Assembly (NCBI RefSeq): GCF_003667345.1
Contig: NZ_RCWF01000005.1
Coordinates: 1 to 64,000 of the forward strand
From: Poseidonibacter antarcticus
Lineage (GTDB): Bacteria > Campylobacterota > Campylobacteria > Campylobacterales > Arcobacteraceae
DNA: 64,000 nucleotides
Direction of reading: 5' to 3'
The notes under the pieces were generated by a model. The model ran no database searches, was not told the origin of the DNA, and worked only from the letters and a program-made list of their open reading frames with translations. Both the position numbers and the translations under genes were made by a program. This document shows, in pieces, positions 1-64,000 of this stretch (position 1 is the first letter of the stretch; each line of letters starts with the position of its first letter).

Positions 1-45
1 ATTATATTCAGTTTATAAAGATTACTTTACAAACTTAAATTACAT

Positions 46-57
46 TGTTAAAGATCA
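46..57 (-). promoter_or_regulatory. boxA-like antitermination element in a stable-RNA leader
   Basis: On the minus strand, about 43 to 54 bases downstream of the -10 at 100-105, the sequence reads TGATCTTTAACA. This closely matches the boxA element (TGCTCTTTAACA) of enterobacterial rRNA leaders, where NusB/NusE load to prevent premature termination. With the consensus promoter upstream it suggests that an rRNA operon begins just left of the window. The rRNA gene itself is not visible, so the assignment is inferred from the leader only. Confidence 0.55.
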
Positions 58-99
58 TCCATTTTTCGTAACACTTGGTGTCACTTAAATTGGACGGGA

Positions 100-128
100 A
101 TTATAGGGGGTTTTATTTGCTTTGTCAA
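100..128 (-). promoter_or_regulatory. Consensus sigma-70 promoter, probably of an rRNA operon
   Basis: The minus strand reads TTGACA (128-123), a 17-base spacer and TATAAT (105-100), a perfect match to the sigma-70 consensus. The discriminator that follows is C-rich (TCCCGTCC), and the region upstream of the -35 is A/T-rich like an UP element. Transcription runs off the left edge through a boxA-like element. Promoter strength and leader make an rRNA operon the likely target. The tRNA promoter at 1230-1258 has nearly the same discriminator. Confidence 0.85.
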
Positions 129-304
129 GGGGATTTGCTAAATGTTCGCTTAAATTTGTTAATTTATGGGTTTTTTATATTTTAGTTAGTTTTATAATAA
201 ATTTGTAGATTCATATTAGAAGTGTAACGATTAGAAAGTTATAATTTTGATATTAGTGTGATTTTGAAATAGTGTTGGAATTTTTAATATGAGGTGTTCA
301 ATTG

Positions 305-325
305 CTATAGGTAATGAGCCTATAG
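305..325 (-). other. Inverted repeat downstream of the 49-residue ORF
   Basis: CTATAGG at 305-311 pairs with CCTATAG at 319-325 around a seven-base loop. It lies 11 bases past the stop codon of the minus-strand ORF at 336-485. No U-tract follows, so intrinsic termination is doubtful. It may be a weak terminator, an mRNA-stabilising hairpin or a protein site. Confidence 0.35.
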
Positions 326-335
326 AATTTAACAA

Positions 336-485
336 TTATTTAGTAGTGTTTTTAAGTACAGTAAGTAATTCAGATGAAAGTATTATTCCTGCTTTACTAC
401 AAGCATCAAATATGTTTTCATTGTTTTGAACAAGTCTTATACAAACTTCTTCTTTTTCTGTTAGTGTTACATCAATTATTGACAT
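336..485 (-). CDS. Hypothetical small protein, 49 residues
   Basis: An ATG at 485 is preceded by a good ribosome site (AAAGGATAATC) and opens a 49-codon frame ending TAA at 336. The product starts MSIIDVTLTEKEEVCIRLVQ and is a soluble, helix-forming, mildly acidic peptide with two cysteines and no membrane segment or signal peptide. I do not recognise the family. It lies between the last tRNA of the cluster and the rrn-type promoter, on the same strand, and could be read from the tRNA transcript. The Shine-Dalgarno and amphipathic composition argue for a real gene. Shortness keeps it uncertain. Confidence 0.5.
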   Translation of the reverse strand: MSIIDVTLTEKEEVCIRLVQNNENIFDACSKAGIILSSELLTVLKNTTK

Positions 486-561
486 GATTATCCTTTATTA
501 TTTTGTTTACATAAAAATAATTATTTAGAGAGGGATAAATTATTACGTTAGTATGTTTTAG

Positions 562-638
<77 letters not shown>

Positions 639-650
639 ATTTGAGAAAGT

Positions 651-699
651 AAAAAAGCCATAAATAGAAAGTCAAAAACTTTTTATTTATGGCTTTTTA
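651..699 (-). terminator. Terminator-like hairpin inside the tRNA cluster
   Basis: AAAAAGCCATAAAT near 652-665 pairs with ATTTATGGCTTTTT near 685-698 around an imperfect centre. The flanks are A-rich on one side and T-rich on the other, so it could terminate in either direction. It separates tRNA-Gly (701-777) from the final tRNA-Arg (562-638). It may be a true terminator with partial readthrough, or a processing hairpin. Confidence 0.65.
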
Positions 700-700
700 A

Positions 701-777
<77 letters not shown>

Positions 778-821
778 AAAAGTATAAATTTTAGTAAACT
801 AAAAGATACTTTAAGTATAAA

Positions 822-906
822 TGGTGCGGATGAAAGGACTTGAACCTTCACGCCGTAAAGCACTAGATCCTAAGTCTAGCGTGTATACCAATTTCACCAC
901 ATCCGC
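822..906 (-). tRNA. tRNA-Leu (anticodon TAG)
   Basis: An 85-base type II tRNA on the minus strand with acceptor GCGGATG, anticodon stem CTAGA/TCTAG around loop CTTAGGA (anticodon TAG), a long variable arm and an encoded CCA. The length and variable arm fit leucine. Confidence 0.97.
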
Positions 907-938
907 ATATATATCTTTTTTCAAAAAAGATTAAAAAG

Positions 939-1015
<77 letters not shown>

Positions 1016-1032
1016 ATTTGTAAATTTTTAAA

Positions 1033-1110
1033 TGGGGTAAGTGACCGGAATCGAACCGGCGACCCTCTGAACCACAACCAGATGCTCTAACCAACTGAGC
1101 TACACCTACC
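1033..1110 (-). tRNA. tRNA-His (anticodon GTG)
   Basis: The minus strand gives a cloverleaf with anticodon loop TTGTGGT (anticodon GTG) and encoded CCA. The acceptor shows the histidine hallmark, an extra G at -1 opposite C73. The end at 1110 includes that G-1. Confidence 0.97.
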
Positions 1111-1120
1111 GTTTATAAAA

Positions 1121-1197
1121 TGGTCGGAGTGAAAGGACTCGAACCTTCGACCCCCTGGTCCCAAACCAGGTGCGCTACCAGGCTGCGCTACACTCCG
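1121..1197 (-). tRNA. tRNA-Pro (anticodon TGG)
   Basis: A 77-base cloverleaf: acceptor CGGAGTG/CACTCCG, anticodon loop TTTGGGA (TGG), encoded CCA. It is the first gene of the cluster, 32 bases downstream of the -10 element at 1230-1235. Confidence 0.97.
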
Positions 1198-1229
1198 AAC
1201 AATTACTCTTCTTATGAAAAGTGGACGGA

Positions 1230-1258
1230 ATTATACAATGTATATTTAATTATGTCAA
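1230..1258 (-). promoter_or_regulatory. Consensus sigma-70 promoter of the tRNA cluster
   Basis: The minus strand reads TTGACA (1258-1253), 17 bases, then TATAAT (1235-1230), a perfect consensus. The discriminator TCCGTCCACTT closely resembles that of the promoter at 100-128. It drives the order Pro-His-Arg-Leu-Gly-Arg. Confidence 0.9.
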
Positions 1259-1270
1259 GAGTAAATGAAA

Positions 1271-1307
1271 GAAAATAGAAAGAATTTTGAAATTTCTTTC
1301 TATTTTC
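1271..1307 (-). terminator. Terminator after thiG
   Basis: GAAAATAGAAAGAA (1271-1284) pairs with TTCTTTCTATTTTC (1294-1307), a perfect 14-bp stem with a nine-base loop. It lies 12 bases past the thiG stop and just upstream of the tRNA promoter. It is pyrimidine-rich on the minus-strand RNA but has no clean U-run. It likely ends the long thiG operon. Confidence 0.6.
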
Positions 1308-1318
1308 TATTTTTTCAT

Positions 1319-2098
1319 CTAAAATTGAATCAATCCATCAACAGGAGATGAAGCTGTCGCATACGGTTTTTTGGGGATTCTTCCTGCTAAATAGCTTAAT
1401 CTTCCTGCAATTGTTGCATATTTAAATGCTTCTGCCATTTGCATTGGATTTTGTGCTTGAGAGATTGCACTATTAGCTAAAATACCCTCAGCACCTAATT
1501 CCATAGCTTTTGCAGCATCACTTGCACAACCTAATCCTGCATCAACTAATACTGGAACTTTTACTGCATCTTTAATAAATGCAATGTTGTATGGATTTTG
1601 AATTCCAAGTCCTGAACCAATTGGTGCAGCTAATGGCATAATTGCATCTGCACCTGCATCTTCAAGTTTTTTTGCAATGATTGGATCATCACTTGTATAA
1701 GCCATAACTGTAAAACCTTCTTTTTTAAGAATTTCACAAGCTTTGATTGTTTCAATTACATCAGGGTATAAAGTTTTTTGTGCGTCACCTATTACTTCAA
1801 GTTTGATAAGATCAATACCTGTAGCCTCTCTCATAAGTCTAAATGTTGTAATAGCTTCTTGGGCTGTAAAACAACCTGCACTATTTGGAAGTAGTTTTAT
1901 ATTTGTATCTTTAAAATATTCTAATAAATTCTCTTCATTTGGGTTTGTTATATTTACTCTTCTAATTGCAACTGTAATTAGTTCACTTCCTGATGCTATT
2001 GTTGCATCTTTTGTTGTTTGAAAGTCTGGGTATTTTCCTGAACCTACTATTAGTCTACTATTAAATTCATATTTACCAACTTTTAACATTTCACTCAT
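1319..2098 (-). CDS. thiG: Thiazole synthase ThiG
   Basis: ThiG condenses 1-deoxy-D-xylulose 5-phosphate with dehydroglycine and ThiS-thiocarboxylate to make the thiazole phosphate of thiamin. The 259 residues form one TIM barrel of normal length. The LIKLEVIGD segment holds the expected Schiff-base lysine (about K99), and [12 protein letters not shown] near the C terminus is typical of the family. It is the last gene of the operon and overlaps cutA by eight bases (ATGAGTGA). thiS, thiF and thiH are not adjacent. The dxr gene, whose substrate is the precursor DXP, lies in the same operon. Confidence 0.96.
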
Positions 2099-2405
2099 CC
2101 GTATTTTCTCCTATAAATTTTAAATATTTTTTATCTGCATTTGTTATATCAATTTCGATAATTTCAGGCACATCATAACTATGATATTCTTTAATTTTGC
2201 TTTTGATTTTTTCAAAGTTTTCTTTTCTAGTTTTTATACTAATTAGTGTTTCATTATCACAACAAAACTCATTATTCCAATTGTAAAAAGACTCAATTTC
2301 ACTTAATTGCACACAAGCTGCAAGTTTTTCATCAATTAAGATTTTAGCAATATTCTTAGCTTCTATTTTAGAAGCACATGTTGTTTGTATTAGTGTTATA
2401 TGCAT
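2091..2405 (-). CDS. cutA: CutA1 family divalent-cation tolerance protein
   Basis: A 104-residue cytoplasmic protein of the CutA1 family, trimeric PII-like folds linked genetically to copper tolerance but of unclear molecular role. Family marks are visible: EKLAACVQ near 26-33, the Y-x-W motif near 41-43, LISIKTR and [11 protein letters not shown]. The adjacent cysteines in EFCCDNE could bind metal, which is inference. The gene overlaps nnrD upstream and thiG downstream, so translation is probably coupled. Confidence 0.9.
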
Positions 2406-3787
2406 AATCGTCTTACCTCTTCTATTAAATCTGATGGTATTAGTGAAAAATCATTCTTTTTGTAGTTTGCTGCTGCTAAGGCATGAGCTAAACTAGCATT
2501 TATACCTGCATCAATTGGTTTATAACCTTGTGCAAGTAAAGAACCTACTAATCCACTTAAAACATCACCACTTCCACCTTTACTTAAAACTGCTGAACCA
2601 AAAGTATTTATGTATAAATTTTCACCTTGTGAAATTATTACATTTGTTCCTTTTAATAATAAAACTACTTTTGGATATTTAGAACAAAATTTCTCTACAT
2701 ACTTAAATCTATTGTTTTGTAATTCATTTATAGATATATCTGCTATATCACATAATTTTAAAAATGCACAAAACTCTTTTGGATGTGGAGTTAAAACAAT
2801 ATCTTCATCTAAAAAATCTAGTAATAACTCATCATAAAATAAATCTGCATCAACTATTTTTGGAACATTTGTCGATAAAATATCTCTTGCCCAAGCTTTT
2901 TTATATTCTCCAAGACCCATACCAATTGCTATTGCTGTACAATTTTTGCTTAGTGAATTTGTTTGCATAATATGATAAGGTAAATCAAGTTTTTCATTTG
3001 CTAATACGCTTACAATTCCTGCACCAAATCCAAAGGCTGCTTTTGATGCTATTATTCCTGCGCCTACTTTAGAACCTGCTACTACATTTAAATGTCCATA
3101 CGAACCTTTATGTGAATTCTTTTTATTTCTATGTGGTAGTTTTAAATCTTCTTTATCTAAAAGGTATTTATTTGTATTTGTTTCATACACTTCTCTTTGA
3201 ACACCTAAGTTTGCAACTTCTATTTCCCCTACATAATCTTTTGCAATATCAGAAAAAAGTGAAGTTTTAAGTGCACCCATTGTAATAGTCGTATCAGCTT
3301 CATAGGCACAAGTAGTAATTTGTCCTATATTATTTACTCCACTTGGAATATCGCATGCTATTTTATAAGCTTTTATAGAGTTTAGAGTATTTATTATTTC
3401 TTGAGATTGTTTATTTAGGTCTTTATTTAACCCACTTCCAAATAATGCATCGACTATTATGTCACAGTTTATGATTTCAGAAGTGATATTTACACCTAAG
3501 AGTTCTACTCTTTTTAATTGTAGTTTTGCCATTTGTGATTTAACACCAAATGGAATATAAAGTTTTACATCATATTTATTAAATAGTAAACGAGATAAAG
3601 CAATACCATCTGCACCATTATTACCCATTCCACAAACTATTAAAATTGTTGAAGATATATCAAAATGTTTATTGATATATTCATACATAGCTAAACTTGC
3701 ATGTTCCATTAATAAGTCTTCACTTAAGCCAAGTTCTTCGTAACATCTCTTATCTAAAGAAGATACTTCATTAAATATTTTTTGCAT
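2396..3787 (-). CDS. nnrD: Bifunctional NAD(P)HX epimerase/dehydratase
   Basis: This enzyme repairs hydrated NADH and NADPH: the N-terminal YjeF domain epimerises R- and S-NAD(P)HX and the C-terminal ribokinase-like domain dehydrates the S form using ATP or ADP. The epimerase motif GMGNNGADG sits at about 53-61 and the dehydratase motif GGSGDVLSG starts at about 404, with its catalytic aspartate. At 463 residues it is slightly short for the fused form but both domains look intact. It sits between the split permease and cutA. Confidence 0.93.
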   Translation of the reverse strand: MQKIFNEVSSLDKRCYEELGLSEDLLMEHASLAMYEYINKHFDISSTILIVCGMGNNGADGIALSRLLFNKYDVKLYIPFGVKSQMAKLQLKRVELLGVNITSEIINCDIIVDALFGSGLNKDLNKQSQEIINTLNSIKAYKIACDIPSGVNNIGQITTCAYEADTTITMGALKTSLFSDIAKDYVGEIEVANLGVQREVYETNTNKYLLDKEDLKLPHRNKKNSHKGSYGHLNVVAGSKVGAGIIASKAAFGFGAGIVSVLANEKLDLPYHIMQTNSLSKNCTAIAIGMGLGEYKKAWARDILSTNVPKIVDADLFYDELLLDFLDEDIVLTPHPKEFCAFLKLCDIADISINELQNNRFKYVEKFCSKYPKVVLLLKGTNVIISQGENLYINTFGSAVLSKGGSGDVLSGLVGSLLAQGYKPIDAGINASLAHALAAANYKKNDFSLIPSDLIEEVRRLCI

Positions 3788-3795
3788 AAAAAGTC

Positions 3796-4311
3796 CTATT
3801 TTATTTTTTTATTTAAAGCCTCTATAAATATACCTTGAACAACTGCCCCAATTATTATATAAATGAAAAGAATCATTGTAAAAAGTACTCCGAAATAATC
3901 AATCATTATAGGAATAAATGGTATTTTTATAGCCCTTGTATACATAAAAGTTGCAAGTAAACCATCTTTTAATCCATTTTCTTTTAATTGTTTAAGCATT
4001 GGATACCAAACATACATTGGTCCAGGACTTAAAATTCCTCCTAATAAGGCATAAAACCAAGCTTTAAATCCACTATCTTTCCCAAAATGTTTCATAATAG
4101 ATTTTGGTTTGAAAAAATAGTTTATCAAAGTTGTAATAACAATAATCATTACAAAAATAGGTAAAAGCTTTAATAATACTTCATAACTTTTACTAAGTGA
4201 TAAACTAGAATTTTGTCTATCAAATAAAAAAATTATTATAGAAATAATTATAACGGAAAAAAGAAATTTAAGACCTTTAAACTCTATTTTATTACTCTTC
4301 TTTTTATTCAT
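3796..4311 (-). CDS. Permease, second half (ArsP/YraQ-like family)
   Basis: A 171-residue membrane protein with about five hydrophobic segments and the family motif GGILSPGPMYVWYPMLKQL near the middle. It resembles the C-terminal module of ArsP_1/DUF318 permeases, whose substrates include organoarsenicals in ArsP and are unknown in most others. I chose ATG at 4311 because it overlaps the upstream stop as ATGA; a TTG at 4323 is the alternative. Together with the gene upstream it would make one full permease in two polypeptides. A gradual split or a sequencing error cannot be excluded. Confidence 0.75.
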   Translation of the reverse strand: MNKKKSNKIEFKGLKFLFSVIIISIIIFLFDRQNSSLSLSKSYEVLLKLLPIFVMIIVITTLINYFFKPKSIMKHFGKDSGFKAWFYALLGGILSPGPMYVWYPMLKQLKENGLKDGLLATFMYTRAIKIPFIPIMIDYFGVLFTMILFIYIIIGAVVQGIFIEALNKKIK

Positions 4312-4727
4312 GATTGAATCCAATTTACAGTAGCAACAGTAGAAATAGAGATTATAAGAGTTGAGATGAAAGCAAATAGAGTTCTATAAAAAGTAAATCT
4401 TGCACCAAATACTTCAACCTCAGCAGGAAGTTGAACAAAACCTAGTGTTACCCAAGATAAAATAAAAGCAGTAACGGCATACAAGGATACGCCTGAATCT
4501 GTTAATTCTCCACCTAAAATATATGAAATCATTGGATTTCCAGTTAATACAGCACCCATTGAAGTTCCAATTATACTATCAACAAAATTATTAGATATAA
4601 AAATAGAAGATAGCATTTCATTTGTTACATAAGTATCAAAGATACCAAGGAGTAGGATTATTCCCAAAATCATAGGAAGCATTGAGAATAAACCAACTAT
4701 AGCTTTTTTAAATGCGTCTTTAATCAT
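4308..4727 (-). CDS. Permease, first half (ArsP/YraQ-like family)
   Basis: A 139-residue protein with about four membrane segments. GTSMGAVLTGNPMISYILGG and the segment ending WVTLGFVQLPAE match the N-terminal repeat of ArsP_1/DUF318 permeases, in which a glycine/proline-rich re-entrant motif occurs once in each half. Its stop is shared with the start of the next gene by an ATGA overlap, so the halves are presumably made together and form a heteromer. The substrate is unknown. Confidence 0.72.
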   Translation of the reverse strand: MIKDAFKKAIVGLFSMLPMILGIILLLGIFDTYVTNEMLSSIFISNNFVDSIIGTSMGAVLTGNPMISYILGGELTDSGVSLYAVTAFILSWVTLGFVQLPAEVEVFGARFTFYRTLFAFISTLIISISTVATVNWIQS

Positions 4728-4737
4728 AAGAACTCAT

Positions 4738-5121
4738 TTACTTTCTAAATTTCCAACCATCACCTTGTAAAATAGTGATAATCTTTTCTTTTACATCACC
4801 TTGCAGTTCAATCCATTCATCTTTGATTGCACCTCCACAAGCTAGTTTTTTCTTTAGTAATTTAAGTACTTCTTTTTTATCTTCTACACTTAAAGAAAAT
4901 CTACCTACTAAAGTAACTGGTTTACCTTTTCTTTTTTCATAAGTAAATATTAATTGGTGTTGTTCTTTTGGCAAAATCTCATTTTTATTAAAAGTACTTG
5001 GAGCTGTTGGTTTATTGTTTTTATTATTCTTATAACTAGGCTTTTGTTTTTTTGGCTTTTCATCATATTTTGATGTATCGTGATTATCTCCATCAAGTTT
5101 TGCACCCATTTCAAATATCAT
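4738..5121 (-). CDS. SUI1/eIF1-like translation factor (YciH family)
   Basis: The C-terminal 75 residues form the SUI1 fold, shown by KRKGKPVTLVGRFSL, KKLACGGAIKDEWIELQGD and the terminal GDGWKFRK. The N-terminal 50 residues are lysine- and asparagine-rich and probably disordered. Bacterial YciH proteins bind the 30S subunit and are thought to influence start-codon fidelity, which is less settled than for eIF1. ATG at 5121 is supported by AGGA six bases upstream. The gene follows tsaD without a gap. Confidence 0.88.
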   Translation of the reverse strand: MIFEMGAKLDGDNHDTSKYDEKPKKQKPSYKNNKNNKPTAPSTFNKNEILPKEQHQLIFTYEKRKGKPVTLVGRFSLSVEDKKEVLKLLKKKLACGGAIKDEWIELQGDVKEKIITILQGDGWKFRK

Positions 5122-6123
5122 TTAGAATCCTTTTAATCTAGATTTTACATCAATATCATCTACTTCAATAAAATCATTTATTTTATATTGTTCAACTGCA
5201 ACACGACCTATCATTGCTGAGTTATCACTACAGTATTTTAATTGACTTAGATATAAAGCTGTTCCATTCTTTTGACATAAGTCTTCTATTTGAGTTCGCA
5301 AGTGAATATTTGCACTTGCACCTCCAACTATTGCAAAATTTGTTGGTACTTTTTTCTTAAATAGTTTTTTTGTTTTTTGCATAATATGTGCAACTGCTGT
5401 TTTTTGAAAAGATGCACAAATATCATACTTATCTTGAAGTTCTATTGTTCCATCTTCTTTAGTACATTTTTCTATTAAAAGTCTTACTGCATTTTTAAGT
5501 CCTGAAAAAGAAAACTCAATATTTGGACTTTGTCTTAAAGGAATTGGTAATTCAAATCTATTTTCATCACCTTTTAATCCATATTCTTGAACAACTGGAC
5601 CACCTGGATAACCAAGTCCTAACATTTTTGATACTTTATCAAAGCTTTCTCCAAAACTATCATCCATAGTACTTGCTATTAGATTCATTTCATTTAAAGA
5701 ATTTGCTTCAATTATTTGAGTGTGTCCACCTGAAACTAAAAGAATTGTAATAGGTAAAACTTCTTCTTTTTCTATAAATAGTGAATAAATATGACCTTTT
5801 AAGTGATTTACAGAAATCAAAGGAAGATCTAAAGCAATACTTAAAGCTTTTGCCATAGTTACACCTTCTGTTAAAGTTACTGATAATCCAGGTGCAGATG
5901 TAACTGCTATTGCTTTAAGTTTAGGGAAATACTCTACACACTCTTCAAGTATTTTAGGTAAGGCTTCTATATGAAGTCTTGCAGCTAATTCAGGAACTAC
6001 TCCACCATATATACTATGTTGTAATTCTTGAGATATTTTTTTATGATAAATAAGTTCTAAAGTTTCTATATTTGTTATTGCAATTGAGCTATCATCGCAT
6101 GAGCTTTCTATACTTAAAATCAT
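5122..6123 (-). CDS. tsaD: tRNA N6-adenosine threonylcarbamoyltransferase TsaD
   Basis: TsaD, with TsaB and TsaE, transfers the threonylcarbamoyl group onto A37 of tRNAs reading ANN codons. The N terminus [13 protein letters not shown], the metal-binding HxxxH in [14 protein letters not shown] and the late [10 protein letters not shown] motif are all present. The ATG at 6123 overlaps the stop of the upstream hydrolase as ATGA, so I prefer it (333 residues) to the in-frame TTG at 6135. tsaB and tsaE are not nearby. Essential in most bacteria. Confidence 0.96.
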
Positions 6124-6650
6124 TTTGTCAACCAATCTAATGCAAAATCAATTGAACCAAAACCAGAATTGGCATTTATATGTCCTGCATTTCTTAGAAC
6201 ATTAATCTCAACATTTAATTTTTCTTTTAAATCAAGAGCTTCATCTTCACTCATATATGGGTCATTTGTTGAAGCAATCATCATCACTTCTTTTGCTTTT
6301 AAATCTTTTACAATTGGATAAGGATAAAAAGTACTTGCAGCTTCTACAACTCTATTTCTACTTACAGGTGCTACTAACATTAACTTTTCCAAAGAAATAT
6401 CTAATTGCTCACAAGAATGAAACCATAATACATTTGCAAGTGAATGACAAACTACAATATCTGGTTGAAAATGCTTAATTTCTTTTTTTAAGTATTCTTT
6501 CCATTCTTTTAACTGTGGATTATCTCTAGAAGGAAAAGATGGAAAAGATACTTCATAATGTTGAGAAATTAATTCTCCTGCCAATTTAGCTTGCCAATGA
6601 GGATAATCACTTCCTCCTAATCCATGTAATATTAAAACTTTTTTATTCAA
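6120..6650 (-). CDS. RBBP9/YdeN-like alpha/beta hydrolase
   Basis: A small serine-hydrolase fold protein with [11 protein letters not shown] near the start, nucleophile motif CHSLAN (serine in a C-H-S-L context where most relatives have G-H-S-L), DP in TNDPYMS and the catalytic histidine in [10 protein letters not shown]. This pattern marks the RBBP9/YdeN group of short hydrolases, whose substrates are mostly unknown. The longest frame starts inside the upstream gene. A TTG at 6650 with AAAGAGAG upstream begins just after that gene stops and gives 176 residues, so I chose it. It overlaps tsaD by four bases. Confidence 0.8.
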
Positions 6651-6663
6651 AATTAAACTCTCT

Positions 6664-7086
6664 TTATATATTTCTAACACATCTAACATATTTATTTTTA
6701 TGTCTACTATCAAAATATGCTGTACCACTTACAAAGTGCATATAATCAGCATAAAACCATAACGTTCTCCAATGAGATTCTTCTGCCCAATATCCATCTG
6801 GTACATTATATTTAAAGGCCCTATTAATATAGTTTTTAAGGTTTTTTTTATCTACAATTAATTTAAACTCTTCAATTTTAGGAATTCTCCAATCTGAATA
6901 TCCAATAAAGTTCAATTCTTCACAATAAGTTATTGCATCAGCATGAGTTTTTAATACTTTTAATACAGAAATATCATCAACCCACATAAGTTTAGCATTA
7001 GTATCAACAACAACTTTTGAGCTTTTTCTATATATTTGTGCATCTAATAAAGATACAAAAATAAGAAATAGAATTAAATACTTCAT
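6664..7086 (-). CDS. DUF1566 (Lcl-type) secreted protein
   Basis: 140 residues beginning with a signal peptide (MKYLILFLIFVSLLDA). The mature part carries DUF1566 marks: LMWVDD, GYSDWRIPKIEEF, WAEESHW and the closing YVRCVRNI. Such domains are common in Campylobacterota exported proteins and are related to C-type-lectin-like folds, but no function is established. The gene overlaps by one base the small membrane protein upstream. Confidence 0.75.
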   Translation of the reverse strand: MKYLILFLIFVSLLDAQIYRKSSKVVVDTNAKLMWVDDISVLKVLKTHADAITYCEELNFIGYSDWRIPKIEEFKLIVDKKNLKNYINRAFKYNVPDGYWAEESHWRTLWFYADYMHFVSGTAYFDSRHKNKYVRCVRNI

Positions 7087-7376
7087 TATTTATCCTTTTT
7101 TATCTCACTTATTTCAAATTTTCCTTTTTCCAACATTGAAGTTGCACTTTCATCAAGAAGTTCTACATTTACTTTGTAACCTGTTTTATATACTAAACCT
7201 ACTAATTTTTTTATAGGTTCTTTTTCTTTTTGGCGTATAGTTGTATGTTTTTTCCACTCTTCAAGTTTTTCTTCATATACTTCAACTACTTCTTTTTCAA
7301 ACTTATTTCTTGAATAAATTAAATAAACAACTAAAATAAGAAGTATTCCAAAAGGAACTAATAAATCAAGACTCAC
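7086..7376 (-). CDS. Hypothetical single-pass membrane protein
   Basis: A 96-residue protein with one N-terminal membrane segment (about 6-22, LLVPFGILLILVVYLIYS) followed by a charged, lysine/glutamate-rich cytoplasmic tail. It starts at GTG 7376 and overlaps the end of dxr by 11 bases. I do not recognise a family. Position between dxr and an exported DUF1566 protein suggests an envelope role, which is inference. Confidence 0.6.
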   Translation of the reverse strand: MSLDLLVPFGILLILVVYLIYSRNKFEKEVVEVYEEKLEEWKKHTTIRQKEKEPIKKLVGLVYKTGYKVNVELLDESATSMLEKGKFEISEIKKDK

Positions 7377-8433
7377 AGTATGCTCTTACTTCTTTATCAA
7401 TTGCAAAAATATCATCTAATGTATTTATTTTTACATTGTTAAATTTATTTAATGCATCTAATGATTTTTTTGAAATATCTAAAAAGCCAATTTGTGAGTT
7501 TAAAAACTTAGAAACACCAACTTCATTTGCTGCATTTAAAACAACACCTAAATCAAGATTATTTATTATCTCATCTTTTGCTTCCCAAATTGGATAACGT
7601 GAAGTTTCAATTTTTTTAAATTCTAAAGAACCTGCTTTGATTAAATCAACTGGTTCTAAAATAGAAGTGTCTACTTTACCTAAAATCGCATAAGCAATTG
7701 GAAGTTGCATAGAAGTATTTGCCATATGTGCTGTTGTACTTCCATCTTTGAAATTAACCATTGCGTGAATTAAAGATTTTGTCTCAATAATTGCATCTAG
7801 TTTTCGTATATCAAATAACCAAGCAGCTTCCATAAGCTCAAATATTTTATTTGTCATAGTAGCACTATCAATTGTGATTTTATTTCCCATTGACCAATTT
7901 GGGTGATTTAGTGCTTCTTTTATAGAAACATTTTTGAGTTCATCAAGTGGATAATCTCTAAAAGGACCACCACTTGCTGTTATTGTCATAGAATCAATAG
8001 CTTTATCTTGAAGTAAATACCATAAACCAAAATGCTCAGAATCAATTGGACTAAGATTAGTATAATCAATAAACTTACCAGCAGCTACAAGAGATTCTTT
8101 ATTTGCAAGTGCTAATTTTTTTCCACATTCAATTGCTTTAAGTGTTGGTTTTAATCCTAAGAATCCAACTAATGAATTTACAACAGTTTGACTTTTAGAA
8201 TTTTCAATTGCATTTAGTATTTCATTTTCACCAAAAGATACATCACTATGATTTACTTTTGTAATATCTTCTTTATTTGCAATTACTACTTTTTTTGGTT
8301 TAAACTCTTCAATTTGTTTATTTAACAATTTTATGTTTTTACCAGCTACTAGAACTTCAACATCTAAATTGAATTTTCTAGCAATATTTAAAGTATTTAC
8401 TCCAATTGAACCTGTAGAACCTAGAATAATCAT
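7366..8433 (-). CDS. dxr: 1-deoxy-D-xylulose 5-phosphate reductoisomerase
   Basis: Dxr makes 2-C-methyl-D-erythritol 4-phosphate, the first committed step of the non-mevalonate isoprenoid pathway. The NADPH motif ILGSTGSIGVNTL is at the N terminus; PIDSEHFGLW (metal site), ASGGPFRDYP and HPNWSMGNKITIDSATM follow in order. At 355 residues it is somewhat shorter than the E. coli enzyme. ATG at 8433 overlaps the cdsA stop as ATGA, the usual cdsA-dxr pairing. Confidence 0.97.
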   Translation of the reverse strand: MIILGSTGSIGVNTLNIARKFNLDVEVLVAGKNIKLLNKQIEEFKPKKVVIANKEDITKVNHSDVSFGENEILNAIENSKSQTVVNSLVGFLGLKPTLKAIECGKKLALANKESLVAAGKFIDYTNLSPIDSEHFGLWYLLQDKAIDSMTITASGGPFRDYPLDELKNVSIKEALNHPNWSMGNKITIDSATMTNKIFELMEAAWLFDIRKLDAIIETKSLIHAMVNFKDGSTTAHMANTSMQLPIAYAILGKVDTSILEPVDLIKAGSLEFKKIETSRYPIWEAKDEIINNLDLGVVLNAANEVGVSKFLNSQIGFLDISKKSLDALNKFNNVKINTLDDIFAIDKEVRAYCES

Positions 8434-9188
8434 CCTACAACCCTAAGAAGAACCAACATTACAATAGCACCAAAAAGATAACCATCACTTCTATCTAATA
8501 TCCCACCATGACCTGGTAAAATACTTCCACTATCTTTGATATTTGCTTCTCTTTTTAAATAAGATTCAAATAAATCTCCAAATACAGAAGCAAAAGCAAC
8601 AATAATAGAAATGATAACAGCAGAAATAATATGAAGATTTTCATTTGCAAAATAAGTACCTAAAATAGCAGCCACAATCACACCACCAACAACACCTTCA
8701 ATTGTTTTATTTGGACTTGTTTCACTAAACTTAGTTTTTCCAATACTTTTCCCAACAAAGTATGCACCAATATCAGCACCGGCAACAACTACTAATAACC
8801 ATAAAAGAGTCATAACACCATATTCACTGTATAAAGATAAAAGAAAAAGAAAAGATGCTGTTGGATAAAAAAGAGGTAAAAACATTTTTTTATCAAGCGT
8901 TTTTTTGTAAGCTAATTGAGAAGCATAACCAATTGCAACAATAAAAATTAAATCTTCTGGAGTTGGATAAAAATATGCAGCAAACCATAAAAGCGCTGAA
9001 TAAACATAAATACTATCACTTTCCAATTGGAAAAGTTTTTTAGCTTCTGAAATTGAAATCATAAGCAATATTCCAAGAACTGCCCATATTAAGAAATATG
9101 AATCAATATATCCAATGATTATCATTGCGATAATCAAAACAAGACCTGTTTTTATTCTAGTAGAACTTTCTTTTATAATGTTAGCCAT
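8430..9188 (-). CDS. cdsA: Phosphatidate cytidylyltransferase CdsA
   Basis: An integral membrane enzyme, 252 residues with about seven membrane segments, making CDP-diacylglycerol from phosphatidate and CTP for phospholipid synthesis. The C-terminal signature is clear: SVFGDLFESYLKRE, then KDSGSILPGHGGILDRSDG. It is the first gene of the long minus-strand operon. The 73 bases upstream, before the rqcH-like gene, have no obvious promoter consensus. Confidence 0.96.
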   Translation of the reverse strand: MANIIKESSTRIKTGLVLIIAMIIIGYIDSYFLIWAVLGILLMISISEAKKLFQLESDSIYVYSALLWFAAYFYPTPEDLIFIVAIGYASQLAYKKTLDKKMFLPLFYPTASFLFLLSLYSEYGVMTLLWLLVVVAGADIGAYFVGKSIGKTKFSETSPNKTIEGVVGGVIVAAILGTYFANENLHIISAVIISIIVAFASVFGDLFESYLKREANIKDSGSILPGHGGILDRSDGYLFGAIVMLVLLRVVG

Positions 9189-9261
9189 TAAGTAAACCTT
9201 ATATTGTTTAAATTGCTAAGATTATACTAAATTTTGGCTTTTGGTTATATTTTGGGTAAAT

Positions 9262-10590
9262 TTAAATTTTTATTCCAATAGTAGTATAAGGATTATATAA
9301 AACATTCGCACCTGATTGGATTTTTACATTTCTTCTTTGAGTGAAGTCTACTTCATAATCACCTGGAAAATCTACTGAAAATTTTGCACAAATTACTGCT
9401 GCTTGTTCTATTACACTATCTGGAATTGTTTTTTTTGAGTTTTGAACTATTACATGTGAAGATGGTCTATCTTTTAAATGAAACCAAAAGTCACTTGCTT
9501 TTGAATTTTTTAGTAAAAATATATTTTCTCGTTCACTTGTTCCTAGCATTATTTTAAAACCTTCAAAAAAGAAGCTTTCATAAGGTTGTGCTTTTTTCGT
9601 TCGTTTTTGGTTTTTCTCTTTTTTTGGATATAAAAATTCACACTCTTCTATATCTTTTGCATTTTCTAAACCATTTACCATTCTATATAAGAATTCTAGT
9701 TTTTCATCTAAATTATCTTTTTCTAGTGATATATGTAAAGCTTTTTGCTTTGCTTTTTTTGCTTTTTTAAATAAATCATTTGAATATCTTGATGGTGAGG
9801 CACACTCTTCTAGTGATATTTCAACTTCATTTCCTTCATAATCATAAGTTTTGAATGATTTTTGATAAGATTTAATATTGTGTAAATTTGAAAGAATTAG
9901 ATTTGCTTTTTCATATAAAGAGGTTGATTCTGCTTCTAATTCTTCTTTTTTTGCTAAAGAGTTAATTGTTTTTTCTAGTTTTTTTATTTTCTTTTTAATT
10001 TGACTTATTTTTTGTTTTTTAAGATTTTCAAGATTTTTAGATTCTTTTTCTTCATAAATCTTATATAAATGTTTTTCTATATCTTCAACAACTTCCATTT
10101 TTGGAATAAAGTTTTGTTTTGGGATTTCGTCAAGTTTAATCCCAACTTTTATAACTCTACTTGATGAAAATTCATCTATATGTCTTAAAGCTTCAATAAT
10201 AATTCTATTTTCATCTAATATTATAATATTAGTATGTTTCCCTGTAAATTCTAACTGTAAAATCGTCGATAATTTTTTATATGATGAAGAAGAATTTACT
10301 TTTATATTTATAATTTTATCATCGTTATACATTTCAATATTTTCTATTTTTGAATTATAAAATCTTTTTTGCAATGCAACATCAAAAGGAGCATTAAAAT
10401 CTTTCTTAGCATTTAAAATTTTTTGTGATTTAAATACCGTACTAGAACCCTTTGACATATCAAAATATATAATATTTCTATTATTAAATTCTATTATAAT
10501 TATATTATTATCAATACGTTTAATAAGCTTTATATTTTGGGTGTTTTCTACTAGATACCTCACTAATTCTTTTAATAAAAAATACTTCAC
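9262..10590 (-). CDS. rqcH: NFACT family protein, RqcH-like
   Basis: NFACT proteins (bacterial RqcH, formerly called fibronectin-binding proteins) bind stalled 50S subunits and add alanine tails to the nascent chain. The 442 residues show an N-terminal NFACT-N region, a central lysine/glutamate coiled coil (about 180-240) and a C-terminal NFACT-R domain (about 335-442) with SDFWFHLKDRPSSHVIV and DYEVDFTQRRNVKI. It is shorter than the roughly 570-residue B. subtilis protein. GTG at 10590 has GGAG upstream. Activity in tailing is inferred from the family. Confidence 0.85.
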   Translation of the reverse strand: MKYFLLKELVRYLVENTQNIKLIKRIDNNIIIIEFNNRNIIYFDMSKGSSTVFKSQKILNAKKDFNAPFDVALQKRFYNSKIENIEMYNDDKIINIKVNSSSSYKKLSTILQLEFTGKHTNIIILDENRIIIEALRHIDEFSSSRVIKVGIKLDEIPKQNFIPKMEVVEDIEKHLYKIYEEKESKNLENLKKQKISQIKKKIKKLEKTINSLAKKEELEAESTSLYEKANLILSNLHNIKSYQKSFKTYDYEGNEVEISLEECASPSRYSNDLFKKAKKAKQKALHISLEKDNLDEKLEFLYRMVNGLENAKDIEECEFLYPKKEKNQKRTKKAQPYESFFFEGFKIMLGTSERENIFLLKNSKASDFWFHLKDRPSSHVIVQNSKKTIPDSVIEQAAVICAKFSVDFPGDYEVDFTQRRNVKIQSGANVLYNPYTTIGIKI

Positions 10591-10641
10591 TGCAACTCCA
10601 TTTTAATTTAAATTATATTCTAAGATTTATTTATACATATA

Positions 10642-10661
10642 TTAGATATGATTATATCTAA
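10642..10661. promoter_or_regulatory. Operator-like palindrome upstream of the cytochrome-like gene
   Basis: TTAGATAT (10642-10649) and ATATCTAA (10654-10661) form a perfect inverted repeat with a four-base centre. It lies 20 bases before the start at 10682 and overlaps the likely promoter and leader, between two divergent genes. It could bind a dimeric regulator or form an mRNA hairpin. No known motif is matched. Confidence 0.4.
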
Positions 10662-10681
10662 ATTTTCATTAGGAGATAAAT

Positions 10682-11002
10682 ATGAAATTATTAAAAATCG
10701 CATTAGCAAGTTCGTTAATATTAGGTATTAGCTCAACAATATTATTAGCAGACGCAACAAAAGGTCAAAAACTATTTGTAAAGAAATACAAAAGTTCTTG
10801 TGGTATGAGTGGAGATAAATTTGCTGCAAAGCACTCTCAAGACGAGTGGGAGACTATTTTTGAAGAAGGTAAATTTAAAGAAGAACTTATAAAAATTTGT
10901 CCAAAAGTAAAAGAATCAGAAATCAAAGACAAATGGATTCAACACCTTTATGATTTCACTTATAAATTCGCTAACGACTCAGGAAATGTTCCTTCTTGTT
11001 AA
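10682..11002 (+). CDS. Periplasmic cytochrome-c-like protein lacking a heme motif
   Basis: A 106-residue exported protein with a signal peptide (cleavage probably after LLADA, about residue 25). The mature part, KGQKLFVKKYKSSCGMSGDKFAAKH, has the layout of class I cytochrome c starts but shows CGMSG rather than CxxCH, so covalent heme is not expected from the standard motif. I recall similar proteins in Campylobacterota, usually annotated cytochrome c and ending NDSGNVPSC as here. Four cysteines (in SSCG, ICPK and the C terminus, plus none in the signal region) deserve counting against disulfides. A strong AGGAG site precedes ATG 10682. Function unknown. Confidence 0.72.
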   Translation: MKLLKIALASSLILGISSTILLADATKGQKLFVKKYKSSCGMSGDKFAAKHSQDEWETIFEEGKFKEELIKICPKVKESEIKDKWIQHLYDFTYKFANDSGNVPSC

Positions 11003-11024
11003 TCATTAATTAGACAAAAAACTT

Positions 11025-11055
11025 TAAGGCTAATATCAAAACTATATTAGCCTTA
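11025..11055 (+). terminator. Hairpin after the cytochrome-like gene
   Basis: TAAGGCTAATAT (11025-11036) pairs perfectly with ATATTAGCCTTA (11044-11055) around a seven-base loop, 22 bases past the stop. The downstream side is not U-rich, so termination efficiency is uncertain, but position and stem strength fit a transcript end. Confidence 0.6.
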
Positions 11056-11148
11056 GACCTATAATTATAATATTTACTTATATTTTATTAATCACTACTT
11101 AAATAGTTTAATCTTATAATACTCAAATAATTAATTATAAGGATGGTT

Positions 11149-12687
11149 ATGAAAAAAAATATTATTTTACTTTCAACAATTGCTGCATTATCAACTGCAA
11201 GTTTTGCAGATGATTTAAATAAACAAATGTATGAACAACTCCAAATATTAAAAGCTCAAGTTGCTGCACTTGAAGCTAAAATGAATAAACAAAATGCAAA
11301 AGATGATGAAAAAAGAATCACAAAAATCGAAAAGAAACTTGCAAAGGTTTCAAAAAAAGCTAGTTTGGCAAAAGCACAAGGTGCCGGAGATAATCTAAAA
11401 TGGGATGTAGATTTTCGAACACAAGTTGATAATTTACAATATAAACATGCAAATGGTTCTAAATCTAAAAACAATGCATTAATGACAAATAGATTATGGC
11501 TTGGTATGAAATATAAAGCAGATGAAAACTCTAGTTTTTTTGGAACACTATCATATTTAAAAGCATTTGGGGATTCTGCAAATCACTCACAAGCTAATAC
11601 TCAAGCAGGATTTTCAAATTTTGATTGGGTAACAAATGAAAATGCTAATGATAATTCAATAAAAATAAAAGAAGCTTATTGGTTATACTCAAATGATACT
11701 TTTTTAGGAACTGATGTTTCATGGACTGCATCAGTTGGTCGTCGTCCATCAACTGATGGATTAGCGATAAATCTAAGAGCAGATCAAGAAAGAAAATCTC
11801 CTCTTTCTCATACTGTAAATGTTGAATTTGATGGTGCATCTGCAAAATTTAATCTTGATCAAGTAACAGGAATTGATGGTGCTTGGCTTAAATTTTGTGC
11901 AGGAAGAGGTTTAACAAATGCAAAACCAAGATTTCAATTTGATAATACTGATTACACTAGTGATGATACAAAAAATACAAATATTGATATGGCAGGAATT
12001 ATAGCTGTTCCATATGATAATGGGCAATATTCAGTACATATGAACTATGCAAGAGCATGGAATTTAATCGGATACAACAATACACAATTATCACAATTTC
12101 AATCTGCATCTAAAAATACAGCTTCTGAAATCATGGACGCTTATGGAAACTTACAATTTCTTGATGTTGGAGATATTGATTTAGCAACTGTTATGTTTAA
12201 AGTTGATGGTATTGGAGATGGTATTTCTGATTGGTTAGATGATACTGTTGTATTTGCATCAGCTGCAATGAGTAAAACAAGACCTAATGAAAAAGGGATG
12301 TTAGGTTCAACTAATTCTCAAACGGGGCATTCATTTTGGATTGGTGTAAATGCACCTTGTCCTATTTCTCCTGATAATGCAAAAATTGGTATAGAATGGA
12401 ATAAAGGTAGTAAATATTGGAGATCGATGACATATGCTGAAGATACAATGGCTGGTTCTAAAATATCAACAAGAGGACAGGCATGGGAAATTTATCGAAC
12501 TCAACAATTAACTAAAGCATTAAGTTTTGGAGTTTCATATGTTTATATGGATTATGATTATATGGGAAGTAATTCATTCTTTGGGGCAGAAGGAACACCT
12601 TATAAAATAGGTGGAACATATGCAAATGCTGCTAATGCAGTTGAATCAGCTCAAGATATAAAAGCATATATGAGATATAGATTCTAA
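11149..12687 (+). CDS. DUF3373 family outer-membrane porin-like protein
   Basis: 512 residues: signal peptide (MKKNIILLSTIAALSTASFA), an N-terminal coiled coil (about 22-75, MYEQLQILKAQVAALEAKM and further heptads), then a beta-rich domain with many alternating aromatic strands ending in the outer-membrane signature YMRYRF. This is the DUF3373 layout common in Campylobacterota. The coiled coil is probably periplasmic and could anchor to the wall or trimerise. AAGGA lies six bases before ATG 11149, favouring it over ATG 11143. A TATAAT sits at 11115-11120. Transported solute unknown. Confidence 0.85.
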   Translation: MKKNIILLSTIAALSTASFADDLNKQMYEQLQILKAQVAALEAKMNKQNAKDDEKRITKIEKKLAKVSKKASLAKAQGAGDNLKWDVDFRTQVDNLQYKHANGSKSKNNALMTNRLWLGMKYKADENSSFFGTLSYLKAFGDSANHSQANTQAGFSNFDWVTNENANDNSIKIKEAYWLYSNDTFLGTDVSWTASVGRRPSTDGLAINLRADQERKSPLSHTVNVEFDGASAKFNLDQVTGIDGAWLKFCAGRGLTNAKPRFQFDNTDYTSDDTKNTNIDMAGIIAVPYDNGQYSVHMNYARAWNLIGYNNTQLSQFQSASKNTASEIMDAYGNLQFLDVGDIDLATVMFKVDGIGDGISDWLDDTVVFASAAMSKTRPNEKGMLGSTNSQTGHSFWIGVNAPCPISPDNAKIGIEWNKGSKYWRSMTYAEDTMAGSKISTRGQAWEIYRTQQLTKALSFGVSYVYMDYDYMGSNSFFGAEGTPYKIGGTYANAANAVESAQDIKAYMRYRF

Positions 12688-12693
12688 AATCAT

Positions 12694-12719
12694 AAAAAGA
12701 AGGATTTTCCCTTCTTTTT
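12694..12719. terminator. Bidirectional terminator between convergent genes
   Basis: AAAAAGAAGG (12694-12703) pairs with CCTTCTTTTT (12710-12719). The A-tract on one side and T-tract on the other let it act for both the porin gene (plus) and the unknown gene at 12718-13233 (minus), whose stop codon it overlaps. Confidence 0.8.
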
Positions 12720-13233
12720 ATTTAAAAGAAAAAGAATCTAATTTATATATAACTTCTTCAGCAATTTCAATCATTGCAATATTTAACTTTTTAAAATTAC
12801 TATTTTTAATCTTTACTAATAGTTCATCATATACATTTGCGTAAGTATAAATTGTGAAAAATATATATTCTTTAGAATGAGATTCCTTATTTAACTCTTT
12901 AAACCAAAGTGCGAGTAATGAAAAATATAACATTGAAGGATTAAAAGCTTTTCTATCCTCTAATATTTTTGATATTTCTTTATTAATAAAGTTATACCCA
13001 TCTAAAATAGCTTTAATTCTATAATGCTTTTTATTTTTAATATAATAATTAGTAGGAAAAGTAACATTATTTATTTGAACTAGCATTTCATCACTAATTT
13101 TATTAAATTTAACAATTAATTCTTTATCTACTCCATATGTGCTAATATCTTCTTTATCTTTATAAGAAAGAATCAAATCTCTACAAAATAATAGTAAGCT
13201 TTCAGTTTTTATTTTCGATAAATTTAAAATCAT
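12718..13233 (-). CDS. Hypothetical protein, 171 residues
   Basis: An all-helical soluble protein with no signal peptide or clear membrane segment and a lysine/isoleucine-rich composition. It includes LYFSLLALWFKELNKES and ends KLDSFSFK. I do not recognise the family. ATG 13233 is preferred to the in-frame TTG at 13248 although neither has a strong ribosome site. It diverges from thrS and converges on the porin gene. Confidence 0.55.
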   Translation of the reverse strand: MILNLSKIKTESLLLFCRDLILSYKDKEDISTYGVDKELIVKFNKISDEMLVQINNVTFPTNYYIKNKKHYRIKAILDGYNFINKEISKILEDRKAFNPSMLYFSLLALWFKELNKESHSKEYIFFTIYTYANVYDELLVKIKNSNFKKLNIAMIEIAEEVIYKLDSFSFK

Positions 13234-13344
13234 ACTTAATTGTAACAAAAGTTTATTAAATTTGTTTATAAATAATTTATTTTAAGTCTCTTTGCGGTAA
13301 AATAAGCTAAATTTAATATTATAACTAATTTATAAAGGAAACTA

Positions 13345-15153
13345 TTGGAACCAATAGGAATAAAAAAAGAAGGTCAGATATATGACCTTCAGACTGCCGA
13401 AGCGTTAAATATCGAAGGTGATATTATAAAGTCTGATAACTCTGCAGAATCTTTAGAGATTCTTAGACATTCATGTGCTCATATGATGGCTCAAGCTATC
13501 AAAGAGCTTTATCCTGATGCAAAATTTTTCGTAGGACCTGTTGTTACGGAAGGTTTTTACTATGATTTTAAAGTAGATGAGAAAATCACTGATGATGATT
13601 TACCAACTATTGAAAAAAAGATGAAAGAAATCGCAAGTAGAAAACTAAAAATAACAAGATATGAAGCCTCAAGAGAAGAAATTCTTACAAAATTTGCTGA
13701 TGATGAATTAAAACAAGCTGTTTTAAAAAATATTACAGACGATACTTTAACGATGTATAAACAAGGTGATTTTGAAGATTTATGTCGTGGTCCACATTTA
13801 CCAACAACAGGAATGATTAGAGCATTTAAACTAACAAGAGTTGCTGGTGCTTACCTTGGTGGTGATGAAGAAAACGAAATGATTACAAGAATTTACGGAA
13901 TTGCATTCTTTGATAAAAAAGAATTAAATGATTACGTAAGAATGCTAGAAGAAGCAAAAAAAAGAGATCATAGAAAACTAGGAACAGAACTAGAACTATT
14001 TACATTTAATGAAGATGTAGGTGCAGGGTTACCATTATGGTTACCAAATGGTTCAAGACTTAGATCAAAATTAGAACACCTTTTATATAAAGCTCATAGA
14101 ATTAGAGGTTACGAACCAGTTCGTGGTCCAGAGATTTTAAAATCTACTATGTGGGATATTTCAGGACATAATGCAAATTATGGTGAAAATATGTATTACA
14201 CAGAGATTGATGGTCAAAAATATGGAATGAAACCTATGAACTGTGTAGGTCATATTCAAATCTTTAAAAATGATATAGTTTCATATAAAGATTTACCAAA
14301 AAAACTTTTTGAATATGGTGTTGTTCATAGACATGAAATGTCAGGAGCTATGCACGGATTATTTAGAGTTAGAGAATTTACACAAGATGATGCACATATT
14401 TTTTGTACTCAAGCACAAGTAAAACAAGTAATTATCGAAGTATTAGAATTTGTTGATTCATTAATGAAAACATTTGATTTCAAATATGAAATGGAAGTTT
14501 CAACAAAACCTAAAAAAGCAATTGGTGATGATGCATTTTGGGAAACTACAACTAAAGGTATTATGGAAGCTTTAGATGAAGAAAACCTTCCTTATGGAAT
14601 TGATGAAGGTGGTGGAGCATTCTATGGTCCTAAAATTGATATTAAAATTACAGATGCTATTGGAAGAAAGTGGCAATGTGGTACAATACAAGTAGATATG
14701 AATTTACCTTCTAGATTTGATGTTGAATTTATAAACGATGAAGGACATAAAGAACAACCTGTGATGATTCACAGAGCTATCTTAGGTTCATTCGAAAGAT
14801 TCATTGGTATTTTAACAGAACACTGTGCTGGTGAATTCCCATTTGTAATAGCACCAACACAAGTAATTTTTGTACCAATTGCTAATACTCACGTAGAATA
14901 TGCAAAACAGTTACAAAAAGAGCTATTAGAAGATGAAATGGATTCTAAAATCTTTGATATGAACGAAAGTTTAAATAAAAGAATTAGAATGGCAGAAAAA
15001 CAAAGAGTTCCTATGATTGTAGTTGTTGGTGATGAAGAAGTTGCTAATGAAACAATTGCATTAAGAAATAGAAGAACAAGAGAGCAGTCAAATATGACTA
15101 AAGATGAATTTTTAACTATGTTAAATAAAATAAAAAAAGGAAGTAGAATTTGA
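13345..15153 (+). CDS. thrS: Threonyl-tRNA synthetase
   Basis: ThrRS charges tRNA-Thr. The 602 residues carry the editing/second-additional domain ([22 protein letters not shown] at the start), the class II core with the zinc cysteine in MKPMNCVGH and motif 2 around [17 protein letters not shown], and a C-terminal anticodon-binding domain. The N-terminal TGS domain is reduced compared with the roughly 640-residue E. coli enzyme. TTG at 13345 follows AAGGAAACTA, a good site, and no ATG fits. The stop overlaps the infC start as TTGA. Confidence 0.97.
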
Positions 15154-15689
15154 GTAGAGACAACAAGAAGAATAATGTAATTATGAACGAAATGATTATG
15201 GCAAAAGAAGTAAGATGTACATCTGATGATGGGACAAATTATGGAATTATTGCAACAAGAGATGCGCAAAAAACAGCAGATGATTTAGGACTAGATTTAG
15301 TTTTAATTGCTCCTGATGGAAAACCACCTGTTGCTAAAATCATGGATTATGGAAAATTTAAATACCAACAAGAAAAAAAGAAAAAAGAAGCTAGAAAAAA
15401 TCAAAAAGTAATTGTAGTTAAAGAAATTAAACTTTCTGTTAAAATTGCTGATAATGATATTAACTATAAAGTTAAGCATGCTAGAGAATTTTTAGAAGCG
15501 GGACACCATGTTAAGTTTCGAGTATTCTTAAGAGGTAGAGAAATGGCAAATCCAAAAGCAGGTGTTGACGTACTTAAAAGAGTATGGCCAATGGTTGAAG
15601 ATTTAGCTGTAATGGATAAAGAACCAAAACTTGAAGGAAGATACGTAAATATGATGGCTCTTCCTAAAAAAGATGAAAAACAATCATAA
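15150..15689 (+). CDS. infC: Translation initiation factor IF-3
   Basis: IF-3 keeps ribosomal subunits apart and checks the start codon. The N domain contains [22 protein letters not shown]; the linker is basic ([16 protein letters not shown]) and the C domain has [19 protein letters not shown] and [14 protein letters not shown]. The start is TTG at 15150, inside the thrS stop as TTGA, with AAGGAAG upstream. A non-AUG start is notable because IF-3 discriminates against such codons and E. coli infC uses AUU for autoregulation; the same here is inference. Confidence 0.96.
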
Positions 15690-15696
15690 TTAATAA

Positions 15697-15726
15697 AAAA
15701 GAAGAGATTCTACTCTCTCTTCTTTT
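15697..15726 (+). terminator. Terminator after infC
   Basis: AAAAGAAGAGA (15697-15707) pairs with TCTCTTCTTTT (15716-15726), ending in a short T-run. It separates thrS-infC from rpmI-rplT, so the ribosomal pair probably has its own promoter in the 100 bases that follow. Confidence 0.75.
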
Positions 15727-15829
15727 AACTCCCAACAATTCTTTTAAAGATATATTAAACAAGTTTTAAGTATAATCCAAAACTTTTTCATTAATAAATG
15801 AAACTGCAAATTTAAAAAAGGATTTTTCA

Positions 15830-16027
15830 ATGCCAAAGATGAAAACTAACAGTGGCGCTTTAAAGAGATTTAAAATAAAGAAAAATGGTTCTATTAAAAG
15901 AGGATCAGCTTTTAGAAGTCACATCTTAACGAAAATGTCTCAAAAGAGAAAAAGAAATCTTAGAGGACCACAAACTGTTGCAGCTGTGGATTCAACAAGA
16001 GTTAAAAGAATGTTAAACAAAGCGTAA
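15830..16027 (+). CDS. rpmI: Ribosomal protein bL35
   Basis: 65 residues, very basic, beginning [20 protein letters not shown] and containing the bL35 signature ([30 protein letters not shown]). Normal length. AAAGGA lies nine bases before the ATG. It is the first gene of a pair with rplT, 104 bases upstream of it with several palindromes between. Confidence 0.98.
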
Positions 16028-16113
16028 TCATTTTCAAATGATTTTTTAGTCCCTCCACATTTTGTGGAAAAGTTCAACAATTATTGTTGACACCTTATTA
16101 TTTTTAAAATAAT
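16026..16113 (+). promoter_or_regulatory. Four consecutive palindromes between rpmI and rplT
   Basis: Four inverted repeats lie in 88 bases: arms 16026-16032/16037-16043 followed by six T; TCCACA/TGTGGA at 16054-16059/16063-16068; TCAACAA/TTGTTGA at 16074-16080/16084-16090; ATTATTTT/AAAATAAT at 16097-16104/16106-16113. The first overlaps the rpmI stop and resembles a terminator. The last ends 18 bases before the rplT start. L20 represses its own operon through structured mRNA in E. coli and B. subtilis; a similar role here is inference. Confidence 0.5.
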
Positions 16114-16131
16114 GGTAAAGAAAGGAAATAC

Positions 16132-16488
16132 ATGCCTAGAGTTAAAACTGGTGTAGTTAGAAGAAAAAGACATAAAAAAGTATTAAAAGCAGCTAAAGGT
16201 TTTTACAGTGGTAGAAGCAAGCACTTTAGAAAAGCAAAAGAACAATTAGAGCATTCATTAGTATATGCTTACAGAGATAGAAGACAGAAAAAAAGAGATA
16301 TTAGAAAGCTTTGGATTGTAAGAATCAATGCAGCTTGTAGATTAAATGATATCAACTATTCTAGATTTATGAACGGATTAAAAATAGCTGGAATTACTTT
16401 AGATAGAAAAATCTTAGCTGATATGGCTATGAATGATTATACATCATTTGTAACATTAGTTAATTCTGCAAAAGATGCATTAAAATAA
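16132..16488 (+). CDS. rplT: Ribosomal protein bL20
   Basis: 118 residues, highly basic, with the family segments [42 protein letters not shown] and [19 protein letters not shown]. Normal length. AAAGGA lies six bases before the ATG. It follows rpmI after a palindrome-rich gap and ends before a strong terminator. Confidence 0.98.
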
Positions 16489-16505
16489 TTAAATTTGCAT
16501 AAACT

Positions 16506-16545
16506 AAAAAAGGGATTGAAGTTTTCTTCAATCCCTTTTTTTTAT
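16506..16545. terminator. Strong terminator between rplT and the SQR-like gene
   Basis: A 16-bp perfect stem: AAAAAAGGGATTGAAG (16506-16521) pairs with CTTCAATCCCTTTTTT (16526-16541) around TTTT, then more T. The A-tract lets it also serve the minus-strand gene ending at 16599. Confidence 0.93.
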
Positions 16546-16598
16546 ATCTAAATAAAATCTATTTATTCTATAGTAAGTATCAATAGATACCTACTAAA

Positions 16599-18068
16599 TT
16601 ATACTTTTCCTGATAAAAGTCCATATTGAACCATTGGTTTTAATAAGTAAACTTTTAATAACCACCAAATATATCTTTCTTGCGTTGGATCTAAAGGAAA
16701 TGATGGACTTGGTTTATTAGTCCAATCAAACTCTGCTAACATTACTTTTCCAATATCAGTAATTAATGGACATACAGTATACCCATCATATTTAGCATTT
16801 AACTCTTTACCTTCCATAGCAGCAATTAAGTTATCTACAAGTACTTTATATTGTTTTCTTACACTTCCACCTGTTTTACCCATTGGAACAGCTGCAACAT
16901 CACCAAGTGAGAATATATTTTTATATTTAACATGTTGTAATGTTTCTTTATTAACAGGTACCCAACCTTTTCCTGAACCTACTGCTGAATTTCCAATTTC
17001 ATCAGGTGCTTTCATAGGAGGAGTAATATGCATAAAATCAAAAGGAGTCTCTACTTTTTGATGTTTTGTTATCATAGAATATTCTTCTAAGTCTTCATCA
17101 TAAGGTCCTTTTTCTTCCCATCTTTTGTCAAAAGTAGCAATTCTATTTTCTAGATCCACTTCTGTTAAATTATGGAAATAATTCCATTTAAAATTTCTTG
17201 CTTCGAATTGTTTTACAATAGCATCGTGATACTCTTTTATAACAAACATTTTTCCACCATTTGGATAAAATGTTAAATCTGCATTATCTCTAACCCCAGC
17301 TTCTACTAACCTAGCATTAGTTAGATACATAATCTTTTTAGGCGCCCCTGAACATTTTACTGCTGTATTTGGATGTGTAAAAATACCTTTTACCCTCTTA
17401 CCACTTTTTGCTTTTTCTATAAATTTTTGCATTTGATTCCAAGTTTCAACAGCAGTATCTGTATTATAAATAGATGTTACTCCTGAATCTGCGAATTTAC
17501 TAATTATTTTAGATCCATCACTTTGTGTATGAGAAACACCTAAATCTTCTAAACCTTTAATTTGTCCAAAATCCAATACTAAACCAGCCGCAATTACAAG
17601 AAAATCATAAGATAATGTTTCCCCAGAACCTAATACCACTTTATTCGCATCAGGATTAAATTCAATTGCTTTGTCTTTAATTAATTTCACACCTGCAGGT
17701 AGAAAATCTTTAATATCATATATAACATCTGATTTTTCCCATACTCCACCTCCAATTAGTGAATTACCTGGCTGATATGAAACTGACTTAGGATTAGGTT
17801 CAATAACTGTAATATCAGGTGTAACTAAAGTACTACTAAGTCTAGCTGCTGTTGAAATACCTGCTAGTCCTCCTCCTATAATTAGTATCTTACCTTTTGC
17901 TTCACTAGCTTGTGCAGAAGTTGATGCCTCCGCTTCTGTAGTATCACCCATTAAAAATGCAGCCGAACCAAGTCCTGCTAATTTAAAAGCTTCCCTTCTT
18001 GAAATACCAACTTTTTTAATTTCTGAATCAACTAGTTCTAATGCTTCCTCTAATTCATTTTTTGCCAT
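16599..18068 (-). CDS. sqr: Sulfide:quinone oxidoreductase-like flavoprotein, Tat-exported
   Basis: A 489-residue FAD flavoprotein of the SQR/flavocytochrome c dehydrogenase family. The FAD motif IIGGGLAGISTAARL starts near residue 61; YQPGNSLIGGGVW, the cysteine in VKCSGAPKK, GDVAAVPMGKTGGSVRKQ and YTVCPLITDIGK match SQR landmarks, with further C-terminal amphipathic segments for membrane contact. The N terminus holds SRREAFKLAGLGSAAFLMG, a twin-arginine signal, implying a periplasmic position. Likely role: sulfide oxidation to polysulfide with electrons to quinone. The flavocytochrome c subunit FccB is the alternative, but no cytochrome partner is adjacent. Confidence 0.78.
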   Translation of the reverse strand: MAKNELEEALELVDSEIKKVGISRREAFKLAGLGSAAFLMGDTTEAEASTSAQASEAKGKILIIGGGLAGISTAARLSSTLVTPDITVIEPNPKSVSYQPGNSLIGGGVWEKSDVIYDIKDFLPAGVKLIKDKAIEFNPDANKVVLGSGETLSYDFLVIAAGLVLDFGQIKGLEDLGVSHTQSDGSKIISKFADSGVTSIYNTDTAVETWNQMQKFIEKAKSGKRVKGIFTHPNTAVKCSGAPKKIMYLTNARLVEAGVRDNADLTFYPNGGKMFVIKEYHDAIVKQFEARNFKWNYFHNLTEVDLENRIATFDKRWEEKGPYDEDLEEYSMITKHQKVETPFDFMHITPPMKAPDEIGNSAVGSGKGWVPVNKETLQHVKYKNIFSLGDVAAVPMGKTGGSVRKQYKVLVDNLIAAMEGKELNAKYDGYTVCPLITDIGKVMLAEFDWTNKPSPSFPLDPTQERYIWWLLKVYLLKPMVQYGLLSGKV

Positions 18069-18150
18069 ATGAGTTCCTTAAACTTAATTTATTCTATTGG
18101 CTTAGGATATCAAAAAATTAATAATAATAAACTTTTTTTTAGAAAAAAAT

Positions 18151-18750
18151 TTAAATATATTTATTTGATTTACTTATAATACTTAAAGCTCTTTTGTATT
18201 CATCTTTATTATTTAAATTGATAAACTCATCATCATTATCAAAATCAATATATTTAGTATTATTATTTTTAAGTAAATATCCTACTTTATGAATATCATT
18301 TATTAACATTTTATTTATAAAATTATCTAATTTAGTAGAGAATACTCCACATAGATTATGTACTCTTTGTGTTTGAGCAACACAAATATCACTATTTACT
18401 GATTCATTTATTAATTTTTCTATTGAATCAATTGAAACTAAAGGTGTATCTACAGTTAAAATAAATACCTTTGGTGTTTTTATAATTTTAAATATAGTCT
18501 GTAAAGCTACAATTGGAGAGAATATTTCATTTCTATCTAATATTAAATATTTATCTTTATTTATAAGAAAATCAAATTTATCTATTTTTGAAGACAAATA
18601 TATTTCACTAAAAAAAGGTTTTAGTTTATCGTATTGATATTGAGTTAGTGAGTTAGAATTACAGAAAGGAAGAAGAGATTTATCTTCTCCCATTCGTGAA
18701 CTTCTTCCACCACATAAAATCACACATGGGATTTTAAATGGCTTAGACAT
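18151..18750 (-). CDS. mobA: Molybdenum cofactor guanylyltransferase
   Basis: MobA links GMP to molybdopterin to give the bis-MGD cofactor of periplasmic reductases. The GTP-binding start CVILCGGRSSRMGEDKSLLPF (about 9-29) and the VDTPLVS motif (D near 100) are diagnostic. At 199 residues length is normal. It lies two bases after leuC, so the two are co-transcribed though unrelated in pathway. Low-complexity N/D-rich stretches near the C terminus are normal for this AT-rich genome. Confidence 0.92.
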   Translation of the reverse strand: MSKPFKIPCVILCGGRSSRMGEDKSLLPFCNSNSLTQYQYDKLKPFFSEIYLSSKIDKFDFLINKDKYLILDRNEIFSPIVALQTIFKIIKTPKVFILTVDTPLVSIDSIEKLINESVNSDICVAQTQRVHNLCGVFSTKLDNFINKMLINDIHKVGYLLKNNNTKYIDFDNDDEFINLNNKDEYKRALSIISKSNKYI

Positions 18751-18752
18751 TT

Positions 18753-20033
18753 TTATAAACCTCTTGGGTCTGTAATATATCCAGAAATTGCAGAAGCTGC
18801 TGCTACTGCTGAGTTAGCAAGATAAATTTTTGAAGATCTTGAACCCATTCTACCTACAAAGTTTCTATTTGTAGTAGAGATACAAACTTCATTATCTCCT
18901 AAAATACCCATATATCCACCTAAACATGCTCCACAAGTAGGATTTGATACAACACCACCTGCATCAATAAGAATATCAATATATCCTGCTTTTGTAGCAT
19001 CTCTTAGAATTTTTTGAGTTCCTGGAGTTAAGATAAGTCTTGCATGACGTGCAACTTTTTTACCTTTTAAAATTTCTGACGCAACTTTAAAATCAGATAA
19101 TCTTCCATTTGTACAAGAACCAATAAATATTTGGTCTACTTTAATTTTATCAGCTACTGCTTGTGAAACTGAGTGTCCATTTGATGGTAAAAATGGATAT
19201 GCAATTACAGGTTCTAATTTATCTGTATCAATTTCAATTACTCTACAATAAGTAGCATCATCATCTGAATAATGAATTTTTGGTTCTGCTCTTAATCCAC
19301 CATTTAGCTCACGTGTTTGCTCTAAAAATTCTTTTGTAACATCATCGTAAGCTACAATACCATTTTTAGCACCTGCTTCAATAGCCATATTACATAATGA
19401 GAATCTATCATCCATTGATAAGTATTGAATTGCTTCACCTGTAAATTCTAAAGTTTTATATAAAGCACCATCAACACCTAAGATTCTAATAATTTCTAAA
19501 ATTAAATCTTTTCCAGTAATTTGATCTGCTGGTTTTCCTTTGAATACAACTTTAATAGCTTCTGGTACTTTAAACCAGTTACCGCCTGTAATCATTCCAA
19601 ATGAAATATCAGTTGATCCCATACCTGTTGAAAATGCACCTAATCCACCATGTGTACATGTATGTGAATCTGCACCAATGATAACATCACCTGGCAATAC
19701 TAAACCTTTTTCAGGTAATAATGCATGTTCAATTCCCATATCTTTTTCATCAAAGAAATATTTTAAATCATATTTTATTGCGAAATCTCTAGATATCTTT
19801 GCTTGATTTGCTGAAGCAATATCTTTTGCTGGAATAAAGTGATCAAGCACAATTGCAAAACCTTCTGGATTCGCTAATTTTTTAAAACCACCATCTTCAA
19901 ATGCTTTAATAGAAATTGGAGTTGTAATATCATTTCCAATAACCATATCAATTGGACTTCTTACAATTTCTCCAGCAAATACTTTTTTGCCTACGTGTTC
20001 ACTAAAAATTTTTTCTGTTATCGTTTGACCCAT
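18753..20033 (-). CDS. leuC: 3-isopropylmalate dehydratase large subunit
   Basis: LeuC with LeuD isomerises 2- to 3-isopropylmalate in leucine synthesis. The three [4Fe-4S] cysteines are present: C307 in GSCTNGR and C367 and C370 in CGACLGG; GADSHTCTHGGLGAFSTGMGS is also typical. The length (426) and sequence style match the shorter LeuC/homoaconitase-like subgroup rather than the roughly 466-residue E. coli form. leuD and leuB are not in the window. Homoaconitase-like substrates cannot be excluded from sequence alone. Confidence 0.93.
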   Translation of the reverse strand: MGQTITEKIFSEHVGKKVFAGEIVRSPIDMVIGNDITTPISIKAFEDGGFKKLANPEGFAIVLDHFIPAKDIASANQAKISRDFAIKYDLKYFFDEKDMGIEHALLPEKGLVLPGDVIIGADSHTCTHGGLGAFSTGMGSTDISFGMITGGNWFKVPEAIKVVFKGKPADQITGKDLILEIIRILGVDGALYKTLEFTGEAIQYLSMDDRFSLCNMAIEAGAKNGIVAYDDVTKEFLEQTRELNGGLRAEPKIHYSDDDATYCRVIEIDTDKLEPVIAYPFLPSNGHSVSQAVADKIKVDQIFIGSCTNGRLSDFKVASEILKGKKVARHARLILTPGTQKILRDATKAGYIDILIDAGGVVSNPTCGACLGGYMGILGDNEVCISTTNRNFVGRMGSRSSKIYLANSAVAAASAISGYITDPRGL

Positions 20034-20111
20034 ATTAATCTCTTTTCTCTAAATTTTCTTAATTTTTTGCCATTATAGCTTATTTTATTTTAAGCTCCCA
20101 AATTACAATAT

Positions 20112-20576
20112 TTAACTTTTAAGTTTTCTTTCATTTTTCCATTGTTTTATTTGCATATAAATAATAATAGCAACCGCACAATTTATAATTACATCTGCTA
20201 AATTAAAAATTGCAAATTCAAAACCATAATGCCAATAAAAGTAATCAACTACTCCACCATATGTAAATCTATCCAAGATATTTGATAAACCACCTGTAAA
20301 TAGCAAGGCAATTGGCAAATAATATTCTTTAAATAAATTCTTATTATTCAATAAATAAATAAATCCAGCTGTAACCATTGCTAATTGTATATATTTTAAA
20401 TATTCTGATAAGAATGAAAACATTGAAAATGCAACACCATAATTATATGCCAAATGTAAAGACATATAAGGGCCCTCTTTATTCCAATCAAAATTAGCAA
20501 ATCCAAATTTTACTATTTGGTCAATTGAAAATAAAACTACAAAAATAATTATTGATAAAAGTAACTCTTTTTTCAT
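20112..20576 (-). CDS. lspA: Lipoprotein signal peptidase (signal peptidase II)
   Basis: A 154-residue inner-membrane aspartic protease that removes signal peptides from diacylglyceryl-modified prolipoproteins. Four membrane segments and both catalytic aspartate motifs are seen: [18 protein letters not shown] and [12 protein letters not shown]. The ATG overlaps the glmM stop by four bases, so expression is coupled to glmM. Confidence 0.96.
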
Positions 20577-21907
20577 AAAACTTTTTTGAAGAATGACTTT
20601 AATATTTCCATTCCGTCTTCAACATCTTTTTTGTTTTTACCTTCTAAGAGAAGTCTAATTTTATTTTCTGTTCCGGAATATCTGATTAAATCTCTCATAC
20701 CTTTTTCACGTAAAGGTTTAAGTAATTCATCTAAACCTTTAATATCTGCTAAAGGTAATTTTTCACTTACTTTCATATTGAATAAGATTTGAGGATAAAG
20801 CTCAAATGGATTTAGTACTTCACTTACTTTTTTACCTGATTTTAGAATCAAGGCTAAAACTTGAAGTGCTGAAGCTAATCCATCACCTGTTTTTGCAGTA
20901 TCAGAGAAAATTATATGACCACTTTGTTCACCACCAAAATTTATACCCTCTTTTTTCATAACTTCAAGAACATATTTATCCCCAACATTAGAACGATGTA
21001 ATTTAATATCATCTTTTGCTAAATAATCTTCCAATGCTTTATTTGACATTACTGTTGCAACACATGCATTACCTTGTAATAATTTAATATCTTTTAAATA
21101 TTTACAAAGTGCTCCAATTAATTTATCTCCATCAACAATTTCACCTGTTTCATCAACAACAACTAGTCTATCAGCATCACCATCAAGAGCAAAACCAATA
21201 TCCGCTCTATATTCTTTTACTAGTTTTGATACTTCTTCAGGATGCATAGCCCCACATTTATCATTGATATTATAACCATTTGGTTTATGGTTTATTGTAA
21301 TAACATCTGCACCTAATTCTTCTAAAATTGTAGGTCCAACTTTATATGCAGCACCATTTGCACAATCTAGAACAATTCTTAAACCATGTAAAGTTAAATC
21401 TTTAGGAAAAGAGCTTTTAATAGAAACAATATATCTTCCAATAACATCATCAATTCTTTTTGAAGCACCTATATTTCTACCTGTAAGTTGATTAGAACTC
21501 ATAGTTTCTGTATCTCTAAAAATTTCTTCTATTCTTTTTTCAGAATCTACACTTAATTTATCACCATGATTATCAAAGAATTTAATTCCATTATCTTCAT
21601 AAGGATTATGCGATGCAGAAATCATAATACCAGCATCACATCTCATACTCTCAGTTAAATATGCAATAGCAGGTGTAGGCATTGGTCCTATTTGTATAAC
21701 ATCATAACCTACAGCTGTAAGCCCACTTACAAGGGCATTTTCAATCATATATCCGCTTCTTCTAGTGTCTTTTCCAACAAGTATTCTTTTTGTTGTTGAA
21801 TGTTTTCTAAAATAAATACCTGCAGCCATTGCTAATTTCAATACAGTGATTGCATCTAAAAAAGTACCTGCCTCTCCTCTTACTCCATCTGTTCCAAATA
21901 GTTTCAT
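20573..21907 (-). CDS. glmM: Phosphoglucosamine mutase
   Basis: GlmM converts glucosamine 6-phosphate to glucosamine 1-phosphate for peptidoglycan and LPS precursors. The phosphoserine loop [19 protein letters not shown] puts the catalytic serine at about S99; the metal loop DGDADR and the C-terminal phosphate-binding [10 protein letters not shown] are intact. 444 residues, normal. It is the first gene of a glmM-lspA pair, divergent from rpsT. Confidence 0.97.
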
Positions 21908-21922
21908 TAAATCTTCCTAAAA

Positions 21923-21961
21923 TTAAACTTAGTTTAAGTTGTTTTGGGTAACATTCTACCC
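21923..21961. promoter_or_regulatory. Palindromes in the glmM-rpsT divergent promoter region
   Basis: TTAAACT-T-AGTTTAA (21923-21937) is a 15-base palindrome, followed by GGGTA/TACCC at 21946-21950/21957-21961. They occupy the 83-base space between two divergent essential genes, where both promoters must lie. They may be regulator sites or leader structure. No known motif is matched. Confidence 0.35.
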
Positions 21962-21990
21962 TTAAAAATTTTATAAAGAGGTTAATTAAA

Positions 21991-22251
21991 ATGGCAAATC
22001 ATAAATCAGCTGAAAAAAGAGCAAGACAAACAATCGTAAAGACTGAAAGAAACAGATTCTACAAAACAAGAATCAAAAATGTAACTAAAGCAGTAGTAAC
22101 TGCAATTGAATCTGCAGACAAAGATACTGCAACTGTAGCAATGAAAACTGCAAATAAATATTTACACCATTGTGTATCTAAAGGTGTTCTTAAAAAAGGA
22201 ACTGCTGCTAGAAAAGTTAGTAGATTACAAACTGCAGTTAACGCAATATAA
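21991..22251 (+). CDS. rpsT: Ribosomal protein bS20
   Basis: 86 residues of basic, helical 30S protein, with the typical start [20 protein letters not shown] and closing [19 protein letters not shown]. Normal length. GAGG is present 11 bases before the ATG. prfA follows after 24 bases, a gene order also known elsewhere in this phylum. Confidence 0.98.
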
Positions 22252-22275
22252 TTATTGCAATTAAAATAATAAATT

Positions 22276-23343
22276 ATGCTACAGGATAAACTACAGCCTT
22301 TTATTAATAGATCTGAAGAAATTAATGAATTATTAATTGCTCCAGATATCACTAGTGATATAAAGAAAATGACTGAACTTTCAAAAGAACAGTCAAGTAT
22401 CGCTCCAATTGTTAATAAAGCTAAAGAGTACATCCAATTAATCAATGATATAGAAGAGAATAAAATGCTTCTAGATGATGATGAATTAGGTGAACTTGCA
22501 AAAGAAGAGCTAAAAGACTTGGAGCCAAGAAAACCAGAATTAGAAGAAGAAATTAAATTTCTAATGATTCCTAAAGATCCTAATGATGATAAAAATATCT
22601 TCTTAGAGCTTAGAGCTGGTGCTGGTGGTGATGAAGCTGCTATTTTTGTAGGTGATCTTTTTAGAGCTTACTTAATATACGCAGAAAATAATGGTTGGAA
22701 AGTTGAAATCATGAACACTAATGATAGTGAATCTGGTGGATACAAAGAAGTTGTAGTCTTAATTAAAGGTGACCTTGTATACTCAAAATTAAAATTTGAG
22801 AGTGGTACACATAGAGTGCAAAGAGTTCCAGCAACTGAATCACAAGGGAGAGTTCATACTTCAGCAATTACTGTGGCAGTTATGCCAGAAGTAGATGATG
22901 TTGAAATTGAAATTGATCCTAATGATCTAAAAATTGACGTTATGAGAGCTAGTGGTAATGGTGGTCAATCTGTTAATACTACAGATTCAGCGGTACGAAT
23001 CACACACCTTCCATCTGGACTTGTTGTAACAAATCAAGATCAAAAATCTCAACATAAGAATAAAGATAAAGCTATGAAAGTTTTAAAAGCTAGACTTTAT
23101 GATTTAGAAATGAATGAGAAAATGCAAAAAGAAGGTGCTGACCGAAAAGAACAAGTCGGTACTGGAGATAGAAGTGGAAGAATTAGAACTTATAATTATC
23201 CACAAAATAGAATAAGTGATCACAGAATTAATCTAACTTTGTATCGTTTAGACTATATTATGAATGACGGTTTATTTGATGAAGTAATTGATCCTCTTAT
23301 TGCTGATCATCAATCTAGACTTATTGAGGCTAATGGATTATAA
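22276..23343 (+). CDS. prfA: Peptide chain release factor 1
   Basis: RF1 ends translation at UAA and UAG. The catalytic GGQ lies in [14 protein letters not shown] (about 230-235), [20 protein letters not shown] marks domain 2 and the stop-recognition tripeptide region lies around [19 protein letters not shown]. 355 residues, normal. The stop codon is embedded in a terminator palindrome. There is no sign of frameshift regulation. Confidence 0.97.
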
Positions 23344-23362
23344 TCCATTAGTTTTCTTTTTT
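23330..23362 (+). terminator. Terminator overlapping the prfA stop codon
   Basis: CTAATGGATTA (23330-23340) and TAATCCATTAG (23341-23351) form an exact palindrome followed by TTTTCTTTTTT. The final codons and stop of prfA are part of the stem, so termination is built into coding sequence. Confidence 0.8.
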
Positions 23363-23373
23363 ACTTCAATTAA

Positions 23374-23559
23374 ATGCTTCAATTAAATCAAATATATACT
23401 CACTATAAAAATAAACAATCATATATAATAATCAATTTTTGTAAAATTCAAGAAAATGATATTTGGGTAAAAGCAGTTATTTATAAACCAGATAATTGTG
23501 AAGAACTATTTGTTAGAGAATACAAAGAGTTTGAAGAAAAGTTCATTTTAAAACCATAA
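23374..23559 (+). CDS. DUF1653-like small protein
   Basis: 61 residues. The layout YTHYKNKQSYIIIN...WVKAVIYKPDN...LFVREYKEFEEKFIL parallels DUF1653 (YRHYKG, VVY, LWVRP, F). Proteins of that family are small beta-rich domains of unknown function. It lies 30 bases after prfA, past a terminator, without a strong ribosome site, so expression is uncertain. Confidence 0.55.
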   Translation: MLQLNQIYTHYKNKQSYIIINFCKIQENDIWVKAVIYKPDNCEELFVREYKEFEEKFILKP

Positions 23560-23579
23560 AAAATATATATAATCCTTCC

Positions 23580-23622
23580 GTAACCAAATTGTAATCAACA
23601 AATATTAAACTTCTCCTATAAA
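23580..23622 (+). promoter_or_regulatory. Pho-box-like direct repeats and -10 of pstS
   Basis: GTAACCAAATT (23580) and GTAATCAACAA (23591) repeat at an 11-base period, the spacing of PhoB-type boxes. A -10-like TATAAA lies at 23617-23622, 26 bases from the second unit. The pstC promoter has the same repeats. Regulation by the downstream OmpR-family regulator is inferred. Confidence 0.6.
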
Positions 23623-23641
23623 AAATATTACGGAGAAAAAT

Positions 23642-24703
23642 ATGTCAATAAGAAAAACATCATTAGCTTTATTAGCAAGTGCTGCTTTAACAGTAAGTTT
23701 AAGTGCAAGAGATCAAATTAAAATCGTTGGGTCATCAACTGTATACCCATTTTCATCTTCTGTAGCTGAAGAATTAGGTGCAACTTCAAGTTTTCCTACT
23801 CCTGTTGTTGAATCAACTGGTTCAGGTGGTGGAATGAAATTATTTTGTGCTGGTAATGATTTAAATACTCCAGATATTACTAACGCATCAAGAAGAATGA
23901 AAACAAAAGAATTTAAAATGTGTGAAAAAAATGGAGTTACTGATATTACAGAATCAGTAATTGGTTATGATGGAATTGCATTTGCTCAATCTAAATCAAA
24001 CGCTGCATTTGATATTTCAAAAGAAAACTTAGCTTTAGCAGTTGCTAAAGAAGTTCCTTCAAAAGATGGGAAAACACTAATTGCAAATCCATATAAAAAA
24101 TGGTCTGATATTGATGCTTCATTACCAGATAGAGAGATTATTGTTTATGGACCACCTAAATCATCAGGTACTAGAGATGCATTTGAAGAATTAGTAATGC
24201 AAAAAACATTTAAAAAGATGTCTGTATATACAGATCTTTACAAAGCTGATAAAAAAGCAAACAAAAGATATAAAAAATACTCAATTGTAAGAACAGATGG
24301 TGCTTATGTTGAATCTGGTGAAAACGATAATTTAATTGTTCAAAAATTAGAAAAAAATAAAAATGCATTTGGTGTATTTGGATTTTCATTCTTAGAAGAA
24401 AATGATGATAAAGTACAAGGTGCTACAATTAATGGTATTCATCCAACTCCTGAAAATATCTCATCTTCAAAATATCCAGTATCTAGATCGTTATTTTTCT
24501 ATATCAAAAATTCACATTCAAAAGATGTTCCAGCAATGAATAAATATGTTGATTTATTTATGTCAGAAAAAATGATAGGGACTGAAGGAATACTAGGAGA
24601 AATTGGATTAATTGCTTTACCTGATGAAGCAAGAAATGCAATTAGATCAAGTGTTTCAAAAAGATCTAAATTAACTTTAGCTGATTTATCTGCTAAACAC
24701 TAA
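23642..24703 (+). CDS. pstS: Phosphate ABC transporter substrate-binding protein
   Basis: The 353-residue periplasmic phosphate receptor of the Pst system. A signal peptide (cleavage after SLSA, about residue 22) is followed by IKIVGSSTVYPFSSSVAEE, the phosphate-binding start of PstS, and later GPPKSSGTRDAFEEL. No lipobox, so the protein is probably soluble. It has its own Pho-box-like promoter and a terminator before pstC, giving higher expression than the membrane components. Confidence 0.94.
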   Translation: MSIRKTSLALLASAALTVSLSARDQIKIVGSSTVYPFSSSVAEELGATSSFPTPVVESTGSGGGMKLFCAGNDLNTPDITNASRRMKTKEFKMCEKNGVTDITESVIGYDGIAFAQSKSNAAFDISKENLALAVAKEVPSKDGKTLIANPYKKWSDIDASLPDREIIVYGPPKSSGTRDAFEELVMQKTFKKMSVYTDLYKADKKANKRYKKYSIVRTDGAYVESGENDNLIVQKLEKNKNAFGVFGFSFLEENDDKVQGATINGIHPTPENISSSKYPVSRSLFFYIKNSHSKDVPAMNKYVDLFMSEKMIGTEGILGEIGLIALPDEARNAIRSSVSKRSKLTLADLSAKH

Positions 24704-24705
24704 AT

Positions 24706-24728
24706 AAAAAGGAGTTCTTCTCCTTTTT
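24706..24728 (+). terminator. Terminator between pstS and pstC
   Basis: AAAAAGGAG (24706-24714) pairs with CTCCTTTTT (24720-24728) around TTCTT, three bases after the pstS stop. It probably limits readthrough into pstCAB, which has a separate promoter. Confidence 0.85.
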
Positions 24729-24797
24729 ATAGCTAAATCTTTCATTACTATATCAATATTTTCATACCCCTTTTTATAATATCTTCTTAAAAAACTT

Positions 24798-24829
24798 GTA
24801 ATCATTTTGTAACTAATCTTTTATATAAT
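24798..24829 (+). promoter_or_regulatory. Pho-box-like direct repeats and -10 of pstC
   Basis: GTAATCATTTT (24798) and GTAACTAATCT (24809) repeat at an 11-base period and precede TATAAT (24824-24829). The second unit begins 15 bases before the -10, where a response regulator would replace a -35 element. No TTGACA-like -35 is seen. Confidence 0.65.
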
Positions 24830-24859
24830 CCTTTATAAATTAAAATAAAGGCAAAAGTA

Positions 24860-25789
24860 TTGAGCACTTTTGAAACAAGAAATAAACAAAGAGAATTAAG
24901 AGAGAAATTAATTAAATCAGCTTTAATTATTGCCTCTACTATTTCAATATTAACTACATTTGGTATTCTTTTCTCAATTTTGTTTGAGTCAATTGAATTT
25001 TTTAAATTAAGAAGTTTTTGGTACTTCATCTCTGGGACTGAATGGTCACCAGGTGTTGAAGGAAGTAAATTTGGAGCAATTCCAATTTTTGCAGGGACAT
25101 TTGTAATTACTATTATTGCTCTTTTAGTTGCTATTCCAGTTGGATTAGGTTCTGCTATTTATATGAGTGAGTATGCAAGTTCAAATACACGAGATTATTT
25201 AAAACCATTATTAGAAGTATTAGCAGGTATTCCTACGGTTGTATATGGATTCTTTGCAGCAATTACAGTTGCACCATTAATCGTAAAAGCTGCTGATGCA
25301 ATTGGTTTAGAAGCTACATTTAACTCTGCACTTGCATCTGGTGTTGTAATGGGGATTATGATTATTCCAGTAATTTCATCATTATCAGATGATGTTATTA
25401 GAGCTGTTCCAGATTCACAGAGAAAAGCAGCTTTAGGACTAGGACTTACTCATGGGGAAACAATTCGAGATATTGTTATTCCATCTGCACTTCCTGGAAT
25501 CATTTCAGCTTCGCTTCTTGGTTTATCAAAAGCATTAGGTGAAACAATGATTGTTGTAATGGCAGCAGGACTTCGACCTAATCTTTCATGGAATCCATTA
25601 GAAGATATGACAACAGTTACGGTTACAATTGTTAATTCACTAGTTGGAGATTTTGAATTTAATTCACCTGAAACACTTTCAGCATTTGCACTAGGATTAA
25701 TATTATTTGTTGTTACTCTGATTTTAAATATTATTTCATTGTCTCTAATTAGAAAATTTAAAGAAAAATATAAAGTGAATACATTATGA
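24860..25789 (+). CDS. pstC: Phosphate ABC transporter permease PstC
   Basis: 309 residues with six membrane segments and the EAA-type loop DSQRKAALGLGLTHGETIRDIVIPSALPGI. It forms the membrane channel with PstA. TTG at 24860 has AAAGG upstream; no ATG is available before the first membrane segment. Its stop overlaps pstA as ATGA. Confidence 0.95.
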   Translation: MSTFETRNKQRELREKLIKSALIIASTISILTTFGILFSILFESIEFFKLRSFWYFISGTEWSPGVEGSKFGAIPIFAGTFVITIIALLVAIPVGLGSAIYMSEYASSNTRDYLKPLLEVLAGIPTVVYGFFAAITVAPLIVKAADAIGLEATFNSALASGVVMGIMIIPVISSLSDDVIRAVPDSQRKAALGLGLTHGETIRDIVIPSALPGIISASLLGLSKALGETMIVVMAAGLRPNLSWNPLEDMTTVTVTIVNSLVGDFEFNSPETLSAFALGLILFVVTLILNIISLSLIRKFKEKYKVNTL

Positions 25790-26970
25790 TTAGAAAAAAA
25801 AATAAAGATATACAAAATCCTTTTTATGACCCAACTTTAAATAAAAGACATGCAAGTGCAAAAAGATTCAAGAGGTTTACATTAACTTCATTAGTCTTTT
25901 CAATTGCTTTTTTAGCATTCTTTTTAGTTGATATTATAGGAAAAGGAACACCTGCTTTTAAAGCTACTTATATGGAAGTAAATGTAACTTATAATCAAAA
26001 AATAATTGATGATTCAAGATTTGCAGTTGACAAAAAATATAGAAGAGTTGTGTCAAGATCATGGCTTAGAGATTTACCAAGAAAAGTTGAAAATAATCCT
26101 AGTTTAATGGATACAGTTCAAACTCAATGGGTTTTAGCTGATGATCAAGTTGATCAATATTTAAAAGGACATCACTATAAATTAAAAAATAAAGATAGAG
26201 CATTAGTTGATGATATGAAAGCTCATGGAAGAATTAAAACTGAATTTAATACTATTTTCTTTACAAATGGTGATTCGAAAATTCCTGAAAATGCCGGACT
26301 TTTTTCAGCGATGGTTGGTTCAATTCTAACCTTATTAATTACAATGTTAGTAGCTTTCCCTTTAGGTGTTATGACTGCGATTTATTTAGAAGAGTTTTCT
26401 GAAGATAATAAATTTACTAGATTTATTGAAGTAAATATCAATAATCTTGCAGCTATTCCATCTATATTATTTGGTTTATTAGGACTTGCAATATTTATTA
26501 ATCTTTTTGGAATGCCAAGATCATCACCATTAGTTGGTGGACTTACTCTTGCACTTATGACCTTGCCTATTATTATAGTTAGTTCAAGAGCAGCACTAAG
26601 AGCAGTTCCTGATAGTATTAGACAAGCAGCTTATGGATTAGGATTAACAAAAATCCAAGTAACACGTGATCACGTTTTACCATTAGCCTTTCCTGGTATT
26701 TTAACAGGTTCAATTATTGGTTTAGCACAAGCAATGGGAGAAACAGCTCCTTTAATTATTATAGGAATGATTGCATTTATTCCAGATGCTCCAACTAGTG
26801 TTTTAGATGCAGCTACAGTTATGCCTGCACAATTATTTACATGGGCTGGAATGCCTGAGAGAATGTATATAGAAAAAACAGCTGCTGGTATTATGGTTTT
26901 ACTAAGTGTATTAATATCACTTAATGCAATAGCAATATATTTACGAAAAAAATTCGAAGTTAAATGGTAG
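25786..26970 (+). CDS. pstA: Phosphate ABC transporter permease PstA
   Basis: 394 residues. After the first membrane segment there is a large periplasmic insert (about 55-165) before the five-segment permease core with [30 protein letters not shown]. The insert makes it about 100 residues longer than E. coli PstA. Start ATG overlaps the pstC stop. Confidence 0.94.
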
Positions 26971-26984
26971 AAGGAAAAATTAAA

Positions 26985-27755
26985 ATGGCAGTTGATAATA
27001 AAGTAAAAGTAAAAGTAGATGGTTTAAACCTTTGGTATGGAGAAAATCATGCCTTACATGGAATTAATGTAGATATATATGAACATAAAATCACAGCGTT
27101 AATAGGACCTTCTGGATGTGGAAAATCGACATTTTTAAGATGTCTAAATAGAATGAATGATTTAATCTCAATTGTTAAAATTGATGGTTCAGTTATAATT
27201 GAAAATAGAAATATTTATGATAAAGATATTGATGAAGTTAGTGTAAGAAAAAGAATAGGTATGGTATTTCAACAACCAAATCCTTTTCCTAAATCTATTT
27301 ATGACAATGTTGCTTATGCCCCAATTAAACATGGAATTGTTCCAAAAGGTAAAGAGTGTGATGAATTAGTTGAATTATCTTTAAGAAAATCAGGTTTATG
27401 GGATGAAGTAAAAGATAAATTAAATGATCCAGGGACTTCACTTTCAGGTGGACAACAACAAAGATTATGTATTGCAAGAACAATTGCTGTTAAACCAGAA
27501 GTTATTTTAATGGATGAGCCAACATCAGCACTAGATCCAATTTCAACAGAAAAAATTGAAGCATTAATGCTTGAATTAAAAAAAGATTATACGATTATTA
27601 CAGTAACACACAATATGCAACAAGCTGCACGTGTTGCAGATTATACAGCATTTTTCCATCTTGGAAAATTGATTGAATATGATGAAACAGAAACTATTTT
27701 TGTTAATCCTTCAAATAAAAAAACAGAAGATTATATTACAGGGAGATTTGGATAA
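26985..27755 (+). CDS. pstB: Phosphate ABC transporter ATPase PstB
   Basis: 256 residues with Walker [11 protein letters not shown]-loop QQPNPFPKS, signature LSGGQQQR and Walker [14 protein letters not shown], all in PstB context (RCLNRMNDL). ATG 26985 with AAGG upstream is preferred to ATG 26964, which lies inside pstA. The stop overlaps phoU as TAATG. Confidence 0.96.
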
Positions 27756-28423
27756 TGTTAAAAACTTACGAAGAAAAAAGAGATAATATTAAAGACGAAG
27801 TATTGTTAATTGGTAATAATGTAGTTGATGCACTAGAAATATCATTAACAATATTAAAAAGTGATGATATTTCAGCTTTAAAAGATATTGATTTATCAGT
27901 TAAAAAGTTATCAAATAAATCAAATGAAATTGATAATTTGATTGTTACAACTTTAGCTTTATATTCACCAGAAGCAAAAGATTTAAGAGAAATGGTTTCT
28001 TATTTAAAAATTACAAATGAATTAGTAAGAGCAGCAGGAAATGTAAAAGGTTTTATAAAAATATTTAGAAAAGCATTCTCAGATGATTTAGATACAAGTA
28101 CTATTTTAGAATATACTATTCCATTACATAAATCTTCACTTTTAGCATTAAGAACATCAATATCAATGATTGAAGAAACAAATGATAAACATACAGAAGA
28201 TAAATATCAAAGAGTAATTGTTGAAGAGAGTAAGGCAGATGATTTATATGCTATGGTTGAAAAAAATATTTTAAAACTAATAACAAAGAATCTTGAACTT
28301 TCAAAAGAATATTTTGATATTTTAAGTAGTCTTAGAAAATTAGAAAGAACATCAGATAGAGCATCATCAATTGCAAGTTTAGCACTTTTTGCTCAAATTG
28401 GTGGGGATATAATACAATCATAA
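27755..28423 (+). CDS. phoU: PhoU-like phosphate signalling regulator
   Basis: 222 residues, all helical, with two three-helix PhoU repeats and the E-x-x-x-D type motifs (NKSNEIDNLIV, EESKADDLYAMVEK) that bind metal in the family. PhoU links Pst transport state to the sensor kinase and limits phosphate uptake. It is translationally coupled to pstB. Confidence 0.9.
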   Translation: MLKTYEEKRDNIKDEVLLIGNNVVDALEISLTILKSDDISALKDIDLSVKKLSNKSNEIDNLIVTTLALYSPEAKDLREMVSYLKITNELVRAAGNVKGFIKIFRKAFSDDLDTSTILEYTIPLHKSSLLALRTSISMIEETNDKHTEDKYQRVIVEESKADDLYAMVEKNILKLITKNLELSKEYFDILSSLRKLERTSDRASSIASLALFAQIGGDIIQS

Positions 28424-28442
28424 TTTGTGTTATAATTAATGT

Positions 28443-28895
28443 ATGAAAAAAGCACTAATTAAAATAAAAACATACTTTAGTTCAAATTTTGAAGTACTTG
28501 CTGCTACAATTATATTTGTAACTATATTACTTACAGGTCACGATTTTTATAAAGCTATTATTCTTATGTTAGAATTTATAGTTATTATGGAAGTCGTGAA
28601 AATGATTTCAGATTTCATTAAAAATCAAAAACTTAGACTTAGATTTGTTATTGATATTTTTATTATCTTCTTAATTAGAGATGTAATTATATTAACAACT
28701 CATGTCCACAAAGACTATTTTGATATAAGTTTTTTGTTAATGGTAATATCTGTATTTTTTGTATTTAGGATTCTTGCTATTAAATTCTCACCTGGTGTTA
28801 TAAAAGTATCTAGAGATACTATCATAGAATACGAAGATGATAGAGAAAACAAAAAAGTTAAAGATGATAAAAAGTTGATGAATAATGGAAGATAA
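28443..28895 (+). CDS. psiE: PsiE family phosphate-starvation protein
   Basis: 150 residues with four membrane segments (about 20-40, 45-65, 80-98, 105-122) and a charged C-terminal tail. GHDFYKAIILMLEFIVIMEVV, LRFVIDIFIIFLIRD and FRILAIKFSP match PsiE, a phosphate-starvation-inducible membrane protein of unknown action. A TATAAT at about 28430 could give extra transcription. No strong ribosome site. The gene overlaps the response regulator by 11 bases. Confidence 0.85.
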   Translation: MKKALIKIKTYFSSNFEVLAATIIFVTILLTGHDFYKAIILMLEFIVIMEVVKMISDFIKNQKLRLRFVIDIFIIFLIRDVIILTTHVHKDYFDISFLLMVISVFFVFRILAIKFSPGVIKVSRDTIIEYEDDRENKKVKDDKKLMNNGR

Positions 28896-29559
28896 ATTAA
28901 TACTTATAGTAGAAGATGAAGAAGATATCTTGGAATTACTAGAATATACTCTCCAAAAAGAGGGTTTTGATACAATTGGCTTTTTAAATGTTGATAAAAC
29001 TTTAAAAAAAGTTTTAGATGAGGAAGATATAAGTCTAATATTAATGGATAGGAACCTTCCTGGAAAAGAAGGAACTAGCTTTGTAAATCAAATAAAAGAA
29101 GAAGGTTATAATAATCCTATTATTTATGTAACTGCAAAAGATAAAGATGAAGATATTCTTGATGGGTTTGAAGCTCACGCTGATGATTATATAACTAAAC
29201 CATTTAACCTAAAAGAATTAACAGCAAGAGTAAAAGCTGTAATAAAAAGAACTTCTAAAGAAGTTAATATTATCAAAATTAAAGATATTATTTACAAAGC
29301 AAATAATAAAAAGTTTTATATAGAAGACAAAGAAATAGATTTAACCCACTTAGAACACGACCTATTTTTAGAGTTTATAAAAAACAAAGATATCTTGATG
29401 TCAAGAGAGCATTTATTAAATACCGTTTGGGAAGATTCTTTTGATAAAAAAGTAAAAACAGTAAATGTTGCAATTAAAAGATTAAAAGCGAAAATAGACC
29501 CAGAATCAAAAAAAGATTATATTAAATCTGTAAGAGGAGAAGGTTACATATTTTGCTAA
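28885..29559 (+). CDS. OmpR-family response regulator (PhoB/PhosR-like)
   Basis: 224 residues: receiver domain with acidic pocket EDEED, phosphoacceptor D55 in LILMDRNLPG and lysine in YITKPF, then a winged-helix C domain with NVAIKRLKAKIDPESKKDYIKSVRGEGYIF. Placement after pstSCAB-phoU-psiE and before a histidine kinase points to phosphate regulation; Campylobacter jejuni has an analogous PhosS-PhosR pair. It probably binds the 11-base repeats ahead of pstS and pstC. Confidence 0.88.
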   Translation: MEDKLILIVEDEEDILELLEYTLQKEGFDTIGFLNVDKTLKKVLDEEDISLILMDRNLPGKEGTSFVNQIKEEGYNNPIIYVTAKDKDEDILDGFEAHADDYITKPFNLKELTARVKAVIKRTSKEVNIIKIKDIIYKANNKKFYIEDKEIDLTHLEHDLFLEFIKNKDILMSREHLLNTVWEDSFDKKVKTVNVAIKRLKAKIDPESKKDYIKSVRGEGYIFC

Positions 29560-30929
29560 AAATTCATCAATTATTTTTAAGAACTTTTATTTTAATATTT
29601 TTAGGATTATTTACAAGTCTTACCATTATTACTTATTATTGGTCGAAAAATATTTATATTGGTCAAATAGAAAAAAACCTTGTACAAAATATAGATGCTT
29701 TTTCAATTGTATTAAAAGATTTAAAAGATATAAGCACAATTATAAAAGATTTAAAAGAACATATAAGCCTTCGAATTACTATTATCGATGAAAAAGGTAA
29801 TATCATAGCAGAGACTGATAATGATAAAGATTTAATGAAAAATCATTTAGATAGAGAAGAAATCTTAGAAGCAAATAAATTCGGTATTGGTCAAGTAATG
29901 CGTTATTCAAATACTCTTAATAAAGAACTCTTATATGTTGCTAAAAAAGTTACTATAAATAAACAAATGTACTTTATAAGAATGGCAGATTATACTGATA
30001 GAATAACGGATAATTTTCTAAAACTCACTGTTCAAATCTTTGCTTTTATTACATTTTTCCTCATTATTGGTTTTTCAGTGAGCTACTTTATTAGTAAAAG
30101 AATTCAAAAAGAAACAGATTCAATCCTAAATTTTTTAACAGAATTATCAAATAAAAGGCCTACGTATAGCTTAGATACAAGATATACAGTTGAATTTTAT
30201 AAAATTACTAGACTACTAAACAAAGTTGCTTTAAAACTATCGAAAAAAGAGAAACAAAAAGCAAAACAAACAGCAAAATTAAAAATTGCTAATAGACAAA
30301 AAGATGAAATAATATCTGCTTTATCACATGAATTCAAAAATCCTATTGCAATTATTTCAGGATATACTGAAACTATTTTAAATGATAATGAAATGCCACT
30401 TTTAATGAAAGAGAAATTTCTAAAAAAGATTCATATAAATGCAAATAAAATGTCACATATTATTGATAAATTAAGACTAACTCTAAAACTTGAAGAAGGT
30501 AAACAAGAATTAATCCTTCTTCCTTGTTCAATAAAAAAAATACTTCATGATATAATCCCAGACTTAGAAGATAAATATAAAAATAGAGAAATTTTAATTA
30601 TAGGTGAGGACATCAGTTTTAAAGTTGATGAAACATTAATTTCAATGGCTATTTCAAACTTAATTGAAAATGCATTAAAATATTCTGATGATGAAATAAA
30701 TATCGAACTTACCAATGACTCTATTATTATTAGAGATAAGGGAATAGGAATAGAAGAAGCAGAATTAGAAAAAATTAGAAATAAATTTTATAGAGTTTCT
30801 AATAATGGGTGGAATAACTCTTTAGGATTAGGTCTATTTATTGTTCAAGCCATACTTTCATTACATAATTTTACGTTAATTATAAACTCAGAATTCAATA
30901 AAGGTTCTGAATTTATAATAAAATATTAA
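29553..30929 (+). CDS. Sensor histidine kinase (PhoR/PhosS-like)
   Basis: 458 residues: membrane segment about 8-28, periplasmic domain of about 120 residues, second membrane segment about 155-178, a linker, HisKA with ALSHEFKNPIAIISG, then an ATPase domain with NLIENALKYS, DKGIGIE and GLGLFIVQ. TTG at 29553 overlaps the regulator stop. Unlike E. coli PhoR it has a substantial periplasmic domain, as in PhosS-type kinases. Confidence 0.88.
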   Translation: MLKIHQLFLRTFILIFLGLFTSLTIITYYWSKNIYIGQIEKNLVQNIDAFSIVLKDLKDISTIIKDLKEHISLRITIIDEKGNIIAETDNDKDLMKNHLDREEILEANKFGIGQVMRYSNTLNKELLYVAKKVTINKQMYFIRMADYTDRITDNFLKLTVQIFAFITFFLIIGFSVSYFISKRIQKETDSILNFLTELSNKRPTYSLDTRYTVEFYKITRLLNKVALKLSKKEKQKAKQTAKLKIANRQKDEIISALSHEFKNPIAIISGYTETILNDNEMPLLMKEKFLKKIHINANKMSHIIDKLRLTLKLEEGKQELILLPCSIKKILHDIIPDLEDKYKNREILIIGEDISFKVDETLISMAISNLIENALKYSDDEINIELTNDSIIIRDKGIGIEEAELEKIRNKFYRVSNNGWNNSLGLGLFIVQAILSLHNFTLIINSEFNKGSEFIIKY

Positions 30930-30930
30930 A

Positions 30931-30962
30931 TAATACTTAAATTAAGGTTTATTTAAGTATTA
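30931..30962. terminator. Twelve-base inverted repeat after the kinase gene
   Basis: TAATACTTAAAT (30931-30942) and ATTTAAGTATTA (30951-30962) are exact complements with an eight-base centre, directly after the kinase stop. The stem is A/T only and lacks a T-run, so it may be a weak terminator or a regulator site for rplM, 44 bases downstream. Confidence 0.4.
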
Positions 30963-31005
30963 CTACACTATTATTCCACCTCATTAATAAAAGCGGAGAA
31001 AATAA

Positions 31006-31425
31006 ATGAAATTTACTCAAATGGCAAAAGCTAACGAAATCGAAAGAGATTGGATAGTAATCGATGCAACTGATAAAGTATTCGGAAGAATAATCACGGA
31101 AGTTGCGACTATCTTAAGAGGTAAGAATAAGCCTTACTATACACCTCATGTTGATTGTGGAGATTACGTTGTAATCATAAATGCTTCTAAAGCAAAATTT
31201 TCTGGTAATAAACTAGAAACTAAAAACTATTTCACTCACTCAGGGTATTTTGGTAGTACAAAAACTCATAAAATGTCTGATATGTTTGAAAATAATCCTG
31301 AAAAATTATACAAACTATCAACTAGAGGGATGCTTCCAAAGACTACTCTTGGGAAAAATATGTTAAAAAAATTAAAAGTATATGCAGGTTCAGATCACCC
31401 ACATACTGCGCAAATTAAAGGATAA
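31006..31425 (+). CDS. rplM: Ribosomal protein uL13
   Basis: 139 residues with the uL13 segments [30 protein letters not shown] and [20 protein letters not shown]. Normal length. GGAG lies seven bases before the ATG. rpsI follows after five bases, the universal rplM-rpsI order. Confidence 0.98.
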
Positions 31426-31430
31426 GACTA

Positions 31431-31820
31431 ATGGCTAAAGTTTATGCAACAGGAAGAAGAAAAACATCTATATCTAAAGTATGGTTAGAAGTTGGTACTG
31501 GAGAATTAACAATCAATGGTCAGTCTTTAGACGCATGGTTAGGTGGACACGAAGCAATTAAAAAAAGAGTTATGCAACCATTAGAAGTAACTAAACAAGA
31601 AACTTCTGTAAATATCGTTGTTAAAACTCTTGGTGGAGGTTACTCTGCTCAAGCTGATGCTGTTAGACATGGTATTTCTAGAGCTTTAGTAGCTTATGAT
31701 GAGCACTTTAGAGCTGTGTTAAAACCTTATGGTTTATTAACAAGAGATGCTAGATCAGTTGAAAGAAAAAAATACGGAAGAAGAAAAGCAAGAAAAAGCG
31801 GTCAATTCTCAAAAAGATAG
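31431..31820 (+). CDS. rpsI: Ribosomal protein uS9
   Basis: 129 residues beginning [20 protein letters not shown] and ending in the basic tail [14 protein letters not shown] that reaches the P site; [19 protein letters not shown] is the family core. Normal. A terminator follows 37 bases later. Confidence 0.98.
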
Positions 31821-31857
31821 ATTCAATTTTTCAAAGATTTTATATCTTTGTATTTTC

Positions 31858-31891
31858 AAAAAGGAAGCAATATTTATTGCTTCCTTTTTTT
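31858..31891 (+). terminator. Terminator after rplM-rpsI
   Basis: GGAAGCAATA (31863-31872) pairs with TATTGCTTCC (31875-31884), flanked by A5 and T7. It ends 36 bases before the start of the binding-protein gene at 31927. Confidence 0.9.
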
Positions 31892-31926
31892 ATGCAATTT
31901 TATATAAAAAAACTATACAATACCCA

Positions 31927-33426
31927 ATGAAATTCTTAACAATACTCTTTATTATCTTTACATATATACAAGCTAGTACCTTAAACTTATCAATGAGTTC
32001 AAGTCCAAGTAGATTAAATCCTATTCTAGCTAATGATTCAGCAAGTTCTGAAATTGCAGATTGGCTTTTTAATGGATTATTTAAATATGATAAAAATGGT
32101 AACCCTACAGTTGATTTAGCCTCATCATATACTTTTGAAACAAAAACAAAATTACTTATAAAATTAAAAAGAAATGTAAAATGGCATGATGGAGTAGAAT
32201 TTACTGCAAAAGATGTTGTTTTTACATACAAAAAAATAATTGATCCTAAAGTCTTTAACTCAATCAAATCTAACTATAAAGAAGTACAAAGCGTAAAAGC
32301 ACTTGATGATTATACTATTGAAGTTATTTACAAAAAAGCATATTTTAAAGCACTTGAAATATGGATGGTTGGAATTTTGCCTTATCATATATTAAAAGAT
32401 GACAAAAATTTAATGACAAGCTCTTTTAATAAAAATCCAATTGGAACAGGTTCTTATGTTTTAAATAGTTTTAAAGTAGGACAAGACATAAAATTAATAG
32501 CAAATGATAACTATTTTCAAGGTCGACCTAAAATTGATGAGATACTATATAAATTTATACCAGATTCAAATACATCTTTCTTATTTTTAAAACAAAAAAG
32601 ACTTGATTTAGCAGGATTAACTCCACTTCAAATCGATAGACAAATAGATGAAAAATTCAAAGAATCATTTGAAATTATTGAAAAACCTAGTTTTTCATAC
32701 TCTTATGTAGGATTAAATCTAAAAAATGAAAAGTTTAAAGATATTAGAGTTAGACAAGCATTATCACTAGCTATTAATAGACAAGAATTAGTTGATATTT
32801 TATTTTTCGGACATGGGAAAGTATGTAATGGTCCATTTTTACCAGGAAGTTTTGCTTATAATGATGAAGTAAAACAAATAACACAAAATATACCAAAAGC
32901 TAAAAAACTATTAAAAGAATTAGGCTATGATAAAAATAATCCCTTTACTTTTGAGATTATTACAAATACAGGAAATGATACAAGAATAAATGCAGCTCAA
33001 ATACTACAATATCAATTAGCAAAAGCAGATATTCATATGAAAATAAGAGTAATGGAATGGCAGGCATATTTAAATACCATTGTTCATCCAAGAAAGTACG
33101 AAGCGATACTATTAGGTTGGTCTTTATCTTTAATGCCTGATGCTTATCCTTTATGGCACTCAAAATCAGATAAAATCGGAAGTTTTAATCTTGTTGGATA
33201 TTCAAATCCAGAAGTTGATAAGCTAATAGAAAAAGGCTCAACAACAGTTGATAGAAAAGAATTAAGCAATATATATAAAGATATATTCAAAAAAATCACA
33301 GATGATATTCCATATTTATTTCTTTATATACCAAACTCTATAACAGTTGTAAATAAAGATATACAAAATATCAAACCTTCTTTTATAGGAATTACCTATA
33401 ATCAAAAAGATTGGATAAAACCATAA
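31927..33426 (+). CDS. Family 5 ABC transporter substrate-binding protein
   Basis: 499 residues with a signal peptide (MKFLTILFIIFTYIQAS) and the peptide/nickel-binding (SBP_bac_5) layout: LNPILANDSASSEIADWLFNGL, LKRNVKWHDGVEFTAKDVVFTY and RQALSLAINRQELVDI. No permease or ATPase genes adjoin, so it must use components encoded elsewhere. ATG 31927 starts the signal peptide; upstream codons in frame run through the rpsI terminator and are not coding. No good ribosome site is visible. Confidence 0.85.
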   Translation: MKFLTILFIIFTYIQASTLNLSMSSSPSRLNPILANDSASSEIADWLFNGLFKYDKNGNPTVDLASSYTFETKTKLLIKLKRNVKWHDGVEFTAKDVVFTYKKIIDPKVFNSIKSNYKEVQSVKALDDYTIEVIYKKAYFKALEIWMVGILPYHILKDDKNLMTSSFNKNPIGTGSYVLNSFKVGQDIKLIANDNYFQGRPKIDEILYKFIPDSNTSFLFLKQKRLDLAGLTPLQIDRQIDEKFKESFEIIEKPSFSYSYVGLNLKNEKFKDIRVRQALSLAINRQELVDILFFGHGKVCNGPFLPGSFAYNDEVKQITQNIPKAKKLLKELGYDKNNPFTFEIITNTGNDTRINAAQILQYQLAKADIHMKIRVMEWQAYLNTIVHPRKYEAILLGWSLSLMPDAYPLWHSKSDKIGSFNLVGYSNPEVDKLIEKGSTTVDRKELSNIYKDIFKKITDDIPYLFLYIPNSITVVNKDIQNIKPSFIGITYNQKDWIKP

Positions 33427-33450
33427 TTTTAAAATTACAAAAGGAAATAC

Positions 33451-34101
33451 TTGAAAAAAAATATTATATTATTTGATTTAGATGGAACATTAATAGACTC
33501 AACAGATGCAATTTTATCTACATTCTACCACTCTTTTAAAGAGATGGAATATAACTTTACAGGATCACAAGAAGATATAAAAGCACTTATTGGTTATCCT
33601 CTTGATATTATGTATGAGAATCTAGGAATTCCAAAAGAAAGAGTTTGGGATTTTGTAAGTTCATATAAACATAGATATAGAAAAATTTCTACAATAAAAA
33701 CTACTCTACTTCCAAATGCTCTAGAAGCTGTAAAATTAGCCGCTAGTTTTGCACGTGTTTCTGTAGTTACAACTAAAACTAGACTATACACTATTCCATT
33801 ATTAAAACATTTTGAAATGCTAGAATATTTTGAAATTGTTACAGGACGTGAAAATGTTGAAAACCCAAAACCGCACCCTGAACCAATATTAACTACTTTA
33901 GAAAAAATGAATTACAATAATAATGAATATAAAGTTTGGATGATAGGAGATACAAAACTTGATTTAATAGCAGCAAAAGATGCAAAAGTTAATTCAATTG
34001 GCGTTCTTTGTGGTTATGGGGAAAAAGAAGAATTATCTACATACACAAACTTTATTCAAAACAATGCACTAGAAGCAGTTAAGTTTATAAAAGAAGTGTA
34101 A
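33451..34101 (+). CDS. HAD-family phosphatase, phosphoglycolate phosphatase-like
   Basis: 216 residues with motif I FDLDGTLIDST (nucleophile D9, acid D11), motif II VVTTKT, motif III lysine in NPKPHPEP and motif IV MIGDTKLDLIAAKDA, plus a helical cap. Closest in pattern to Gph/PpaX enzymes that remove 2-phosphoglycolate or pyrophosphate; the substrate is not fixed by sequence. TTG 33451 has AAGGAAA upstream. Confidence 0.85.
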   Translation: MKKNIILFDLDGTLIDSTDAILSTFYHSFKEMEYNFTGSQEDIKALIGYPLDIMYENLGIPKERVWDFVSSYKHRYRKISTIKTTLLPNALEAVKLAASFARVSVVTTKTRLYTIPLLKHFEMLEYFEIVTGRENVENPKPHPEPILTTLEKMNYNNNEYKVWMIGDTKLDLIAAKDAKVNSIGVLCGYGEKEELSTYTNFIQNNALEAVKFIKEV

Positions 34102-34122
34102 AACTAATTTTAAGGAGCCTCT

Positions 34123-34686
34123 ATGTTAGAAATCAGATGGCATAGTAAAACAGGTCAAGGAGCAGTTACAGCAGCAAAAAGCTTAGCTACTGTACTTGCT
34201 AAAACTGGTAAACAAGTACAATCATTCGCTTATTATACTTCTGCCAAAAGAGGTTCTTCTATGACTGCTTATAATAGAATTGATGATAAAACAATTTCAA
34301 ATCACGAGAAGTATATGGAACCTGATTATGTATTTGTACTTGACACTAATTTAATATACACAGATGATATAACAGCAAATTGTACAAATAAAACTAAATA
34401 TATTATTACAAGCTCTATTAGTAAAGAAAAACTAATTACAAATATCCCAAAACTTCAAAGTATTCAAGAACGTGTATTTGTATTAGATTGTTTCCAAATA
34501 GCAAAAGATACTATTGGTAAAAAAATTCCTAGTACCCCAATGCTTGGTGCTTTTATAAAAGTAAGTAAAATAAGTGAAATAGAGTATTTTAAAAATACTA
34601 TGAAAAGCGTATTAAAATCTTTACCAAAAAATCTTATTGATGCAAATATACTAGCAATCCAACGTGCTTTTGATGAAGTTGAATAA
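34123..34686 (+). CDS. 2-ketoacid:ferredoxin oxidoreductase gamma subunit, orphan
   Basis: 187 residues matching the gamma domain of pyruvate/2-oxoacid:ferredoxin oxidoreductases: RWHSKTGQGAVTAAKSLATVLAKTGKQVQSFAYYTSAKRGS at the start, then PDYVFVLDTN and PSTPMLGAFIKV. Normally encoded with alpha, beta and delta subunits; here none adjoin. It is followed directly by an AbrB-type membrane protein. AAGGAG precedes the ATG. Confidence 0.83.
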   Translation: MLEIRWHSKTGQGAVTAAKSLATVLAKTGKQVQSFAYYTSAKRGSSMTAYNRIDDKTISNHEKYMEPDYVFVLDTNLIYTDDITANCTNKTKYIITSSISKEKLITNIPKLQSIQERVFVLDCFQIAKDTIGKKIPSTPMLGAFIKVSKISEIEYFKNTMKSVLKSLPKNLIDANILAIQRAFDEVE

Positions 34687-35721
34687 ATGATGATTAAATC
34701 TTTTTCAAAAATGATATTTACTCTTTTAATATCTAGTATAGGTTCTGTACTTTTTATTTATTTATCTCTACCTTTGCCTTGGCTTTTGGGTGCTATATTT
34801 GCTTCATCAATTCTAATGAGATTTGATAATCTTCCTACAAAAACTCCAAAACCATTTTCATCACCTGCTAGGATTTTGATAGGACTTACAATCGGTGGAG
34901 CTTTTACACCCGAAATACTACAGTTTATTGATGTATATATTTTTAGTTTAATACTTGTTATTCCTTTTACAATTATCACTATTATTTGTGGAATGTATTA
35001 TTATCAAAAAGTTCTAAACTTTGATAAAAAAACCTCATTTTTAAGTTCAATGCCAGGTGGTGTTATAGAAATGGTAATAATAGGAGAAGAGATAAAAGCA
35101 GATATATCCAAAATCACTTTGGTACAATCTTCAAGACTCTTATTTATAGTCATAAGCTTACCTTTTATAATCCAATATATTTTTAATATTGATATTAGTG
35201 GAAATAAAGTTTTAACAACCCCAATTGCAAATGTAAATATAAGCGAATTAGCTATTTTGATAATAATAGGATATATAGGTGCAATAAGTGCAAAAAAACT
35301 TCATATATCAGCAGCATATCTAATAGGACCTATGATATTAAGTATTTTAATTCATGCTAGTGGATATATGCATACTACTATTCCTGATGAATTATTAAAA
35401 TTTGTACAAGTAGTATTTGGAACGATTATTGGCTTTACTTTTAAAGGTGTCAAACTAGAAACCATAATAAAAACACTAATAGCAACACTAGGACATTTTG
35501 TAATTCTTGCAATAATTTCAAGCACATTTATCACTATTGTATACTTTAGTTTTGATTTTCCTTTACTTTCAATTTTATTAGCTTTTTCACCTGGTGGACA
35601 AGCAGAAATAAATCTAATTGCAATACTAGTTGCTGCAAATATTCCTTATATCACTTTACATCATATTGTAAGACTTTTTATTGTTATGAATATAGCACCA
35701 ATTTTTGCAAAAAGATTGTGA
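34687..35721 (+). CDS. AbrB-family membrane protein (PF05145 type)
   Basis: 344 residues with about ten membrane segments in two repeats, each with a glycine-rich break (PLPWLLGAIFASS and SAAYLIGPMILS; LIGLTIGGAFTPE and VFGTIIGFTFKG). This pattern matches the AbrB duplication family, once called ammonia monooxygenase-like, of unknown transport function; not the B. subtilis DNA-binding AbrB. It starts one base after the gamma-subunit gene. Confidence 0.75.
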   Translation: MMIKSFSKMIFTLLISSIGSVLFIYLSLPLPWLLGAIFASSILMRFDNLPTKTPKPFSSPARILIGLTIGGAFTPEILQFIDVYIFSLILVIPFTIITIICGMYYYQKVLNFDKKTSFLSSMPGGVIEMVIIGEEIKADISKITLVQSSRLLFIVISLPFIIQYIFNIDISGNKVLTTPIANVNISELAILIIIGYIGAISAKKLHISAAYLIGPMILSILIHASGYMHTTIPDELLKFVQVVFGTIIGFTFKGVKLETIIKTLIATLGHFVILAIISSTFITIVYFSFDFPLLSILLAFSPGGQAEINLIAILVAANIPYITLHHIVRLFIVMNIAPIFAKRL

Positions 35722-35728
35722 TTGAAAT

Positions 35729-36319
35729 CTATTTTATTTCACTAAGTTGGAAAGATAAATCATTTATAATTTCTTCAAAAGCCTTATTTGTAGATAAAAC
35801 AAAACCATAAGGATTATTTTTTTGTGAAAGAATTCTTTTATTATAAGTAAAAGTTTTTACTAATTTTTTACCTGATACTAAAATAAATCTCACTTTAACA
35901 ATTGCATAAGATTTTTCATTTTCAATACTATTATAAAGATTTATAACATTTGTTTTTAAAATATAATCAAAATCAATATTTGCTTTTTCTTGTAACACAA
36001 TATTAAAAATATTACTGTCAATTATTCCTTGAGTTAAATTATTATGAATCATATAACTTGGAGAATTTATCCATTTATTTATTGCATATTTTTCAAATAA
36101 ATATGGCTTAGTAGAATAAAATATTTTTCTAGAATTAAAGTTTTTATTTACTTTAGGTATTTCTACATATATTGATTTTGAATTAGTAGAAAAAGTATTT
36201 TTATTTACTTTAAAATCAATAGAATATAAATTAGTAGGTAATACATCTTGTTTTAAAGTACATCCAGAAACAATAATACTTATAAAAAAACAAATAAAAA
36301 AACTAACACTATTTTTCAT
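35729..36319 (-). CDS. ABC-type transport auxiliary lipoprotein (PqiC-like)
   Basis: 196 residues with a lipoprotein signal: IIVSGCTL places the modified cysteine near residue 20. The mature domain fits the ABC_trans_aux/PqiC family that caps MCE-type lipid transporters at the outer membrane. ATG 36319 with GGAG six bases upstream is preferred to ATG 36337. It overlaps the MCE gene by 11 bases and ends eight bases from the convergent AbrB gene. Confidence 0.8.
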   Translation of the reverse strand: MKNSVSFFICFFISIIVSGCTLKQDVLPTNLYSIDFKVNKNTFSTNSKSIYVEIPKVNKNFNSRKIFYSTKPYLFEKYAINKWINSPSYMIHNNLTQGIIDSNIFNIVLQEKANIDFDYILKTNVINLYNSIENEKSYAIVKVRFILVSGKKLVKTFTYNKRILSQKNNPYGFVLSTNKAFEEIINDLSFQLSEIK

Positions 36320-37223
36320 CTTTTTCTCCTGGTCCATATTTTATATTTTTTTGTTTAAAAAGTATATCACTTGGACTCTCCTCTAAATCATCAATTAATT
36401 TTTGACCTTGAGTTAAAGTATCATCCAAATTATCTAAGACCTTATTTATTTTATTAAGACTCTCTTGCGATAATTCTTTTATATTAAATGAACCTTCTTG
36501 TAATTGTTTTAAGAATTCATTAGAAAATTCTTTAAAACTATTTGCACTTTTATTTATATCTGTAAACGATTTACTACTTACATCTGTTAAATTAGAAAGC
36601 TTTTTTAATAAATCATCAATTCTTTTTTCACCATCTACTAAATAAGAACTTATTTGATCTATATTTGACATACTTCGTTCACTTGAAGTTAGAAATTTAG
36701 AAAATGCTTCTATATTTTCATCATTTATTACTTTTTTAATTTGATTTAAAACTATCATAAATTCAGTTGTAATATCTTCTGTTGAATCAAATAAAGTTGC
36801 TAAAGCCGATGGCTTAGAAGGTATTACTTTCTTACCCTCTTCATTTGCTTTTAATAAAGCAGAATTATTTGTTCCACCTTTTAACTCAATATATTTGAGT
36901 CCAGTAATTCCTAAGCTTCCCAATATTGCATAATTATCTTCTTTAATAGGCGTTCCCTTTTTTATCTCAATGTCAAGTTCTATTTCTTCTGAATTTTCCG
37001 GATTTATTTTTATTTCATTTACCTTTCCTACTTCAAATCCTTTATATTTAATAGCAGAACCAATATTCAATCCAGAAATTGACTCTTTAAAATATATAGA
37101 ATAATCATCATATTTTTTCTTTTCAAAGCCATATTTCCCTAGCCAAAAAACAATTCCTAGAAGTAACAATGTAAAAATTACTATAAATATACCTATTTTA
37201 AAAAAATTTATTTTAGTATCCAT
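36309..37223 (-). CDS. mlaD: MCE/MlaD-family periplasmic lipid-binding protein
   Basis: 304 residues: one N-terminal membrane anchor (about 8-28), an MCE domain (about 40-120) with YFKESISGLNIGSAIKYKGFEVGKV and GLKYIELKGG, and a long helical C-terminal region (about 140-290) likely to form a tube by coiled coil. It carries phospholipids between the membranes with the permease and ATPase upstream. Adjacent to the ATPase gene with no gap. Confidence 0.88.
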   Translation of the reverse strand: MDTKINFFKIGIFIVIFTLLLLGIVFWLGKYGFEKKKYDDYSIYFKESISGLNIGSAIKYKGFEVGKVNEIKINPENSEEIELDIEIKKGTPIKEDNYAILGSLGITGLKYIELKGGTNNSALLKANEEGKKVIPSKPSALATLFDSTEDITTEFMIVLNQIKKVINDENIEAFSKFLTSSERSMSNIDQISSYLVDGEKRIDDLLKKLSNLTDVSSKSFTDINKSANSFKEFSNEFLKQLQEGSFNIKELSQESLNKINKVLDNLDDTLTQGQKLIDDLEESPSDILFKQKNIKYGPGEKDEK

Positions 37224-37961
37224 CTATTTAGCCTTTTTATTTGTTAAAAAATCTTTTATAAACTCATTATCTGATTTAAGTGCATCTGATATATTACCAT
37301 CAAATATAATGTCTTTTTTTAATATTATAAATCTATCTAAAACTGTTTTTATAGTTTCTAAATCATGAGTTATCACTACAATTGTAATATTTAAAACATC
37401 TCTTAAATAATTTATCAATTCGTTTATTTTTTCCGTACTTGCTGGGTCTAAACCACTTGTAGGTTCATCCAAAAATAATATCTTAGGCTCTAGGGCAAGA
37501 CTTCTTGCAAGTGCTACTCTTTTTTTCATTCCTCCACTTAATTCAGAAGGATAAAGTTTTGCACAATTTTTAGGAAGTCCAACTATTTCTAAATTGGTAT
37601 AAGCTATTTTTTCTATTAAATCCATTGGTAAATTTGTATATTCTTTTAACATAACACTAATATTCTCAATTACATTTAAAAAAGAATATAATGCTCCAAA
37701 TTGAAAAAGATATGAAAATTGTTGTTTTATTATTTGACTCTCTTTTAAAGTTAAATTTGATATATCTTTATCAAATATCTTAATAGTTCCTTTTTGAATT
37801 TCATTTAACATTACTATTTGTTTTATTAATACTGTTTTCCCTGAGCCACTTCCACCTAAAATTCCAAATATTTCTTTTTCATTTATTGAAAATGAAATAT
37901 TATTATGAACAATATTTTTGCCAAAAGCTGTTGATAAGTTTTCTATTTTAATAATTTCCAT
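37224..37961 (-). CDS. mlaF: Mla-type ABC transporter ATPase
   Basis: 245 residues with Walker A GGSGSGKTVLIKQ, signature LSGGMKKRVALARSLA and Walker B ILFLDEPTSGLDP, in the MlaF arrangement. It energises phospholipid transfer by the MlaE permease. Start codon overlaps the mlaE stop as TAATG. Confidence 0.9.
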   Translation of the reverse strand: MEIIKIENLSTAFGKNIVHNNISFSINEKEIFGILGGSGSGKTVLIKQIVMLNEIQKGTIKIFDKDISNLTLKESQIIKQQFSYLFQFGALYSFLNVIENISVMLKEYTNLPMDLIEKIAYTNLEIVGLPKNCAKLYPSELSGGMKKRVALARSLALEPKILFLDEPTSGLDPASTEKINELINYLRDVLNITIVVITHDLETIKTVLDRFIILKKDIIFDGNISDALKSDNEFIKDFLTNKKAK

Positions 37962-39070
37962 TATATTCCAATTTCTGTAAAAATTATTGAGAAAATGGCA
38001 TCTAAAAAAATTACAACAAAGATTCCATTTACAACACTCATAGTAGTAAACTTACCTATACTTGTAGTATTATTCTCAACTTGAAACCCTCTATAACACC
38101 CAATTAAAGCAATTGCCATTCCAAAGAATACTGATTTAAATATTCCTAATAAAAAATGCTTCAAAGGAACTTCTTGGCCTACTCTATTAATAAACTCTAA
38201 AAATGTAATATCTAAATCGATATAAGATATAAGCATACCGCCAAATAAACCAACAATATCTGCAAAAAATACTAATAAAGGTAAAGAAATAACTAGGGCA
38301 AAAATTCTAGGAAGAGTTAAGAATAAAATTGGTTCAAAATTCATTGTACGCATAGCATCAATTTCATCTGTTATTTTCATAGCTCCAATTTCGGCAGTAT
38401 AAGAACTAGCACTCCTCCCAGCAATTACAATGGCTGTTAATAAAGGGGCAATTTCTCGAAACATTGTAATTGAAATCATCTCAACTATAAAAATATTTGC
38501 ACCAAACTTTTCAAGTTGAACTGCACCTTGATAAGCTATAACTACACCAACTAAAAAAGATGTAATTCCCACAATAAATAAAGCATTTATAGCTGATGTA
38601 TCTATATATTTAAACATTGCTTTTATTCTCATCTTTTTAGGATTTAACAAGGAATAAATAAAAAAATAAAATACTTTTCCTAGAAATTTTATAAAATCTA
38701 AAGATCCAAGATAAAATTGATATGTTTTTTTCCCAATATTTTCAATAAAATAATTTTTTTCTTCAATTACAAAATCATTATCTTGATAATGTTTTTCATA
38801 AAATCTATATTTATTTTCATTATCTAACAAATTTTGTACAGATATATTTTCGTTCTTAAAAGTTTTGAAAAAAGAGATTAAATATATAAGAGCATTAGAA
38901 TTACACTCCTTTACATTTCCAAAATCTATAATAAGTTTTGAACTTTTTGATATATTTAATTTATTTAATTCTTTAATATTTTCAACAAGTGTTTCATTAT
39001 TCCAAATATTAAAAAGAGTTAACTCAAAGGTATTATTTGATAATTGTTTTAATCTAAAATTATTATTCAT
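37961..39070 (-). CDS. mlaE: MlaE-family permease with N-terminal STAS domain
   Basis: 369 residues. Residues 1-105 form a STAS-like domain (LIIDFGNVKECNSNALIYLISFF), replacing the separate MlaB of E. coli. The rest is an MlaE permease with about five membrane segments and EIAPLLTAIVIAGRSASSYTAEIGAMKITDEIDAM. First gene of mlaE-mlaF-mlaD-lipoprotein. No mlaC or mlaA adjoins. Confidence 0.9.
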   Translation of the reverse strand: MNNNFRLKQLSNNTFELTLFNIWNNETLVENIKELNKLNISKSSKLIIDFGNVKECNSNALIYLISFFKTFKNENISVQNLLDNENKYRFYEKHYQDNDFVIEEKNYFIENIGKKTYQFYLGSLDFIKFLGKVFYFFIYSLLNPKKMRIKAMFKYIDTSAINALFIVGITSFLVGVVIAYQGAVQLEKFGANIFIVEMISITMFREIAPLLTAIVIAGRSASSYTAEIGAMKITDEIDAMRTMNFEPILFLTLPRIFALVISLPLLVFFADIVGLFGGMLISYIDLDITFLEFINRVGQEVPLKHFLLGIFKSVFFGMAIALIGCYRGFQVENNTTSIGKFTTMSVVNGIFVVIFLDAIFSIIFTEIGI

Positions 39071-39223
39071 TTTATAATGACCCTTTAAACTATTGTATTA
39101 ATTATTAATATAATATCTAAAATTTGATTACACTAGGAATAAAAAATATTTATGTTAATTACAAATTTATTATCTTTAATGTATTATATTAACTTATGTT
39201 AAATAGCTTATTTAAGGTTCTTT

Positions 39224-40183
39224 ATGAAAAAAATATATTTACTTTTACCTTTTTGTATTCTTTTTTTTACAGCTTGTTTTAATGAAGAAAAAGAAGTAAA
39301 ATTTTATGGTAACGTTGATGTTAGAACTGTTTCTTTAGCATTTAGAGTTTCAGGAAGACTTGATACTTTAGATTTTGATGAAGGTCAAGACTTAAAAAAA
39401 GGTGATGTTATTGCCACAATTGAAAACTCTATTTTCAAAGAAAATTTAAATCAAATAAATGCGCAAATAAAGCTTCAAGAAATACAAATACAAAAGTTAG
39501 AAAAAGGTTATAGAAGCGAAGAAATAGAAAAAGCTAAAGCCCAACTCTCGCAAGTAAAGGCAAATTTAGATAAAACAAATAAAGATTTTAAAAGAGCTCA
39601 AAAACTTTTAAAATCAAACTCTATATCTACACAATCCTATGATAATACAAAAGCTTCTGCACTTAATTTAAAAGCACAATATGATTATGCAAAGAGTTCA
39701 TTGAACTTACTTCAAAATGGATATGAAATAGAAGATATTTTATCTGCTAAAGCTACTTTAGAATCATTAAAAGCACAAAGAAATATATTACAAATAAATC
39801 TTGATGATACAGTTTTATATTCACCCGTTGATGGAACAATTATAACAAAAGTTTATGAAGTTGGCTCTATTGTAAATGCTTCGCAAACTATAGTTGAAGT
39901 TGCAAAAAGTGATGAATATTGGGTTCGTAGTTATATCTCTGAGAAATACCTAGGAATTGTAAAAGCTGGAATGAAGGCTAGTATTTCTACAGATAGTAAT
40001 AAAAGTTATGAAGGAGTAGTTAGTTTTATATCTCCTCTTGCAGAATTCACTCCAAAAACAGTACAAACAGAAGATTTACGAACAGACTTAGTTTACAGAT
40101 TTCGAATAGTTTTAAAAAATGTTGATAATGATTTAAAACAAGGAATGCCTGTAACTATAAGTTTTCCAGAACTTGATTTGTAA
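39224..40183 (+). CDS. HlyD/YbhG-family membrane fusion lipoprotein
   Basis: 319 residues with lipobox LFFTAC (cysteine about 18), a biotinyl-like domain (VRTVSLAFRVSGRLDTLDFDEGQDLKKGDVIATIE), a long helical hairpin (about 70-190) and a beta-barrel domain. It would connect the ABC exporter that follows to an outer-membrane channel. First gene of a four-gene exporter operon. Confidence 0.88.
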   Translation: MKKIYLLLPFCILFFTACFNEEKEVKFYGNVDVRTVSLAFRVSGRLDTLDFDEGQDLKKGDVIATIENSIFKENLNQINAQIKLQEIQIQKLEKGYRSEEIEKAKAQLSQVKANLDKTNKDFKRAQKLLKSNSISTQSYDNTKASALNLKAQYDYAKSSLNLLQNGYEIEDILSAKATLESLKAQRNILQINLDDTVLYSPVDGTIITKVYEVGSIVNASQTIVEVAKSDEYWVRSYISEKYLGIVKAGMKASISTDSNKSYEGVVSFISPLAEFTPKTVQTEDLRTDLVYRFRIVLKNVDNDLKQGMPVTISFPELDL

Positions 40184-40188
40184 ATAAA

Positions 40189-41889
40189 ATGTCAATACTT
40201 TCTGTAAAAAATCTTACAAAAGAATTTTCAAAACAAAAGGCATTAAATAATATATCTTTTGAAATACAGCCTAATAAAATAACAGGAGTTGTAGGTCCAG
40301 ATGGTGCAGGTAAAACTACACTTTTGAGAATACTAAGTGGACTTTTAACTTTTGAGGCCAAAGAAGTCCAACTTATGGACTTAGATTTAGAATCAAATAT
40401 CCAAATAATACAAGAGCAAATAGGTTATATGCCTCAAAAATTTGGATTGTATGAAGATTTAACTGTAGAAGAAAATTTAAGATTATTTGCAAACTTACAA
40501 TCAATTCCTTTAGAAAATCTTGAAAATAGAATAAATGAGTTATTGCAGTTTACTTCACTTTATGACTTTAAAAACTTCTTAGCAAAAAACTTGTCAGGTG
40601 GAATGAAACAAAAATTAGGACTTGCTAGTGCATTGATTAAAAAACCAAAGATTTTACTTCTAGATGAACCAGGAGTTGGAGTTGACCCAATTTCTAGAAA
40701 AGAGCTTTGGTCTATGGTTGAAAATCTTACAAAAGAAAATGTGACAGTTTTATGGAGTACTGCGTATTTGGATGAAGCAGAACTTTGTGATGAAGTTATA
40801 CTTCTAAATGAAGGAGATATTCTTTTTTTTGGAAATCCTGATATTTTGAAAAATAAAATGGCTGATAAAGTATTTGATATTGTTGGAGATATAAAAGACA
40901 AAAGAAAAACACTGCAATTAGCGCTTCAGTATGATTATATAAAAGATGGTTTGATTTTAGGAAATAATATTAAAATCATCACAGATGAAAGTAAACAATT
41001 ACCTCCTTTAGAAGATATAAAAGCTTCAAATTGTGAATATAAAAAATCTATTCCTACTTTTGAAGATGGTTTTATGAATATTTTAAAAGCTGATTTTAAT
41101 GGTATTTCAAAATTAGCAGAGCAAATAGAGTTTATAAATACAGACGAAGAAAATATAATAGAAGTGAAAAATCTAACTAAAAAATTTGGTGATTTTACAG
41201 CTACTGATAATATTAGTTTTAATATTAAAAAGGGTCAAATATTTGGATTTTTAGGACCAAATGGAGCAGGAAAATCAACTACTTTTAAAATGCTTTGTGG
41301 CTTATTAAAACCAACAAGTGGAGAAGCCAAAGTATTAGGCTATAACTTTATGGAATCTTCACTAAAAGCTCGATGGAAAATAGGATATATGTCTCAAAAG
41401 TTTTCACTTTATTCAGATATAAGTGTCTATGAAAATCTTAAATTTTATGCAGGAATTTACGGACTTATTGGAGCGAAAAAGAAAAGAAAAATAAACAATA
41501 TGTTGGAAATATTTGAACTTTCTAAATTTAAAAATAAACAAGCAAAAGATTTACCACTTGGATTTAAACAAAGATTATCTTTAGCTTGTGCCATTATGCA
41601 CGATCCTGCTGTACTTTTCTTGGATGAGCCAACAAGTGGTGTTGACCCCGTAACTAGAAGAGAGTTTTGGAATCATATCTATGCAATGGTACAAAAAGGA
41701 ATGACTATCATGGTTACCACTCACTTTATGCAAGAAGCTGAATACTGTGATGAAATTGCTTTGATATATAAAGGAAAAGCAATTGCAATTGATCCACCAC
41801 AGGAGCTTATTTTAAAAATATCTCCAAAAGCCACAATGCAAGAAGCTTTTATAGAACTAATAAAAAGAAGTGATGATGTTCAAAATTAG
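40189..41889 (+). CDS. Tandem ABC ATPase, YbhF-like
   Basis: 566 residues with two nucleotide-binding domains. NBD1 (about 1-230): GPDGAGKT, LSGGMKQKLGLA, ILLLDEPGVGVDP. NBD2 (about 320-566): GPNGAGKS, a degenerate signature LPLGFKQRLSLA, VLFLDEPTSGVDP. The fused pair matches YbhF in YbhGFSR drug/ion exporters. The changed second signature may make one ATP site slow, as in other asymmetric ABC proteins. Confidence 0.9.
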   Translation: MSILSVKNLTKEFSKQKALNNISFEIQPNKITGVVGPDGAGKTTLLRILSGLLTFEAKEVQLMDLDLESNIQIIQEQIGYMPQKFGLYEDLTVEENLRLFANLQSIPLENLENRINELLQFTSLYDFKNFLAKNLSGGMKQKLGLASALIKKPKILLLDEPGVGVDPISRKELWSMVENLTKENVTVLWSTAYLDEAELCDEVILLNEGDILFFGNPDILKNKMADKVFDIVGDIKDKRKTLQLALQYDYIKDGLILGNNIKIITDESKQLPPLEDIKASNCEYKKSIPTFEDGFMNILKADFNGISKLAEQIEFINTDEENIIEVKNLTKKFGDFTATDNISFNIKKGQIFGFLGPNGAGKSTTFKMLCGLLKPTSGEAKVLGYNFMESSLKARWKIGYMSQKFSLYSDISVYENLKFYAGIYGLIGAKKKRKINNMLEIFELSKFKNKQAKDLPLGFKQRLSLACAIMHDPAVLFLDEPTSGVDPVTRREFWNHIYAMVQKGMTIMVTTHFMQEAEYCDEIALIYKGKAIAIDPPQELILKISPKATMQEAFIELIKRSDDVQN

Positions 41890-42988
41890 AAGATTTAAAG
41901 CTCTTTTCATAAAAGAATCTTATCAAATAATACGAGATCCAAGCTCTATACTTATAGCTTTGGTTTTACCATTGATTTTGCTTTTTTTAATGGGATATGC
42001 AATATCGCTTGATTCAAAAAATATACCCGTAGGAATCGTGGTTGAAAAATCTTCAAAAAATACACTAAGTCTAGTAGATGCCTTTAGAAACTCTGAAAGT
42101 TTCAATGTCCAAGTAACAAATAATAGAATAGATTTTCAAGATAAACTACAAAGAGGATTAATACGAGCTATTATCGTTATTCCTTCAACTTTTGAGAAAG
42201 ATTTAGAAACACAAAACACAAAAATACAAATTTTATCAGATGGAACTGAGCCAAATGTAGCAGGTTTTGTTCAAAAATATACTAGTGGAGTTTGGAGTAA
42301 TTGGCTTGTTCAAGAAGGTTTTGATAAAAAATCTACGCAATCTTCATTTGAGATACAAACAAGATATTGGTTTAATTCACCTCTTCTTAGCTCTTACTTT
42401 TTATTACCTGGTTCTATAGCTATTATTTTAACACTTATTGGTACTTTATTAACAGCTCTTGTGGTTGCTAGAGAATGGGAGCGAGGAACGATGGAAGCTA
42501 TTATGTCAACTCCTATTACTATAATGGAATTACTTTTAGGAAAACTCCTACCCTACTTCATACTTGGAATGATGTCTATGATTATCTGTGTGGCTATTGC
42601 TATTTTATGGTTTGAAATACCATTTATTGGCTCATTTTTCTTGCTTTTTCTTACCTCAGCATTGTATCTTTTTCCAGCACTTGGTCTTGGACTTTTGATT
42701 TCAACTTTGGCTAAGAATCAATTTGTAGCTGCACAAGCTGCACTGATAGTTGGGTTTTTACCTGCACTGTTATTATCAGGGTTTATATTCCAAATTAGTA
42801 GTATGCCTATATGGCTTCAATATATAACTCATATTATTCCTGCTAGTTATTATATAGTGATATTACAATGTATATTTTTAAGTGGTGATATTTATGAAGT
42901 GATTCTTCCTAATGTAATTGCTATGTTAATAGTAGGTACAGTCATCTTTTCAGTAATCGTTAAAATCACAAAAAAAAGGTTGGACTAA
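41873..42988 (+). CDS. ABC-2 permease, YbhS-like
   Basis: About 371 residues: one N-terminal membrane segment, a large extracytoplasmic domain (about 50-180) and five more segments with EWERGTMEAIMSTPITIMELLLGKLLPY, the ABC-2 elbow motif. Three starts lie together (GTG 41870, ATG 41873, ATG 41876); I list the first ATG. It overlaps the ATPase gene by 17 bases. Confidence 0.88.
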   Translation: MMFKIRRFKALFIKESYQIIRDPSSILIALVLPLILLFLMGYAISLDSKNIPVGIVVEKSSKNTLSLVDAFRNSESFNVQVTNNRIDFQDKLQRGLIRAIIVIPSTFEKDLETQNTKIQILSDGTEPNVAGFVQKYTSGVWSNWLVQEGFDKKSTQSSFEIQTRYWFNSPLLSSYFLLPGSIAIILTLIGTLLTALVVAREWERGTMEAIMSTPITIMELLLGKLLPYFILGMMSMIICVAIAILWFEIPFIGSFFLLFLTSALYLFPALGLGLLISTLAKNQFVAAQAALIVGFLPALLLSGFIFQISSMPIWLQYITHIIPASYYIVILQCIFLSGDIYEVILPNVIAMLIVGTVIFSVIVKITKKRLD

Positions 42989-44082
42989 TGGTTTGGATTT
43001 TTCAATTATTAGCTTTGATGAAAAAAGAATTTTTAGCTATTTGGAGCGATAAAAAATCTAGAATGATTATCATAGTTCCACCACTAGTACAACTTTTACT
43101 TTTTTCATTTGCAGTAACACTAGAAGTTAAAAATATAGATATTGCAGTTCTTGATAGAGATAACAGTCTAAAAAGCCAAGAGATAGTAAGAACACTTGAA
43201 TACAGTGATTCCTTTACAAACATTTATAGACTTTCTAGTGAAGAACAATTAAAAGAATATATAGATTCTCAAAAAGCTTTAATAGCTATTTATATTCCAC
43301 AAAATTTTGCAAAGAAAATACTAAAAAACGAAAATGTATCGATACAAATAATTGCAGATGGAAGAAAATCAAACAGCTCACAAATAGCACAAAAATATGT
43401 TCAATCAGCTATACAAAAAGTTGTAGTTAGTACATCTACTGATAATACAATCATTTCAAGAAACTTATACAACCCAAACCTTGATAACTTTTGGTGGATA
43501 CTTCCAAATCTAATGGGAAGCTTATCAATGCTAATTGCACTTTTATTAACATCATTATCAGTTGCGAGAGAGCGAGAACTTGGTACGTTTGAACAACTTT
43601 TAGTTTCTCCTCTTTCTTCAACTCTATTAATCATTGGAAAGACTATTCCACCTCTTTTGATAAGTATTGTTGAAGCTAGTTTTATATTTTTTGTAGCAAT
43701 TGTCTTTTTTAAAGTCCCTTTTGTAGGCTCACTTCTTATTCTTTATATAGGATTGATCTCTTTTTTATTTTCAATGGTAGGAATTGGACTTTTTATCTCT
43801 TCACTATCATCAACACAACAACAAGGTATTTTAGGAGCATTTGTCATAATGGTTCCTTTTATTTTGATGTCAGGATTTGCAACACCTGTTGAGAATATGC
43901 CTGAGTGGTTAGTACCTTTTACAGATATTATTCCTTTAAAGTATTTTCTAGTTTTACTAAAAGGTGTATTTCTAAAAGACATAAGTTTTGATATGGCTAT
44001 CTCTCTTATACTTCCTATGTTGGCACTTGGGTTTATATCACTATTTTTTGCTTCGTGGATGTTTAGGAAAAAGATTCAATAG
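42988..44082 (+). CDS. ABC-2 permease, YbhR-like
   Basis: 364 residues with the same topology as the preceding permease and RERELGTFEQLLVSPLSSTLLIIGK. The two would form a heterodimer. ATG overlaps the previous stop as TAATG. It ends the exporter operon; the cysteine hydrolase begins 93 bases later. Confidence 0.88.
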   Translation: MVWIFQLLALMKKEFLAIWSDKKSRMIIIVPPLVQLLLFSFAVTLEVKNIDIAVLDRDNSLKSQEIVRTLEYSDSFTNIYRLSSEEQLKEYIDSQKALIAIYIPQNFAKKILKNENVSIQIIADGRKSNSSQIAQKYVQSAIQKVVVSTSTDNTIISRNLYNPNLDNFWWILPNLMGSLSMLIALLLTSLSVARERELGTFEQLLVSPLSSTLLIIGKTIPPLLISIVEASFIFFVAIVFFKVPFVGSLLILYIGLISFLFSMVGIGLFISSLSSTQQQGILGAFVIMVPFILMSGFATPVENMPEWLVPFTDIIPLKYFLVLLKGVFLKDISFDMAISLILPMLALGFISLFFASWMFRKKIQ

Positions 44083-44174
44083 TTTAATCAAGAAATTTTC
44101 CTAATCCTTCTTTTTTCCCTCTATTAATTTATATACTTTTAATCACAATAATTTAAAATATAAAAGGAAAGATA

Positions 44175-44735
44175 ATGGAAAATACAGCACTAATAATTAT
44201 AGATTTACAAAACGACTACTTTGGAAGTATCAAAGATGCAAAATGGCAACTAGATAAAACAGAAGAAGCAGCAGACAATGCACTGAAAATACTAACAAAA
44301 TGTAGAGAAAAAGACATAAAAATAGTTCATGTAAGACATGAGTTTGAAAGTGAAGAAGCTCCATTTTTTACACCTAATTCAAATGGTTCAAAAATTCATG
44401 AATCTTTAACTCCAAAAGAGAATGAATCACAAGTTTTAAAACATAATGTAAATGCATTTAAAGATACAAATTTAAAAGCTATTTTGGATGATTCTAATAT
44501 TACAAATGTTATCATCGTTGGAGCAATGTCATATATGTGTATTGATGCAGTTACAAGAGCTGCTAGTGATTATGGATATAATTGCTTTTTAGCTCACGAT
44601 GCTTGTGCTACAAGTGATGTAGAGTTTAACGGTGTAAAAGTAGAAGCTAAACTAGCTCATGTGACAATTATGTCAGCACTTAGTTTTGCTTATGCAAATG
44701 TACAAACAAGTGAAGAAATACTAGAACTACTATAA
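44175..44735 (+). CDS. Isochorismatase-family cysteine hydrolase
   Basis: 186 residues with the catalytic triad of the family: D10 in LIIIDLQNDYF, K89 in VLKHNVNAF and C122 in GAMSYMCIDAVTRAASDYGY. Members hydrolyse nicotinamide, isochorismate or other amides; the residues here do not settle which. AAAGGAAAG precedes the ATG. The response regulator follows after eight bases. Confidence 0.85.
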   Translation: MENTALIIIDLQNDYFGSIKDAKWQLDKTEEAADNALKILTKCREKDIKIVHVRHEFESEEAPFFTPNSNGSKIHESLTPKENESQVLKHNVNAFKDTNLKAILDDSNITNVIIVGAMSYMCIDAVTRAASDYGYNCFLAHDACATSDVEFNGVKVEAKLAHVTIMSALSFAYANVQTSEEILELL

Positions 44736-44743
44736 GGGAAGAA

Positions 44744-45427
44744 ATGGAACTAAGTGATTTATCTGTACTTTATATAATGGATAATCAATATAAAGAAGAG
44801 AAACTATATTCTCTTCTTAGCCATACTGTAAATAAAGTAAGTTGTGCTACAAATATAAATGATGCAAAAACACAATATATAAAGCAATCTCCTTGCTTAA
44901 TCATCATAGATAGCAATTTTGAAAATAAAGATATTATTGAGTTCTTATGTGACTTACGAAAAGATGATATAAAAACTGCTTTTATAGTAATATCAAACAA
45001 TAAAGACAATCAATATTTAAGCCAATTATTAGAACTTTATATTACAAAGTATTTGATAAAACCTTTTAAAGCAGAAGTTTTAATCCAAGCACTAAACAAA
45101 TGTATGGAAATCATAGAAAGAAGAATATATAGCAATTTTAAAATAGCTGATAATATCTTCTTTAACTTCCAAACTCAAAGTATCATCAAAAATAATGAAT
45201 CATACGTGTTAAATAAAAAAGAGAGTTTACTCCTTAATCTACTAATACAAAATCAAGGAAGAATTATCACCTATGAAGAAATAGAGTATGAAATTTGGAA
45301 CAACGAATGCACAAATGCAGCTTTAAAATCTTTGATTAGAGATTTGAGAAAAAAGACAGCTAAAGATATTATAGTTAACTATTCAGGAATTGGATATAAG
45401 TTAGAATTACAAAAGATTAGTGCCTAA
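44744..45427 (+). CDS. Orphan OmpR-type response regulator
   Basis: 227 residues: an N-terminal receiver with D13 (in IMDN, where most have two acidic residues), phosphoacceptor D56 in LIIIDSNF and lysine in YLIKPF, then a winged-helix domain with LNKKESLLLNLLIQNQGR and IVNYSGIGYKLEL. No kinase gene adjoins. The acidic pocket is reduced, so phosphorylation may be weak or use an unusual partner. It ends four bases from the HNH gene on the opposite strand. Confidence 0.78.
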   Translation: MELSDLSVLYIMDNQYKEEKLYSLLSHTVNKVSCATNINDAKTQYIKQSPCLIIIDSNFENKDIIEFLCDLRKDDIKTAFIVISNNKDNQYLSQLLELYITKYLIKPFKAEVLIQALNKCMEIIERRIYSNFKIADNIFFNFQTQSIIKNNESYVLNKKESLLLNLLIQNQGRIITYEEIEYEIWNNECTNAALKSLIRDLRKKTAKDIIVNYSGIGYKLELQKISA

Positions 45428-45431
45428 TAAA

Positions 45432-46361
45432 TTAGATTAGGTTTAACTCTTCACTTATGTCTTTGATTAGTTTTGATAATGGGCGTTTGTGTAAATCTTC
45501 TTCTTTTTGATAGTTTCCTAATAAATATCTATAAATTTCATCTTCACTAAATCCAAAATTTTTTTCTAATTCTTCTATATATGACTTTGGATAATATGCT
45601 TTTTTCATAAGTAAATCAATAACTATATCTTTGTGTTGTTTGTATAGTTCATCTAGTTTAAAAGTTTCTATATTTTTATTACTATTTTTAAATTCTATTT
45701 CAAAACTATTTGTATCATATTTTTTACTATCAATTTGCGTAAAAGATATATCAGTAGGTTTGTATGTAAATTTAAAATCATTCTCCTTAATATCATAAGG
45801 GTTAATCAAATCATTACTAATTTTACTACTTTTTGTATGATTACAAATAGGACAACTAGGAATTAAGTTATAAAAACTCATAGCTAAAAAAGGATATATT
45901 GATTTTGGATAAAAATGGTCTATTTCAGGTCGTAATTTTCCACTATCTTCATCAACTGTAAAAGTATAATTTCTATTACAATAAGGACAAGTTTTTAAAT
46001 CTAAGGACTTTACAAATTCATAAGTATTATATTGAACTTTTCTACTTCCCCAATTATTATATTCTTTTTCAAAAATTTCATCTCTTATAATTTTATACAA
46101 AGGCTTCCAATCTTCTTTCTTTTGATTTTCAATTCCTATAGAGTTTTCATAATTATTCTTAAAATGATTAATATATACTTTTAATTGTTCATTATTCGCT
46201 TTTAAAATATCTTTTAAATTATTCTCAATATATTCTAAACAATTTTTATCTATGCTATTTAATCCTGTCTTATTTATTCCAATAATTAAATCTTTTAATT
46301 TTGAATAAGTTTGATTAATATGCTTATTCAAAAGTTCTTGATTAATATTAATTTTAATCAT
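45432..46361 (-). CDS. ptuB: HNH endonuclease, PtuB-like (Septu)
   Basis: 309 residues. The N-terminal half is helical; the centre is a zinc-stapled HNH domain: CPYC at 125-128, the metal-binding D148-H149 in RPEIDHFYPKS, N165 and CPIC at 170-173. This layout matches the HNH proteins of Septu (PtuB), also found as effectors of Ec78-type retrons. No reverse transcriptase is nearby, favouring Septu. It overlaps the ATPase gene by eight bases. Nuclease action on phage or host nucleic acid is inferred from the family. Confidence 0.78.
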   Translation of the reverse strand: MIKININQELLNKHINQTYSKLKDLIIGINKTGLNSIDKNCLEYIENNLKDILKANNEQLKVYINHFKNNYENSIGIENQKKEDWKPLYKIIRDEIFEKEYNNWGSRKVQYNTYEFVKSLDLKTCPYCNRNYTFTVDEDSGKLRPEIDHFYPKSIYPFLAMSFYNLIPSCPICNHTKSSKISNDLINPYDIKENDFKFTYKPTDISFTQIDSKKYDTNSFEIEFKNSNKNIETFKLDELYKQHKDIVIDLLMKKAYYPKSYIEELEKNFGFSEDEIYRYLLGNYQKEEDLHKRPLSKLIKDISEELNLI

Positions 46362-47856
46362 TTCTTAACTTCTTTAATTCTTCTTCTAATTGTTTTATTT
46401 TTTCTTCTTTAGAGATAGGAAATCTTTCATCATACATTCTTAAAAGTTTTTCTCTTAAAAAGTCTTCTCCTATTATTTTAATAATAGGCTTTATTTGATT
46501 TATTGGTATATCGATAAATTTATTTTTACCATTAAGAAAGTTTAATATTTTAGATATCTTATTTTTTGCAAACTCACCCATAAGTCCATCTTTCATAAAA
46601 AATCCATGAGAAAGTAAAGTATGAATATTTGCTCCAAAAGTTTGTTGATTATCTTCAAAAGGATAAACTTGTTTTCCTTTTTCTAAGAAAATTACATTTT
46701 CTTTTGGTAAATCTGAAAGGATGAATGGAGAATGTGATGTTATTATCAAGTGAATATCTTTTTTATAATTCTTATAAATGTTTAATAATTGATTTACATA
46801 CTTTTTCTGCCAATTTGGATGTAAAGTTGTATCTGGTTCATCAATTAGAAAAAAAGCATTTTCTTTTCCTTTAGATTTTGAATGATTTTTATTAATATAC
46901 ATCAACAGTAAAAAATGATTATAGAAATTTCTTTCTCCTTGCGAAAACTCACTAAAACTTATATCTTTTTCATTATAAAAATCAATATCTAAGTACTCTT
47001 GTATTGCCAATTCAAAAAATATCTTTATTTCATCTAAATTATTTACAAATATTTTTTGATTATATTTTAATTTAATAAATAAATCTTTTTTTTCTTTTAA
47101 TTTATTAATTATGTCAATATCTATTTCTTCATTAGTTAAACTTTCAATAATTTCATCAATCTTTAAATTACTATTACTCATATCTAAATTTGAAATTTTC
47201 ATATAAATTGGTCTAAAAAAAACATTTAAACTAATTAATTCATCTCTTAAGATATATATTAAAAAATTTGAAATATGTTTATATTTTTCAATATTAAAAA
47301 TCTTATTGTTATTTTCAAGATACTCTTTTTTAAATGAGAATCCATAATTTGTCAAATCATCAAAGAATTTAAGTATATCTTTGTCTTTAAAATTTTCTTT
47401 TGCAAAATCAGTATCATAGATTATTGTTCTAAGTTCATATTTCTTTTCAATATTATCAATATCTGCATATAATGTATAATTAACTTTTTCATAATTATTA
47501 TTAAGAATAATTATATGTTTTTTAGTATTTAAATTTAACAATATATATTCTTCATTCTTATAAAAAAGAAGAAATACTATATTATCATTTATTGTTGATT
47601 TTGGACCATAAGGTAATAATTCTAAAATACTACTCTTTCCACTCCCATTTTCACCAACAATAGCAGTCACATTTATATTATCAGGAAAGATACTCACATA
47701 ATCTTTTTTTTCTTTTATGATTAATTCACAATTATCTTTTAATTTTCCTTCATCATCATATTCATCTTTAAACTCACACTCAAACCTAGGCGAAAAATTA
47801 AATCCTTGTTTATGTATATTTTTATAATCCTCAACCCATAAATAAACTAATTCCAT
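46354..47856 (-). CDS. ptuA: AAA/ABC-type ATPase, PtuA-like (Septu)
   Basis: 500 residues. Walker A is GENGSGKSS (68-76), the signature is SQGER (about 305) and Walker B is FFLIDEPDTTLHP (about 335), followed by the switch histidine in ITSHSPF. This is the OLD/RecF-like ABC ATPase type used in Septu PtuA. A charged helix (EEKIKQLEEELKKL) closes the protein. It is the first gene of a two-gene unit with ptuB. Its insert between Walker A and signature is long and AT-rich, with no recognised domain. Flanking genes are unrelated, fitting an accessory cassette. Confidence 0.78.
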   Translation of the reverse strand: MELVYLWVEDYKNIHKQGFNFSPRFECEFKDEYDDEGKLKDNCELIIKEKKDYVSIFPDNINVTAIVGENGSGKSSILELLPYGPKSTINDNIVFLLFYKNEEYILLNLNTKKHIIILNNNYEKVNYTLYADIDNIEKKYELRTIIYDTDFAKENFKDKDILKFFDDLTNYGFSFKKEYLENNNKIFNIEKYKHISNFLIYILRDELISLNVFFRPIYMKISNLDMSNSNLKIDEIIESLTNEEIDIDIINKLKEKKDLFIKLKYNQKIFVNNLDEIKIFFELAIQEYLDIDFYNEKDISFSEFSQGERNFYNHFLLLMYINKNHSKSKGKENAFFLIDEPDTTLHPNWQKKYVNQLLNIYKNYKKDIHLIITSHSPFILSDLPKENVIFLEKGKQVYPFEDNQQTFGANIHTLLSHGFFMKDGLMGEFAKNKISKILNFLNGKNKFIDIPINQIKPIIKIIGEDFLREKLLRMYDERFPISKEEKIKQLEEELKKLRND

Positions 47857-47981
47857 ATAAACTCTTTATCATCATTTTTATTATTAATATAATAGTTAAA
47901 TAGTTATTTAATCAAGTTTAACACACAAAAAGCACCACCTTTTAGACTTATATTTGTATAATTATACAAAGGAATTATCAT

Positions 47982-48488
47982 ATGAATATAATGGAAACAG
48001 ATAGATTAATTTTAAGAACTACAATACTTCAAGATACAAATGATTTATATAAACAAGTATTTTCTAATGATGATGTTGTAAAGTTTACTTTTGGAAGTGA
48101 TGGTTTAAATATTGATAAGACAAGAGATTTTATAAAGAACAATTGTAATTTTGATAAAAAACTTGGATTATCCACATTAGTAGAAAAGACTAGTGGAAAA
48201 ATTATTGGTCTTGCTGGAAATATAGAATGTAATTACTTAGAAAAGAAAGATTATGAGTTTGGGTTTATATTAGGAAAAGAGTTTTGGGGCAAAGGATATG
48301 CAACAGAAATAGGTAAGGCACAAATTAATTTTATACAAAATAAGTTAAAAGCAAAAAGAGTCTTAGCCTTAGTACATAAAGACAATATAGCTTCAATCAA
48401 AACAATTAAAAAACTTGGTTTAAGTTATTTAACAACAGTGTCAACAAATGGTAGAGGAAACAGAGAAATATATATAAAAAACTTTTAA
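47982..48488 (+). CDS. GNAT acetyltransferase, RimJ/RimL-like
   Basis: 168 residues with the RimL-type layout: METDRLILRTTILQDTNDLY, GFILGKEFWGKGYATEIGKA (acetyl-CoA loop) and VHKDNIASIKTIKKLGL. Substrate not predictable; alternatives include antibiotic or peptide N-acetylation. It diverges from the Septu-like pair. Confidence 0.8.
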   Translation: MNIMETDRLILRTTILQDTNDLYKQVFSNDDVVKFTFGSDGLNIDKTRDFIKNNCNFDKKLGLSTLVEKTSGKIIGLAGNIECNYLEKKDYEFGFILGKEFWGKGYATEIGKAQINFIQNKLKAKRVLALVHKDNIASIKTIKKLGLSYLTTVSTNGRGNREIYIKNF

Positions 48489-48729
48489 TAAAAACTAAAA
48501 AATATAATACCCTAACTCTTTTACTTAACATTAAAATATCTTTTTAACTCTTACTTTTAGAGCAATTTTTACTAATGAAAAACTTGTTCCAAAATGTTAT
48601 TTTTTCAAAACTACTTTAATTTCAAAGCTTAGATAAAAGAAATTAAAGACATAATATTAAATATTAAAAAGATAGAATATGATTTAAAAATTGATGAAGA
48701 ATTCAAATAATTTATTAAGGGGAACGTAG
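48489..48729 (+). other. Gene-free stretch with a possible coding remnant
   Basis: A 241-base gap between the acetyltransferase and the binding-protein gene. Codons 48633-48710 give 25 residues ending KKIEYDLKIDEEFK and a stop, which reads like the tail of a lost gene but has no start codon context. The last 15 bases hold AGGGGAACG, the ribosome site of the next gene. No clear promoter. Confidence 0.3.
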
Positions 48730-49518
48730 ATGAAAAGTTTAAAAAAAACAGTAGGTATAGCAGTATTTAGTTTAAGCATACTATTTCCACTACATTTGTT
48801 TTCAGATACGTTAAAAATAGCTACAGATGAATGGTGTCCTTATGATTGTTTGAAAGGACAAAATGATGGAAAGGTTGGTTATTTAGGTGATTTATTAGTT
48901 GAAACTATGAAAGCAAGAGGTCATAAAGTTGAGTTTGTAGAGGTTAATTATACTCGTGGTTTAGAATTGGTTCGAGAGGGGAAATTAGATGGTACGATGG
49001 CTTGTTTTAGAGAAGAAGCACCTGATTTTATTTTTCCAGATTTTCCACTTGGAAAAAGTAACAGCACCTTTTTTACCCTTAAAAACTCTTCTTGGAAATA
49101 TACAGGAACCCAATCACTTAAACAAGCTAATATGATCGGCGTGATTGATGGTTATGATTATGTTGATCCAACTGTGATGGAGTATCTTAATAAAAAACCA
49201 AATAATGTTTTAGCAATGAAAGGTGAAAAACCATTAGAAAGATTGTTAGAGATGTTAATTAGTGGCAGAATAACTACTATTGTTGAAGATAAAAGCGTTT
49301 TGGAATATAAAATCACACAAATGGGTAAAGCAGATTTAATAAAAGTCTCTGGAGTAACAAACGCAGTTATTGATGTTTTTGCTAGTTTCTCACCAAAGAA
49401 AAAGAGCTCAAAAGAGTATGCTAAGATTCTTTCAGAAGAAACTATAAAAATGCGAGAAGATGGGCGGTTGCAAATTCTTTTAGACAAATATGGAATTAAA
49501 GACTGGCAATCTAAGTAA
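48730..49518 (+). CDS. Periplasmic substrate-binding protein, family 3, no transporter
   Basis: 262 residues: signal peptide (about 1-26, ending LFS) then an SBP_bac_3 domain beginning LKIATDEWCPYDCLKGQNDGK, with VGYLGDLLVETMKARGH and REGKLDGTMACF. Two cysteines in WCPYDC may form a disulfide. No permease or ATPase adjoins; the next gene, ten bases on, is a membrane diguanylate cyclase. This suggests a receptor role rather than uptake, which is inference. AGGGG precedes the ATG. Confidence 0.82.
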   Translation: MKSLKKTVGIAVFSLSILFPLHLFSDTLKIATDEWCPYDCLKGQNDGKVGYLGDLLVETMKARGHKVEFVEVNYTRGLELVREGKLDGTMACFREEAPDFIFPDFPLGKSNSTFFTLKNSSWKYTGTQSLKQANMIGVIDGYDYVDPTVMEYLNKKPNNVLAMKGEKPLERLLEMLISGRITTIVEDKSVLEYKITQMGKADLIKVSGVTNAVIDVFASFSPKKKSSKEYAKILSEETIKMREDGRLQILLDKYGIKDWQSK

Positions 49519-49528
49519 AAATTTGATT

Positions 49529-50773
49529 ATGAACTCTCTATTAAAACGTTTTCGCCAAAGTATTGCTTTACATCTATTGACTACGATTTTTGGCTTTTAT
49601 TTTTTAGTTGCAGTGGTGGTAACAGTTGTTCAACTTTATAAAGAGTATGAAGATACTAAAATTAATTTTTATAAAGAGATTCAAACCTTACCAGCTACTT
49701 TTAATCGAGGTATTATAGACTCAGTTTGGACTTACAATAATGAATTATTGCAATCTATTTTACTTGGTATGTACAATTTGCCAATAATAGTTGGGATTAA
49801 AGTTGAATCTCTTGATCATAAAATGGATTTACAAATTGGAACTGTACTCAATGAAAAAGATGAAATAACTTATTATGATTCTTCAGGAAGAGTAACGGAA
49901 CAAAAAGAGTTTGGTTTTGGTACTGATACATTATTTAAACATGAATTCCCCCTGCAATATCAAGGAACAAGTTTTGATCATAAAATACCTTTAGGTCAAG
50001 TTACATTATACTCTAATAATCAATTGGTATTTGATCGGGTTAAATATGGTTTTATTCTTATTTTAATCAATTCCATCATTAAAACAATTGCACTTTGGTT
50101 TATTATCTTTTATTTTATAAAAAAATATCTAGGACAACCTTTGAAAGAGTTTACAACTAAAATACGTGAACAGGATGTGCAGTCTCCTCAAGCTATTGAT
50201 TTAAACCTTCATTGGACAGATACAAATGAACTCTTAATATTAAAAGATAGTTATAACCATATGATTCAACGTTTAAATGAGCACAAGCTCCTTAGCATTA
50301 CAGATAAGCTTACTGGACTATTCAACAGGCTAAAACTTGATGAATCACTTAATAATGAGTTTAATCGTAGTAATCGCTTCAAAAGAAGTTTCGGTATCAT
50401 CATTATAGATATTGATTATTTCAAAAGGGTCAATGATACCTATGGTCATCAAGTTGGAGATCAAGTACTTATTCAATTTGCCAAAATACTTAAAGAAAAT
50501 ATACGTAAAGTTGATATTTTAGGACGCTGGGGTGGGGAAGAGTTTATGATAATATGTCCAGAAACTAATTTTCAGGGTACTATAAAACTAGCTCAATCAC
50601 TTCGTAAAATAATTAGCAAATATGATTTTCCAAACATTGGAAATTTTAGTGCAAGCTTTGGAGTATCTATCTATAATAATGATGAAAATATAGATAAAGT
50701 TATTGCACGTGCTGATAATGCTTTATATAAAGCAAAAGAGAATGGTAGAAATAGAGTTGAAGGTAAGCAATAG
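49529..50773 (+). CDS. Membrane diguanylate cyclase with periplasmic domain
   Basis: 414 residues from ATG 49529 (an in-frame ATG at 49490 lies inside the previous gene). Membrane segments at about 13-35 and 170-192 enclose a periplasmic domain of roughly 135 residues with GIIDSVWTYNNELLQSILLG. A linker with HAMP-like features leads to a GGDEF domain (about 250-414): RWGGEEF active site and, five residues before it, RKVD, an inhibitory RxxD site. It should make cyclic di-GMP with product feedback. The adjacent binding protein is its likely periplasmic partner. Confidence 0.87.
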   Translation: MNSLLKRFRQSIALHLLTTIFGFYFLVAVVVTVVQLYKEYEDTKINFYKEIQTLPATFNRGIIDSVWTYNNELLQSILLGMYNLPIIVGIKVESLDHKMDLQIGTVLNEKDEITYYDSSGRVTEQKEFGFGTDTLFKHEFPLQYQGTSFDHKIPLGQVTLYSNNQLVFDRVKYGFILILINSIIKTIALWFIIFYFIKKYLGQPLKEFTTKIREQDVQSPQAIDLNLHWTDTNELLILKDSYNHMIQRLNEHKLLSITDKLTGLFNRLKLDESLNNEFNRSNRFKRSFGIIIIDIDYFKRVNDTYGHQVGDQVLIQFAKILKENIRKVDILGRWGGEEFMIICPETNFQGTIKLAQSLRKIISKYDFPNIGNFSASFGVSIYNNDENIDKVIARADNALYKAKENGRNRVEGKQ

Positions 50774-50804
50774 TTATATATAACCTCTTATAAGCGAAGT
50801 ATTA

Positions 50805-51683
50805 TTATTTAGCAATATTTTCAAATGCAAATTTTCTAAAGGATTCAAAGATAATATTCTTGAATTTATTTTTGTGATAAATCATATACGTATTTCTTTC
50901 AAACTTCATATTAATAATATCAATTTTGTATAATTTATTAGAACGAATTTCGGTTTCCACACTTTTCGCTGGTAAAATAGAAATTGCATTTTTATGCTTT
51001 ATGAGTAGTTCCTTTATAGATACTGTATGTTCAAGTGCCAATGTGATATTTAGATCTGATTTCACATCTCCTAAATAATCAAAAAAAGTTTGAGTAACTG
51101 CTGAAGATATTTCTCTTACTATCCATTCTTTATCAAATAATTGATCAATATAAAAACTTTTTTCTATAAGAGATTTATCTGAACTCACAACAATAAGTTC
51201 ATCTTTATAAAGTAATTCCTTTACAATATCTTTATCAAAAAGTTCAAATTCAATAAATCCAATGTCCACTTTACCTTCATTAATCAAAGAGATAATATGA
51301 TTAGGTTCTGGATATAAATGAGTAATATTTATATCCTTATATAGTTTCTTATAATCATATAGAACATCAGCTAAAACATAGGCGCCTATTGTGTTTGAAG
51401 CTGCAACATTAATATTTCCCGAAAATTTATTCTGGATAAATCTTTCTTCAAATCCTTTTAATTGTAATAATATAGGAGTAACTTCTTCATATAATGCTCT
51501 ACCCCTTTCATTTATGATTAATTTTTTACTTATTCTATCGAACAACTTTTCATTAAATTCTTCTTCAATTGATTTGATAGCCATAGAAATACTTGGTTGA
51601 GTTAAATTCATTTTTTCAGAAACTTTTGTTAATTTTAATAATTTTGCAACGTTTACAAATATATCCATCTCTCTTATTGTCAT
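50805..51683 (-). CDS. LysR-family transcriptional regulator
   Basis: 292 residues: winged-helix N domain (MTIREMDIFVNVAKLLKLTKVSEKMNLTQPSISMAIKSIE) and a LysR substrate-binding domain. ATG 51683 gives the usual family start; TTG at 51698 is the alternative. It lies at the downstream end of the importer/ureohydrolase operon on the same strand, with its own AT-rich promoter region. It probably controls that operon in response to the transported compound. Confidence 0.87.
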   Translation of the reverse strand: MTIREMDIFVNVAKLLKLTKVSEKMNLTQPSISMAIKSIEEEFNEKLFDRISKKLIINERGRALYEEVTPILLQLKGFEERFIQNKFSGNINVAASNTIGAYVLADVLYDYKKLYKDINITHLYPEPNHIISLINEGKVDIGFIEFELFDKDIVKELLYKDELIVVSSDKSLIEKSFYIDQLFDKEWIVREISSAVTQTFFDYLGDVKSDLNITLALEHTVSIKELLIKHKNAISILPAKSVETEIRSNKLYKIDIINMKFERNTYMIYHKNKFKNIIFESFRKFAFENIAK

Positions 51684-51709
51684 TTTTAGTTTATCCAATT
51701 TTGGTCTTT

Positions 51710-51772
51710 TATAATATATTATATTACCAAAATAATGTGAGGTCTATATACTATATAGTTGTATATATATTA
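51710..51772. promoter_or_regulatory. AT-palindromes upstream of the LysR gene
   Basis: TATAATATATTATA (51710-51723) is a perfect palindrome and could include the lysR -10. Some 20 bases further, at about 51746-51772, lies an alternating tract containing CTATATAGTTGTATATATA. In reverse complement it resembles the TATATAAACTATACA motif ahead of the importer operon. Autoregulation by the LysR protein is inferred. Confidence 0.35.
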
Positions 51773-51810
51773 TACAGAGTAAAATGGATGAGTAAAGTTA
51801 GAGAAGTAGA

Positions 51811-51838
51811 AGAGAACAATACTTTGTTATTGCTCTCT
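51811..51838 (-). terminator. Terminator of the importer/ureohydrolase operon
   Basis: AGAGAACAATA (51811-51821) opposes TATTGCTCTCT (51828-51838). On the minus-strand RNA the single mismatch becomes a G-U pair, giving an 11-bp stem, followed by a pyrimidine-rich stretch. It lies 55 bases past the stop of the ATPase gene. Confidence 0.65.
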
Positions 51839-51892
51839 TTATTCAAATGGTTTTGTTATTAAAAAAATGGTTTATAACGCATTATGGAAAAA

Positions 51893-52684
51893 CTATACAA
51901 TTCCACTATTTCGTTCAGACCATGTGCTTAAAAAACTTTTTAATTTTTCTGATTTTGGTTGGCTAAAAAGTATTTTTGGATTGCCTTGCTCTTCAATTAA
52001 ACCATTTGCAAGAAAGACAACCTTATCTGAAACTTTAGCTGCAAATCCCATTTCATGTGTCACTATTACCATAGTCATACCATCTTGAGCAAGTGATTGC
52101 ATTACTTTTAATACTTCACCTACTAACTCAGGATCAAGTGCTGAAGTAGGCTCATCAAATAACATAATTTTAGGCTCAGTACCTAATGCTCTTGCAATTG
52201 CAACACGTTGTTGTTGCCCACCTGATAATTGTTCTGGATAAGCATCCTTTTTATGTAACATATCCACTCTTGTAAGTACTTTTACTGCTCTTTCCTCGGC
52301 TTCTTTTTTACTTAAACGATTAACTCGTAATAGTGGAGACATAACATTTTCAATCACACTCATATGTGGCCATAGATTAAACTGTTGAAAAACCATACAA
52401 ACTTCTGCTAAATCTTCTTGTATAACATTACTTGGTAATAGTTCTAAATTACCTAAAGAATCCGAACCATAACCTATTAGTCTCCCATTTATTAATACCT
52501 CACCTCCATCGTACTGTTCAAGGAAGTTCATACATCTAAGCATTGTACTTTTCCCAGATCCCGATCCTCCAATAATACAAACCACTTCTCCATAATTGAT
52601 ATCGAGATTAATTCCTTTTAATACTTCGTTATCGCCAAAGTGCTTTTTTAAATTAATAAGTTTTATTGCTTTTTGTTGTGACAT
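51893..52684 (-). CDS. Polar amino-acid ABC transporter ATPase
   Basis: 263 residues of the HisP/GlnQ type: Walker [14 protein letters not shown], signature [15 protein letters not shown], Walker [21 protein letters not shown]. It carries a family-variable insert after residue 80 ([19 protein letters not shown]), as seen in HisP-like arginine/histidine ATPases. Last gene of the five-gene importer operon. Confidence 0.9.
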
Positions 52685-52711
52685 GATTATAACTCCTTCT
52701 GAATTCTTAAA

Positions 52712-53377
52712 TTAGCTGCGTTGCAAATGAATAGTAGCTCGATTTTCACACCAAGAACCAATTTTTGCGACAATAAATGTAATACACCAGTAAGCTACAG
52801 CTAAAAACACATAAGGTTCAAGCATACTAAATGTTTCTGTTGCCATGGTAACTGCTGATGTTGTGAGTTCAGCTACTGTAATAATAGAAAGAATTGCAGA
52901 TTCTTTAATTAAAATGATAGTTTGATTAATACTTGGTGGTAAAATCAAACCCAACATCTGTGGTAGTTGAATATGTATCAAAATTTGGGCACGCGAATAA
53001 CCTAAATCTTCTGCTGCCTCAATATGTCCTTTAGGAATGCTTTCAAATCCTGAGCGAAATATTTCAGTAAAATAAGCTGCACCATATAAACTCAGACCTA
53101 AAATACCCACCTGTTCTGCTGTTAATTCTAATCCAATAAATGGACCACCATAATAGACTAAATAAACTTGAACAAGCAAAGGAGTACCTCTGAACACATT
53201 TAAATATATAGAATAAATCAAACGAGTAATAAGCAAATTAATTCTATTAATACGATAGAGTATTAATCCTCCAATAAGAGCCAAAAATATACCTATTGAG
53301 CAAATGTAAAGAGTAAATAAAAGTCCTTTAAGTAATAAAGGCCAATAAGTAATGTAAAGACTTAAATCCATTTTCAT
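52712..53377 (-). CDS. Polar amino-acid ABC transporter permease
   Basis: 221 residues with five membrane segments and the family loop HIEAAEDLGYSRAQILIHIQLPQMLGLILPP. It pairs with the permease encoded just upstream (six bases away). Both resemble HisM/HisQ-type subunits that carry basic amino acids and opines. Confidence 0.88.
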   Translation of the reverse strand: MKMDLSLYITYWPLLLKGLLFTLYICSIGIFLALIGGLILYRINRINLLITRLIYSIYLNVFRGTPLLVQVYLVYYGGPFIGLELTAEQVGILGLSLYGAAYFTEIFRSGFESIPKGHIEAAEDLGYSRAQILIHIQLPQMLGLILPPSINQTIILIKESAILSIITVAELTTSAVTMATETFSMLEPYVFLAVAYWCITFIVAKIGSWCENRATIHLQRS

Positions 53378-53383
53378 AATCTC

Positions 53384-54034
53384 CTAATGTGTTGTTAAAC
53401 GGGATTCGATATAACGTCCCAAAATTGTAATACAAGAAGTAAGGAGTAAATACAATACCGCTGCTGAAACAAAAAATTCAATTGGACGATAGGTTGTTGA
53501 TGAATAAACTTGCGTAATTCGCATTAAATCAGTTACTGCTATTGTTGAAATAAGTGCAGAGTTCTTAATGATATCAATCGTTTCATTGGTTAATGATGGC
53601 AGTGTTTTTCTTAATACTTGCGGTAATTCAATGTAATATAAACATTGAAAAGCTGTGTAACCATAGCTCCAAGCTGATTCTTTTTGACCGTGTGGGATTG
53701 ATTGAAATCCCCCACGTAAAATTTCAGCTTGGAATGCTGCTGTGTTCATTGATAATGCAATAATTGCAGCCAAAACTGATGGTATATTTATTCCCCAATA
53801 TGGTAAAAAATAAAAAACAATCGTCAATTGTACTAGGATAGGCGTCCCTCTTATTGCACTAATATAAAATCGGCAGATAAAATTAATGAAAGCATGAGAA
53901 GATAAACGACCTAGACATAAAAAAATACTAAATACAAATCCAATAAGAATCGATAGCAAGGATATCCAAGTGGTCATCCATAGCCCATTTAGTAAAGAAT
54001 CAGTATGTTCAAATACAACACTAAAATCGAACAT
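53384..54034 (-). CDS. Polar amino-acid ABC transporter permease
   Basis: 216 residues, five membrane segments, with the loop GQKESAWSYGYTAFQCLYYIELPQVLRKTLPSL. It starts one base after the ureohydrolase gene stops. It forms the heterodimeric channel with the following permease. Confidence 0.88.
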   Translation of the reverse strand: MFDFSVVFEHTDSLLNGLWMTTWISLLSILIGFVFSIFLCLGRLSSHAFINFICRFYISAIRGTPILVQLTIVFYFLPYWGINIPSVLAAIIALSMNTAAFQAEILRGGFQSIPHGQKESAWSYGYTAFQCLYYIELPQVLRKTLPSLTNETIDIIKNSALISTIAVTDLMRITQVYSSTTYRPIEFFVSAAVLYLLLTSCITILGRYIESRLTTH

Positions 54035-54035
54035 C

Positions 54036-54983
54036 TTAAACCCTATCTTTACGCTTAGCTAATGATTCAGCAGTAACACAAAGTAATTCAAACATCATAG
54101 TTGCACCCACTAATGCCGTTGCACCAGATGGATCAAAGGGAGGTGAAACTTCAACAACATCTCCTCCAACTATATGTAAACCTGTTAAACCACGAATCAG
54201 TTTAATTGCTTCAAATGTAGTAAAACCACCAACTTCAGGTGTCCCTGTACCAACTGCAAAAGCAGGATCTAAACCATCAACATCAAAAGTAACATAAGTA
54301 GGTGTATTACCAATTAGACTGTGAACTTCAGATAAAATACCTTCAATACCTAATTCATAAAATTCATCCATATAGATAACCCTCATACCACTATCATGAC
54401 TAAATTTCCAAATATCCTTGTGATTGACTGAACCTCTGATACCTATTTGAATAGTTTTTTTAGGGTCAATTAAACCTTCTTCAACCGCAACTCTAAAAGG
54501 AGAACCATGATGAAATTTAGATCCTAAATAGTGTCCACCAGTATCACAATGAGCATCAAAATGTACTAATGCGATAGGACTATTTTTAGCAAGGGCCCGT
54601 AAAATTGGTAGACTGATGGAATGATCTCCACCTGCTGAAATTGGGAGTACTCCTGCTTCAACAACTTTTTCAAAAAAATCTTGAATAGATCTGTGGCTTC
54701 GTTCAAGCTCAAATGGACTTTCAGGTAACGCATCACCAACATCAGCAACTTTACATAATTCAAAAGGTGAAATATCTGTACTTTGGTTAACAGATCGCAT
54801 TAGACTTGATTGATTCCGAATTTCTCGAGGACCATGTCTTGTACCCGTACGGTTAGTTACTCCACCATCAAAAGGAACACCAATCAATCCAATGTCAATT
54901 CCTTCTAATGATTCTTCATAAGGACAGCGCATAAAAGTAGCAATCCCACTATATCGAGGTAATTGTTGTTGGTCTTGACTCAT
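54036..54983 (-). CDS. Arginase/agmatinase-family ureohydrolase
   Basis: 315 residues of the binuclear manganese (or nickel) ureohydrolase fold. All metal ligands are seen: H121 in GGDHS, D143, H145 and D147 in HFDAHCD, D234 and D236 in TFDVDGLDP. The N-terminal segment LPRYSGIATFMRCPY and RTGTRHGPREIR resemble guanidinobutyrase and guanidinopropionase more than arginase. The enzyme releases urea from a guanidino compound: agmatine, 4-guanidinobutyrate, 3-guanidinopropionate or guanidine itself are all possible. It is encoded inside an importer operon, so the imported ligand is probably its substrate. Codon use looks more G+C-rich than in neighbouring operons. Confidence 0.86.
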   Translation of the reverse strand: MSQDQQQLPRYSGIATFMRCPYEESLEGIDIGLIGVPFDGGVTNRTGTRHGPREIRNQSSLMRSVNQSTDISPFELCKVADVGDALPESPFELERSHRSIQDFFEKVVEAGVLPISAGGDHSISLPILRALAKNSPIALVHFDAHCDTGGHYLGSKFHHGSPFRVAVEEGLIDPKKTIQIGIRGSVNHKDIWKFSHDSGMRVIYMDEFYELGIEGILSEVHSLIGNTPTYVTFDVDGLDPAFAVGTGTPEVGGFTTFEAIKLIRGLTGLHIVGGDVVEVSPPFDPSGATALVGATMMFELLCVTAESLAKRKDRV

Positions 54984-55876
54984 TATAGTTCCTTATCTGC
55001 AGGAGTAGGTATATATCCCGTTGGAAAATCCATTGTAAATCCGAACCATTTCATTTGTAGTTCCGTTAACTTACCACTTTTGTGTAATTTTTCTATTCCA
55101 TCACTAAAAAATTGTACTAAAGTAGCTGATTCAGAATCTTTTCTACCTATCCAAGCATAATAAGCATCAGGACCAAAAACGGGTTGTACAATCTCAAATA
55201 TATCTGGACGTTTTTTAACTACTGCAGCTAAGTTTGGTAGTGCTTGTGGCACAATGTCTACTCGTCTTGATGCTAAAGCGGTATAAGCTTCATTATAGTC
55301 AGTAAATTTTTTAATATTTTTATACCCTTTCTTTGAAAGTTCAGCCTTTTCATATATCTTTATTGCACCTAGTTGCTCTGAACCACCTTGTATCCCAAGA
55401 GTCATACCTGCCATATCTTTTGCTGAAGTGATACGCTTATCACCTTTACGTTTTAAGATAGCAAGTGATGCTGTTGAAATTGGATAAGTAAAGGCATATT
55501 TAGTCATTCTATTTTTGCTTATCGTTAATGTTGTTGCTACAAAATCATAACGTTTTGCACTAAGCCCAGATAAGATTCCTTGAAAAGGCAAATCCAATTG
55601 AGTTAACTTTACTCCTGGTAAATCTTTTAAAATTTCATCTAAAATATCTTTACCATAACCAACAATCTTTCCATCTTCAAGCATTTCAAAAGGAGCGTAA
55701 CGAGCTTCAGTAGCAATAACTATCTCCCCTTTTGCCTTAATCTCTTCAAGTAAATCAGCTTGAACAGTATGAGTAAAAGCAGTGCATGCTAGACTTACCG
55801 TCAATAACGTTCTCTTAATAGGTTTTGTTAACCCAACTTTATCTGCCATCACATTCATTAAATTACTTTTCTTCAT
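54983..55876 (-). CDS. Polar amino-acid-type periplasmic binding protein
   Basis: 297 residues: an unusually long N-terminal region with a signal peptide (hydrophobic part about 24-38, cleavage after VQA), then an SBP_bac_3 domain starting IVIATEARYAPFEMLEDGKIVGYGKDI. It is the first gene of the importer operon. The ligand is expected to be a guanidino compound because the ureohydrolase gene follows with a one-base overlap. AGGAG precedes ATG 55876. Confidence 0.88.
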   Translation of the reverse strand: MKKSNLMNVMADKVGLTKPIKRTLLTVSLACTAFTHTVQADLLEEIKAKGEIVIATEARYAPFEMLEDGKIVGYGKDILDEILKDLPGVKLTQLDLPFQGILSGLSAKRYDFVATTLTISKNRMTKYAFTYPISTASLAILKRKGDKRITSAKDMAGMTLGIQGGSEQLGAIKIYEKAELSKKGYKNIKKFTDYNEAYTALASRRVDIVPQALPNLAAVVKKRPDIFEIVQPVFGPDAYYAWIGRKDSESATLVQFFSDGIEKLHKSGKLTELQMKWFGFTMDFPTGYIPTPADKEL

Positions 55877-55918
55877 TTTAATATCTCCTGTTTTTTTAAT
55901 AAACTCTCAAGTAATGAA

Positions 55919-56083
55919 TATATAAACTATACAATATAAGGATATATAAACTATGCAGAATTATATCAAATTAAATAATAATTAGTATACAAATCATTTA
56001 TCAAATAAATTTATATAAACAATCAATAAATTTTATTTGTTTATATATTTATTATTTTCTATAATTCAAAGATATATATAAAC
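55919..56083. repeat. Five copies of TATATAAAC in the importer operon promoter region
   Basis: TATATAAAC occurs at 55919-55927, 55943-55951, 56012-56020 and 56075-56083 on the plus strand and at 56039-56047 on the minus strand. The first two continue as TATATAAACTATACA and TATATAAACTATGCA, starting 24 bases apart. Copies three and four face each other as an inverted repeat. They fill the gap between the divergent binding-protein and DMT transporter genes. Likely regulator sites; the LysR protein is the obvious candidate. Confidence 0.6.
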
Positions 56084-56142
56084 TAGTCAGAAAAAATATA
56101 AAGTCCACTATATAACCAATCTCTTAAAAACAAAGGAAAACC

Positions 56143-56997
56143 TTGCATTTAAAAGCTATTTTGATAACAATATTAGGAGTATTACTTATGAGTCTAGAAA
56201 CAGTTTTTATGAAAGTAACTTCTATTGAGTCAGTTACATTTACATTTTATATTGGTATTTTTATGTTTTTAAGTTTAAATATTATTTTATTGATAACATT
56301 AAAGAAAAAAACAATTTCAGTATATAAAGTAAGTCTAAAACCAATTTTGATGTGCGGTTTTATATTGGGGATATCAATTATTTTTTTTGTTAGTGCAATT
56401 AAAACAACAACCGTTGCAAACACTGTTTTCTTACTAGCTTCTTCCCCTTTATTTTCTGCTTTTTATTCATATTTATTTTATAAAGAAAAAAGCAAAAAGA
56501 ATATTTATATTGTATCTTTTTTTATTTTTCTTGGGCTAGGTGTGATTTTCTTTTCCCAATTAGGTAGTGGTGACATGATGGGTAATATTTATGCACTTAT
56601 TTGTACAAATTTTTACGCTTTATATTTTGTAGTACTTTCAAAACACAAAGCAGCCAATAGATTTGCAATTATTTCATTTGGAGGTTTCATCGCTGCAACT
56701 ATATCTTTTTTTCTTGCAAGTAGTTTTGTTATTGATATGAGTACTTTGATGATTTTATTATTAGCAGGTCTTTTAGTGGTTCCTATATCAAGAGTTCTTA
56801 TCTCTGCTGGAACACAACATTTACCCGCTAGTGAAGTTACTTTATTGTTGACTTTAGAATCTGTAGCTGCACCATTTTTTGTTTGGTTGATTTTAAAAGA
56901 AGTTCCTTCAAATGGTACTTTTATAGGTGGTTTGATTATAGTATTAGCTTTATTTATAAACTCTTTATACTTATTAAAGGTATCTAAAAATACTTGA
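56143..56997 (+). CDS. DMT-superfamily (EamA) transporter
   Basis: 284 residues with ten membrane segments in two EamA repeats of five (VANTVFLLASSPLFSAFYSYLFYKE in the first, PASEVTLLLTLESVAAPFFVWLILKE in the second). These carry metabolites such as amino acids, often outward. TTG 56143 with AAAGGAAAA upstream. It diverges from the importer operon and shares the TATATAAAC region. Confidence 0.85.
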   Translation: MHLKAILITILGVLLMSLETVFMKVTSIESVTFTFYIGIFMFLSLNIILLITLKKKTISVYKVSLKPILMCGFILGISIIFFVSAIKTTTVANTVFLLASSPLFSAFYSYLFYKEKSKKNIYIVSFFIFLGLGVIFFSQLGSGDMMGNIYALICTNFYALYFVVLSKHKAANRFAIISFGGFIAATISFFLASSFVIDMSTLMILLLAGLLVVPISRVLISAGTQHLPASEVTLLLTLESVAAPFFVWLILKEVPSNGTFIGGLIIVLALFINSLYLLKVSKNT

Positions 56998-57134
56998 CTC
57001 AAAAAAGATAGACTAGGCTAAATTATTATGTACAATATCAATATTAAATCCACTCCAATAATTTAATTCTAGCTAGTTTACTTGAATGATTTTTGTTTTT
57101 TTTCATATTTCATTATTTATGTATAAATGAAAAT

Positions 57135-57767
57135 TTATTCTCTTTTCTCAAGTAAAAGTTTTATTCCTAAAACTATCATAACAACTCCAGAAAATAATTC
57201 TAATCGTTCTCTTACCTTTGGTCTTGTTATAAAACCATTTGCAGATATTATTGTATAAGATAAAAAACCTAACCAAATAAATGAAATACAAAAATGAAAA
57301 AATGCTAAATAAATCGATTGAAATAAAACAGAACTACTATTGTCAATAAACTGAGGTAAGAATGCCATATAAAAAATCACAATTTTAGGATTTAAAGCAT
57401 TTGATAAGAATCCTTCTTTTATAGAACGAGCAAATATAAACTCTGAAGTTTTTACATTTAATTTTTCTTGATTATTCCTTGATTGTAAATATATTTTAAT
57501 ATTTGAAAACCCTAACCATAATAAATATATTGCACCCAATGTTTTAAGTAACGCAAAGGCAGTTACTGAATACAAAAGAATTGCAGATATTCCAATAGCA
57601 GAAAGAACTGCATGAAACATTAACCCTAAACTAATCCCAAAATTCGAAGTTAAACCATCTTTGATTCCACCTCTTAACGTATTTCTAAACATTATCATAG
57701 TGTCTGCACCAGGAACCATTGTTAAAATCGTAATTGTAATAAGAAATGTTGTTAATGTATTGTCCAT
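57135..57767 (-). CDS. LysE/RhtB-family amino-acid exporter
   Basis: 210 residues with six membrane segments and family segments LTMVPGADTMIMFRNTLRGG and LSNALNPKIVIFYMAFLPQF. The first gives the PGP-like N-terminal motif of LysE proteins. ATG 57767 has AAAGG upstream and is preferred to the in-frame start at 57785. It is a likely efflux carrier for an amino acid. Confidence 0.86.
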   Translation of the reverse strand: MDNTLTTFLITITILTMVPGADTMIMFRNTLRGGIKDGLTSNFGISLGLMFHAVLSAIGISAILLYSVTAFALLKTLGAIYLLWLGFSNIKIYLQSRNNQEKLNVKTSEFIFARSIKEGFLSNALNPKIVIFYMAFLPQFIDNSSSVLFQSIYLAFFHFCISFIWLGFLSYTIISANGFITRPKVRERLELFSGVVMIVLGIKLLLEKRE

Positions 57768-58097
57768 TTTATACCTTTTATTCAAATAATATTTGATAAC
57801 ATCATAACTTCTTTATTCTTCAAATCATCAAAAAACTAAAATTCATTTATTTAACATTTTACATAAGATGTAGAATAAAATATCAGCTCCTGAACCATTT
57901 TTATAGGAATCTAATAATCACTTTAATTCTCTTAAAATTATGGATTTATTAAGTTCTAATATTTCTGCTTTTTATAAGTAAAAATTTGATACGGTAATCC
58001 TAAGATTATTATTTATACTTTCTCATTAATTGCTCAATTTATCTGCCACGATAATAAGCTTTAATTGTATATCAAGTATAAAAAAGGAAAAGAATTA
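57768..58097. other. Intergenic stretch, 330 bases
   Basis: Lies between the divergent LysE-type and ElaA-type genes. I see no ORF with a plausible start, no tRNA and no strong hairpin. It must hold promoters for both genes; TATACTT near 58013 is a possible -10 on the plus strand. AAAAGGAAAAG at 58081-58091 is the ribosome site of the next gene. Confidence 0.5.
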
Positions 58098-58580
58098 ATG
58101 AAATTAGATTTTAAATGGTCACGATTAGATGATTTAAGTGCTCTTGAGTTATTTGAAATAATAAAAGCGCGAGAATCAGTATTTGTAGTAGAACAAAAAT
58201 GTGCTTATCAAGAAACTGATGATATGGATCTTCATTCATGGCATCTTTGTGCTTTTTTAAATAATGAATTAGCTGCTTATGTAAGAGTTGTAGACCCAGG
58301 TATTAAATATGAACAACCTTCTATAGGTCGAGTTCTAACTTTGCAGAAATTTAGAAATCTAAAAATTGGTCGTTCTTTGATGAATGAAGCTATTAATTTT
58401 ACAGAAAAAAAGTTTCCCAAAATGAATATAAAAATTGGTGCTCAAGTATACTTACAGAATTTCTATGAATCTTTAGGGTTTAAAACAATAAATGATGGAT
58501 ATGATGAAGATGGTATTCCTCATATAGATATGATTAGAACATCAATAATAAATAAGCAAAACAATTATAAGAAAAGGTAA
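58098..58580 (+). CDS. ElaA-family GNAT acetyltransferase
   Basis: 160 residues starting MKLDFKWSRLDDLSALELFEI, with the ElaA marks RESVFVVEQKCAYQETDDMDLHSWHL, GRVLTLQKFRNLKIGRSLMNEA (acetyl-CoA loop) and QVYLQNFYESLGF. ATG 58098 follows AAAAGGAAAAG; a start at 58065 is possible but lacks a site. Substrate unknown. The lipoprotein gene begins three bases after the stop. Confidence 0.85.
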   Translation: MKLDFKWSRLDDLSALELFEIIKARESVFVVEQKCAYQETDDMDLHSWHLCAFLNNELAAYVRVVDPGIKYEQPSIGRVLTLQKFRNLKIGRSLMNEAINFTEKKFPKMNIKIGAQVYLQNFYESLGFKTINDGYDEDGIPHIDMIRTSIINKQNNYKKR

Positions 58581-58583
58581 AAA

Positions 58584-59123
58584 ATGTTTACTTTCAAGAA
58601 AACGCAATTAATACTTATGCTAACTTTATTACTTCTATTCTCAGGATGTATTAAAAGAATTGGTAGCGATGGTCTAACTCTAAAACTTGACCCAAATGAA
58701 CTAAATATGCAATCAAGTATGTTCCCAATAGAAAAGAATTTTACTATTGCAAAGGTTTTAGTCAATAAACCAGATTTAGGTATTAATACTACTAACCAAA
58801 TTACGGCTATTGTTGATGTAGATTTAAAAGTTATATTTATGCCAGATACAAAAGCAACTTTGGATATTGCAGGAGAACCATATTTTAATAAAGAGAGAAA
58901 TGCAATCTTTTTAAAAAATGTTGATATAAATAAAATAAGTTTCCAAAACAATGATATAGCAAAAAACTTCTCTTCTGAACTTATTTCAAGTCTTGATCCT
59001 CTTATTGATGAAGTATTTAAAAACATACCTGTTTATACGATAAAAGAGAACTCTTTTAAAGGTTCTTTTGTAAAAGATATAAAAGTTGAGGATTCTGAAC
59101 TTCTTGTGACTTTTGGACTATAG
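58584..59123 (+). CDS. DUF1439 (YceB-like) lipoprotein
   Basis: 179 residues. LLLFSGCIK gives a lipobox with cysteine near residue 22. The mature domain has the DUF1439 pattern (IEKNFTIAKVLVNKPDLGI, ITAIVDVDLKVIF, FLKNVDINKI, and IPVYTI near the C terminus), of the same lipid-binding-like fold as YceB. Function unknown. It is probably co-transcribed with the upstream acetyltransferase. Confidence 0.78.
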   Translation: MFTFKKTQLILMLTLLLLFSGCIKRIGSDGLTLKLDPNELNMQSSMFPIEKNFTIAKVLVNKPDLGINTTNQITAIVDVDLKVIFMPDTKATLDIAGEPYFNKERNAIFLKNVDINKISFQNNDIAKNFSSELISSLDPLIDEVFKNIPVYTIKENSFKGSFVKDIKVEDSELLVTFGL

Positions 59124-59209
59124 ATTTTTAATTTATTAATATTTAGATACAATCACGTTTTAAAGAAGTGAATATATTATAAAATAAATAAAACAAGAGG
59201 AATTATAAA

Positions 59210-59725
59210 ATGCCATTATTAGACAGTTTTAGAGTAGACCATACAATTATGCCAGCACCAGCAGTAAGAGTTGCAAAAACAATGAAATCACCATCAGGTG
59301 ATATTATTACAGTTTTTGATTTAAGATTTTGTGTACCAAATGAATCAATGATGAGTGAAAAAGGTATTCATACTTTAGAACACTTATTTGCAGGATTTAT
59401 TAGAAATCATTTAAATAGTGATACTGTAGAAGTTATTGATGTTTCTCCAATGGGTTGTAGAACTGGTTTTTATATGAGTTTATTAGGTAATCCTGATGAA
59501 AAAACAGTAGCAGTAGCATGGAGAGCAGCAATGCAAGATGTAATAAATGTAGAGAAACAAGAAGATATTCCAGAATTAAATATTTTCCAATGTGGAACAT
59601 GTGCAATGCACTCGCTTTCAGAAGCTAAAGAAATTGCGCAAAATATCTTAGATAGTGATATTGGTGTAATGTCAAATGAAGAATTATTTCTTTCAGAAGA
59701 AAAATTAGCTTCATTAGGAAACTAA
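59210..59725 (+). CDS. luxS: S-ribosylhomocysteine lyase LuxS
   Basis: LuxS splits S-ribosylhomocysteine into homocysteine and DPD, the precursor of AI-2, in the activated methyl cycle. H54 and H58 in HTLEHLF and C128 in FQCGTC are the metal ligands, and C83 in MGCRTGFY is the catalytic cysteine. 171 residues, normal. AGAGGAAT precedes the ATG. No pfs gene adjoins. Confidence 0.97.
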
Positions 59726-59731
59726 AAGTTT

Positions 59732-60175
59732 ATGGATAAAAAACTATCTTTATTTAAAGAGTTGTTTTCAGATTATATCAATATCGCTATTTTGCATATT
59801 GATAACTCTTTAGGTTTAGTAGATTCAGCACTTGAAGAAGTTCGAGAAAAAAATGAAGGGAATATCAAATATATTCCTTTTGTAGACGAATCAAGTGCAA
59901 AACTTCGTGCAACTGCTAGAGAATACGAATATGTAGTTTTAGGAAATATTTTAACATCTTGTCCAAATAAGGAAAAAATCCTAAAAATTATGTACAAAGC
60001 TCTTGAAAATTCAGGGAATATTATTATTTTAGAGAAAATTGAAAATAATAATAGATATGAAATTCTAGATTTACTAGAAGAAATAGGTTTTCAAGCACCA
60101 AATTGTATTGAACTTTTTGATGATACTTATATTTATACAGCAAAAAAAATGCATCATTGGGACAACGGTCTTTAA
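59732..60175 (+). CDS. Hypothetical Rossmann-like protein, methyltransferase remnant-like
   Basis: 147 residues. The segment EYEYVVLGNILTSCPNKEKILKIMYKALENSGNIIILEKI reads like the second half of a class I methyltransferase core (strand 4 to strand 5), and AILHIDNSLGLVDSALEEV like the first strand, but no glycine-rich SAM loop is seen. It lies six bases after luxS and runs into the MnmD-like gene. It may be a non-catalytic partner; function unknown. Confidence 0.55.
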   Translation: MDKKLSLFKELFSDYINIAILHIDNSLGLVDSALEEVREKNEGNIKYIPFVDESSAKLRATAREYEYVVLGNILTSCPNKEKILKIMYKALENSGNIIILEKIENNNRYEILDLLEEIGFQAPNCIELFDDTYIYTAKKMHHWDNGL

Positions 60176-60177
60176 TA

Positions 60178-60936
60178 TTGCAAGATAATATTAACAGTGT
60201 TGTTAAAACCAAAGATGGTTCTAACACACTTTTTTCACAAAAGTATAATCAACACTATCATAACCCTGATGATGGTGCTATTAATGAATCTCTTAGTAAA
60301 CATATACTTCCAACATTTCAATATCACAAAGAAAAAGATGAATTAACTATTTTAGATATTTGTTTTGGAATTGGATATAACACTTTTACTACACTTTTGT
60401 ATGTTAAAAATAACAATCAAAGCAAAAAGATTAATATCTATTCTCCAGAATTAGATGGTAATCTTGTCTCATCATTAGAAAATTTCAACTTTCCAAAAGA
60501 GTTTGAAGAAATAAAACATATTATAAAAGAAGTTGCAATAAATAAGAAATACGAAGATGAGAATATTAAAATTGAAGTAAATATTGGTGATGCAAGAGAA
60601 TATATAAAGACTTTAGAAAAAAATAGCTTTGATATTATTTATCAAGATGCTTTTTCTTCAGAAGTAAATCAAGAACTTTGGACAAAAGAGTACTTTGATG
60701 ATATATATAAACTTTGTAAACAAGACTGTGTTATGAGTACATATTCTGTTGCTACACCAATTAGGCTTTCAATGAATGAAGCTGGATTTTATATTTATGA
60801 ATATCGACCAGTAAAAAGAAAAATAACTCTTGCTAGTAAAATAAAGAAAACTATTTTGGGAAAATTCATAGATATGGATTTGAAAAGGCAGAGGAACAAA
60901 GAAGCAAAAGCAATATATGACAAAAGCAATAACTAA
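60178..60936 (+). CDS. mnmD: MnmD-like tRNA methyltransferase (MnmC N-domain family)
   Basis: 252 residues from TTG 60178, or 259 from TTG 60157; neither has a strong ribosome site. The DUF752/Methyltransf_30 layout is clear: LTILDICFGIGYNTFTTLLY (SAM loop), IIYQDAFSSEVNQELWTKEYF and the closing MSTYSVATPIRLSMNEAGFYIYEYRPVKRKITLA. Family members methylate nm5(s2)U34 of tRNA to mnm5(s2)U34. The FAD domain of fused MnmC is absent, as expected of MnmD. Confidence 0.82.
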   Translation: MQDNINSVVKTKDGSNTLFSQKYNQHYHNPDDGAINESLSKHILPTFQYHKEKDELTILDICFGIGYNTFTTLLYVKNNNQSKKINIYSPELDGNLVSSLENFNFPKEFEEIKHIIKEVAINKKYEDENIKIEVNIGDAREYIKTLEKNSFDIIYQDAFSSEVNQELWTKEYFDDIYKLCKQDCVMSTYSVATPIRLSMNEAGFYIYEYRPVKRKITLASKIKKTILGKFIDMDLKRQRNKEAKAIYDKSNN

Positions 60937-61738
60937 AAACTATATAAAATATTATAAAGGGAACACTCCTATAATACTAAGCGCTCCACATGGTGGAGAT
61001 GCACAACCAAAAGATACAAAAACTAGAACATCAGGTGTCTTTGATAAAGACGATTATACTTATGAATTAACACAACTAATAGTTGAAGAATTTTATAAAC
61101 AAACATCACTTACTCCTTATGCGGTAATCGCTGAAATATCAAGAGAAAAAGTTGATTTAAATAGAAAAAAAAGTGAGGCTTTTGAAGATGAAAAAGCAAG
61201 TCTAGTATATAACCAATTTCATAATTCTATAGAGAAATCTAAGCTAGAAATAGAAGAAGATTTTGGAAAAGGTTTATATATAGATATTCATGGACAATCG
61301 CATCCAAAGGCATATTTAGAATTTGGATATTTACTTGATAATGATATTTTAAAACAACACGATGGTGCATTAAAAGAACATAGCAAAAAATCTAGTATAT
61401 CTTCACTATCAAAGTTTTCAAGAGAGTGTTTTATCGACCAATTAAAAGGGCCTCATTCTATGGGAAGTCTTATGTGTAATCAAGGTTTTGATTCAATTCC
61501 TTCTATAAAATTACCTTATGCAAGTGATGAAAACTATTTTGAAGGTGCTTATAATACTAGAACACATGGTTCTTTAAATGGTGGAAATATAGTAGGAATA
61601 CAAATAGAATTTCCCTATAAAGATGTAAGAGATACACATAAAAATAGACAAAAATGTGCAAAGGCATTTGTAAAATCTTTAATCGATTTTAAACAAGTGC
61701 ATTTTGATTTTGATTTTGATTTACGAAAAATAAGTTAG
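60917..61738 (+). CDS. N-formylglutamate amidohydrolase-like protein
   Basis: 273 residues of the HutG2/FGase family: IILSAPHGG near the N terminus, EISREKVDLNRKK, LYIDIHGQSHP and a late IGIQIEFPY-like segment (VGIQIEFPYKDVR). These hold the zinc site and arginine contacts of the family, which cleaves N-formylglutamate or related amides. No histidine-degradation genes adjoin. It overlaps the MnmD-like gene by 20 bases. Near the C terminus TTTTGA repeats three times in frame, coding a DFDFDF run. Confidence 0.78.
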   Translation: MTKAITKNYIKYYKGNTPIILSAPHGGDAQPKDTKTRTSGVFDKDDYTYELTQLIVEEFYKQTSLTPYAVIAEISREKVDLNRKKSEAFEDEKASLVYNQFHNSIEKSKLEIEEDFGKGLYIDIHGQSHPKAYLEFGYLLDNDILKQHDGALKEHSKKSSISSLSKFSRECFIDQLKGPHSMGSLMCNQGFDSIPSIKLPYASDENYFEGAYNTRTHGSLNGGNIVGIQIEFPYKDVRDTHKNRQKCAKAFVKSLIDFKQVHFDFDFDLRKIS

Positions 61739-61754
61739 CAGAAATTATTCTGCT
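61737..61754. terminator. Hairpin between convergent genes
   Basis: AGCAGAA (61737-61743) pairs with TTCTGCT (61748-61754) over the stop of the amidohydrolase-like gene and the last codons of the convergent membrane-protein gene. The stem is short and no long T-run follows, so it is a weak bidirectional terminator candidate. Confidence 0.45.
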
Positions 61755-62242
61755 AGGTTATCTAATATATACTTTTCTAACTCTCTTTTAGGAATATCTT
61801 CTTTAAATGAACGCTCGAAAATCTCTTCTATTTTTTCTGAATACTCTTCATAAGAGAAAAAAGGAAAGTGTAATTTCCAAGATTTTTTTATAAGAATAAT
61901 AGTAATTGCATCTCTCATTTTAGCTATAAAAAAGTTAAAACTAATAAATATTACAGCAGTAATTAAAACAGCACCTATAATTGAGATATGAGAATCAAGA
62001 TGTGCTAAAGGCTTATGGAAAAGACCTGATAATGGAATTAGTATAGCCAAAATTATTCCAGTATAAACTGTATATGCACGTGTAAGTTTTAGTCTAAACC
62101 CAAGTTTTGCAGGATCTACCAACATACCTTCTTTATACTGTCTATTTGCAAGGAGTAAATCTCTTAATAAGATTGGTTGCTTAGATACTATGTATATATA
62201 ATTTAAAATCATCTCTTTTATTGTTTTCTTTTCTTTTTTCAT
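61745..62242 (-). CDS. Hypothetical membrane protein, two-span
   Basis: 165 residues with two membrane segments (about 54-74 and 84-106) between a basic N terminus and an acidic C-terminal tail (YSEKIEEIFERSFKEDIPKRELEKYILDNLAE). I recognise no family. It diverges from the AraC gene, 98 bases away. Confidence 0.6.
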   Translation of the reverse strand: MKKEKKTIKEMILNYIYIVSKQPILLRDLLLANRQYKEGMLVDPAKLGFRLKLTRAYTVYTGIILAILIPLSGLFHKPLAHLDSHISIIGAVLITAVIFISFNFFIAKMRDAITIILIKKSWKLHFPFFSYEEYSEKIEEIFERSFKEDIPKRELEKYILDNLAE

Positions 62243-62340
62243 TTAAAACCCTATAAATTTGTTATCCTTATTTTATCCAATTAAAGATAATAATGCGTTA
62301 ATCTTATGTATAATACATAAAAGAATAATTTGGGAAAAGA

Positions 62341-63216
62341 ATGAATGATAAAATATTAAAAGAAGTAAATAAGCTTGTAAAAGACAATTCTCTTACACAC
62401 ACAAATATAAATGCTGTTAGCTTATATAAAACTACTACTTTTTTACCACGAACTCCATTAACTTATGATTTTTGTCTAGTATTTGTTTTACAAGGTAAAA
62501 AAATAGGTTACCTTCCAAATAAAAAGTTTGAATACGATTCTAAAAACTATTTAGTAGTTCCAACAACTTTACCTTTTGAGTGTGAAACTCACGCATCAAA
62601 AGAAGAACCATATATTTGTATTTTAATAAATATAGAAAAAGAAATTATGTATGAGATAATTTCATCATTATCAAAAGAAGAATCAAAAAAATGCAAATCA
62701 GTACAAATGGCAATTTTTCAAGATAAAGTTACGCCTGATTTAGAAGATTCTATTTATAGATTATTAAAAACACTTCAATCAAAAGAAGAATCAAAAATAT
62801 TAGGCGAATCAATTTTAAGGGAGATTTTTTATAGAATTGCAATAGGTGAAAATGCTCATTTTTTACATAAAATGTTTTTAGAAAACAAAATGGAAGCAAA
62901 AATGACAAGAACATTAAAAACTATTCATAATCAATATCAAAAACATCTTGATATTCCAACACTAGCAAAAGAAGAGGAAATGAGTGTATCATCTTTTCAT
63001 ACACATTTTAAAAAAGTAACTTCATTAAGTCCTTTACAATATATTAAAAAAATACGATTAAATAAAGCAAAAGATTTATTAACAAGAAATGATTTACAAG
63101 TAAATGAAACAGCTTATGCAATAGGATATGAAAGCTCTTCACAATTTTCAAAAGATTTTAAAAGTTACTATGGCTATCCACCAAAAGAGGCAAAAGCCTC
63201 TTTTGAGATTGTTTAA
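62341..63216 (+). CDS. AraC-family transcriptional regulator
   Basis: 291 residues: an AraC_N (PF06719-type) ligand domain (TPLTYDFCLVFVLQGKKIGYL, YLVVPTTLPFECETHA) and a C-terminal double helix-turn-helix with SVSSFHTHFKKVTSLSPLQYIKKIRLNKAKDLL and AIGYESSSQFSKDFKSYYGYPP. Such regulators often control a neighbouring oxidoreductase; the convergent iron alcohol dehydrogenase is the likely target. ATG 62341 follows GGGAAAAGA. Confidence 0.88.
   Translation: MNDKILKEVNKLVKDNSLTHTNINAVSLYKTTTFLPRTPLTYDFCLVFVLQGKKIGYLPNKKFEYDSKNYLVVPTTLPFECETHASKEEPYICILINIEKEIMYEIISSLSKEESKKCKSVQMAIFQDKVTPDLEDSIYRLLKTLQSKEESKILGESILREIFYRIAIGENAHFLHKMFLENKMEAKMTRTLKTIHNQYQKHLDIPTLAKEEEMSVSSFHTHFKKVTSLSPLQYIKKIRLNKAKDLLTRNDLQVNETAYAIGYESSSQFSKDFKSYYGYPPKEAKASFEIV
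63182..63205. terminator. Terminator stem inside the 3' end of the AraC gene
   Basis: CAAAAGAGGC (63182-63191) and GCCTCTTTTG (63196-63205) are exact complements around AAAA, coding the last residues before FEIV. TTTT follows on the plus strand. Position 28 bases past the end of the convergent dehydrogenase gene lets it serve both. Confidence 0.6.
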
Positions 63217-63232
63217 GAGATTTTATTAAGAA

Positions 63233-64000
63233 TTATTGCATAGCCATTTTAAGAATTTTTTCTGAAATTTCTAATGTAATATTTTGATTTTCACCAATTG
63301 CAGTCATTCCATGAGCTTTTAATGATGGAATGATATTTTCAATAACTTTATCATCAACACTATCATAATCATTTAGATTTGTAGTAACACCAACACTATG
63401 ATACATATTTTCAATTGCCACAATTACCGCTTCATTATCATTTTTGATTCCAAAAACATTTTCACCCATTTGAGCTAATTTTTCTTTTTTGTCTTCAATC
63501 ATAACTCTTAATAATTGAGGTTGAACAACAGCTAAACTTTGAGCATGGTCAACTCCATAAAATGCAGTTAATTCATGTCCAATCATATGAGTAGCCCAAT
63601 CTTGTTTAACACCTGAACCTATAAAACCATTTAAAGCTTGATTTGCAAGAAGCATTAAGTTTTCTTCCCAAACTGGATCTTTTCTATTATCCCAAGTTTT
63701 TGCAAGAGTATTTAAACCTCGAAGTATAGTTTCAGCATAACCATCATGTAATAAAGATGTATTTGGACATGTTAAATATTGTTCACAAGTATGAACAAAT
63801 GCATCAACTAAACCATTTGCTAGTTGTCTGTCTGATAATGTACTCATTACACTTGGGTCTAATACTGCAAATTTTGGATAAACAAAAGATGAAGCAAAAA
63901 ATCTTTTTTCATTTGTAGCTTTTTTAGATACAACAGCACTTCCATTTGATTCACTTCCCGTTGCAGGTAATGTTAAAACAGCACCAATAGGTATAGCTTT
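63233..64000 (-). CDS. Iron-containing alcohol dehydrogenase, C-terminal part
   Basis: The frame is open from the window edge (64000) to TAG-type stop at 63233, giving the last 255 residues; the N-terminal part lies outside. LTLPATGSESNGSAV, FAVLDPSVMSTLSDRQLANGLVDAFVHTCEQYL and the metal-binding HMIGHELTAFYGVDHAQ match YqhD/BudB-like iron alcohol dehydrogenases, which use NADPH to reduce aldehydes. The ATG at 63847 is internal, not the start. Probably regulated by the adjacent AraC protein. Confidence 0.88.
   Translation of the reverse strand, partial: KAIPIGAVLTLPATGSESNGSAVVSKKATNEKRFFASSFVYPKFAVLDPSVMSTLSDRQLANGLVDAFVHTCEQYLTCPNTSLLHDGYAETILRGLNTLAKTWDNRKDPVWEENLMLLANQALNGFIGSGVKQDWATHMIGHELTAFYGVDHAQSLAVVQPQLLRVMIEDKKEKLAQMGENVFGIKNDNEAVIVAIENMYHSVGVTTNLNDYDSVDDKVIENIIPSLKAHGMTAIGENQNITLEISEKILKMAMQ

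Follow-up and report, generated by a model that had tools for sequence, protein, structure and literature searches.

What compound enters the cell, and what is then done to it, when an arginase-fold enzyme is encoded among the components of an ABC importer? This question is raised by a gene cluster within the stretch of 64,000 nucleotides that we analyzed (hereafter the window; Poseidonibacter antarcticus, contig NZ_RCWF01000005.1, positions 1 to 64,000). The features of the locus are as follows, where L155 is a second genome of the same family.

50805-51698, minus strand: LysR-type regulator gene, 194 bases downstream of the operon; 90% identical in L155
51893-52684, minus strand: ABC ATPase, HisP/GlnQ-like (PF00005, 1.3e-33)
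52712-53377, minus strand: ABC permease 2 (PF00528, 1.1e-19; TIGR01726, 81.4 bits versus cut-off 42.2)
53384-54034, minus strand: ABC permease 1 (PF00528, 4.9e-20; TIGR01726, 96.8 bits versus cut-off 42.2)
54036-54983, minus strand: ureohydrolase of the arginase fold, 315 aa (Pfam Arginase, 3e-88); predicted short-chain guanidino-acid amidinohydrolase
54983-55876, minus strand: binding protein (SBP) of a PAAT-type ABC importer, 297 aa (Pfam SBP_bac_3, 2e-26); guanidino-acid ligand predicted
55877-56142, no strand: intergenic control region with three ATATATAAACTA copies, two of them 24 bases apart; candidate regulator sites
56143-56997, plus strand: EamA/DMT transporter gene, divergent from the operon; same block in L155 (80%)

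From comparisons of sequences we infer the ligand, the reaction, the regulation, and the physiological role of this operon, which probably imports a small guanidino acid, a nitrogen-rich compound resembling creatine, and hydrolyzes it to urea plus an amino acid.

A recurrent five-gene operon

Read along the minus strand from 55876 to 51893, the gene order is SBP, ureohydrolase, permease, permease, and ATPase. The first two genes overlap by 1 base and the later intergenic gaps are 1, 6, and 27 bases, in agreement with an earlier sequence-only reading that had described five genes on one strand with overlaps or gaps below 30 bases and the enzyme gene second. One SBP_bac_3 protein, two TIGR01726 permeases, and one ATPase together identify a PAAT ABC importer by Pfam and NCBIfam models; the ATPase itself gives 313.7 bits against the NCBIfam HisP model, which is under the equivalog cut-off of 466.

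Because the identical five-gene order recurs at 7 of the 80 loci that carry the best enzyme relatives (L004-L007, L013, L016, and L019) and also in L155, the arrangement is not due to chance. Two further loci, L011 and L014, have an extra ureohydrolase gene between those for the SBP and the enzyme, and L011 is truncated by the end of its contig past permease 2. The LysR and EamA genes, which accompany the operon in L155, extend the unit beyond the five genes reported earlier. The 24-base-spaced ATATATAAACTA pair is partly retained in that genome, and the LysR protein of the window shares only 24% identity with the LysR encoded divergently in the Psychromonas operon L004.

The operon was probably acquired horizontally from a Psychromonas-like gammaproteobacterium, with which it shares 75-87% identity. 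It is present in 2 of 104 genomes of the window's family, and its GC content is 34% versus 28%.

An enzyme close to GpuA with its own active-site loop

Membership of the enzyme in the ureohydrolase (arginase) superfamily is indicated by PF00491 (296.4 bits versus cut-off 22). The metal ligands H121, D143, H145, D147, D234, and D236, whose completeness had been asserted earlier and is borne out here, are invariant among the 80 best relatives, as is the catalytic E278. The top solved relative is the 3-guanidinopropionase GpuA (PDB 3NIP, E 1.1e-116). Identity is 57.8% to GpuA, 44.6% to GbuA, 43.7% to E. coli SpeB, 39.9% to PAH, and 31.8% to GdmH.

GpuA forms a clade with L102 and L110 that excludes the window enzyme (support 100/100 in one tree and 96/85 in another), and a single group uniting the GpuA and window clades is not rejected (p-AU 0.378). 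The window enzyme, although closest to GpuA, thus falls in a different clade, whose active-site loop is distinct. The sequence-only reading had proposed such a tree, with a formiminoglutamase clade as the outcome that would count against its guanidino proposal; the enzyme lies elsewhere, and HutG identity is rejected by the NCBIfam model (107.5 bits versus 229.15). Arginase (RocF) identity is rejected likewise (93.2 bits versus 227.6). The same reading had favored a guanidinobutyrase or guanidinopropionase over an arginase. Likeness to GpuA rather than to arginase has held up, but the enzyme lies outside the GpuA clade.

Active-site residues, positioned by sequence alignment only, sharpen this picture. 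R63 occupies the column of GbuA Arg72 and is present in 80 of the 80 best relatives; an arginine of this type caps the adjacent active site and can touch the substrate carboxylate, as described in the available part of PMC9772407. Equally constant (80/80) is Y152, at the column of GpuA Tyr157, which the available text of PMC10833137 names as a substrate-recognition residue. Loop 1 reads CDTGGHYLGS-KFHHG in the window enzyme versus SDTNDRYFGDNPYTHG in GpuA, and is one residue shorter. A glycine replaces the loop asparagine (GpuA Asn154) in 76 of the 80, and the GpuA stretch NDRYFGDNPYTHG is not matched by the window's GGHYLGS-KFHHG. Because loop 1 is unlike that of GpuA, the activity of GpuA is not simply transferable to the window enzyme. 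GbuA fits less well, given the 44.6% identity and a Tyr in the GbuA Met161 column. Taken together, the solved relatives, model scores, tree, sequence identities, and active-site residues led us to reject the PAH, GbuA, agmatinase, and guanidinase identities.

Most of the best relatives (70 of 80) lack an ABC transporter of this kind in the flanking sequence retrieved, and therefore the usual role of the enzyme need not depend on this importer. A scan of ten neighbor proteins of these transporter-free relatives gave no metabolic hint; the neighbors include a cobalamin adenosyltransferase, AcnX, asparaginase II, a family-5 SBP, and a methyltransferase.

A binding protein whose sister transporters adjoin creatinase

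In the LAO and GlnBP structures, an Arg holds the carboxylate of the ligand and an Asp holds its alpha-amino group. The reference positions, which we take to be LAO Arg77 and LAO Asp161 (GlnBP Asp157), align with R123 and A212 of the window SBP. Thus, of the Arg and Asp pair of an alpha-amino-acid SBP, the carboxylate-binding Arg is kept and the Asp is replaced by Ala. The predicted structure of the SBP is of low quality (mean pLDDT 54.7, 7 sequences).

Outside the ureohydrolase operon type, the closest SBP relatives adjoin a creatinase (1CHM match, E 8e-181) on Klebsiella/Raoultella plasmids and in Pseudomonadaceae (loci L106, L112, and L140-L143). The SBP tree supports the ureohydrolase-linked type A at 89/90, the creatinase-linked type B at 97/97, and the two together at 94/98, and the window SBP is sister to the creatinase-linked clade, not within it. 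Pocket motifs of the two types are nearly identical; they differ at the Asp161 position (Ala in A versus Ser in B) and in the GSxQ/GAPQ loop.

More remote SBP relatives adjoin an N-carbamoylase (M20) and a DUF1989 protein. Among 398 Pseudomonadaceae genomes, 19 SBP places occur in 17 genomes, and all 19 adjoin one such enzyme: 3 this ureohydrolase, 4 creatinase, and 12 the M20 carbamoylase with DUF1989. Relatives below ~42% identity (L109-L111) have no such hydrolase adjacent, and therefore the link between SBP and hydrolase is limited to the closer family. At L008 (SBP 39%), the ureohydrolase gene adjoins the LysR gene of that locus.

Creatinase neighbors, the loss of the SBP Asp, and the retained capping Arg of the enzyme make a guanidino ligand the best supported reading, and the earlier proposal that the imported compound is a guanidino compound cleaved to urea now has support on these independent grounds. 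In the periplasm, the SBP would capture from outside a guanidino acid bearing a carboxylate but lacking an alpha-amino group, for import by the ABC transporter. The cytoplasmic ureohydrolase would then split the guanidino group to give urea and the corresponding amino acid, and ammonia would be freed from the urea by a urease whose gene lies at another place in the genome. In this way the operon could plausibly serve as a nitrogen-scavenging device related to known ones.

3-Guanidinopropionate, which would yield beta-alanine, and guanidinoacetate, which would yield glycine, appear to be the most likely substrates, with creatine and 4-guanidinobutyrate less likely; each of the first two, taken singly, is put forward as a somewhat doubtful choice. 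A broader reading, which we consider possible but are inclined to doubt, is that one ABC importer family is a general scavenger of guanidino acids (animal phosphagen, creatine-type) whose hydrolase has repeatedly been exchanged between unrelated folds: ureohydrolase, M24 creatinase, second ureohydrolase, and DUF1989 with carbamoylase. At its boldest, and subject to the same doubt, this reading would make the window enzyme a ureohydrolase-fold creatinase or the guanidinoacetate hydrolase (EC 3.5.3.2) whose gene has been missing. We know of no sequence for the latter activity.

Alternative substrates

Creatine, cleaved to sarcosine and urea by a ureohydrolase-fold creatinase that has taken the place of the M24 creatinase next to the same transporter, is an unlikely substrate. 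It is suggested by the sister SBP clade with its creatinase neighbor and near-identical pocket motifs, and by the lack of any M24 creatinase match in the window's genome (a search without a positive control). The glycine in loop 1 could also, speculatively, make room for the methyl group. However, the two SBP types differ at the pocket positions noted above, and no SoxB-type sarcosine oxidase scores over cut-off in the genomes of the window, L155, or the two closest Psychromonas. Neither human AGMAT (PMC9772407) nor the comammox guanidinase (PMC11410670) released urea from creatine, according to the available portions of these reports.

Quite unlikely is agmatine or another guanidino amine, with the importer supplying agmatine for polyamine synthesis. 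The enzyme passes the NCBIfam agmatinase equivalog TIGR01230 (190.8 bits versus cut-off 174.3), and plasmid relatives are labeled speB or agmatinase by automatic annotation. However, a passing score is not an activity, and the part of PMC9772407 available on human AGMAT shows that an agmatinase label can conceal a guanidino-acid hydrolase. The invariant carboxylate-capping Arg is missing from E. coli SpeB and the SpeB-like L013_3721, the SBP retains its own carboxylate-binding Arg, and creatinase adjoins the sister transporter. Moreover, the genome has a second agmatinase-like gene (L002).

Uptake of arginine and its arginase-like cleavage to ornithine and urea is very unlikely. Although this is a polar-amino-acid-type importer whose SBP is weakly similar to arginine/lysine/ornithine-binding proteins, the enzyme is far below the arginase cut-off and the SBP has lost the alpha-amino Asp. 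The genome also has a separate arginase-like gene (L003), whose neighbor we take to be ornithine cyclodeaminase-like.

Guanidine, which had been kept earlier as a possible substrate, is now hardly credible: a GdmH-type guanidinase operon has its precedent in Synechocystis, where a guanidinase from this superfamily is encoded with ABC importer genes according to the available text of PMC12186494, but the window enzyme is only 31.8% identical to GdmH, whose rows are separate in the tree, the column aligned with W305, the Trp on which guanidinase specificity depends (given in the available part of PMC11410670), is Thr in 80 of the 80 best relatives, no guanidine riboswitch was found in the window (including 55877-56142), and no Ni-chaperone gene lies in the operon or its flanks.

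Fate of the products

The absence of a urease or amine pathway nearby had suggested that the fate of the product was open. Genome-wide the fate of urea is not open: contig C3 of this genome carries a gene for a urease alpha subunit. Urease is present in all 10 genomes with the ureohydrolase operon type and in all 4 with the creatinase type, against backgrounds of 5/10 genomes in the window's genus and 12/24 in the Psychromonas family; these 50% backgrounds cover those two groups. For the methylmalonate-semialdehyde dehydrogenase equivalog there is no match over cut-off, which gives no support to a route using beta-alanine as a carbon source. SoxB scores over cut-off in 8 of the 14 genomes (6/10 of the ureohydrolase type and 2/4 of the creatinase type), and we rejected it as a marker that separates the operon types.

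Comparison with known systems

If a guanidino acid is indeed the ligand, a ligand class would be assigned to an importer family, Klebsiella plasmid copies among its members, that is now annotated only as transporting amino acids or glutamine. A set of "agmatinases" would be split off as probable guanidino-acid hydrolases, and the SBPs of the three operon types should share related ligands. The available passages of the open-licence literature yielded no description of this operon or of a creatine importer belonging to this ABC family; the bacterial creatine transporter CreT is an MFS protein, according to the available part of PMC8864220.

The creatinase-linked importer resembles that of the window in its importer type, in an SBP that is 61-62% identical, and in an enzyme that produces urea. 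It differs in using an M24 creatinase, encoded divergently behind its own LysR gene, and in a DMT transporter gene that follows the ATPase gene. Synechocystis GdmH is likewise encoded together with an ABC importer and forms urea within the cell, whereas it belongs to another subfamily, depends on Ni with chaperones, is controlled by a riboswitch, and uses free guanidine (PMC12186494, available text). Human AGMAT is a ureohydrolase mislabeled as an agmatinase in which the use of acid head groups is shaped by an Arg in the corresponding position, but it is GbuA-side, mitochondrial, and has no linked importer in the available account (PMC9772407).

GpuA of Pseudomonas aeruginosa shares the fold, metal ligands, Tyr157, carboxylate-capping Arg, and 57.8% identity, and differs in its longer loop 1 with Asn154 in place of Gly and in its separate clade. 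On plasmid pF061_1, a GpuA-like gene (86%) has an APC permease as its neighbor rather than an ABC importer.

Operon organization

The five-gene importer operon with an internal ureohydrolase gene, as proposed in the sequence-only reading, is real. Its gene order, overlap, and gaps were verified, its protein families were confirmed with Pfam and NCBIfam, and the five genes run head to tail.

Genes of the operon in the window (families from Pfam and NCBIfam)
55876-54983, - strand: predicted periplasmic binding protein (SBP) gene
54983-54036, - strand: ureohydrolase gene
54034-53384, - strand: permease gene 1
53377-52712, - strand: permease gene 2
52684-51893, - strand: ATPase gene

The SBP and ureohydrolase genes overlap by 1 base, and the later gaps are 1, 6, and 27 bases. 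A LysR gene lies 194 bases beyond the ATPase gene on the same strand (-), and a divergent EamA transporter gene is located upstream of the operon.

Elsewhere in the window, six tRNA genes are clustered at 565-1197 (- strand). A gene for a weak family-3 SBP overlaps that for a GGDEF protein (assigned by reading the sequence) at 48730-50773 (+), and this SBP is probably the periplasmic sensor partner of the GGDEF protein. An AAA ATPase and HNH-like gene pair at 45432-47856 (-) matches PDC-M62A/B, a candidate defence system in PADLOC, at E 5e-119 and 3e-75; its matches to Septu PtuA/PtuB are weaker.

Identity of the enzyme

The best solved relatives of the ureohydrolase are the 3-guanidinopropionase GpuA (E 1.1e-116; 57.8% identity), then the guanidinobutyrase GbuA (44.6%), PAH (39.9%), and the E. 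coli agmatinase SpeB (43.7%); identity to the guanidinase GdmH is 31.8%. Identity as an arginase or formiminoglutamase (HutG) is rejected, as both models score far below cut-off. The NCBIfam agmatinase equivalog model is scored above cut-off, which explains the pipeline label. The earlier preference for a GpuA- or GbuA-like enzyme over arginase holds, with GpuA as the closest solved relative, although the enzyme is not inside the GpuA clade: the proposed placement on ureohydrolase trees puts it among mostly marine proteobacterial proteins, outside the clade that GpuA forms with L102, its plasmid-borne relative at 86% identity. In a second tree, from which ten rows, mostly long branches, had been removed, the nearest side branch comprises the enzymes of loci L103-L105 and L148; in L104 and L148, the enzyme gene comes last in an operon with the same ABC family. 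A single group uniting the window and GpuA clades was not rejected in this tree (p-AU 0.378). An altered loop 1 argues against a plain GpuA label.

Relatives of the enzyme were taken as the best 80 of 573 loci in a named genome collection. All 80 keep the metal ligands and catalytic positions, together with R63, Y152, and Thr248, and 76 of the 80 have Gly149. These first three residues occupy the positions of GbuA Arg72, GpuA Tyr157, and guanidinase Trp305, whose functional roles are described in PMC9772407, PMC10833137, and PMC11410670, respectively. Taken together, the conserved residues favour a guanidino acid as the predicted substrate and argue against both agmatine and guanidine. Guanidine had initially been kept as a candidate; Thr248 at the Trp305 position speaks against it, as does the lack of a guanidine riboswitch at Rfam gathering score in the whole window, where six tRNAs represent the only Rfam family matched.

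Binding pocket and exchanged hydrolases

In alignment, the window's SBP keeps R123 (the carboxylate-binding Arg of the family), the acidic E57, and the aromatic positions Y60 and F98, and it carries Ala212 where alpha-amino-acid binders have Asp. The roles given to these positions are those of their counterparts in the binding proteins GlnBP and LAO.

The closest SBPs outside ureohydrolase operons are encoded on Klebsiella and Raoultella plasmids (60-64% identity in one comparison, 61-62% in another), adjoining a gene annotated as M24 or aminopeptidase P. The Raoultella neighbour best matches 1CHM, a creatinase (E 8.4e-181), and shares 94% identity with its Klebsiella counterpart; judged by these matches, the neighbour is a creatinase. 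The same arrangement occurs in four Pseudomonadaceae genomes, and the ureohydrolase-linked and creatinase-linked SBPs form sister groups. On the plasmids (L112:4527-10922 and L106), the importer is divergent from the creatinase gene and annotated only as amino acid transport. In a plasmid collection, 277 Klebsiella records match the SBP, not all of them of the creatinase type.

A third, more distant SBP group (about 42-49%) accompanies a DUF1989 protein and an M20 hydrolase of the hydantoinase/carbamoylase type (L107, L104, L139, L142, L144-L148, and L162-L167); most of these operons also encode a cupin/HTH (PuuR-like) protein. Related proteins function as carboxyguanidine deiminase. By analogy, the pair may first deiminate a guanidino group, with removal of the carbamoyl group as the second step. 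This operon type is a candidate for breaking down guanidino or ureido acids without forming urea.

A single search of 398 Pseudomonadaceae genomes found 19 SBP places in 17 of them: three ureohydrolase, four creatinase, and 12 M20 and DUF1989 operons, with none lacking all three. The two SBP matches in a 369-genome sample from the class of G010 were G010 itself, of the ureohydrolase type, and G778, which has M20 and DUF1989 genes plus a 56% ureohydrolase. A second ureohydrolase type, nearest among solved structures to the agmatinase 1WOG, is inserted between the SBP and enzyme genes at two Marinobacterium loci (L014:7024-8004 and L011). In the operon of an R. beringeri plasmid (L108, 9872-10852), no ureohydrolase other than this type was seen. 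This exchange of unrelated enzymes acting on guanidino or ureido groups beside the importer is the strongest support for guanidino acids as the ligand class.

Origin of the operon

Exact five-gene order is found in seven of the best 80 of 573 loci, including the closest enzymes, from Psychromonas (87, 87, and 81%) and Amphritea (79%). At L008, a 39% ABC set adjoins the enzyme gene; 70 of the 80 have no such set within the flanking sequence retrieved, and at several loci this flank is cut short by the contig end. Both the enzyme and the SBP of the window nest with Psychromonas and Amphritea. The enzyme gene was not found at E 1e-60 in nine congeneric genomes, all those of the genus besides the window's own, where long matches reach at most 36% identity, and is present in two of 104 Arcobacteraceae genomes, the window's own included.

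The other, G813, belongs to another genus and carries operon, LysR, and EamA genes as one seven-gene block (L155), with identities of 89% for the enzyme, 77% for the SBP, 89 and 90% for the permeases, 91% for the ATPase, 90% for LysR, and 80% for EamA. None of seven further-out window proteins matched this stretch of G813. The operon has a GC content of 34.2% versus 27.9% for the window, whose highest-GC 4-kb stretch starts at 52000; LysR (24.7%) and EamA (26.7%) look native. The GC content, nesting, scarcity in the family, and shared block support a probable transfer of the operon into the family, with a Psychromonas-like bacterium as donor, and later movement of the block between genera.

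Fate of the product

No urease is encoded in the operon neighbourhood, as originally noted, but the product's fate need not be left as open as it then seemed: a urease alpha subunit is encoded elsewhere in the same genome, on contig C3. In a sample of 14 operon-bearing genomes, drawn from those already typed, urease is present in all ten with the ureohydrolase operon and all four with the creatinase operon. As background, 5 of 10 genomes of the window's genus and 12 of 24 of the Psychromonas family have urease; operon-bearing genomes are part of both counts. This co-occurrence fits a guanidino compound as a nitrogen source, although it is statistically weak. SoxB was not found over cut-off in the window's genome, G813, or the two closest Psychromonas, which weakly disfavours sarcosine as the useful product. 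MMSDH was likewise not found over cut-off in the window's genome, leaving beta-alanine as a carbon source unsupported.

Comparison with known systems

The proposal that an imported guanidino compound is cleaved is strengthened, and sharpened to a guanidino acid, by the enzyme residues, the SBP pocket, and the exchanged neighbour hydrolases. The operon is thus predicted to be a horizontally acquired guanidino-acid importer with its own hydrolase and with urease available. Of substantive interest are which guanidino acid is the ligand and the possibility that the importer family as a whole serves guanidino-acid scavenging with exchangeable hydrolases. Operons combining an ABC importer with a ureohydrolase are already known for guanidine (PMC12186494). 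Guanidino-acid hydrolases are also already known, and the predicted joining of such a hydrolase to an importer would be a variation on these systems.
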